33,769 bases of DNA, from positions 1 through 33,769 of the forward strand of contig JAAZMR010000006.1 of the NCBI GenBank assembly GCA_012798695.1, written 5' to 3'. The translations under genes were made by a program, and so were the position numbers. Below are positions 1-33,769 of this stretch, one piece after another. The stretch comes from Bacillota bacterium (GTDB lineage: Bacteria; Bacillota; Limnochordia; DTU087). Each line of letters starts with the position of its first letter. The stretch's first letter is position 1. The notes beneath the pieces are model-generated. The model saw only the letters and a list, made by a program, of their open reading frames with translations, made no database searches and was not told the DNA's origin.

Positions 1-28
1 AGCCCCGGGGATATCTCCGGGGCTTTAT
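1..28 (+). terminator. GC-rich hairpin before ribU (terminator or riboswitch expression platform)
   Basis: A near-perfect stem (agccccgggg paired with ctccggggct, one G-T wobble, loop of about 4 nt) is followed by TTTATCT. It lies about 50 bp before ribU. RibU genes in Bacillota are often controlled by an FMN riboswitch that ends in such a terminator, but the aptamer would lie left of the window and is not visible. It could equally end an upstream gene. Confidence 0.6.
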
Positions 29-78
29 CTATGTCTGCCTTTCCCCTGAAGACTTAATTCAATGAAAGGGGATAACCC

Positions 79-627
79 ATGATCAATGTAAGGAAAATGA
101 CTATTTTAGCACTATTGGCAGCGATTAGTTTCTTGCTCATGTTTGCCCTGGAGTTTCCCTTACCCGGTTTCCCACCATATCTGAAATACGATCCCTCTGA
201 TGTCTGTGGGCTGCTGGCAGCTTTCTCCTTTGGGCCTGCCGCTGGTTTTGTGGTAGAGCTAATCAAGAGTGTACTCTTCTTCCTCTCCGGCAAATCTGCT
301 GATGGTATCGTGGGAGCAACAGCGGCCTTGGTAGCAGGGGGAAGTTTCGTATTAGTGGCCGGCCACGTGTATGCATACGGCAAACGCTCACCGATCACGG
401 CACTCTTCGCCGGCACCATTGTCATGACCTTGGGAATGGTCAGTGCTAATTATTTCATCTTCTTACCTCTTTGGGGACTGCCCACCAGCCAGATCAAACT
501 ACCCTTGGTTATTTCTATGATAGGTTTTAACCTAGTTAAGGGAATCATCACATCGATACTGACTCTTGTTCTACATCAGAGCCTAAAAGGCAAGATTACG
601 CTAACCAGTATGGAAGCCCGCCGATAG
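79..627 (+). CDS. ribU: ECF transporter S component, RibU-like (riboflavin uptake)
   Basis: The product is a 182-residue, very hydrophobic protein with about five to six membrane segments, the usual size of an ECF S component. S components bind a vitamin in the membrane and work with the shared EcfT and EcfA/A' energising module, which is not in this window. The segment around residues 30-45 reads PGFPPYLKYDPSDV, which matches the F-P-x-x-LKYD-x-SD signature of the RibU family; riboflavin is therefore the likely substrate. The ATG has an AAGGGG ribosome site about 8 nt upstream. The hairpin at the window start may be the terminator of an FMN riboswitch. The stop codon lies in the loop of the downstream terminator. 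The S-component fold is sure; riboflavin specificity is likely but rests on the motif. Confidence 0.87.
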   Translation: MINVRKMTILALLAAISFLLMFALEFPLPGFPPYLKYDPSDVCGLLAAFSFGPAAGFVVELIKSVLFFLSGKSADGIVGATAALVAGGSFVLVAGHVYAYGKRSPITALFAGTIVMTLGMVSANYFIFLPLWGLPTSQIKLPLVISMIGFNLVKGIITSILTLVLHQSLKGKITLTSMEARR

Positions 628-642
628 TCGCGGGCTTCTTTC
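613..642. terminator. Bidirectional terminator between ribU and the NlpC/P60-like gene
   Basis: A perfect 9-bp stem (gaagcccgc with gcgggcttc) encloses an 8-nt loop that contains the ribU TAG stop. TTTC follows on the plus strand. On the minus strand the same hairpin is about 20 nt past the end of the convergent gene, so it can end both. Confidence 0.75.
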
Positions 643-657
643 CCTGCTATCGTTCTG

Positions 658-1296
658 TTATCGTTTGATCAGCCTTCCCGCTCCAGCGAAACTGCGTTTC
701 CAGTAATCGCCACCTACTCGCACCCGAGTCAGCACTACCTTTCCTTGGCTCTGGGAGGCGGTGACGATCTGCATCAATTGGCCTTGCCTCCCGGCATACA
801 AGGCGACACCATTAATGCCATAGCCTTCTGTCCCGAAGAAAACCAGATCCCCGGGCATTAGCTCCTCTGGTGCCAATGGTCTCACATTCCATAGATAAAG
901 TGTCTTGCTGCTAGCATCGTTGACTAAAGTCTCCTCAGAATTGGCCCTATAGGAAAATCGGAGATCGGGGTAGACGGCTTGATAAGCATTGATCACAAGC
1001 CCCGAAGCATCGATGCCAGCTTGCTTACCAGGCTGGGCCCCTTGGGCTATCTTCTGCAGGTAATCAGGTATGGTATCTTGCCCTCCATAGAGATAGGCAA
1101 CACCCTGCCACATTCCATCATCAATCTGATACTCAACCGTGACGTATTGTTTGGCTGCTGCTAACGCCTGCTGTGCCTCTGAATCCGAGAAGGCTAGTAC
1201 GGTTGTAGGCCCAATCATGAGGCAGGTCACAACTAGCAAGATCAGTAACCTCCAATGAGATATACAACCGGTGTACTTGGCTCTGCTTGTCCACAC
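658..1296 (-). CDS. Secreted NlpC/P60-like protein lacking the catalytic residues
   Basis: The N-terminus is a signal peptide (basic start, hydrophobic core LLILLVVTCLMIG, likely cleavage after VLA near residue 35), so the protein is exported. The rest follows the NlpC/P60 peptidoglycan endopeptidase pattern: YLYGG near 68-72, a DxSGL motif near 96-100 and PGDLVFFGT near 148-155. Active family members have Cys in DCSG and His in the I-S-H-V-G motif. Here DASG has Ala at 97 (codon GCT) and the His position is Gly at 163 in INGVALY. The enzyme is therefore probably inactive and may bind cell wall instead. I chose the GTG at 1296 because AAAGGGAG lies about 10 nt upstream; an in-frame GTG at 1329 lacks such a site. 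It is convergent with ribU. Confidence 0.75.
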   Translation of the reverse strand: MWTSRAKYTGCISHWRLLILLVVTCLMIGPTTVLAFSDSEAQQALAAAKQYVTVEYQIDDGMWQGVAYLYGGQDTIPDYLQKIAQGAQPGKQAGIDASGLVINAYQAVYPDLRFSYRANSEETLVNDASSKTLYLWNVRPLAPEELMPGDLVFFGTEGYGINGVALYAGRQGQLMQIVTASQSQGKVVLTRVRVGGDYWKRSFAGAGRLIKR

Positions 1297-1420
1297 ATTA
1301 CTCACTCTCCCTTTATTATCGGCTGCCACTGCTACCGGTTAGCAACGGAGCGGGAGCCAATCAGTCTCTACTACTTGTTTTTCGTATGCCTGTTAGTTTC
1401 TCCTTCAATAGATTAAAAAC

Positions 1421-1475
1421 GGTAGGGAGTATGACGCTCCCGTCGCTAAAGAGCGGAAGCGTTGTACTCCCTACC
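1421..1475 (-). terminator. Long 55-nt hairpin with T-run on the minus strand
   Basis: The outer arms ggtagggagta and tactccctacc are perfect complements. Pairing continues inward through tgacgct/agcgttg with two G-T wobbles, then, after one mismatch, a few more pairs around a roughly 9-nt loop: about 22 bp in all. On the minus strand GTTTTTAAT follows directly, so it fits a Rho-independent terminator for the small minus-strand gene at 1539-1649. It is unusually long for that role. Confidence 0.55.
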
Positions 1476-1538
1476 CAGGCTCAACCAGACATGGTGGTCT
1501 AGTGTGTCCACAGCTGTAGAGTAAGCTAGATAGCAGAC

Positions 1539-1649
1539 TTAATCATTGGATCGGTTGCATAATAGGCAAAGAATTATCGCCGCAGCTATGGCTAGCAATA
1601 TGGGACAGCAACTGGATAACTCAAAAGCATTACTACTACGCCTACTCAT
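1539..1649 (-). CDS. 36-residue small membrane protein, unknown function
   Basis: This short reading frame begins at ATG with GGAAAGGGG about 8 nt upstream and ends at TAA. The peptide has a basic, polar start (MSRRSSNAFELSS), then one hydrophobic stretch from about residue 14 to 31 (CCPILLAIAAAIILCLLC) containing four Cys at its edges, and a polar NRSND tail. It would make a single-pass membrane peptide. A terminator-like hairpin lies about 65 nt past the stop. The size and pattern recall short hydrophobic sporulation peptides such as the YjcZ group, but the sequence does not carry their Gly/Tyr-rich start, so no family is assigned. The ribosome site, clean membrane segment and terminator support a real gene. 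Confidence 0.5.
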   Translation of the reverse strand: MSRRSSNAFELSSCCPILLAIAAAIILCLLCNRSND

Positions 1650-1862
1650 AATCTTAACCCCTTTCCTAGATCATCGCCATTAGCCATCAATCGAAGATCA
1701 GACTTGGAACCCAGCGATGTACTACAATATACGTGAGATTATGTCACCCGTAACAGGACCAAACTCCGATTTGCGGTGAGCCTATGACAAATGGAGCCGA
1801 GCCCTTAGGTATCCACCAGGGGCTCCCTTCCTGGACTATTGTCCTTATGTATAGGGGAAATA

Positions 1863-1890
1863 GAAAAACCCCCACTAGTCCAGTGGGGGG
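1863..1890 (-). terminator. Rho-independent terminator after the ferritin-like gene
   Basis: On the minus strand the stem CCCCCACT/AGTGGGGG (8 bp, loop of 5) is followed by TTTTTCTA. It lies about 50 nt past the stop of the ferritin-like gene and is the clear terminator of the MFS/ferritin-like pair. Confidence 0.85.
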
Positions 1891-1938
1891 CCTGGGATAT
1901 TGAGGGAACTAAAGCTGCCTACTATGGACCTGCCAACT

Positions 1939-2682
1939 CTAACACCTGCAATGCCGCTGAAAAGCCTGAGCAAATAACCGCAAATGCAGCTCCTCATCTT
2001 TGATGATTCGGGCCAGAATCGCCCTAATGTATCTATCGTCAATCAACTCGATATGCTGACGATAGGTCTGGATCGCTGCCTGCTCTGCATCAATATCACT
2101 CTGCAGTTGCTCACAGGGGTGTCCGGGTAAGTATGATACATAACTAGCATCCCAGAACCGACCCTGGCCGTCCATATACATCGGTGGCTGGCCAAGCAGT
2201 TTAATCAGCTCTGCTAGGATCTCCATATGATGCATTTCTACGATAGCTACCCCTTCTAGGAGCTCGGTAACTTCTGCAAACTCTTCCGGCATGTCATAAT
2301 GATGGAAGAGATACTGATTGATCGCGGTCATCTCACTGACCATACCGGCATAATCGTCCAGTAATAGCCGGGCATATTCGGGATTGGGGCACTCTACCCT
2401 AATGGGGGGATATGGTTCATGTACTTCGGGAATCCTTAGAGGGCGCCCATGGACTATCCTCTCCGCCCCCCTGTCCCTGCAGTCACTTCTGCCTAGCTCC
2501 TCTCTGCAGCATAGGAGCGATTCAAAGAATGCCTGGTGATCCATTTCATCTCGCCTAATCTCTTCAATAGAGTGGTTTAGCGCCCTGCAGGGAGCGGCAT
2601 TGGCCATCCGCCGGTAAAACTCAACCGCCTCAGCCTCATCTCTGGCTGCCTCACTGACCATTTCCCAAAACTTGTCACTCAC
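1939..2682 (-). CDS. Ferritin-like (rubrerythrin/CotJC-type) di-metal protein with one and a half ferritin units
   Basis: The 247-residue product carries repeated ferritin-fold metal motifs. The N-terminal half has one helix pair (DEAEAVEFYRRM, then RRDEMDHQAFF). The C-terminal part has a complete four-helix set: EMTAINQYLFHHY, VEMHHMEILAEL, EQAAIQTYRQH and DEELHLRLFAQ, that is Glu, ExxH, Glu, ExxH. This is the ligand set of rubrerythrin, ferritin and Mn-catalase di-iron or di-manganese sites, and a role in peroxide removal or metal handling is likely. Several Cys lie between the halves and the C-terminus ends CRC. I chose the GTG at 2682, which follows a near-ideal TTGGAGGTGATT ribosome site; the longer frame to 2778 would run into the upstream MFS gene. 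It follows that gene by 55 bp on the same strand, then a terminator. Confidence 0.8.
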   Translation of the reverse strand: MSDKFWEMVSEAARDEAEAVEFYRRMANAAPCRALNHSIEEIRRDEMDHQAFFESLLCCREELGRSDCRDRGAERIVHGRPLRIPEVHEPYPPIRVECPNPEYARLLLDDYAGMVSEMTAINQYLFHHYDMPEEFAEVTELLEGVAIVEMHHMEILAELIKLLGQPPMYMDGQGRFWDASYVSYLPGHPCEQLQSDIDAEQAAIQTYRQHIELIDDRYIRAILARIIKDEELHLRLFAQAFQRHCRC

Positions 2683-2737
2683 AGGAATCACCTCCAACAC
2701 ATTGTATGCCCGTGTATAGGAAAATGGTCCTGAGTCT

Positions 2738-3952
2738 TTACCGAAAAGGTTGGGATTTGGCTGGCATGCCTGCCTCATGCCGGCGTCGCTGCAGCAGATG
2801 AGTCAAGACTGCTGCTATTACCATAAGCATACTCAACACTACCATGCCGGTACGCAAACCCACAGTATCGGCCACCATGCCCAAGAGCCAAGGCATAAGC
2901 ATGGCACCAATACCTGCTACTGTAGAAAAGTATCCCGCCAGCGGGGAAACCCATTGGGGATAGCCACTAGCACCACACGCTACAATGGTGGGGAAAATCC
3001 CAGAACAAAAGAAGCCTGCCAAGGCAAAGAGCAGCATAGCCGAGACAGGGCTGGGAGCTATCGCCCCTAGACCTACTGCTGTTGCTGTCCCTCCACACAA
3101 GAGCAGCATTAGCGTCAAATATTCCATCTTTTGGGAAATAATGCTACAAACCAGTCTTCCGATCGTCAACCCTGCCCAGAAAAATGATACAACTCCAGCA
3201 CCAAAGGCCGCCGTACTAGAAAAATTGCGCATAAAGAAAGTTGTGATCCAGCCGGTAATACTAACTTCTACACCTACGTAAATCACCATGATCAGCCCCA
3301 GTGTCAGTATGCCTGGAGCCATTACCATTTCTTTGAGGGATACCTCTCGGGAGGCTGTTGCGGTATGCTGTTGGCTATCCGACTCAGCCCGGGGGTCTGA
3401 ATCAGAGAGTTCAAATAGTGTATTAGGCATAGCCTGCCACACAAAGATGGATACCAGGTAGCACAAAGCGACAAAGAAAAAGAAGCTCTGCCAAGCTATT
3501 CCGCCCATCAGCATTACACCAATGATGGATGGTCCCAACCAAGCCCCCAGAGCAAAGAATAGATGCAATCGGTTGAGAGCGGGCCCAGGATTATCGTTAC
3601 TCCAATGGGACACAAAAGCATTAAAGCTAACCTCCAAAATACCCCAACCGATTCCCATAATCACAGCACTAGCCAACACCAATGGCCATTGAGGTGCCAA
3701 GGGAATCATGACCAGACCCACCCCTAGGCATAGCAAGCCAGCAAAGACTACTCGTTTGGGTCCAAAATGAGACATAAGACCATGGGTAGCCCCAGAAGCA
3801 CAAACTTGGCCCAGTGACAAGAGCAAGAATAGGCTGCCGGCCCTGCCTAAACTCAGTGAAAACTTAGTGATCAAAAAAGGCAGTGTAGGCCCAAAAACGG
3901 TCGCCACGAACCCCAATATAGTATAGAGAGCATACAAGACTGTCCAGTGCAT
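2738..3952 (-). CDS. MFS transporter, FucP/FHS-like
   Basis: The 404-residue product has about 12 hydrophobic segments and a central charged loop near residues 185-205 (SDSDPRAESDS). This is the standard MFS layout of two six-helix halves. The segment NRLHLFFALGAWLGP near residue 130-145 resembles the N-x-x-H-x-F-F-x-x-G-x-x-x-x-P motif of FucP-type sugar symporters, so import of a sugar or similar solute is a reasonable guess; the substrate is not defined. The start is the ATG at 3952, with TAGGAG about 8 nt upstream, rather than the in-frame ATG nine codons earlier. It is divergent from the methyltransferase gene and probably cotranscribed with the ferritin-like gene. Confidence 0.8.
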   Translation of the reverse strand: MHWTVLYALYTILGFVATVFGPTLPFLITKFSLSLGRAGSLFLLLSLGQVCASGATHGLMSHFGPKRVVFAGLLCLGVGLVMIPLAPQWPLVLASAVIMGIGWGILEVSFNAFVSHWSNDNPGPALNRLHLFFALGAWLGPSIIGVMLMGGIAWQSFFFFVALCYLVSIFVWQAMPNTLFELSDSDPRAESDSQQHTATASREVSLKEMVMAPGILTLGLIMVIYVGVEVSITGWITTFFMRNFSSTAAFGAGVVSFFWAGLTIGRLVCSIISQKMEYLTLMLLLCGGTATAVGLGAIAPSPVSAMLLFALAGFFCSGIFPTIVACGASGYPQWVSPLAGYFSTVAGIGAMLMPWLLGMVADTVGLRTGMVVLSMLMVIAAVLTHLLQRRRHEAGMPAKSQPFR

Positions 3953-3993
3953 AGATCTACTCCTATCTAGGGACGACAAGCCTTCCCCCGTGG

Positions 3994-4006
3994 TATAATT
4001 AGCCCA
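3994..4006 (+). promoter_or_regulatory. Perfect -10 box placing the transcript start on the ATG (leaderless)
   Basis: TATAAT at 3994-3999 is followed by six bases (tagccc) and then ATG. With the usual 7-nt spacing from the -10 box the first transcribed base is the A of the start codon. No Shine-Dalgarno sequence lies upstream. The -35 region (about 3971-3976) is a poor match to TTGACA. Confidence 0.5.
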
Positions 4007-4683
4007 TGAGTAGGATAGCGTATCTCACACAGAAATACCAGCTCAAATGGAATCATATTGAGCTCCCCGGGCACAGCTTGCAGATCATAAGTGTAGCAGA
4101 TATCGAGATCCTGTTGGAAGAGGTCAATCATGAAGATGATCTGCCTTTTTGGGCTAGTCTGTGGCCGGCCGCCCGCGGCCTAGCTGCTTTCCTTTGGGCA
4201 GATCAACACATTGCCGGCATTAAAGCTCTGGAACTCGGGGCTGGGACAGGCCTCCCCGGCATTGTGGCCGCCTTAAGAGGTGCCCATGTAGTCCAAACAG
4301 ACTTCATCCCCGATGCCTTGGTCTTCTGCCAGGAGAATGCAGCCTTAAATGGGGCAGAAACTATACGGCAGGTACTGGCTGACTGGCGTACTTTCCAGGT
4401 CCCCGGCCGCTTTCCTTTGATCTTCGGTTCAGATATCCTTTATGAGCCGGCCCTGCATGTGAACTTGGTAGAAATAATGGACAAAAAACTGGCACCTGGA
4501 GGGCGAATTCTGATCGCTGATCCAGGTAGAAAGACGGTAATGCAATTTCTTCAATTGGCAGAAGCAGCCGGTTTTGCCTGGGATGTCGAGGAGATTTTCA
4601 TCCCAGGGGAACCGGCTCTTCACCATGTGCGAGGTAACAAACCCACTGCTATTGATATTCTAAAGCTCTCCCGGCTGGAGTAA
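4006..4683 (+). CDS. METTL20/family-16-type class I SAM methyltransferase (possible protein lysine methyltransferase)
   Basis: The 225-residue product is a Rossmann-fold methyltransferase. LPFWASLWPAARGLA (about 46-60) is the signature N-terminal element of the seven-beta-strand protein methyltransferases (METTL20, EEF2KMT, Nnt1 group). Motif I is LELGAGTGLPG (75-85), and SDILYE near residue 146 fits the post-II D-x-x-Y element. METTL20 and its bacterial homologues methylate lysines of the electron transfer flavoprotein beta subunit. Here etfBA lie in the next operon, convergent and about 1.4 kb away, which makes EtfB a candidate substrate; this is inference from family and context. There is no ribosome site and a -10 box sits 6 nt before the ATG, so translation is probably leaderless. 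A ribosomal or other protein target remains possible. Confidence 0.75.
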   Translation: MSRIAYLTQKYQLKWNHIELPGHSLQIISVADIEILLEEVNHEDDLPFWASLWPAARGLAAFLWADQHIAGIKALELGAGTGLPGIVAALRGAHVVQTDFIPDALVFCQENAALNGAETIRQVLADWRTFQVPGRFPLIFGSDILYEPALHVNLVEIMDKKLAPGGRILIADPGRKTVMQFLQLAEAAGFAWDVEEIFIPGEPALHHVRGNKPTAIDILKLSRLE

Positions 4684-4717
4684 ATACCTGATTCTCTCTG
4701 GAATGGCTTGCTCCCAG

Positions 4718-6109
4718 CTAGATCAGTTTCCCCGGATTGAGAATCAGTTTTGGGTCAAACGCTGTCTTCAGCCGCCGCTGCAGCGAGACTAAAGCATCGC
4801 CCAGATCTTCGATCAGGTATTCTCGTTTGGAGATACCGATTCCGTGCTCTCCCGAGACCTGACCCCCCAACTCCTTACCTTTGGCATAGAGAAGATCCAT
4901 GATTTCGTCCATCTTCTCCTTCCAAAGGACTCTATCCATATCATCCCGCAGTATATAAACATGCATATTGCCATCACCGGCATGACCGAAACTGCGGATG
5001 CGGATACCATATTGACTCTCTAGCTCTTTAGTATAATTAATAAAGACAGCAATCTGATCACGAGGGACCACTACATCCACTTCGTCCATATCACTTTCCG
5101 CCTTGAGGGCCTCCAAGAAGGCGCCCCGGGCATCCCAGATCCCTTCCTGGCGCTCGAGAGTATCCGCGATGAGCACATCTTCCGCCCCTGCTTCCAGGCA
5201 AATATCACCGGCTGCTTCATAGATTTCTTCTAACTCCACAGGGCTGTTGCCATCAAAGCGCAGCAAGAGGTAGGCTGGAGCCGTTTTGTGGGGAAAAGTC
5301 TTGCCCAGGTATTTTTCTGCACTCAAGATTACATCTCGCTCCATAAACTCCATGGCCTGTGGTATGATGCGGCTCCTGATAATCTGAGGCACTGTACCAA
5401 TAGCCTGCTCCAAGGAGGGGAAAGGCACCAGCAAACTGAGCACCTTACGAGGCAAAGGCAGCAGCTTAACAACTATCTTGGTCATGATCCCCAATGTACC
5501 CTCTGAACCGATCATCAAATGCAAGAGGCTATAGCCTGATGAATTCTTAGCAATCTTGCCACCTAGCTCAATTATATCTCCATTAGGCAAGACTACTTCC
5601 ATGCCGGTGACGTAATCTCGGGTAACCCCATATTTTACAGCCCGCATGCCGCCGGCATTAGTAGCTACATTCCCACCTATAGTGGCACTTTTCTCACCGG
5701 GATCAGGGGCATAGAGAAACCCCATCTTCTCTACCATCTCCTGAAAATCGAGCAGAATGACTCCCGGTTCCACCGTAGCCATCAGATTATCTTCATCAAT
5801 TTCTAGTACACGGTTGAGTCTTGCCGTAGATAACAAGATCCCACCATGTAAAGGTACACAGCCACCACAAAGCCCCGTACCGGAACCCCGGGTCGTCACC
5901 GGGATGCCCTTTTCATACGCATAACGCATGATCGCTGAAATGGCTTCTGTATTATCCGGTTCTACAACAATTTCCGGGAAAGCCCGCGCTTCACCTAACT
6001 CATCATGGGCATAGTCTTCGAGAATCTCATCACCTATGAGGACATAGTCTTCACCCACCAGGTTAGTCAGATAGGCGATATCGGCATCAACCAGCTTGGA
6101 ATACTGCAT
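4718..6109 (-). CDS. FAD-linked D-lactate/glycolate dehydrogenase, LctD/GlcD type
   Basis: The 463-residue product is a VAO-family flavoenzyme. The FAD_binding_4 domain occupies about 1-220, with TTRGSGTGLCGGCVPLHGG (72-90), TIGGNVATNAGGMR near 145 and GSEGTLGI near 202. The FAD-oxidase C-terminal domain carries FGHAGDGNMH near 378 and SGEHGIG near 420. It oxidises a 2-hydroxyacid, most likely lactate. The gene overlaps the end of etfA by 23 bp and follows etfB-etfA in the same order as lctBCD of Acetobacterium woodii. There the complex drives NAD+ reduction by lactate at the expense of reduced ferredoxin. GGGGGAAG precedes the ATG. No lactate permease or GlcF-like iron-sulfur subunit is adjacent, which supports EtfAB as electron acceptor. 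Glycolate or another hydroxyacid cannot be excluded. Confidence 0.85.
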   Translation of the reverse strand: MQYSKLVDADIAYLTNLVGEDYVLIGDEILEDYAHDELGEARAFPEIVVEPDNTEAISAIMRYAYEKGIPVTTRGSGTGLCGGCVPLHGGILLSTARLNRVLEIDEDNLMATVEPGVILLDFQEMVEKMGFLYAPDPGEKSATIGGNVATNAGGMRAVKYGVTRDYVTGMEVVLPNGDIIELGGKIAKNSSGYSLLHLMIGSEGTLGIMTKIVVKLLPLPRKVLSLLVPFPSLEQAIGTVPQIIRSRIIPQAMEFMERDVILSAEKYLGKTFPHKTAPAYLLLRFDGNSPVELEEIYEAAGDICLEAGAEDVLIADTLERQEGIWDARGAFLEALKAESDMDEVDVVVPRDQIAVFINYTKELESQYGIRIRSFGHAGDGNMHVYILRDDMDRVLWKEKMDEIMDLLYAKGKELGGQVSGEHGIGISKREYLIEDLGDALVSLQRRLKTAFDPKLILNPGKLI

Positions 6110-7301
6110 TAGGACTTCCCCCTTCCTTCAACACCTGTGTAAGAGCTGGTACAACTTCATATAGATCTCCCACCAGCCCATAGTGAGCTACATCGAAGAT
6201 GGGCGCATCGGGATCGGTATTGATGGCAAAAATGACATCCGCACCCCGCATGCCAGCTACATGCTGGATGGCACCAGATATGCCACACGCGATATATAAC
6301 CGGGGACGAACTGTCCGGCCACTCATGCCCACCTGCTGAGTATAATCAGCCCATCCTTGCTCCACTAGGGGCCGAGTCACACCCATAACTCCACCGAGTT
6401 GATCAGCCAATTCCCCTAAGAGCTCCAGTCCCTCGGGTCTGGCTATCCCTCGCCCGGCAGCTACAATGATTTCGGCATCAGTAATGGAACTAGCCACTTG
6501 GTAAGGCTTGAATCCAACTATCTTGATGCCGGATTGCAGCGAGCTCTCCTCGATCTTGCAGTGGACGATCTGGCCATCAGGCTTGGTTACCTTGGCCGCC
6601 ATGGGCATCACCTTGTGCCTTACCGTAGCCATTTGGGGGCGATGCCGCGGAGTTACTATCTGGGCCATAACGTTGCCACCAAAGGCTGGGCGGGTCTGGA
6701 CTAGGTCGCCATTCCCCTTCACAGAAAGAGAAGTACAATCAGCAGTAAGGCCGGTCCTCAGGCGAGCAGCTACCCGCGGGGCCAAAGATCTACCCACCGA
6801 AGTGGCACCCATGAGGATAATATTGGGCTTGATCTCACGCACTAAATCTACCATTATGCCAGTATATGGTTCAATCCGAAAATGCTCCAATTCGGGATGA
6901 TCATACAGATATACCCGGTCTACACCATACTCTAAGAGCTTACCCGCCTCAGACTCGATCTTGCTGCCGGCGAGAAATACCGCTACCTGTTCACCCAACT
7001 CCCCTGCCAATTCTAGGCCCTTACCAATTAATTCATAGGTAACCGGCTGAACTTTGCCCTGCCGCTGTTCGGCGAAAACCAAAACACCTTTGTATTGCGC
7101 TTTGTCCACAGCACCGACCGCTTCCGATTTCTCCAACCAGATGGCGCTAGTAGGGCAGGCTTTAATACAAAGACGGCACAGGCGACAGGAGTCGGTAAAT
7201 TCTATGGACTGGTCACGCATCTCTACCCCACCAAAGGGGCAGGCTTCTACACACTGACCGCAGAGTGTGCAAAGATCCTGATCTACCCGCATGCCGCTCA
7301 T
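6087..7301 (-). CDS. etfA: Electron transfer flavoprotein alpha subunit with N-terminal 2[4Fe-4S] ferredoxin domain (LctC-like)
   Basis: Residues 1-60 form a bacterial-type ferredoxin with two CxxCxxCxxxCP clusters (Cys 11, 14, 17, 21 and 39, 42, 45, 49). The rest is EtfA: an N-terminal alpha/beta domain with MGATSVGRSLAPRVAARL near 155, and a C-terminal FAD domain with SGRTVRPRLYIACGISGA and AINTDPDAPIF. This fused form is typical of EtfA partners of bifurcating or confurcating dehydrogenases, including LctC of acetogens. The fused clusters probably carry electrons from ferredoxin. The ATG overlaps the etfB stop (ATGA), and the gene overlaps the downstream dehydrogenase, so the three are translationally coupled. 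Confidence 0.92.
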   Translation of the reverse strand: MSGMRVDQDLCTLCGQCVEACPFGGVEMRDQSIEFTDSCRLCRLCIKACPTSAIWLEKSEAVGAVDKAQYKGVLVFAEQRQGKVQPVTYELIGKGLELAGELGEQVAVFLAGSKIESEAGKLLEYGVDRVYLYDHPELEHFRIEPYTGIMVDLVREIKPNIILMGATSVGRSLAPRVAARLRTGLTADCTSLSVKGNGDLVQTRPAFGGNVMAQIVTPRHRPQMATVRHKVMPMAAKVTKPDGQIVHCKIEESSLQSGIKIVGFKPYQVASSITDAEIIVAAGRGIARPEGLELLGELADQLGGVMGVTRPLVEQGWADYTQQVGMSGRTVRPRLYIACGISGAIQHVAGMRGADVIFAINTDPDAPIFDVAHYGLVGDLYEVVPALTQVLKEGGSPNAVFQAG

Positions 7302-8086
7302 ACAAACTTCAACTCCTTCAACTTATCATAGAATTGCTGGCCCAACTCTTCCGGTGAGCCCTGCCATATCTCCTTTTCTCGACCCCGAGGAGGTGGGAAG
7401 ATGCGCTCAACCTGAGTTGGCGAGCCATCCAGCCCAAAATAGGCTGCATTAGCCCCAGCCAAAGCCTTACGGTCCCAGATAGCAATCTCCCTATCCCGAG
7501 TTGCCCGCTTCAACCGAAATGACGGCAGCCGGGGGTCATTCACCTCTTTAGTAACCGTCAGAAGACAGGGCAAGCTGATCTCCAGTGTCTCAATACCATC
7601 ACCCATATCGGTATCGACTACAATGGCATTATCCGCGATCCCATCAATCTCGGTTACATATGAGGCATGGGGCAAATCCAAAAGCTCCGCGATGCCCGGC
7701 CCCACCTGTGCCGTATCACCATCGGTGGTTTGCATTCCACAGAAAATCACATCTACCGCCGGCAAACGGCGGATAGCTTCAGACAGAGTATAAGATGTAG
7801 CCAGAGTATCTGCCCCGGCAAACTTGCGATCAGACAATAGATAACCATCATCCGCCCCTAAAGTAAATGCCTCATGGATAACGGCCATAGCCTGGGGTGG
7901 ACCCATAGAAAGCACAGTCACTGTGCCCCCATATCGCTCCTTGAGTGCAACTGCAGCTTCTAATGCATAGGCATCATACACATTTAGCTTAGATTCCACA
8001 CCTTCGCGTTTCAGAACGCCCTTTTCTTCATCGATTTCTACTTCCGTGCCTTCCGGTACCTGTTTGATACATACAAGGAAATGCAC
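7298..8086 (-). CDS. etfB: Electron transfer flavoprotein beta subunit (LctB-like)
   Basis: The 262-residue protein begins HFLVCIKQVPEGTEV, the standard EtfB start, and has the ADDGYLLSD and AGADTLATSYTLSEAI elements, followed by CGMQTTDGDTAQVGP, the nucleotide/FAD-binding loop of the family. In bifurcating ETFs this subunit holds the flavin that splits electrons. The recognition loop EVNDPRLPSFRLKRATRD includes one lysine near the position that METTL20 enzymes methylate in other EtfB proteins. I placed the start at the GTG at 8086, one base after the stop of the kinase gene; a GTG five codons earlier would overlap it. GGGGGG lies 7 nt upstream. Coupled with the kinase, etfA and the dehydrogenase. 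Confidence 0.92.
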   Translation of the reverse strand: MHFLVCIKQVPEGTEVEIDEEKGVLKREGVESKLNVYDAYALEAAVALKERYGGTVTVLSMGPPQAMAVIHEAFTLGADDGYLLSDRKFAGADTLATSYTLSEAIRRLPAVDVIFCGMQTTDGDTAQVGPGIAELLDLPHASYVTEIDGIADNAIVVDTDMGDGIETLEISLPCLLTVTKEVNDPRLPSFRLKRATRDREIAIWDRKALAGANAAYFGLDGSPTQVERIFPPPRGREKEIWQGSPEELGQQFYDKLKELKFV

Positions 8087-8087
8087 C

Positions 8088-9041
8088 TCACCGCCCCCCA
8101 CTCATTGATAATCCTGATTCTAGAGTATCTCCTTCTATGGCAGCATCTGTTGGCTGAACAACCTCGTCCTGCACTTTGGATACTACCTTTTCGGCACTTG
8201 GTATAACAATACAGACTTCGGTCCACTCTGCATGTGGATCACTATTTATGTCTAGATGGCCTCCTAGCCCCCTAGCTAGGCGATCACTGATCGCCAATCC
8301 ATAGCCGCGTTTCCCCGTCTTTGTAGAAAATCCAGGTTGTCTTACTTTCTCTAAGAACTCCACGGGAATAGTCGCTCCATTATTGCCAATCACAATTCTA
8401 CGATAGCCAGGACAACTCCTACAGGCTATGAGGACAAAGGGTTTTTGACTCTCTGCGGCTGCCTCCAGAGCATTATCCAGTAAATTGCCCAGTAACCTGG
8501 CCAGCACATGAGACTCACCGGAATTCTCCAAGGCAGCATAAGTGAGATGTACGTGGAAATCAATTCCCCGATTCATGGCTTCCTTTTGCTTGAGGTTGAT
8601 CATCTGTACCCAAGCATCTTCCGGCATGCCCTGCTCAGACACACGATTTGATACATGGGAAGCAGCATACTGTAAACACTGCTGGCCTTTCTCTAACTGT
8701 CCGGATTGCAGGTACATCAAGGCTAGAGTCAATTCATTGAGGAGGTCATGCCTTTGCTCATGCATGTGCATGAGTTCCTGGGCCTGTTCGTCGAGTTTCA
8801 TCTTCAACCGACGGATGCTGCCTTCCATGTTTTGCCATAGGTAATACCAGGCAATGATAGCCAGACTGGAGATGACTATGGCTTTAGTGCGCATGGACTT
8901 TGGCGTTGCCCCACCAATCAGTGAATAAGCGATATGCTGGTGAATAGTATAGACAACGAGGATCACCAATACCACCCAACTTAGTAAGACTCGTATCTGT
9001 CCCCGTATGTCATTTGAACCATTGCCCCTAGAACCAAGCAT
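8088..9041 (-). CDS. Two-pass membrane sensor histidine kinase, Spo0B/DcuS-like, orphan
   Basis: The 317-residue protein has two N-terminal membrane helices (about 19-43 and 53-70) with almost no external loop. A helical region follows with the phospho-acceptor EQRHDLLNELT (His 98), the Spo0B/CitA-type H-box. The ATPase part has the N-box LLGNLLDNALEAA (183-195), IGNNGATIP and the G-box TKTGKRGYGLA. With so little external sequence it probably senses a membrane or partner signal. No response regulator is in the window. It is the first gene of the lactate dehydrogenase operon (one base before etfB), so it may report on lactate or redox state. The ATG at 9041 has GGAGGG 7 nt upstream; a longer frame to 9224 would overlap the helicase gene. 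Confidence 0.82.
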   Translation of the reverse strand: MLGSRGNGSNDIRGQIRVLLSWVVLVILVVYTIHQHIAYSLIGGATPKSMRTKAIVISSLAIIAWYYLWQNMEGSIRRLKMKLDEQAQELMHMHEQRHDLLNELTLALMYLQSGQLEKGQQCLQYAASHVSNRVSEQGMPEDAWVQMINLKQKEAMNRGIDFHVHLTYAALENSGESHVLARLLGNLLDNALEAAAESQKPFVLIACRSCPGYRRIVIGNNGATIPVEFLEKVRQPGFSTKTGKRGYGLAISDRLARGLGGHLDINSDPHAEWTEVCIVIPSAEKVVSKVQDEVVQPTDAAIEGDTLESGLSMSGGR

Positions 9042-9192
9042 ACAACGCCCTCCTATGGCCCACCTATCGCATATTGTTTCTCCCTTCAACCTCAAGTTCC
9101 CTGCACAAGAGCAACAGAAACCACGGAAACAAAGAAAAGACCAAATTTTACTACCAAACCATGGCTTTTTGTAGGAACCACTCAGCCACCAC

Positions 9193-12100
9193 TCAACCCA
9201 CCAATGACGGCGAGTCCTTAGCAAGACAAAGCCTCTCTAAGAAATCCTTCACCAAACCTCTATCAAGAACATCATGACAGAACTGATTTGTGTAGTTCCG
9301 CAAGCAGCGATAACAGCTGCCATTACCCGTCTCTCCTCCGCATGTGCAGGACTGCATCCTAGCATAGGCGGCGTTTATTGCTCCCTTTATTCCAACCTCT
9401 GTGGCCAGTTGCTGAACATGACCTACCCCGCCAGGTACTGAATCAAACAATATCAGGCTGGTGGCCATATCGGGGAACCTACCCCATTGAATACATCCAT
9501 CTATCTCTGTTCGATGGACGTCCATGGCCATGCAGGCACCTTCAATCAATGCATAAAGCAGTGAGTACCAGAAACCACTGCTTTCGTATGTGCATGGTTC
9601 AAACTCAATCTTGGCTATGTCACTCCGGAATTCATGACCAAGTGCCGCTCGAATCCACCTCCCCTGGCATGGCCTGCCATAGGCATTATTATGACCGGGG
9701 TTTCCTCTCTTGGAGCCAGCTATCATACCATATCCACAGGATTGACATATGAGGAACTGAGCACCCTTGGCTCCATTGATCACAGCTAATCTCCCAGCCT
9801 TGGAAGTGCGGACTGTCACATATCCTCCCGGGAGTTCAAATCTCCTATCTCTATTACTGCTATCTGCCTCAACTCCGGAGAAAAACACTCGAGTGGAATA
9901 GGTGCGCTTCGGTCTTTGACTACCGGCAGCTTTGGGTTCCTTCAAATCAGCCAGAAAACCGAATTCTGGAACGAGAAAGGAGCCTTCACATTTCACAATA
10001 GCGCCACACGTGCCACATGCTACCGTCTTGTCACCATCACCGACATGCAGTTTGGTGACATGGTTTCTACATATAGTGCATTCACCAAAATGGTACCGGG
10101 GCCAGTGTCTTTGAGGCATACTCTGCAGATACCTGCTGACCCATATCTTCCCCCCCGCTACGGTCTCACCATCAGGCGCATAATCCGAGATGGCCAGACT
10201 AAGCTCCCTCTGTAGTTCAATATCTCGGTCCGCGTGATGGTTAAATCTCAGATCGAGCATGACTACATCAACGGGGAACCCATATCTCGGCAGCACATTT
10301 CTGCTTGACAAGAAGTTGATCAAATTGCGCTTTTTGATGGTGTTCATCAGCCTCACCAGATGGTCAGCCCCTGTTCTGCGTATGGCAACAAGCTGATCAT
10401 ATCTTTCAGTCAGAGCCGCGATATCAGACTCCACCTCTATCCGAGCAAGGGTGAGTGGACCGGGTTCCGGAGATTCTATAGGGGCAAGCAACCTATCAAC
10501 CCACGCCCAAGACTGCACACCCAATGATTCCTCAAGCTCTGCCGGAACTACTTCCTCCAAACTAGCCTGAATAGCCCTAGGCTTGGTGGCCAGATACGCG
10601 GCGAGATCATCTACACCAGAACCGTCATCACGGAGAAAAAGGTTCTCCACCCTTCCTAAGTGGTCCTCATGGTTACGCCAGAAATCTGCCAGAGCGACTG
10701 CATATACATGCCGCAGAACTATCTTCTCATTACTCAGATCGAAATGGGGTGGTTTGATGTGTCCTTTGATCATTCTGTCTGGATGCCTGTAATGGAAGGA
10801 ATCATGCGGCCGATCTTGAGCATATGTAACCACCATGGCAGCAGTACTAGACCTTCTTCCCGCTCGCCCAGCCCTCTGCACGTAATTAGCTGGCGAAGGC
10901 GGCACATTCTTCATTAGGACAACTTCCAGATCACCCAAATCCACCCCCAGTTCGAAGGTGGTTGAGCAGCTCAGGATGTTTATACGTCCTTCTTGGAAGT
11001 CCATCTGGGATCTCGCTGCCGCTATCGGGGTCAGTTGAGCGGTATGCTCTTGTGCCCGCATTTGCTTAGGGAAATTCTCATTAACATACAATCGTACATA
11101 GTGATTGGCCGCTAGCTGTTTTGCTATATCTACAGGCTGGAGGGTACCTGGACATCGGTATTGTGGACAGACACCACGTATGTTTCGCAAAGTCAGCCTG
11201 CCACATTTATCGCAAGCATACCACAGGGGTTGACGCTTGCTGCCATAGGCAAGTACGTTCCATTTCCCTGGTACCAATCGATATGTGATCCCTTTGCGGC
11301 GATCATGTATAGGGTCGAAATAACCGTTCCAGCGGCTGCGAGGGCTGTGAGGCCTTAGATCCTTTTCCCAAATATTGGAGAGCACCTCAAGGGCAATCTC
11401 GTTTAGGTCCCCCGGAAGCCCTATCCTCTGAGCAAGACGCACTAGATAATCCGATCTACGATTCAAAATAGAGGGGCGAGAGGGGATCCATGCCTTGATG
11501 TCCGGCCTGTCAGGCCGAGCCTTGCGGATAGAAGCACGCAAGTTCCCCGGCTCGAAGAGCTCGTCTTCTGCATTAACACCCTTGGGTACGCTGATGGCAC
11601 CACTTTCCCGAACAGTATTGAGCAATACATTATATAGGTCCCAGACTTCCCTTTCAGTCAACCCCCACGTACTAGCATAATATGGAGGTACTTGCCAGTG
11701 ATCGGGACGTTCAAGTTCGAATGCCAATAAGCCAAGATTCTCGAGCCCATACCGACCCCGCCCCCTGAACTCGACCAGCACACAGGTTTGTGCCGCGATG
11801 CGGGCATCATAATCCGATTTCCCTTCAAGTCTCAACACAGGCCTGAGAGCTAGTTCTGCCCGCCTCCATAAATCCGGGACCTTGACCGGCAAATCTTCTA
11901 ATTCATCAATTGCCTCTCGGGCAGCGGCTAGGATAATATTGCGCTGCAGCATGCGATCATAGGTGCTTTGCATATAGGGTGCAAAGTAGGCCGCATCCTG
12001 TCGACTATCGGAGAAGACCAGCAGCTTCTTTGGTTCTACCGAAAGGTCACCTAAGCGGACATCATCCTTAGGCCATCCATCTGCGTCATATTCTGCTTCT

Positions 12101-14097
12101 GAACCATGTAGTTCAGGGAGCACGATATTGCCTTCCGCATCGATATGCAGCTCTTGGTAGAGTGCCGTGGAAATGACACTGGCAGCAGCTTCAGGGTATG
12201 CTGATACGCCCCTCACAATTCCATGCTTGGTATTCTGTCCACCACATACGAGACAGCGGCTCACCATTCTGGTATTAGACTTCGTCTCGAGTAATTTGAT
12301 CCTCTCAACTTCGCAACTACAGGATAGACCAATTGCATCGACATGCCGAATATCGCCGCAAATGGGGCACAGTTCATGTAACAAATCCCATACATCCCAG
12401 GGCAGTGGTTCCTCGTCTTCGTCTACTCCTCCTTCGAGCTTGGTATCTGGATCGACAACCGCGTAGTAGCTAGCCTGGGCATCATTGGAAGATGTGGGGG
12501 TTAGACGCTGCCCAGCCCCACTACTAGAGGCTTCCTTCTTACCCAGTATGTATGCTGCACCACACCGCTGACAGACTCCTGTTTCATATGCCAATCCATG
12601 TCCATCACCGTAACTTACCTCGCTGATCGGATCGAGATAGATAGTAGGTTGAGGGACAAACGACAGCCAGGCCCCACCAAGAGCCCGCAGCATAAGGTGA
12701 TAACGGGCAGGCAATAGTGGAGTACTACCCTCTGAGAGCCTAGCCCTTACGGCTAAGCCAATGAGAGAAATCACATTGGTTTCGATATCATCGGAAGTAG
12801 TGCCTGGGTCAAAGAGTTCCTCGCCTAGTTCCATAATAGTTCTGGGTTCTTCGGCAAGGAATTCCTGAGCCCGAACCACATGCCCATCACCTGACAGTAC
12901 CCCATACAAGAACCGATTTAATGATGACTGAGATCTGGCTAATGCATCGGTCAATACTCTCTCAGGCACACCATAGAGATACCCCGTCTCCACCATCTGA
13001 GGTAGAGCCGTTTCTTCATCCTGACTAGAAATAGCATCTATCCAGACGGAATAGAGAAGGGGATTAGGCTTACCCCAAATAGTCTCTCTACCTGCTAGCT
13101 CCCGCTCCGCTAGGATTAGGTCCTGTCGACCGGGGTCATCAACCCTATACTCAAAATCTTCGCTAAACAGATTGGAAGCAAACTCCATGATCTGCTGTGC
13201 ATCTTCTATACCCCTACCTAGAGTGGCACTGGTCGCCACGCATTGCAGCTTTGCGGAACTCTTCCTCACCACGCGGTCTTTTAGCCGCCGGAGCAGCATA
13301 GCTGTTTCTATACCCTTGACTCCGGAATAGGTATGGGCTTCATCTAGTACTAGGAACCGCCATTCATCGGCATAACGGCCATCAAAAAAAGAATTGTCTT
13401 TGGGGCGAAGTAACAGATATTCCAGCATTGCGTAGTTGGTTACCAGAATGTTTGGGGGTGAAGTTCTCATTTCCTCACGGCAGATCATCTCATTCGGTAG
13501 GGGGTCATACTTAAATGTATTCCTATATACATCGAGGGCATCGTTCCTTGTCTCTAGGGTCTCCCCAGTATAGCGCCCAAAAGTAATATCAGGGAAAGGC
13601 TCGAACAGCTCCCTGAGGCGTTTGACTTGGTCATTGGCCAATGCATTCATTGGGTAGAGCAGCAAAGCTCTCACCCCTGGGCCAAGTGTACCCGCTTCTT
13701 GTTGACGGAGAAGATAATTGCAGATCGGGATCATGAAACACTCTGTCTTGCCGCTACCGGTTCCTGTGGCGACGACAATATTGCGCCGACCTGATACCAT
13801 CTTGCGAACAGCAGCCTCCTGATGTTTGTAAAACAACCTGTCTACAACCGCAGCTGGATACCTGGTGAACAGCTCAGACAAGACTCCTTCATCCACGAGG
13901 TCACGTAAGGTGACCGTCTTCTTAAATGGAGGCGCTGCCTGGACCACGGGTCCCCTCACGAATTTACCCTTTCTTCTCAGCTCCGTCTCAAATTGCTCCC
14001 GCAGTCGGGCATCCGCGAAGGCGTAAGTTGTCTCGAGGTATCCATAATAGGCTTCGGCCACAGCCTCACTCGTTCTGATCGGATGCACGCTCATCAT
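9193..14097 (-). CDS. Giant DEAH-box helicase with Cys-rich insertions and C-terminal DUF1998 (candidate defence helicase)
   Basis: The 1634-residue protein is a superfamily 2 helicase. The N-terminal RecA domain holds a Q-like YKHQEA (90-95), Walker A ATGTGSGKTE (110-119), motif Ia LYPMNALANDQ, LDEAH (251-255) and SAT (290-292). The second RecA domain comes only near 1020-1100, with STTFELGVDLGDL and YVQRAGRAGRR (motifs V and VI). The roughly 700-residue insert between them is rich in CxxC pairs, for example CQRCG, CPICG, CLVCGG and CDKCG, which suggest zinc fingers. The C-terminus is DUF1998: LFDSVPGGVGH, then CTCGG and CYRCLRNYTNQFCH. DUF1998 helicases include MrfA (repair) and the DrmA, DruE and Dpd-type defence helicases; the length is closest to DruE. 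It overlaps the upstream giant gene by 4 bp (ATGA), with AAAGGAG before the start. It is probably the motor of a two-protein DNA-targeting system. The helicase call is sure; the defence role is inferred. Confidence 0.9.
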   Translation of the reverse strand: MMSVHPIRTSEAVAEAYYGYLETTYAFADARLREQFETELRRKGKFVRGPVVQAAPPFKKTVTLRDLVDEGVLSELFTRYPAAVVDRLFYKHQEAAVRKMVSGRRNIVVATGTGSGKTECFMIPICNYLLRQQEAGTLGPGVRALLLYPMNALANDQVKRLRELFEPFPDITFGRYTGETLETRNDALDVYRNTFKYDPLPNEMICREEMRTSPPNILVTNYAMLEYLLLRPKDNSFFDGRYADEWRFLVLDEAHTYSGVKGIETAMLLRRLKDRVVRKSSAKLQCVATSATLGRGIEDAQQIMEFASNLFSEDFEYRVDDPGRQDLILAERELAGRETIWGKPNPLLYSVWIDAISSQDEETALPQMVETGYLYGVPERVLTDALARSQSSLNRFLYGVLSGDGHVVRAQEFLAEEPRTIMELGEELFDPGTTSDDIETNVISLIGLAVRARLSEGSTPLLPARYHLMLRALGGAWLSFVPQPTIYLDPISEVSYGDGHGLAYETGVCQRCGAAYILGKKEASSSGAGQRLTPTSSNDAQASYYAVVDPDTKLEGGVDEDEEPLPWDVWDLLHELCPICGDIRHVDAIGLSCSCEVERIKLLETKSNTRMVSRCLVCGGQNTKHGIVRGVSAYPEAAASVISTALYQELHIDAEGNIVLPELHGSEAEYDADGWPKDDVRLGDLSVEPKKLLVFSDSRQDAAYFAPYMQSTYDRMLQRNIILAAAREAIDELEDLPVKVPDLWRRAELALRPVLRLEGKSDYDARIAAQTCVLVEFRGRGRYGLENLGLLAFELERPDHWQVPPYYASTWGLTEREVWDLYNVLLNTVRESGAISVPKGVNAEDELFEPGNLRASIRKARPDRPDIKAWIPSRPSILNRRSDYLVRLAQRIGLPGDLNEIALEVLSNIWEKDLRPHSPRSRWNGYFDPIHDRRKGITYRLVPGKWNVLAYGSKRQPLWYACDKCGRLTLRNIRGVCPQYRCPGTLQPVDIAKQLAANHYVRLYVNENFPKQMRAQEHTAQLTPIAAARSQMDFQEGRINILSCSTTFELGVDLGDLEVVLMKNVPPSPANYVQRAGRAGRRSSTAAMVVTYAQDRPHDSFHYRHPDRMIKGHIKPPHFDLSNEKIVLRHVYAVALADFWRNHEDHLGRVENLFLRDDGSGVDDLAAYLATKPRAIQASLEEVVPAELEESLGVQSWAWVDRLLAPIESPEPGPLTLARIEVESDIAALTERYDQLVAIRRTGADHLVRLMNTIKKRNLINFLSSRNVLPRYGFPVDVVMLDLRFNHHADRDIELQRELSLAISDYAPDGETVAGGKIWVSRYLQSMPQRHWPRYHFGECTICRNHVTKLHVGDGDKTVACGTCGAIVKCEGSFLVPEFGFLADLKEPKAAGSQRPKRTYSTRVFFSGVEADSSNRDRRFELPGGYVTVRTSKAGRLAVINGAKGAQFLICQSCGYGMIAGSKRGNPGHNNAYGRPCQGRWIRAALGHEFRSDIAKIEFEPCTYESSGFWYSLLYALIEGACMAMDVHRTEIDGCIQWGRFPDMATSLILFDSVPGGVGHVQQLATEVGIKGAINAAYARMQSCTCGGETGNGSCYRCLRNYTNQFCHDVLDRGLVKDFLERLCLAKDSPSLVG

Positions 14098-17000
14098 CCA
14101 CTCTCCTTCCTATTCCAGCTCTTGACCACGAGATTCCCAAATAAATCGATATATGCCCGAGCTAGAGCCCTACACAAAGCAGTACTATCCTTCATCTGAT
14201 CAGCATCAAGTGCAAGTGGTCGGAAAGAACTATCGGCAAGAGTACAAACGTAAGGTGGTAGTCCCTGGCGGTCTGTAAAGTCCCTTGCAGCCATGGCTCC
14301 CAGATCATAAGTAACTACGATTTGTGCAGAAATGCGCCTGAAGTGACTGTTAAATGTCTTGCACTGGGGATAATGCTCAGTATCCCATTTTCTCTGTGAA
14401 ATAGCTCCTGGCGGATGTGGACAGTCTGGATTGAGGCATTCTACGAGCATCGTCCTAAACGCAAACTCAAATTCGGTCTCGCTATCTTGCTTACTAACCA
14501 TTTTCACGGGACCAAGGTAATCAGGGTCCTCCAGGATGAGCTCCGCATCTACATCCTGGGGGTTCCGTACCAGAGCATCTAGTATGTGTTGAGCTGAAGC
14601 AGGTGGTATCTGGATGGGTCGTACATTCTTCTCTGCTATCCACATGGTCAATCCTTCGGTAATGAGCTCCTTGGCCTTCAGCAATCTCTCTACAGACGCA
14701 CCTGTCACCAGTTCTTGAGCGGCAAGATAAGGGCCTACCGGAATGAAGCGGTAGATAAGCCCATCGCCTGAACACAATCCAATGATGGCCACATCATCGG
14801 CATCATTTATATAGAACCTAAACCTGCCCTCATCAGATAAAAATGCAGTAACCTCCCTCAGAACAGCCTCTCCCGGATTCTGTAGAGCGATTCCTACCCA
14901 ATCCCTGTGGTCATCGATGGGATGGACGGCCCCGGTACAGTAAAGTTTAGCCCCCTCCCATTCCGTCTTGAGCTCCCGTATTTGCGGAATTCCATCACTC
15001 ACCCAGAGTAGCGGTTGAGCGACTGTTTGAACTTCTATCAGATGGTCTATGTCGGATCCGCTCCATTGCAGCTCCTCTTCATCAAATACATGCATTATAT
15101 ATGGGCCAGGACGAGCACCACTAGCATCTACCCAACACCCACTGGCATCCTTCTCGATCAATGACCGGAACGTCAAACCCGAGACATCCCAAGCAGGCCG
15201 CAAGAAAACAATGGTACGTCGACGCGGGCCTATGCCGTCCCAGCTCAATCGTATTTGCTGTTCTCTCTCCCCCTCGACCAGCAAACCTTGGGGCTCGTCT
15301 GGGACCCATGCACTATGCAGAGTAGCAATATGCACTCGCTTTAGCTCCAGGGAATGCCGATCATGTAATACTAGATACAGCTCTACCCGGGGGCCCTCAC
15401 GTCGGACTGTTTCAGGCAATCCACGCAAATCCAGTTCGAGCACCACCTCACCTCTGATAACAGGCTGCGTGTCCCTCAAGGAGCCACCTTCCAAGGTTAT
15501 ACGAGCCACATCCCTTGATGTGTTCATCACCACGAGGTGTTCAAGCTGCCTGGCTTCTATATCTTCGACCCAGATATCATCCCTGGTGGAACGCCAGCGC
15601 CATCCATAAGCTCGCGACCCACCCCTATAGTTCCACTGGATAAGCGGGTATTCTATAAAAACCGGTAGTCTCACCGCCATATAGCTCAACCACCCATATG
15701 CCACTAGTGAGTGCATCTCCAACTCCAGCACATCATCGAATCTGCCGACTATGTCTGCCCCATATCCTAAGGTAAACTCCCACCCCAATGGTACGATAAC
15801 ATCGCAGCGGGCGGTTTTGCCAAGCTGAGGGACCCATACCTTCTCCTCAAAGTCAACAATGAAACCAGGTATGCGCACCACAGAGATATTTCTGTGCATC
15901 CCAAAGGGGTCTATCCATGTGCAAGTCAGCTTCACCGCAGCTTCTGGGGCAATGTCCTGCATTTCGACCAAAGAAGTGAGATCAAGCCATCCATCCTCTT
16001 CTGCCAAGTACTCTAGAGCCTCGGCCCAGTCTAACTCCAATCGTGATTCACTGTCCAAGGACTCTATAGTCAGCCGCAACTCCCGAAAAACGCTCAGTAA
16101 ATCTCTGTCCTGTTCATCCAGCTGCAATCTCATATCGGGTAGATCTCCCATGTAAATGGGGTGTCCCCGAGTGAAGGCTCCTTGAGCTCTCTCACCTCCA
16201 CGAAATTCTATCTCTTCATCGATTAGTTCAGGGGGCACCGTAAAAACCTGCTGCAGCTCCCGTAATTGCACAATCAGTTGTTGACTGTCCGTCTCCTGCA
16301 GATCAAGCCAGGCCAGGTCCCAGCCAAACTCGTCCGAGAACGGCTCCCGCATCTTCACAACAGCTTCAGGGAGTATCTGCGCATCGTGCGGCAGCAGCAC
16401 CCAGATGTTGGCATTCTTCAGCATATCTGTATTTATCCGTCTACCTGAACCGGAAAAGACTAAACACGACTCATCTGTGGACACGATTGGTATGTCATAA
16501 GAGGCAAGAGGATGATGGGAGTATTCTATGTCAAGTTTGAGTGGCCCATCAATGGTAGACAGTTCTACCTCAACGGCCTGCACCTCGATACCACCACTGA
16601 CTCTGCGGGCATCTAGGAGTATCTCATCGACCAAGTGACCTTCAGCATCTCTCAATAAGGCCTGCAGCCATCCCTGTCCACTGAAATCACCGGCATAGTG
16701 ATGCTCCCCAATGTATAAGCCAAGTACTCGCCTACCGATGTCCAGACGAATCTGCAGGGTAGGAGGGCGAATCTTACGTGGGATACGGCTTTGCCCCCCT
16801 TTGGGAGGGATAGGTCCTTGTTTTGGTGGATAACCATCTCGGCTGGGAGCCATCTCCTCCAAGGCCTTCATGAGGCGTGCAGGGGCCATATCGGTTAGTT
16901 CACTATAGACTCCAGGGGCTGAGCCTAGATAAGCAGCGGTGACCACCATCCACTGCTCTGCCCAATTACCGCCGTGTTCGAGAAAGTCCAGTATTGGCTC

Positions 17001-18131
17001 GGGGAGTTGATACTGCTGCTCTCGCCCATACCTATTTCTCACCTTTTGGAAGCGCTGCCGCACACCTCTGGGAGTCACCAGACCGCTCTTTACATAGTCT
17101 CGATTCACCATATCTGCGAAAACGGAAATACATGAATCCGGTATACCGGCTTGAAACAGCATCTGGGTCACATAGCGAAGCCCGCGGGTAACCCGACATA
17201 TCGCCAAACCATGATGCTCTTGGCAGATCTCGATCGCGTACCTCAACTCACGGGCATTGGTCATGTCGCCATCAGCCAACCGCTCGGCAATCGCGGGCCA
17301 TACTTCACCTTCTGCATAACCCTCGGCAGCTACATGCACTAGTGCATAGGCAATAGCACAGGGATACTGCCTAGCAAGGCGCCGGGCCCGGGCCGCACCA
17401 TCTGGCGCATCCTGTATCGCAGCGGAGATCTGCTGCAGCAATCTGTCATACTGCTCGTCTGGCATCTCTATCCGGCCGAGAAAGCTGGTCTTTGTTAAAG
17501 CCTCCTCCAGCTGGCTATCATATGCCCCTATCGTATCGGCCCTGGGCACATCGATCCGAATGGGTTTCACCAATGTGAAGTCATCATCTGATGGTATCAT
17601 CTGGGGCTTAGACGGAGCATCGTTTTTACCCTCAAAGGGTAATTTCGGTTGTTCCACTCGACGAGGTATCTGCTCACATAACCTCTCTGACCATTGACGC
17701 GCGATCATTCTAAAGGCGTTGGCCAGGAAGATCGGTGACACGGAAGCAGAATATACCTGTTCTTGTTCACTCGCGGTTTCGCTCCAGCCCAATGGCAAGA
17801 TCCCAGAAGGAGGAATAGTTACACTTCTAATCACATACTCAACAGTCCGAGGTTTAAAGCGCTGGGTTGGGCGTTGAGCAGCTAAACGCCTTGCCAGCAC
17901 CACCAGGCGCTTATCAACCGAAACTGCCCAGTCCGGTACAGCTGCAAAACCTATGAATCCATCACTGCAAAGGAGCTTTAGTGTATAATCACGCTCTAAG
18001 GCGACAAAGCGCCAATCTCCAAATAGCGGATCATTCCTAACTTTCTTACATACCTTCACCAGGGTTCTCGCAGGTCTGGATTTCCGTCGATCAGCCCTGC
18101 ATGCATTCAGAGAACGAATAACTTCCTCCAC
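14094..18131 (-). CDS. Giant (~1345-residue) protein of unknown family, partner of the DUF1998 helicase
   Basis: I do not recognise this family. No membrane segment, signal peptide, Walker motif or nuclease motif is visible. About 1-130 is alpha/beta; 160-210 is a Pro/Lys/Asp-rich linker; 215-430 looks helical; a second linker rich in Pro, Lys and Gly lies near 435-465. Then about 700 residues of alternating hydrophobic/polar strands suggest stacked beta domains. The last 150 residues have a Cys/His cluster near 1235-1270 (CLNPDCPHP ... EHYPQC) and a helical end. The gene overlaps the helicase by 4 bp and shares its promoter, so the two products probably act together. The layout resembles DruH-DruE of Druantia type III, but homology is unproven. 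The GTG at 18131 follows TAAGGGGTGAG; an in-frame ATG at 18158 lacks a spaced ribosome site but is possible. Confidence 0.85.
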   Translation of the reverse strand: MEEVIRSLNACRADRRKSRPARTLVKVCKKVRNDPLFGDWRFVALERDYTLKLLCSDGFIGFAAVPDWAVSVDKRLVVLARRLAAQRPTQRFKPRTVEYVIRSVTIPPSGILPLGWSETASEQEQVYSASVSPIFLANAFRMIARQWSERLCEQIPRRVEQPKLPFEGKNDAPSKPQMIPSDDDFTLVKPIRIDVPRADTIGAYDSQLEEALTKTSFLGRIEMPDEQYDRLLQQISAAIQDAPDGAARARRLARQYPCAIAYALVHVAAEGYAEGEVWPAIAERLADGDMTNARELRYAIEICQEHHGLAICRVTRGLRYVTQMLFQAGIPDSCISVFADMVNRDYVKSGLVTPRGVRQRFQKVRNRYGREQQYQLPEPILDFLEHGGNWAEQWMVVTAAYLGSAPGVYSELTDMAPARLMKALEEMAPSRDGYPPKQGPIPPKGGQSRIPRKIRPPTLQIRLDIGRRVLGLYIGEHHYAGDFSGQGWLQALLRDAEGHLVDEILLDARRVSGGIEVQAVEVELSTIDGPLKLDIEYSHHPLASYDIPIVSTDESCLVFSGSGRRINTDMLKNANIWVLLPHDAQILPEAVVKMREPFSDEFGWDLAWLDLQETDSQQLIVQLRELQQVFTVPPELIDEEIEFRGGERAQGAFTRGHPIYMGDLPDMRLQLDEQDRDLLSVFRELRLTIESLDSESRLELDWAEALEYLAEEDGWLDLTSLVEMQDIAPEAAVKLTCTWIDPFGMHRNISVVRIPGFIVDFEEKVWVPQLGKTARCDVIVPLGWEFTLGYGADIVGRFDDVLELEMHSLVAYGWLSYMAVRLPVFIEYPLIQWNYRGGSRAYGWRWRSTRDDIWVEDIEARQLEHLVVMNTSRDVARITLEGGSLRDTQPVIRGEVVLELDLRGLPETVRREGPRVELYLVLHDRHSLELKRVHIATLHSAWVPDEPQGLLVEGEREQQIRLSWDGIGPRRRTIVFLRPAWDVSGLTFRSLIEKDASGCWVDASGARPGPYIMHVFDEEELQWSGSDIDHLIEVQTVAQPLLWVSDGIPQIRELKTEWEGAKLYCTGAVHPIDDHRDWVGIALQNPGEAVLREVTAFLSDEGRFRFYINDADDVAIIGLCSGDGLIYRFIPVGPYLAAQELVTGASVERLLKAKELITEGLTMWIAEKNVRPIQIPPASAQHILDALVRNPQDVDAELILEDPDYLGPVKMVSKQDSETEFEFAFRTMLVECLNPDCPHPPGAISQRKWDTEHYPQCKTFNSHFRRISAQIVVTYDLGAMAARDFTDRQGLPPYVCTLADSSFRPLALDADQMKDSTALCRALARAYIDLFGNLVVKSWNRKESG

Positions 18132-18185
18132 GCGATTCTCACCCCTTAGGGACGGCATCCTGTGTCGGCCAGATTAGAAGCAACG

Positions 18186-18214
18186 AATATGCAATTTGCT
18201 ACACTGTATGTCAA
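18186..18214 (-). promoter_or_regulatory. Sigma-70-type promoter for the giant gene/helicase operon
   Basis: On the minus strand a perfect -35 TTGACA (18209-18214) is separated by exactly 17 bp from CATATT (18186-18191, 4 of 6 to TATAAT). Transcription would start near 18179, giving a leader of about 20 nt to the ATG at 18158 or about 48 nt to the GTG at 18131. It lies just left of the UvrD remnant. Confidence 0.6.
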
Positions 18215-18227
18215 TTGCCGTCTCTAA

Positions 18228-18524
18228 TTGGAAGTATTCGCCAGAATGTCTAGGAACCCTTGGGCCTCTGACATCCCTCATTGCCGCCCAGACGAAACTA
18301 AGGTGATAGCAAGCCTGTGCACAATTCTTGAACGGATCGCGAAGGAAAGCAATTGGGGGAAGTTGGATGATCGCAGCTTCGACGGATTGCGGATTGCCAA
18401 CATGCATAGGGTAAAAGGCTTGGAGTTCGAACATGTCTTCATCGTGGCCGCCAATAAACGCAACGTGCCACATCCTAAGTCGATAGCATATGAGGATCAT
18501 GTTTCACTGACTAAGAGGACATAG
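18228..18524 (+). pseudogene. Truncated UvrD/Rep-type helicase remnant (C-terminal RecA segment)
   Basis: The frame encodes about 98 residues. LRIANMHRVKGLEFEHVFIVAA matches the UvrD/PcrA C-terminal motif (T-x-H-x-x-KGLE-[FW]-x-x-V), followed by NVP and a DHVSL stretch where intact proteins continue to the E-x-RRLxYVAxTRA motif VI. Here it stops at 18524 before motif VI, and the whole ATPase N-terminus is missing: an in-frame stop lies directly before 18228 and no upstream UvrD sequence is seen. No ribosome site is evident. It is therefore a broken gene. It lies head to head with the giant gene, and its left edge is close to that gene's promoter. It may be the scar of a third component (for example a Gabija- or other defence-type UvrD helicase) or of an unrelated repair helicase replaced by the module. 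Confidence 0.7.
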
Positions 18525-18537
18525 TGGACAGATGCTG

Positions 18538-18567
18538 AAAGGGGTCGGCCCAAGGGCCAACCCCTTT
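18538..18567. terminator. Hairpin between the UvrD remnant and the URO-D-like gene
   Basis: The arms aaaggggt and acccctttg pair, then ggcc pairs with ggcc after one C-A mismatch. It is about 25 nt past the stop of the minus-strand URO-D-like gene and just after the end of the plus-strand remnant, so it could serve either. There is no long T-run beyond the arm on either strand. Confidence 0.5.
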
Positions 18568-18592
18568 GCTATCTAGCGCCAATAGTCTATGC

Positions 18593-19600
18593 CTAGTAGC
18601 GATGAGCCAAGAAACGGTCCTTTGCCCACTTGACCCATTCTGGTTTGACACCAAGCACATCCCACTGGGGATAGTCCTTAGCGACAAACCCACCGCCTTG
18701 GCCTAGGTATGTAATCATATCATCGGCTGTCTTTTCAATTAATTCACGATTACCTGTTGGCATGACTTTCTGAATATCCACAGGGGACCAGAATGTGACC
18801 TTGCCCGCATACTGGGACAAAGTCTCTAGCCCAAACAGGCCGGGTTGATCGAGCTGAAGTACATCGATCCCTACTTCGATCAGATCTGGGATGATCTCAG
18901 AAATATCACCACAGGAATGCATCAACACCTTGAGCCCGGCATCATGAGCTTGAGCACATAGACGTCGGAAGGAAGGCGCGAACAGCTCCCTCCAACTGGC
19001 TGGACTAATCAGTAGAGCTTCCTGGCTGCCCCAATCCTCGGCGAAGGTAATACCATCATAACCAGCCTCGGCATAAAAGGAGATATTCTCTGCCAACATG
19101 CTCTCGACCCTAGAACCTAACTCCAGGACCTCGTCCTTGGCAAGGAGTGTATCCATCAAGAAGTTTTCCATTCGCCGCATCTTCCGCATGATATTGAAGG
19201 TAAACCCGGGCAGTCCACCCATAAGGAATTTATCCTGATAGTGCTCTCTAGCTTCCTTGAGCTTATCGATGTCTGCATGAACAAAATGGGGAAAGGTGAT
19301 CTCATCAAGTCGCTCAAATCCGTCCTCCAAAACACCCTTGATTACTTCTCCCTTGCTTGCTCCATCTAGTCGGCCCCAGATGTTGCCCCATTCATCCAGA
19401 TAGACCTGGCCTCGAAAACGGGGCACTTGTTTGAGCAGCTCATCATGATATCCCCACTCGCGATATTCCGCTGGTCTCTCGGTATTATCATACCTGACAC
19501 CACATCCCCTCAGGTCAGAAGGACCATCATTGAAATCCCAGCCTATTCTAGTTGGATTGTCGAATTCGATTATTCTCGTAATAAGTTCCCTGCTATCCAT
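18593..19600 (-). CDS. Uroporphyrinogen decarboxylase-like (URO-D/MtaA family) protein
   Basis: The 335-residue product has a URO-D-type TIM barrel. Conserved elements include AGYDGITFAEDWGSQEALLISP near 180-200, the LMHSCGDI segment near 250 (HxCG, the zinc ligand motif of MtaA/MtbA corrinoid methyltransferases) and VGIDVLQLDQPG near 270. True HemE enzymes begin with a different R-x-P-V-D-R-x-P-V-W-x-M-R-Q-A-G-R segment, which is absent, so this is unlikely to make coproporphyrinogen. Such proteins are common in Bacillota and are often methyltransferase-like or act in sugar or C1 metabolism; substrate unknown. GGGGGCGC precedes the ATG by about 4 nt. No corrinoid protein is adjacent. Confidence 0.75.
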   Translation of the reverse strand: MDSRELITRIIEFDNPTRIGWDFNDGPSDLRGCGVRYDNTERPAEYREWGYHDELLKQVPRFRGQVYLDEWGNIWGRLDGASKGEVIKGVLEDGFERLDEITFPHFVHADIDKLKEAREHYQDKFLMGGLPGFTFNIMRKMRRMENFLMDTLLAKDEVLELGSRVESMLAENISFYAEAGYDGITFAEDWGSQEALLISPASWRELFAPSFRRLCAQAHDAGLKVLMHSCGDISEIIPDLIEVGIDVLQLDQPGLFGLETLSQYAGKVTFWSPVDIQKVMPTGNRELIEKTADDMITYLGQGGGFVAKDYPQWDVLGVKPEWVKWAKDRFLAHRY

Positions 19601-19889
19601 TTTGCGCCCCCTATTGATGTAGTTGGTTCATGCCCAGATGGAGTTACCAAACCTTGATCAACTACAGTGATTGTGACCTGCAGAGCCAACACCTTGGGCA
19701 GGGGTCTGCGGGATCTAAGGATGAGTGCCATGTATGCTGCCGGGATTGATATTACTGCAAAAACGGCATGAACTGTGTGTCATCACAATCTACTAATAGA
19801 TCAAATACTTCTGCCATACTACCCTAAACTCCTCCAACTGTTTCTGCTGGCATTTCCAGCTAAGCTCTTAGTTCACCAGCTCAAAATCG
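19601..19889. other. Intergenic region upstream of the URO-D-like gene
   Basis: I see no gene here. The only structure is an 8-bp inverted repeat, tgtagttg at 19618-19625 and caactaca at 19659-19666, with centres 41 bp apart. It lies 18 to 66 bp upstream of the URO-D-like start and could be an operator or looped site. No good -10/-35 pair was found. Confidence 0.35.
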
Positions 19890-20549
19890 TTAGTCAAGGT
19901 CAACCCGCTTCTGAAGTAAAAGATACCCATGGCAAATCGGACGGTTGACGAGATAGAAAAACAGGCCATAACCCATACCTACCACTGACAGACCAGCCCA
20001 AATCCACTCTGTGGCTGCGGCAACGAAATCATCGACACATATGCCCATCGCTTCCCACGATCTTGCATGGACATGGTAACTAGCTAACATCACTGACTTG
20101 GCCACTTCCGCAACCTTTACATGCATAAGCGCTGCCCTGAGCCAGATCTGGACCACAAATGACAGGCCATAGATGAGGAGGGTCTTCCCCCACCAGCGCA
20201 CCAAACTCTGACTCATATGCAACTTGTTAGGGTAAGCCCCTGTGCCCAGCTGGTCAACACGCGGGTGTGTGGGCAGCAGCAGCCCCATCGGTGTCACTAA
20301 GAACAAGCAATTTAGCAGCTCTCTGGGCCCGAGGATCAAGCCGATGAACGTATTCAGGCCTATGACTACGCCCAATGACCAGCGGACTCCGCATCTAACT
20401 CCGACACCTGCGATCACGCCGGCACACATGTACTTGAAGTAACGGCCGGCTCCCGGCACAAAGGTAAAAACCCACCAATTGACCGTACATACGGCCAAAG
20501 CCATAGCTGACTCAGTCAGAGATTGCAGATCCTGTCTACTCCTGGTCAC
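19890..20549 (-). CDS. Trp/Cys-rich multi-pass membrane protein, unknown
   Basis: The product (about 219 residues from the GTG at 20549) has about five hydrophobic stretches: ALAVCTVNWWVFTFV, CAGVIAGVGVRCGV, SLGVVIGLNTFIGLIL with LLNCLFLVTPMGLLL, KTLLIYGLSFVVQIW, and WIWAGLSVVGMGYGLFFYLV. A Pro/Gly loop lies in the middle. Small glycine-rich helices followed by an LGPRELL loop loosely recall DUF2232/YybS-type or ECF S-component proteins; this is weak and I assign no function. The start is uncertain: the GTG at 20549 has GGGGG about 10 nt upstream, an ATG at 20504 is also possible, and the frame is open to 20639 without a ribosome site. It is divergent from murQ. Confidence 0.5.
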   Translation of the reverse strand: MTRSRQDLQSLTESAMALAVCTVNWWVFTFVPGAGRYFKYMCAGVIAGVGVRCGVRWSLGVVIGLNTFIGLILGPRELLNCLFLVTPMGLLLPTHPRVDQLGTGAYPNKLHMSQSLVRWWGKTLLIYGLSFVVQIWLRAALMHVKVAEVAKSVMLASYHVHARSWEAMGICVDDFVAAATEWIWAGLSVVGMGYGLFFYLVNRPICHGYLLLQKRVDLD

Positions 20550-20820
20550 CGACAACCAGCCCCCACAACCATGGTACCAACTTACAAAGGTGTATTTACA
20601 TGCATGTATGCCCAACTTTCGCCATTGTTTTCGCCCCACTGGCGGTGATTCCCTTGTTTCTCCCAGTCATCAAACCTTTGGAGGTTCCTCCCTAGTCACG
20701 CAGCTTGCTTCTGGAAAGTTTGTTGGAAGGTTTCTTAACTCTGATGCCGAATATGTATTGGCTCATTCCAGGCAGTATCTGTCGTTCCACCATAGAAGTT
20801 TCTGAGGGGAGAGCCTTTGA

Positions 20821-21768
20821 ATGAAAAACCACCGAGAATGTGAAAAGAGCGGTATCACCCATATCCATTCCCCGTCAACAACCGAAAGCCGTAACCAACA
20901 GTCTCTAGATTTAGATACATTGACAACCCAAGAGATAGTGACTCTGATCAATGCCGAGGATCGTAAAGTAGCACTGGCGGTAGGTGCAGCGATTCCTCAG
21001 ATCACTGAAGCTGTTGATCTAATTACCGATCACCTATCAACAGGGGGACGTCTCTTCTATATAGGGGCCGGTACGAGTGGACGCCTGGGCATACTAGATG
21101 CGGCAGAATGCAAACCCACCTTTGGTGTCGGAAGTGATGTAATCGAAGCCATTATAGCAGGTGGCCCGGGCGCCATTATTGAATCGGTGGAACAAGCAGA
21201 AGATGATTTTGAGCAGGGTGGCCAGGAGCTGAAAAAACGCGCTATTTCAGAAAAGGATGTTGTGGTGGGCATTACTGCCAGTGGCATCACCCCCTTTGTC
21301 CTGGGTGCCTTATTCACTGCTCGCCACGCCGGGGCTGCTGCTATTGGATTGGCCTGTAATAGCAATACTTGTATACGAGAATATGCAGATATAGTCATAG
21401 AAGTGATAGTAGGACCGGAAGTGCTTACTGGCTCTACCCGTATGAAAGCTGGATCAGCTCAGAAAATGGTGCTCAATATGCTCAGCACTGCGACAATGGT
21501 AAACCTCGGCAAGGTCTACGAAAACCTCATGGTGGACATGCAGATCACCAATCACAAACTGCTCAGACGGGCCATCCGAATCGTCGAAACCACCACGGTG
21601 GTACCGGCAGAACAAGCAGAAGCCCTCTTAGAGGCATCCGGGAAGGATATCAAATTGGCCATAATCATGGGCAAGTTGAGAGTGGATCTGGCTACAGCCC
21701 AAACTCTATTGGCCCAAGGGCAAGGGTTCGTCAGACAAGCCATTGCCATTGGCCTCAGCGATAGGTGA
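20821..21768 (+). CDS. murQ: N-acetylmuramic acid 6-phosphate etherase
   Basis: The 315-residue product is a SIS-domain enzyme that removes the D-lactyl ether from MurNAc-6-phosphate to give GlcNAc-6-phosphate in the cytoplasm, for cell-wall recycling. IGAGTSGRLGILDAAEC (about 81-97) is the hallmark sequence of MurQ, with the catalytic Glu; the second acidic motif VEQAEDD follows near 120. Also typical are GITASGITPFV, GPEVLTGSTRMKAGSAQK and MVDMQITNHKL, and a C-terminal helical domain. GGGGAGAG lies about 7 nt before the ATG. It overlaps or abuts the following sugar kinase gene and is probably in an operon with it. The released lactate could feed the lactate dehydrogenase in this window, though that is only a possible link. 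Confidence 0.95.
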   Translation: MKNHRECEKSGITHIHSPSTTESRNQQSLDLDTLTTQEIVTLINAEDRKVALAVGAAIPQITEAVDLITDHLSTGGRLFYIGAGTSGRLGILDAAECKPTFGVGSDVIEAIIAGGPGAIIESVEQAEDDFEQGGQELKKRAISEKDVVVGITASGITPFVLGALFTARHAGAAAIGLACNSNTCIREYADIVIEVIVGPEVLTGSTRMKAGSAQKMVLNMLSTATMVNLGKVYENLMVDMQITNHKLLRRAIRIVETTTVVPAEQAEALLEASGKDIKLAIIMGKLRVDLATAQTLLAQGQGFVRQAIAIGLSDR

Positions 21769-21773
21769 TCAAT

Positions 21774-22784
21774 ATGAAATACATATTAGGCATAGATGGC
21801 GGCGGCTCTACAACCACTGCCGTATTGGCCGACGGCACAGGTAAGGTGGTGGGAGCAGGACAAGGTGGAGCAAGTAATTATCAGACCATTGGCTTAGAAA
21901 CTGCCTGTGACTCTCTGAGTGCCGCGATAATGGCTGCCATCGATGATGCTGGTGTCAACTCAAGCGTCACTGCAAGTGATCTAGAAGCTAATCTGGTGAT
22001 CATGCTGGGGCTAGCCGGTGCCGATCGGCCCTGGGATAAAGCCCGCCTTCAAGCAGCCCTCAAGCCCAAGCTTCCCATTCAGCCTGCCCAACTCCTGATA
22101 GAAAATGATGCCCGCATTGCTCTAGCCGGTGCTGCAGGCAATCGTCCAGGCATTATTCTCATCGCCGGTACCGGCTCCATCGCCCTAGGTATAGACCAGG
22201 AAGGCCGGCAAGTCCGAGCCGGGGGTTGGGGCCCTATCTTGGGAGATGAGGGTAGTGGCTACTCAATTGGCCGGGCTGCCCTAACCGCTATCCTCAGAGA
22301 GTATGATGGGCGGGGCCGCCCTACATCTTTGACCAAGAGAGTACTGTCACAATTGGATATTACCAATCCGGAAGAGCTGATCCCCCTGGTTTATCAGGGG
22401 CCCCTTAAGAGACCCAAGATCGCTCGCTTAGCAGAGGTTGTCTTAGATGAAGCCTCTCAAGGTGATCCTGTGAGTCAGTACCTAATCACTACGGCTGCAC
22501 AGGAGTTAGTCGACATAGCCGGGGCTGTTATTAAAAGACTGGGATGGAGCTGTCAACCGACCACCATCGCCGGAACCGGGGGTCTGTTAAGGCCCGGTAA
22601 CCCTATCTGGAAAGCGATCATACAAATACTTGCCCAATCATATGCTCAAAGCAGCCTGGTACCACCACTCTTACCCCCTGTACTAGGAGCCATCTTGCTG
22701 GGGAAGGCATATCTGAGCAAGTCATCACCACACCCGGATTTTATGAGAAATCTCAGAGTATATTTCCAGATTCAGAGACCTTGA
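21774..22784 (+). CDS. BadF/BadG-family sugar kinase (GlcNAc/MurNAc kinase-like)
   Basis: The 336-residue product has the ASKHA kinase fold: GIDGGGSTTTAVLAD phosphate-1 loop at the start, IAGTGSIALG (about 125-134) and GGWGPILGDEGSGYSIG (about 146-162), all features of N-acetylglucosamine kinases and of MurK, the MurNAc/GlcNAc kinase of Clostridium. Next to murQ, phosphorylation of MurNAc or GlcNAc from cell-wall turnover is the likely job: kinase makes MurNAc-6-P and MurQ converts it. The ATG at 21774 has AGGTGATC 6 nt upstream, formed by the murQ stop region; a GTG at 21765 would overlap the murQ stop. Which of the two sugars is preferred is not visible. Confidence 0.85.
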   Translation: MKYILGIDGGGSTTTAVLADGTGKVVGAGQGGASNYQTIGLETACDSLSAAIMAAIDDAGVNSSVTASDLEANLVIMLGLAGADRPWDKARLQAALKPKLPIQPAQLLIENDARIALAGAAGNRPGIILIAGTGSIALGIDQEGRQVRAGGWGPILGDEGSGYSIGRAALTAILREYDGRGRPTSLTKRVLSQLDITNPEELIPLVYQGPLKRPKIARLAEVVLDEASQGDPVSQYLITTAAQELVDIAGAVIKRLGWSCQPTTIAGTGGLLRPGNPIWKAIIQILAQSYAQSSLVPPLLPPVLGAILLGKAYLSKSSPHPDFMRNLRVYFQIQRP

Positions 22785-22965
22785 TCTAGGTGATCATGGG
22801 TTATTATTCTTGTGCTACTCCTTTCCCAAAAAGTGAAGGTATTCGCAGACCTGTAGCGAAGTAACAAATCGTGGAAACTCCTTGTTTGAGTCCCCAAGGC
22901 TCGCATTCTTCTTTTGGATAACCACGCTATCTGAAAATTAACCACGTAATGAGGGAGTGCCTCCT

Positions 22966-24186
22966 TTGCCTTTCTATAAACGCAATCTCTTGGTACTATC
23001 GATCACTATCTTCCTAACTACTTGTAGCTGGAATCAAATTTCTCCCTTCTTGTCGCTTTATATAGAATCCATGGATGCTACAGCGAATATAGCAAGATGG
23101 TCCGGTTTGGCCTTTGCCGCACACTTTGTGTCGGCCTTTTTTGCGCAGCCATTGTGGGGCAAGCTTGGTGATCGAATAGGGCGCAAAGCCATGGTGATGC
23201 GAGCAGGGTTTGGTTTGACCGTGATCTACTTTGGCCTGGGTATGAGTACCCAACCCTGGCATTTGGTTGCTTGGCGTTTTGCCAATGGTATTCTTTCCGG
23301 ATTCATTCCCAGTGCCATTACTCTCATCGCTACTAATACTCCCGAAGATCTAGCAGCCGGGGCTGTAGCCATAGCGCAGAGCTTCAGTGCAGCCGGTGCC
23401 ATGGTAGGCCCGGTTTTGGGCGGCATCCTAGCCGGTATCTTCGGTTACCGCCTCTCCCTCAAGGTATCTGGTATCATCTTATTTGTCGGCACCTTAGCTG
23501 TGGGCCTTTTGGTGCGGGAAGAGCAGACCGATGCCCTAGCCGAACGCTCCAGTATCAAAGAGGATCTGCAGATCGTCTTCGACAGCCGTGTAATGCAGGT
23601 CGTGATGATCACGATTATGTCAGCCAATATCCTCACTTTGTCGGTGACGCCCACTCTTACCCTTTATCTGAGGGAATTATCACCGAATATATCCGGCGCG
23701 ATCAGTGGTGCCATATTCGCCTTGCCTAGTATCGCTTTTGTCCTAACTGCTTATCGTTGGACCAGTTTGGGGGAAAGACGCGGTTTTGACAAACCCATCC
23801 TGACAGGGCTTACCGGTGCTGGCATAGCCATGTTGCTCTTGACTTTGGCCTCAAATACCTGGCTTTTTGGTGCCGGTTACTTTTTGTACGGCCTCTTTGT
23901 TGCCGCACTCGCCCCTAGCGCCGCCTGTCTGATCGCGACCAGGATGCCTGAAGACTTTCGGGGCAGAGCCTATGGAGCTCAGCAATCGGCCGGCATGTTG
24001 GGAGGCCTCATTGGGCCTATAGTTGCTGGCTGGATCGGTGATCGATTCGGCCTAGGATATATTTTCATCTTCACCGGAGTGGTCGGTTTAGCCGGCAGTT
24101 TCCTACTTTCTCAGCTGTTTCATACTATCCGGGAATCCGCAGAACAACCAGTCAGCCAGGACCAACACCCGGGCATCTCGGGTTAG
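22966..24186 (+). CDS. MFS transporter, DHA1-type
   Basis: The 406-residue product has 12 hydrophobic segments. Motif A is GKLGDRIGRKAMVMRAGFG (about 67-85), repeated weakly in the second half as GWIGDRFG. The antiporter motif C, GAMVGPVLGGILAG, is near 145. These features fit the DHA1 group (MdtG/TetA-like), which exports drugs or sugars. The position after murQ and the kinase, with a 180-bp gap, leaves open a role in sugar movement, but motif C points to export. I chose TTG at 22966, preceded by GAGGGAG with 7-nt spacing; a GTG three codons earlier lies too close to that site. Confidence 0.82.
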   Translation: MPFYKRNLLVLSITIFLTTCSWNQISPFLSLYIESMDATANIARWSGLAFAAHFVSAFFAQPLWGKLGDRIGRKAMVMRAGFGLTVIYFGLGMSTQPWHLVAWRFANGILSGFIPSAITLIATNTPEDLAAGAVAIAQSFSAAGAMVGPVLGGILAGIFGYRLSLKVSGIILFVGTLAVGLLVREEQTDALAERSSIKEDLQIVFDSRVMQVVMITIMSANILTLSVTPTLTLYLRELSPNISGAISGAIFALPSIAFVLTAYRWTSLGERRGFDKPILTGLTGAGIAMLLLTLASNTWLFGAGYFLYGLFVAALAPSAACLIATRMPEDFRGRAYGAQQSAGMLGGLIGPIVAGWIGDRFGLGYIFIFTGVVGLAGSFLLSQLFHTIRESAEQPVSQDQHPGISG

Positions 24187-24385
24187 GCATCGCCTGTATA
24201 GTCAACCTGCGAAATATTGAGCTACACATTGAGACAACTCCTAGTGGAGAGTACGGATACCACCACTTGCCAAAAACGTCCCAAATCGCCAGAAGAGAGC
24301 ATCGACACTACCCATCTATGGAAGTAGAATGTCAATGAATTCAAGGCACCTCATGTGCTATCTCCCATAGACAAGGGTGGTTCCC

Positions 24386-25414
24386 ATGGGCTTACAAGTG
24401 GGGTTAACGTATAACCTCAAGTCTAACTATCCTCGTGCAATGCAATCCAGTGAAGATGCCGGTGCAGAGTATGAATCCCAAGAAACCGTGGAAGGCATTA
24501 TTGCCGCCCTGGAACAACTAGGGCATCAGGTTATTTGTTTGCCCTACCATCCCACCTTGCCCAGGAAACTTGAGTATCACCGGCTGGATCTGGTTTTCAA
24601 TGTCGCGGAAGGCTGGTCAGGTCGAAACCGGGAATCTCTAGTTCCAGCGCTGCTTGAGTTCTATAACCTACCTTATACAGGTTCGGACCCACTCACACTC
24701 GGTCTCACCCTAGACAAGTCTTTCTGCAAGAAAGTAGCTAGCGAGGCTGGTATCGCTACCGCTAAGGGAGTCCTCGTCCATACCCCCGATGATCGGCAAT
24801 TGGAAGAATTACAATATCCGATATTCATTAAACCCAATGCAGAAGGTTCCAGCAAAGGTATCCGCAACTGGTCTCGGATCGATACTCCTATCGAACTCAG
24901 GGAGAAACTGACCTGGCTCCTCGATACCTACCAGCAACCTGCCTTGGTGGAAGAGTTCTTGCCTGGACGAGAGTTCACTATTGCCTTGATCGGCAATAGG
25001 AATCCCTGTATCTTACCGATCATGGAGATCTTACCAGGGGAGCAATGCCCCCGGAATTCCCACTTTGTCTATTCATTTGAGACGAAAAGTGGCAATCTGG
25101 AACGGGTTTCGTGTCCCGCGGCAATTGAGCCACAATTGCTAGAAGCGCTTGAGCAAATGGCACTGCGGGTCTTCGCAGCCCTACAATGCCGAGATGTAGC
25201 CCGTATCGACATACGGCTAAACCGAGAGGGTCTCCCCTGTTTTCTGGAGGTCAATCCTCTCCCAGGCCTATCTAGTGTGAGTCTGTTGCCGCTGCAAGCC
25301 CAAGCTGCCGGGATCAGCTTCACTGAATTGATCAATGCTATCCTTTCGGCAGCCATTGAGCGTTATCCTCATTTGCAGAGTAAAGTTGGCTTGAAGGAGG
25401 CCGCGCTCGGCTGA
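24386..25414 (+). CDS. D-Ala-D-Ala-ligase-like ATP-grasp enzyme
   Basis: The 342-residue product has the Ddl fold. YTGSDPLTLGLTLDKSFCKK (about 92-111) and PIFIKPNAEGSSKGI near 150 form the ATP-binding parts; VEEFLPGREFTIALIG near 190 and RIDIRLNREG with LEVNPLPGLSSVSLLP near 270-300 give the Mg and oxyanion ligands. It joins a carboxylate and an amine with ATP. The usual Ddl start (GG-x-S-x-E-x-x-VS) is replaced by a Tyr/Asn/Glu-rich segment, so the first substrate may not be D-Ala. The stop is one base before the kamA-like gene, so the two are coupled. This suggests ligation of a beta-amino acid made by that enzyme. The ATG at 24386 has AAGGGTGG 5-6 nt upstream. Confidence 0.83.
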   Translation: MGLQVGLTYNLKSNYPRAMQSSEDAGAEYESQETVEGIIAALEQLGHQVICLPYHPTLPRKLEYHRLDLVFNVAEGWSGRNRESLVPALLEFYNLPYTGSDPLTLGLTLDKSFCKKVASEAGIATAKGVLVHTPDDRQLEELQYPIFIKPNAEGSSKGIRNWSRIDTPIELREKLTWLLDTYQQPALVEEFLPGREFTIALIGNRNPCILPIMEILPGEQCPRNSHFVYSFETKSGNLERVSCPAAIEPQLLEALEQMALRVFAALQCRDVARIDIRLNREGLPCFLEVNPLPGLSSVSLLPLQAQAAGISFTELINAILSAAIERYPHLQSKVGLKEAALG

Positions 25415-25415
25415 C

Positions 25416-26504
25416 ATGGAAACACTTGATAACTGGCAATGGCAGATGACCAATCGGATTACCAACATCTCGTCTTTACGAGACTATGTGAATATAAGTG
25501 AGCAAGAGGCCGGCGAGATCGCCGCTGCCGGGACGAAGTTTCACTGGGCCATAACCCCGTACTATGCCTCACTAATGGATAAGAAAGATACTCACTGCCC
25601 CATTCGAATGCAGGCCATACCTTCCATCCTTGAGCTAAGGAACCAAAGTGGTCTACAAGATCCCCTGCAAGAAGAGCAGCAATCCCCTACTCCGGGGTTG
25701 ATTCATCGCTACCCGGATAGGGTGGCTTTGACTGTCAGTTCTGAGTGTGCGATGTACTGCCGCCACTGCACCCGCAAGCGGTTTGTGGGTCAACCGGTAC
25801 AGCGTACCTCCTGGCAAGCCATTCAGCTGGGAATCGATTATATCAGAAGCACGGAATCCATCCGGGATGTGCTCATTACCGGTGGAGATCCCTTTATTCT
25901 ATCCAATGACCGGCTCGAACGGATACTAAAAACTTTACGAGCCATTGATCATGTGGAGATTATCCGATTTGGTACCAGAACACCGTGTACCATGCCCCAA
26001 AGGATCACCAATCAGCTCTGTGACATGCTGGCCAAATACCATCCCCTTTGGGTCAACACTCACTTCAACCATCCCAGGGAGTTGACGGAAGAGGCCGCCC
26101 AAGCGGCGCACCGGCTTCTAGGAGCTGGCATTCCTTTAGGCAATCAGAGTGTGTTACTAAGGGGAATCAATGACGATCTGGAGACAATGAAGAGCTTGCT
26201 GCATGGGCTCTTGAAGATGCGCATTAGGCCCTACTACCTGTATCAGTGTGACCGGATCATCGGGACAGAGCATTTCTGGACCCCCCTGAATACCGGTCTT
26301 GACCTAATCGATCATCTACAGGGCTACACCACTGGCTTGGCTGTACCGCAGTTCATTGTCGATAGCCCGCTGGGCAAGATCCCTCTTAGCCGTGCCAAGC
26401 TACTGGAGCTTAACGATAATCATGCGGTTTTAAGAAACTACGAAGGCCAGGTTATGACTATTCCCTGTGGGATAGAACCGGAATCAACCCGATTAGCTAT
26501 CTAG
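25416..26504 (+). CDS. KamA-family radical SAM aminomutase (lysine 2,3-aminomutase-like)
   Basis: The 362-residue product has the radical SAM motif CAMYCRHC (Cys 111, 115, 118) and the KamA-specific HCTRKR. In lysine 2,3-aminomutase, Asp293 and Asp330 hold the lysine side chain; both are present here (Asp 279 in QCDRI and Asp 316 in IVDSP), with the identical 37-residue spacing. The PLP lysine is kept (Lys 321) but the loop is shorter: SPLGK replaces APGGGGK, two residues fewer. The enzyme therefore probably converts L-lysine or a close analogue to a beta-amino acid using SAM, PLP and a [4Fe-4S] cluster. It is shorter than classical KamA (about 415 residues) and lacks part of the N-terminal region. 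It starts one base after the ATP-grasp gene stop. Confidence 0.87.
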   Translation: METLDNWQWQMTNRITNISSLRDYVNISEQEAGEIAAAGTKFHWAITPYYASLMDKKDTHCPIRMQAIPSILELRNQSGLQDPLQEEQQSPTPGLIHRYPDRVALTVSSECAMYCRHCTRKRFVGQPVQRTSWQAIQLGIDYIRSTESIRDVLITGGDPFILSNDRLERILKTLRAIDHVEIIRFGTRTPCTMPQRITNQLCDMLAKYHPLWVNTHFNHPRELTEEAAQAAHRLLGAGIPLGNQSVLLRGINDDLETMKSLLHGLLKMRIRPYYLYQCDRIIGTEHFWTPLNTGLDLIDHLQGYTTGLAVPQFIVDSPLGKIPLSRAKLLELNDNHAVLRNYEGQVMTIPCGIEPESTRLAI

Positions 26505-26657
26505 ATGGGATGCCCGAAAGTGACTAGATCAGGGCTCGGGCTGGACCCCGTTCAGGTGCAAACACTGCTCAAACAGAGCAGCAAATTCATGATGGCTATG
26601 GATGGGAATGGCTTCATCATGCCACGGGTGTCCGGAGGATATCAGATGTACTGCTAA
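26505..26657 (+). CDS. Possible 50-residue peptide directly after the kamA-like TAG stop
   Basis: Immediately after the TAG stop of the aminomutase gene, and in the same frame, an ATG opens 50 codons to a TAA. The peptide (MGCPKVTRSGLGLDPVQVQ at its start, Met-rich middle, YC end) shows no family. There is no ribosome site other than coupling to the upstream gene, so this may be chance. Confidence 0.2.
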   Translation: MGCPKVTRSGLGLDPVQVQTLLKQSSKFMMAMDGNGFIMPRVSGGYQMYC

Positions 26658-26757
26658 GATTGCCTTAATTCACAGCTCTTTGATGCACAAGCAGGAGTTC
26701 ATAAGTATATAGAGAAATATGGATCACCTAGTGTATCAAGGAAAGGAGTATGTGCAA

Positions 26758-27273
26758 GTGAGCGCCAAAAAACGGATTGCTGTTCTAGTAGAACGGGAAT
26801 ATGAAGATCTGGAGCTATGGTATCCTTACCTGCGCCTTGTGGAAGCAGGCTATGATGTTAGTGTTGTGGGACCCGAGGCTGATCAGGAATATCCGAGCAA
26901 ACACGGTTACCCCATCAAGGCCTGTATGGGCATGGCTGAGGGTAAAGACCAGGATTGGGACGCTGTGGTCATTCCCGGAGGCTGGGCGCCAGATCGGATG
27001 AGGATTCATCCTGAGATGGTCGAATTAGTACAAAAGACCAATCAGCGCAAAGGGATTGTGGCCGCCATCTGTCACGGCCCCTCACTGATGGTCTCAGCCG
27101 ATATCGTGCGGGGCAAGAAAGTGACTTCCTATGTGGCTATCAAAGATGATCTAGTCCACGCCGGCGGCAAATGGAGTGACGCCGAAGTAGTCACCGATGG
27201 AAATCTGATTACCTCCAGAACACCCCTAGACCTCGTGCCTTTCACCAAAGCGATTCTGGCTGCATTGCAATAG
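26758..27273 (+). CDS. DJ-1/PfpI family protein
   Basis: The 171-residue product matches the usual PfpI size. RIAVLVEREYEDLELWYPY carries the conserved acidic residue of the nucleophile site, and AAICHGPSLMVSADIVRGK near 110-125 has the nucleophile elbow with Cys-His. The PGGWAPD oxyanion loop is near 81. Members act as proteases, deglycases or stress proteins; the exact activity here is unknown. I chose the GTG at 26758, with AAGGAG 9 nt upstream, because it gives the standard N-terminus; a longer frame from 26719 adds 13 residues without a site. A strong hairpin follows. Confidence 0.85.
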   Translation: MSAKKRIAVLVEREYEDLELWYPYLRLVEAGYDVSVVGPEADQEYPSKHGYPIKACMGMAEGKDQDWDAVVIPGGWAPDRMRIHPEMVELVQKTNQRKGIVAAICHGPSLMVSADIVRGKKVTSYVAIKDDLVHAGGKWSDAEVVTDGNLITSRTPLDLVPFTKAILAALQ

Positions 27274-27280
27274 AGACTAA

Positions 27281-27312
27281 GAATACCAGGGCGATGGCTA
27301 GCCCTGGTATTC
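27281..27312. terminator. Bidirectional terminator between the PfpI and rtcB genes
   Basis: Perfect 12-bp stem gaataccagggc/gccctggtattc with an 8-nt loop, 8 nt past the PfpI stop and 27 nt from the rtcB stop on the opposite strand. T-rich bases (tccattattctt) follow on the plus strand. Confidence 0.85.
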
Positions 27313-27339
27313 TCCATTATTCTTCGAATTTGCTGCCCG

Positions 27340-28563
27340 CTACCCCTTCACTACCAGCACGGTTCTCAACCTGAGCACTGGTTCGATCAGATCCAGCTGG
27401 TTCTCGATCACTTCATCAATGTCTTTATAGGCCCACCTCGACTCCTCAGCTACATCAGAGCGCTTGCGTTTCCCCAAAGTCACATTCTGAGCCTGGAGAT
27501 CCTCTATTACTTCCTGCACACTAAATTGCTTGATGGCCTCATTTCTGCTCATCACACGGCCGGCTCCATGGGAGCAGCTGTGGAAAGATTCGGGATTGCC
27601 TATACCCCTAACGATATAGCTATAGGAACCCATAGCTCCGGGAATAATCCCATATTCATCTTTTCCGGCCCGAATAGCGCCTTTGCGGTGCAGCCATACT
27701 TGCTTGCCAAAATGAGTCTCCAGAGCAGCATAGTTATGGTGGGCATTGATCTCCAGATCTATCCGCACATCATCGATGCCAGCATGTCTGGCCAAATTGT
27801 CAAAGAGGATCTCCTGGACACGCTGCATCATCATGTGCCGATTCTCTCTGGCAAAGTCTAGAGCCATGTTCATCCACTGGATATATGCCTGCCCCTCCGG
27901 TGTGTCCATAGGCAGGTAAGCCAACTGCCACTGGGGTGGCACCGGCGCAGAAAGCTGCGCATTTAGGGAGCGAGCTTGCTTATTGAAGGTTCTACAGATC
28001 TGGAATCCCAGATTGCGGGAACCTGAATGCACCATAATGGCTAGCCTGCCCTCATCATCAACCTGTAGTTCAATGAAGTGGTTGCCACCTCCCAAGGTGC
28101 CTAACTGGTAGTAAGCTCTCTCGATCTGCTTTTCCAGTCCCGACATGCGGGGTGTGGGAGGTTCGAAGTCATCCAAAATCCTGGATTCCTGCGGCTGTTT
28201 TTGATGAGAGAAACCAGTGGGGATACTCCTCATAATGTCTCCCACGATTCTCTGAGCTAATGTACTGTCATTGACTCGGACCTCGCTAAGCACGTCCGCA
28301 CTTATATTGAGATGCGCGAAAGCTACTCCACATCCGATATCATTGCCGACAGCATTGGGGATAATCGCATCCTCTGCTGCCAAAACGCCCCCGATGGGCA
28401 TGCCATAACCTGTATGACAATCTGGTAGAAGGACTACATGCCGAAAGGTAAATGGCAAGTTGGCTAAGTTGATCGCTTGTTCCATGCAACTTGATTCAAT
28501 CTCCGATTTGTCTCGGAGCCATACCTTAATAGGTTTTTTCCCTGCATCTGGCAATACAAACAC
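27340..28563 (-). CDS. rtcB: RNA-splicing ligase RtcB family
   Basis: The 407-residue product matches RtcB in length and motifs. The metal and guanylation residues of E. coli RtcB are all present: NDIGCG (Asp, Cys), GTLGGGNHFIEL (His), HSGSR (His), NAHHNYA (His) and CSHGAGR with the His that becomes guanylated. RtcB joins 2',3'-cyclic-phosphate or 3'-phosphate ends to 5'-OH ends using GTP and Mn, in tRNA or rRNA repair. No RtcA or archease gene is adjacent. The start is GTG at 28563, with a strong AGGAGGTGG about 8 nt upstream; an in-frame TTG downstream is less likely. Convergent with the PfpI gene. The call is firm; the RNA substrate is not known. Confidence 0.93.
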   Translation of the reverse strand: MFVLPDAGKKPIKVWLRDKSEIESSCMEQAINLANLPFTFRHVVLLPDCHTGYGMPIGGVLAAEDAIIPNAVGNDIGCGVAFAHLNISADVLSEVRVNDSTLAQRIVGDIMRSIPTGFSHQKQPQESRILDDFEPPTPRMSGLEKQIERAYYQLGTLGGGNHFIELQVDDEGRLAIMVHSGSRNLGFQICRTFNKQARSLNAQLSAPVPPQWQLAYLPMDTPEGQAYIQWMNMALDFARENRHMMMQRVQEILFDNLARHAGIDDVRIDLEINAHHNYAALETHFGKQVWLHRKGAIRAGKDEYGIIPGAMGSYSYIVRGIGNPESFHSCSHGAGRVMSRNEAIKQFSVQEVIEDLQAQNVTLGKRKRSDVAEESRWAYKDIDEVIENQLDLIEPVLRLRTVLVVKG

Positions 28564-28780
28564 TCAAAACCCACCTCCTGGTGCAGGCAAAATGGTTTAT
28601 CCCGTGAGAATAAACCCAACCTTGATTACCCCATCTTTAGATCTCGATGTTCAGTGTCATGAAAGCTGTGTGGTCCTACGTGGAGTGCTTGCAGTTACGA
28701 GGTCTACTGGCAGATACAGGGTATCATGGAATAAGCTCCAATGCAAATAGGAACCTCTTAGCCAAATGCCTCGGCTGGTT

Positions 28781-29587
28781 CTACGCGAGGTGCTGCTTGA
28801 GCCACTCTAGGCCCTTGCGATAGCCTGCGGCTGAATCAGTGCGCCCCTCATATTCAACACACCATACTCCCTGGTAGCCCACCTGCTTGAGACAATCGAT
28901 GGCCCACTGTAGATCGATCTCACCTTCACCTAAAGCCGTCCCTTCATAATCAGCTAGGCTATTGCGGCCATCCTTCATATGCACATGTAGTACCCAAGGA
29001 GCGATCTTCTCATAGAACTGATTGACCACATCCAAGGTATGGTCGGCCCACCGGTAGTTCATTGTATCTAGATTGGCACCTATGTGCTTGCTGCCTACTG
29101 CCTGGAAGATCGTTATCTGCCTATCGGCATCATTCGTTACCAGACCGTGGTTGTCTAGAGCAAATCTGAAATCTTCCTCCTCGATAAACTCACGGCAGCG
29201 GCTGAAGCCTTCAATCATCAAATCCATCCATTCGGCCTCATCGACTCCCTCTTTCGGCCAGCCTCCATCGACCCGAAGAGTGCGGGTACCACAAATCCTC
29301 GCCAGGTAACAAACCTGCTTGATGCGCTCAACTTGAAAATCCATCGCCTCTGCACTAGTGACCAGGAAATCATTTTGAGCAGCGATGGCCGAAGCCTTCA
29401 TTCCCCGCTCATCCAGCATAGCCTTGACTCTTCTGGCTGACTCCGTACCCTCATCGAAGCTCTGCCCTTTTTCCCAAATATCCTCAGCCATAAGTTCTAC
29501 ATACTCAAAACCCGTCTGAGCAGCATAGTCCAGAAAATGTTCCAAACTCCCGGGAAAGTTGTAATGAACCAACCCCAATTTCAGCAT
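28781..29587 (-). CDS. Sugar phosphate isomerase/epimerase (xylose isomerase-like TIM barrel)
   Basis: The 268-residue product has the AP-endonuclease-2/IolE-type TIM barrel pattern: LGLVHYNFPGSLEHFLDYAA at the start, FEYVELMAED, KASAIAAQNDF, FALDNHGLVT near 160, GANLDTMNY near 185, WVLHVHMKDG near 212 and VWCVEYEG near 248. The Glu, Asp, His and Glu residues on the strands are usual metal ligands, so a divalent-metal isomerase or epimerase of a sugar or inositol derivative is likely; the substrate is unknown. The ATG at 29587 has GGGAGGGAG upstream, six codons inside the longer frame. A second member of this family lies at the right end of the window. Confidence 0.82.
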   Translation of the reverse strand: MLKLGLVHYNFPGSLEHFLDYAAQTGFEYVELMAEDIWEKGQSFDEGTESARRVKAMLDERGMKASAIAAQNDFLVTSAEAMDFQVERIKQVCYLARICGTRTLRVDGGWPKEGVDEAEWMDLMIEGFSRCREFIEEEDFRFALDNHGLVTNDADRQITIFQAVGSKHIGANLDTMNYRWADHTLDVVNQFYEKIAPWVLHVHMKDGRNSLADYEGTALGEGEIDLQWAIDCLKQVGYQGVWCVEYEGRTDSAAGYRKGLEWLKQHLA

Positions 29588-29737
29588 TGCCAATCTCCCT
29601 CCCAAATCATGCTTGTGTGTTCATCTTCGGCGTGCCCGCCCTGGTACCTGCCCCAACCCAGCTGCTAGTTATTCGATATTACCATTTGTCTGAAGGATTA
29701 TTGATAAGTTACGAGAAATCAGTGCACTGAGGCCAAT

Positions 29738-29761
29738 GGCAACCCTGTTTTGGGTGCCTTT
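29738..29761 (+). other. Small hairpin in the leader of the glycosidase-like gene
   Basis: ggca-ccc pairs with gggtgcc, with one bulged A, followed by TTT. It lies about 50 nt before the gene start and might act as an attenuator or as an end point of upstream transcription. The stem is short, so it may be chance. Confidence 0.25.
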
Positions 29762-29811
29762 CAGCTGGTGACATGCATCTTCAGACCCATTGCTTAAGGG
29801 AGATGCTGAAT

Positions 29812-30954
29812 ATGCAGCTTTGGATGTTTAGCCCCTCAACTGATATGCAAGCCATGACAATGCTGCACAGTGTTGGGATCAAGACTGTCGTGGCCAGCCA
29901 TCAGGCTCTACACACCCTAATCGATCAGTCTTTTGCGACCTATGCCACCGTACATGCCTTCCCAGCCACCGGAGGGGACACGGAGGTAACCATCGATATC
30001 TATGGTCATTCCTTTGAGTGGTTTAGTTCAGGGTGCCCCAATTCACCCGCGATTCGCGACCGATTTTATCACCAACTAGAGCAGATACTATCAGACCGGG
30101 TCAAGGGTGTTTTTCTCGATGGAGTGCGTTTCCCTTCACCGGCTTCGTGTTTGGTCAAAAGCAACTTCTTTAGTTGTTTTTGCCCTCACTGCCAAGAGGA
30201 TATGACTGCCCGAGGGTATGACCGAAAAGCCATCATGAACGATGTGCGGAAAGCGACGGATCTGATGCTTAGCGGTTCATCTGCCATATTACAAAGGTGG
30301 CTTAGGGCCCTATACTCTCCCTCGGGGTGGCTCACCCTGCAAGCCGCATACCCGGGGCTGCTGGCCTGGTTCCGCTACCGCGCAGATTGTATTACATCCT
30401 TCATTCAGGAGCTCTCCGGCTGGATGAGTAGGCATTATCCCGAAAAGGAACTAGCAGCCTTTTTGTTTCAACCTTGCCTAGCCTACCTAGTAGGACAAGA
30501 TTATCGTAGGCTATCCCCGTATCTAGATATCGTCTCACCCATGATCTACCGCAACTATCCCCACCAGCCAGGTCCAGCCACGATTAACCAGGAGATCATG
30601 GCTATCGCCACTCTCCTACGAGAAAATACTAACTTGCCTCTTGCCCAGTGCTTGGAGGATCTTTTGTGCATTTTCGGATTAGAGATTGAAGGGGAGCTGG
30701 CGCAGGGTTCGAAAGGTCTGATCAGTATGCCGATTAACCATGTCGCAGAAGAGACGTTGGCTGCCGCCGCTTTGTCTAGTCCGAGAAGCAAAGTTGTGCC
30801 GATCATCTGGGCGGGAGATGAGCGGCTCCCCGAAGCTATTACCAGCTTGAGGGAGATCGGTGTTGAGCACTGTATTCTTTTTAGCTATGAAGCAGGGGCG
30901 GCTGCGCATGAAGACTATTTCCCTGAGATACTAGCAGACGGAGTGCGGCCATAG
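29812..30954 (+). CDS. Glycoside-hydrolase-like TIM-barrel protein, unknown substrate
   Basis: The 380-residue product has no signal peptide, so it is cytoplasmic. GVFLDGVRFPSP near 100-112, then CFCPHCQEDM with a CxCxxC group near 125-135, matches a pattern seen in uncharacterised glycosidase-type TIM barrels, in which the strand-end Asp (FLDG) is a putative acid and a Cys/His knot follows. YLDIVSPMIYRNYPHQPG near 243-262 is another strand-end motif of this group. Repeated alpha/beta units support the barrel. Catalysis and substrate are not known, and a non-catalytic role is possible. I chose the ATG at 29812, with AAGGGAG 9 nt upstream; earlier in-frame ATGs at 29773 and 29803 lack a spaced site. 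Divergent from the isomerase/epimerase gene. Confidence 0.65.
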   Translation: MQLWMFSPSTDMQAMTMLHSVGIKTVVASHQALHTLIDQSFATYATVHAFPATGGDTEVTIDIYGHSFEWFSSGCPNSPAIRDRFYHQLEQILSDRVKGVFLDGVRFPSPASCLVKSNFFSCFCPHCQEDMTARGYDRKAIMNDVRKATDLMLSGSSAILQRWLRALYSPSGWLTLQAAYPGLLAWFRYRADCITSFIQELSGWMSRHYPEKELAAFLFQPCLAYLVGQDYRRLSPYLDIVSPMIYRNYPHQPGPATINQEIMAIATLLRENTNLPLAQCLEDLLCIFGLEIEGELAQGSKGLISMPINHVAEETLAAAALSSPRSKVVPIIWAGDERLPEAITSLREIGVEHCILFSYEAGAAAHEDYFPEILADGVRP

Positions 30955-30991
30955 ACCGTCACTTGTTCAGGTATTGGACCACCCACTCGTA

Positions 30992-31744
30992 TCACTTCAT
31001 GGCCACAATGAAAACTCTTCCGACTGTCTCTGGCTGATCAATAGGTACAGCCAACGCCTCAGCACGTGCAAAATGAACCTGACGCCATCCAATCTCCAGA
31101 AGCAGCTCCCGAACCCGCTCCATCTCGAATGCGGTACTAAAGGCTGTCTGTTCGAAGCGCTCGAATAGGCCGTCCGCGGTAGGGATGAAACCAGTGATTT
31201 TCACCCAGCCCTTGCCGCTCTTACTGTCAAAAATGCCACTATTGATAATGAGTGCATCTTCGCTGTCATCAACACTAACCCCATTCCAGCGCTTGAGGCC
31301 AAGACGGGTATTCAGATCAAAGATAAAAACACCATTACAAACTCTAAATACCCTTTGGAAGCACTGCTTCAATGCCTGTTCATCGGCTAGATGGTTAAGG
31401 GCATCAAATGTAGAAGTCACTAGACCAAAGCGCTCATCGAGGGTAAAGCTCGTGGCATCCGCCTGGATGAACGTAGCGACTCCAGCATCTATGTATTCCC
31501 GCGCATTCTCCTTGGCAAAGCTCAGCATTGGTTCCGACAAGTCAATACCGACAACCCTGTACCCTTGCTGCAGGAAGTGGACAGCCAGTTGGCCTGTGCC
31601 ACAGCACAGATCGAGTAGTGTTTTCTCGATCTCACCCTTGGCAGTTGCCTCATAGAACTTTTGAATATCCGGTGCCACTTGCCGAGCAAAGCCGGACCAC
31701 CAGGTGTTGTAGGCTTTTGCAAAACTGGAACTATATGCTTGCAT
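30992..31744 (-). CDS. Class I SAM-dependent methyltransferase
   Basis: The 250-residue product has motif I LLDLCCGTGQLA (about 43-54), the acidic end of strand 2 VVGIDLSEPML near 64-74, QADATSF near 93 and STFDALNHLAD near 110, which fits the Methyltransf_25 small-molecule group. The C-terminal half has strands without further domain. The substrate is not known. GGGAGAGGGGAGAG precedes the ATG by about 7 nt. Its end is 38 nt from the end of the convergent glycosidase-like gene. Confidence 0.8.
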   Translation of the reverse strand: MQAYSSSFAKAYNTWWSGFARQVAPDIQKFYEATAKGEIEKTLLDLCCGTGQLAVHFLQQGYRVVGIDLSEPMLSFAKENAREYIDAGVATFIQADATSFTLDERFGLVTSTFDALNHLADEQALKQCFQRVFRVCNGVFIFDLNTRLGLKRWNGVSVDDSEDALIINSGIFDSKSGKGWVKITGFIPTADGLFERFEQTAFSTAFEMERVRELLLEIGWRQVHFARAEALAVPIDQPETVGRVFIVAMK

Positions 31745-32061
31745 CGCTGATCTCTCCCCTCTCCCTATCTAGCTGCCATGTACGTACGCCGGCCAACCCC
31801 TGAACCTATGGAATGGAACCACCTGGCGATCTCTTCTTCCTAAATCATCCTTTTCCGTTCTGGCTTGATGTTTCTGCACGTGCGCCGCCGCACCTCTTTT
31901 CCTGAGACCAATTTGCGCAGATAGCTGCTGGGCTTGGTACAGGGCTTATCTCAGGCACGGCAGGATAAGACCCAATGCTTAGTAAAGATTATGATTGTAG
32001 GAGCATATTCGGCTAATCCTTTGCGGAGTTGATTCTTCTCAAGAAAGGAGCTCTTGTTGCC
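31745..32061. other. Intergenic region before the PflX-like gene
   Basis: About 320 bp between divergent genes. I found no convincing gene, RNA or repeat. A TATGAT near 31990 could be a -10 box for the plus-strand gene, but no matching -35 is seen. Confidence 0.35.
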
Positions 32062-32979
32062 ATGAACTCACTTAACCCTACTGTCCCAGGCTACCTTGAC
32101 CTCCACAGTGCCGGGGAACTAGAACGTCGAGCCGAGGAAGCTGTCCGCAGGCTATCTGATTGTACTATCTGTGCACAAGTCTGTAAGGTGAATCGACTTG
32201 ATGGGGAGCTGGGGGTTTGCCGGACAGGTAGATTGGCTCTGGTATCTAGCTATGGCCAACACTATGGAGAAGAAGCTGTCTTGGTGGGAATGGGAGGCTC
32301 TGGTACCATTTTCTTCGCTAACTGCAATCTGGCTTGTGTGTTTTGTCAAAATTACGATATCAGTGCATATGGAGCCGGGCGAGAAACGTCAAGCCGGAGG
32401 TTGGCTGACATGATGTCAAGCCTACAAGCACAGGGCTGCCACAATATCAATTTGGTTTCCCCAAGCCACGTAGTACCGCAAATACTAGAGGCACTTGTCC
32501 TAGCCGCAGATGATGGCCTAGAACTACCGATTGTCTATAATACAGGTGGATATGATGCACTGCCCACACTGAAATTACTCGAGGGTGTAGTGGATATCTA
32601 CATGCCGGACTTCAAGTTCGCTGATAACGGGGCCGGTGAACGACTGACCGGTGCTCGAGGTTACGCAACCGTGGCGCGGGCCGCAATCAAAGAAATGCAC
32701 CGCCAAGTCGGTGACTTGATCACAGATGAGAGTGGTATTGCTCTCCGAGGGATGATTTTACGCCATCTGGTCATGCCCGGCCATCTAGACGATACCCGCA
32801 AGATCATGGAATTTGTATCCCATGAAATATCCCCAGATACTTATGTCAACGTAATGGGTCAATACCATCCCACCCATCTAGCAGCCACATGCCCCAAGAT
32901 AAATCGTCGCCTGAAACGCTCAGAGCACCATGAGGCTATTGCGATCGCCCACAAGGCAGGTTTACATCGATTTGGCTAA
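32062..32979 (+). CDS. PflX-like radical SAM protein (COG1313 type)
   Basis: The 305-residue product has the radical SAM motif CNLACVFCQNYDIS (CxxxCxxC, near 90-103), preceded by GSGTIFFAN. The N-terminal CTICAQVCKVNRLDGELGVC has four Cys and is conserved in COG1313 proteins, suggesting a second metal or Fe-S site. LPIVYNTGGYD, VDIYMPDFKFAD and RHLVMPGHLDDT are typical of PflX-type proteins, related to pyruvate formate-lyase activase. They are activase-like, but their target is not established; no glycyl-radical enzyme is adjacent. The ATG at 32062 has AAAGGAG about 11 nt upstream; a start at 32029 is in frame but lies before that site. Confidence 0.85.
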   Translation: MNSLNPTVPGYLDLHSAGELERRAEEAVRRLSDCTICAQVCKVNRLDGELGVCRTGRLALVSSYGQHYGEEAVLVGMGGSGTIFFANCNLACVFCQNYDISAYGAGRETSSRRLADMMSSLQAQGCHNINLVSPSHVVPQILEALVLAADDGLELPIVYNTGGYDALPTLKLLEGVVDIYMPDFKFADNGAGERLTGARGYATVARAAIKEMHRQVGDLITDESGIALRGMILRHLVMPGHLDDTRKIMEFVSHEISPDTYVNVMGQYHPTHLAATCPKINRRLKRSEHHEAIAIAHKAGLHRFG

Positions 32980-33131
32980 CTAGGGTGAGCCGCTGTACCT
33001 TCTATCAGTTGAGCAACAAGAGTCTCCGATTAACTACAGAGACCTCAGTTCCTGCACGGTCTCCAATGTTGACTGAGCCAGGAAATGAGGTCTTCTTGGA
33101 GATCCAGTCGAAGGATATCAGGATATAGCTC

Positions 33132-33769
33132 CTATAGTTCTTCCATCCATTTTTCGAGCAACGCTTTGGCATTCGCCATTTCTCGTAGGCGCATCTCTCC
33201 CTCTAGTTCACACTCAATACATAGTGGTCCCGGGTAGTTGAGGTCCTTCAATTTCTGCAGCAGCACGGGAAAGTCGACCCGGCCTTGGCCAACCGGTTTT
33301 TCCTGGCCCAGATTACGTCCATCAGTGGGATACTCCCCATCCTTGATGTGTACCCCCTTGACATGCTCGCCTAGAATATCCAGTGCATCAACGGGGTTTG
33401 CCTTGCCATATAAGAGCAGATTGGCTGGATCAAGATTGACCCCCACGTTGTTCCGGCCAATATCTTCTAGTGTCCGCAGAAGTGTTACCGGAGTCTCCTG
33501 GCCAGTCTCAAAGAGAAAATCTTGACTGTTCTTGTGGCAATGATCGGCGATATCCCTCAGGACTGGTATGAGATCAATATACTTCTCATCCTTCATGTCT
33601 TCAGGAATGAAGCCGAGGTGTGTAATAATCTTTTTAACTCCAAGCTCAGCCGCAAAATCCGCACCCCTTTTGATTATCCCAGCTCGCTCATCACGCAGCT
33701 TGGGTGGAACAAGGCCAATTGTCTCTGGCCCCTCTATAAAGTTCCAAGCCAGGTAGCCGGGCCAACCTG
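33132..33769 (-). CDS. Sugar phosphate isomerase/epimerase, 5' end beyond the window (partial)
   Basis: The reading frame is open from the stop at 33132 to the window edge (reading G-W-P-G-Y-L-A-W-N-F at the edge), so the start is beyond 33769 and the internal ATG at 33596 is not the real one. About 212 residues are visible. They show the xylose-isomerase-like TIM barrel: ELGVKKIITHLGF, FLFETGQETPV, NVGVNLDPANLLLYG, EHVKGVHIKDGEYP, and LCIECELEG near the end, with the metal-binding Glu, Asp, His and Glu positions kept. It is a second relative of the protein at 28781-29587, but a different subgroup. The substrate is unknown; inositol, hydroxypyruvate or tagatose-type sugars are possibilities. 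Confidence 0.82.
   Translation of the reverse strand, partial: GWPGYLAWNFIEGPETIGLVPPKLRDERAGIIKRGADFAAELGVKKIITHLGFIPEDMKDEKYIDLIPVLRDIADHCHKNSQDFLFETGQETPVTLLRTLEDIGRNNVGVNLDPANLLLYGKANPVDALDILGEHVKGVHIKDGEYPTDGRNLGQEKPVGQGRVDFPVLLQKLKDLNYPGPLCIECELEGEMRLREMANAKALLEKWMEEL

Follow-up and report, generated by a model that had tools for sequence, protein, structure and literature searches.

The Druantia type III layout is a two-gene operon in which a large partner protein is encoded directly upstream of the helicase DruE. In E. coli, the partner DruH carries Ig-like domains, probably senses the phage and has a dimer-dependent nuclease activity; DruE is a helicase that loads on 3' single-stranded DNA (PMC13192584). 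The Mycobacterium smegmatis pair MSMEG_1253/1254, which has been called a type III Druantia, protects against phage; the proteins are of 1132 and 1667 amino acids, the genes overlap by 17 bp and there is no nuclease (PMC13316683). A minor tail protein activates the mycobacterial pair, which keeps phage DNA from being replicated and circularized (PMC13316683). Activity against phages is also reported for the E. coli system. Data on the coupling of partner and helicase differ between the two systems: no stable DruH–DruE complex was seen by mass photometry for the E. coli proteins (PMC13192584), whereas partner and helicase interacted in mycobacterial two-hybrid and pull-down experiments (PMC13316683). 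A III-like branch that mostly lacks a nuclease has also been described (PMC12458937).

The window analysed here, a stretch of 33,769 nucleotides, contains two genes that very probably form a Druantia III-like system against phages. An initial annotation had proposed either a DruH–DruE-like (Druantia III) system or a new two-gene defence system. The first of these readings is supported: the helicase proves to be DruE-like and the partner is linked to DruH by a profile match of its N-terminal domain. The pair is a variant form that belongs to a diverged branch within a known system and does not make up a class of its own.

Organization of the gene pair

Both genes were found intact and full length on the minus strand at the positions first annotated, with 4 bp (14094–14097) shared between them (Table 1). 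The junction, GGAAGGAGAGTGGATGATGAGCG, holds the helicase's own ribosome-binding site. Full-length pairs are conserved elsewhere, so these are not chance reading frames; their base composition does not set them apart. The 1354-residue partner frame exists as annotated, but its start at 18158 is probably wrong. In two orthologues (L118 and L117) the partner begins about 10 residues further in and AAGGGGTGAG immediately precedes codon 10, and GTG 18131 is for these reasons probably the true start. The annotation had also assumed a shared promoter. A candidate site is present, the TTGACA-17-CATATT sequence being the best-placed match, but the 11 promoter-like sites in the region do not exceed the 11.6 of shuffled sequence, and a single promoter for the pair is only plausible from the sequence and unproven.

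Table 1. Features of the gene pair and its immediate surroundings in the window
Feature	Position	Strand	Details
Spo0B-type sensor kinase-like ORF	8088–9224	-	TTG start overlaps helicase by 32 bp; start probably too far upstream
DruE-like YprA-family SF2 helicase gene	9193–14097	-	1634 aa
Helicase motifs			GTGSGKTE aa 112; DEAH 252; ATSAT 288; QRAGRAGRR 1074; eight CxxC; MZB/DUF1998 1515–1599
Partner gene, DruH-like	14094–18158	-	ORF, 1354 aa; probable true start GTG 18131, giving 1345 aa
Beta-rich tandem Ig/FN3-like part of partner, ~aa 468–1354	14097–16757	-	AlphaFold2 model, Foldseek
Conserved helical N-domain of partner, ~aa 204–390	16989–17549	-	Alignment A1, hmmsearch, hhalign, model; common to other DruE partners, remotely DruH
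N-terminal extension of partner, ~aa 1–190	17589–18158	-	Only in window subclade (L118, L117, L114)
Possible sigma-70 promoter of pair, TTGACA-17-CATATT	18186–18214	-	Consensus match only
UvrD/GajB-type helicase C-terminal domain remnant	18228–18524	+	98 aa; Pfam UvrD_C E=6e-7; PADLOC GajB 2e-4

The helicase

The helicase contains the Pfam domains DEAD, Helicase_C and MZB (DUF1998; E=1.6e-9), with SF2 motifs I, II, III and VI all preserved. It matches the PADLOC DruE models of types 1 to 4, with DruE1 the best (3.5e-170) and DruE3 at 1.1e-153. The closest solved structures are the E. coli DruE entries 9tu7–9tuc. Judged by sequence, the protein is DruE-like along its full length. The core of E. 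coli DruE aligns in two blocks (29% and 25% identity), and the alignment stops near residue 1725 of 2104, ahead of the published PLD domains. Only 35 residues follow MZB in the window protein and no further domain is formed from them; the helicase thus lacks a nuclease domain.

The arrangement is that of Druantia type III, with a large partner directly upstream of DruE in a two-gene operon and the order kept in relatives. No DruA–DruD of Druantia type I was detected by Pfam or PADLOC among the neighbours scanned, and the C-terminal PLD nuclease domains of type III-A are missing from the window helicase. Standard DISARM had been excluded in the initial annotation, and rightly so, as helicase and DUF1998 form a single fused protein with no split DrmA/DrmB, methyltransferase or DrmC nearby.

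The partner protein

The partner gave no match in Pfam, NCBIfam or PADLOC, and direct searches with it of genome contigs and plasmids gave none either; its relatives were reached via profiles and via the helicase. In a search of relatives, weak matches were limited to residues ~210–385, in proteins that again stand ahead of DruE-like helicases. The partner is a member of a large family without existing models, in which a helical N-domain of ~150 residues is followed by a string of Ig/FN3-like beta domains. As none of the profile libraries tested detects this protein, the number of systems of this type is probably underestimated. The protein is closed by a Cys/His cluster, CLNPDC..HYPQC (residues 1241–1266).

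An AlphaFold2 model of residues 190–1354 (mean pLDDT 77.7, pTM 0.46) shows many beta domains in a row behind the helical N-domain. Foldseek matched it in both libraries to multi-domain Ig/FN3 bead proteins, with TM below 0.2 and large r.m.s.d. These matches are taken to indicate tandem Ig-like domains and no more; a common origin with cytokine receptors or with tail proteins was rejected. The N-domain modelled alone is confident (pLDDT 88.3, pTM 0.89). Foldseek of this model against the PDB (releases to April 2026) gave no match below E 0.001 and no related fold; DruH (9tud), though among the PDB sequences, was absent from the results. An hmmsearch of solved-structure sequences with the partner family returned coiled-coil artefacts, which came from homologues with a coiled-coil insertion.

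Relationship of the partner to DruH

No significant match to E. coli DruH was obtained with BLASTP, and PADLOC DruH3 did not match the partner, which places it outside direct membership of the DruH (STY4851/ECs_5259, YjiT) family. Profile comparison of the kind suggested in the initial annotation did reveal a link, which is restricted to the N-domain. A profile of 99 N-domain sequences, aligned by hhalign to the first 230 columns of a profile of eight DruH proteins, matched collinearly with DruH residues 34–144 (P=1.2e-5, probability 81, score 37.2). The maximum score among 60 column-shuffled profiles was 23.2 and the reversed profile scored 15.6. The N-domain also matched the cyanobacterial DruE partner of Nostoc (L043:2155–5058; 8.9e-9) and a Nitrosococcus DruA-operon protein encoded upstream of DruE (L048:2040–4907; 1.6e-6). 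With the profile link positive and BLASTP and PADLOC negative, the partner is DruH-like via a common N-domain and not a member by the usual models; the pair is accordingly a variant and not a plain member of Druantia III. Of the two proteins, the helicase alone clearly matches a named system.

Besides DruH and the Druantia III-like partners, the N-domain occurs in a protein of a Druantia I operon, in the DruE partners of cyanobacteria, in a DISARM-like operon and at SNF2/UvrD loci. A tentative reading, somewhat short of an even chance, is that it represents a so far unnamed coupling module common to YprA-family defence helicases, with interchangeable sensor or effector parts behind it. The shared domain offers a concrete starting point, at the level of residues, for asking how different sensors connect to a single type of helicase.

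Several relatives carry further features. In L129 (4360–15655) an N-domain protein is encoded at the head of a DISARM-like operon that also includes DrmA and a GajB/RT-associated-type helicase, which suggests that the domain is common beyond Druantia. Relatives of the Nitrosococcus protein on plasmids of Azospirillum, Rhizobium and Leisingera (L216, L217 and L218) adjoin UvrD and SNF2/DEAD helicases with no recognisable DruE, and possibly belong to another helicase-plus-sensor system. The C-terminal ~230 residues of a Chloroploca partner (L158:5945–9982) match MzaA (PADLOC 1.7e-57), a domain also present in another defence system. Two partners, L120:6086–10051 and L036:2096–5905, match the unnamed PADLOC model C3a139 ‘HKD+Snf2’ (3.8e-77 and 1.9e-32), so that part of the partner family has already been modelled as a candidate.

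Distribution and phylogeny

The A1 N-domain profile has matches in 9 of 73 genomes of the class and 35 of 398 of the phylum. A scan with the helicase alignment gave 80 named loci in Bacillota, Actinomycetota, Chloroflexota, Methanobacteriota, Planctomycetota, Thermotogota, Bacteroidota and others. An N-domain gene lies directly upstream of the helicase in 77 of 95 cases, a number that combines two partly redundant sets with some contigs in common, so that independent loci are fewer; of the 18 helicases without such a gene, 7 lie at loci truncated by a contig end. Nearly all complete loci encode an N-domain protein of 930–1930 residues followed by a helicase of ~1570–1640 residues. In four loci (L038:488–1510, L072:6961–7926, L037:8620–9171 and L071:6298–6873) an extra small gene, in some cases coiled-coil, directly precedes the partner, and these may be three-gene variants. 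In the same-family relative G004 the helicase is split by an in-frame stop codon (L004:3–3959), and this copy may therefore be inactive.

Full-length orthologues of both proteins occur in L118, L117 and L114, with 32–39% identity for the partner and 56–62% for the helicase. In the nearest orthologue the values are 39% and 62%; on these sequence identities the partner evolves faster than the helicase. DruH likewise changes faster than DruE (PMC13192584).

In a tree of 64 helicases, the window protein belongs to a 50-member clade with support 100 that is apart from the III-A (E. coli), I, cyanobacterial, YprA and ARMADA sequences, ARMADA being a single long branch. The clade includes Mycolicibacterium and Mycobacterium loci whose size, overlap and domain content are as published for MSMEG_1253/1254, a comparison made by description, as the tree was drawn without the MSMEG sequences and the III-B reference GIH50614.1. 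In L211 the Walker lysine 119 and motif III alanine 292 lie at the published numbers; the residue numbers reported for MSMEG_1253 do not line up clearly with the mycobacterial partners. The clade, separate and without a nuclease domain, is probably the III-like/III-B branch of PMC12458937, again by comparison with the published description.

These results bear on whether the pair could instead be a new type of two-gene defence system, with a helicase resembling DruE, a partner unrelated to DruH and a different way of working. The partner has no direct similarity to any DruH model, the clade is separate from III-A and lacks the nuclease domain, and the N-terminal extension is unique to the window subclade. 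Such a system is nevertheless improbable given the homology of the N-domain to DruH, the same gene order and Ig-like layout, the mycobacterial members of the same clade with the layout that the literature calls type III Druantia, and the prior description of a III-like branch without nuclease (PMC12458937).

Genomic context

The intact neighbours of the pair are metabolic genes and the window holds no other intact defence gene, in keeping with the annotation that no nuclease, methyltransferase or PLD gene lies alongside. The UvrD helicase remnant adjoins the start of the partner just upstream, on the opposite strand, and is not part of the working system. The Spo0B-type kinase-like ORF at the other end was rejected as a third component, as its TTG start is doubtful and its orthologue lies beside ETF-beta in a genome (G001) without the pair.

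Metabolic neighbours would also suit a housekeeping DNA-repair pair, formed by a YprA/MrfA-like helicase and an accessory protein, and helicases of the same family do work in DNA repair (PMC12458937). This explanation is highly improbable. The same genome has a separate YprA-type copy (contig C79), YprA proteins form a separate branch of the tree, and YprA-like matches are present in 61 of 61 relatives, in contrast to the patchy distribution of the N-domain gene given above. Two relatives (G008 and G010) also lack the pair at the corresponding site. There ~4.5 kb separate the conserved FAD-oxidase/ETF and MurQ/NAGK blocks, and an ABC transporter lies between ETF-beta and MurQ; in the window the distance is 12.7 kb and includes the pair. 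At an orthologous locus (L135, from the same genome as L118) the pair is surrounded by an intact UvrD-type helicase (1361–3430), part of a type III methyltransferase, a transposase, a STAND-like NTPase and a ResIII/SNF2 helicase. The absence of the pair from this site in relatives and these surroundings fit a mobile defence pair rather than a housekeeping one.

A wider survey of homologue neighbourhoods, as first suggested, gave a mixed picture: among the 113 proteins encoded on the flanks of 58 related loci there are matches to BrxH, DpdF/DrmD-like, Wadjet JetA, AbiD, GajB-like and methyltransferase proteins, but plain metabolic genes occur there too, which is a listing and not an enrichment. 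That the pair is an inactive relic of a defence island, as the UvrD remnant directly upstream and the internal stop codon in G004 might suggest, is scarcely credible with both window genes intact and full length, all helicase motifs present and the orthologues conserved along their whole length.

Possible mechanism

By analogy, the Druantia III-like pair of the window most likely works as the E. coli and mycobacterial pairs do, with the partner sensing infection and the helicase acting on replicating phage DNA. The partner would be the infection sensor, its Ig-like array recognizing a product of the phage (probably a protein of the virion or the tail); the N-domain common to DruE partners could couple this sensor to the helicase. 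Phage replication intermediates with 3' single-stranded ends may then serve as loading sites for the helicase, which would translocate or unwind. As it lacks a nuclease domain, DNA damage would need a nuclease of the partner or the host; it is possible that a latent activity in the partner (cf. dimeric E. coli DruH) or host nucleases inflict this damage and so block phage replication.

The mechanism of Druantia III is currently studied on forms whose DruE bears PLD nuclease domains. The clade described here is widespread in bacteria and archaea without such a domain, and allows the direct question of whether DNA is destroyed by the partner, the helicase or the host.

Comparison with known systems

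The window pair shares with DISARM and ARMADA a YprA-family helicase with DUF1998, and an N-domain protein also occurs in the DISARM-like operon of L129; unlike those systems, it has no methyltransferase, BrxH, PLD or split DrmA/DrmB gene. Druantia I and the cyanobacterial DruE operons similarly encode a DruE-like helicase and an upstream protein with the same N-domain, but carry further genes (DruA and others) and helicases of different clades. With E. coli DruH–DruE (III-A; PMC13192584; PDB 9tud, 9tu7–9tuc) the pair has in common the gene order, the DruE core, the DruH N-domain by profile and the Ig-like domains of the partner. It differs in that the 2104-residue E. coli DruE ends in two PLD domains, which are missing in the window, and in that the two helicases belong to separate clades. 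The closest likeness is to III-B and MSMEG_1253–1254, in which a large partner again comes first and overlaps a DruE-like helicase of ~1.6 thousand codons that has the DEAD, helicase C and DUF1998 domains but lacks a nuclease domain. The window partner differs from these by its ~190-residue N-terminal extension and C-terminal Cys/His cluster, and what it has in common with the mycobacterial partners is mainly the N-domain.
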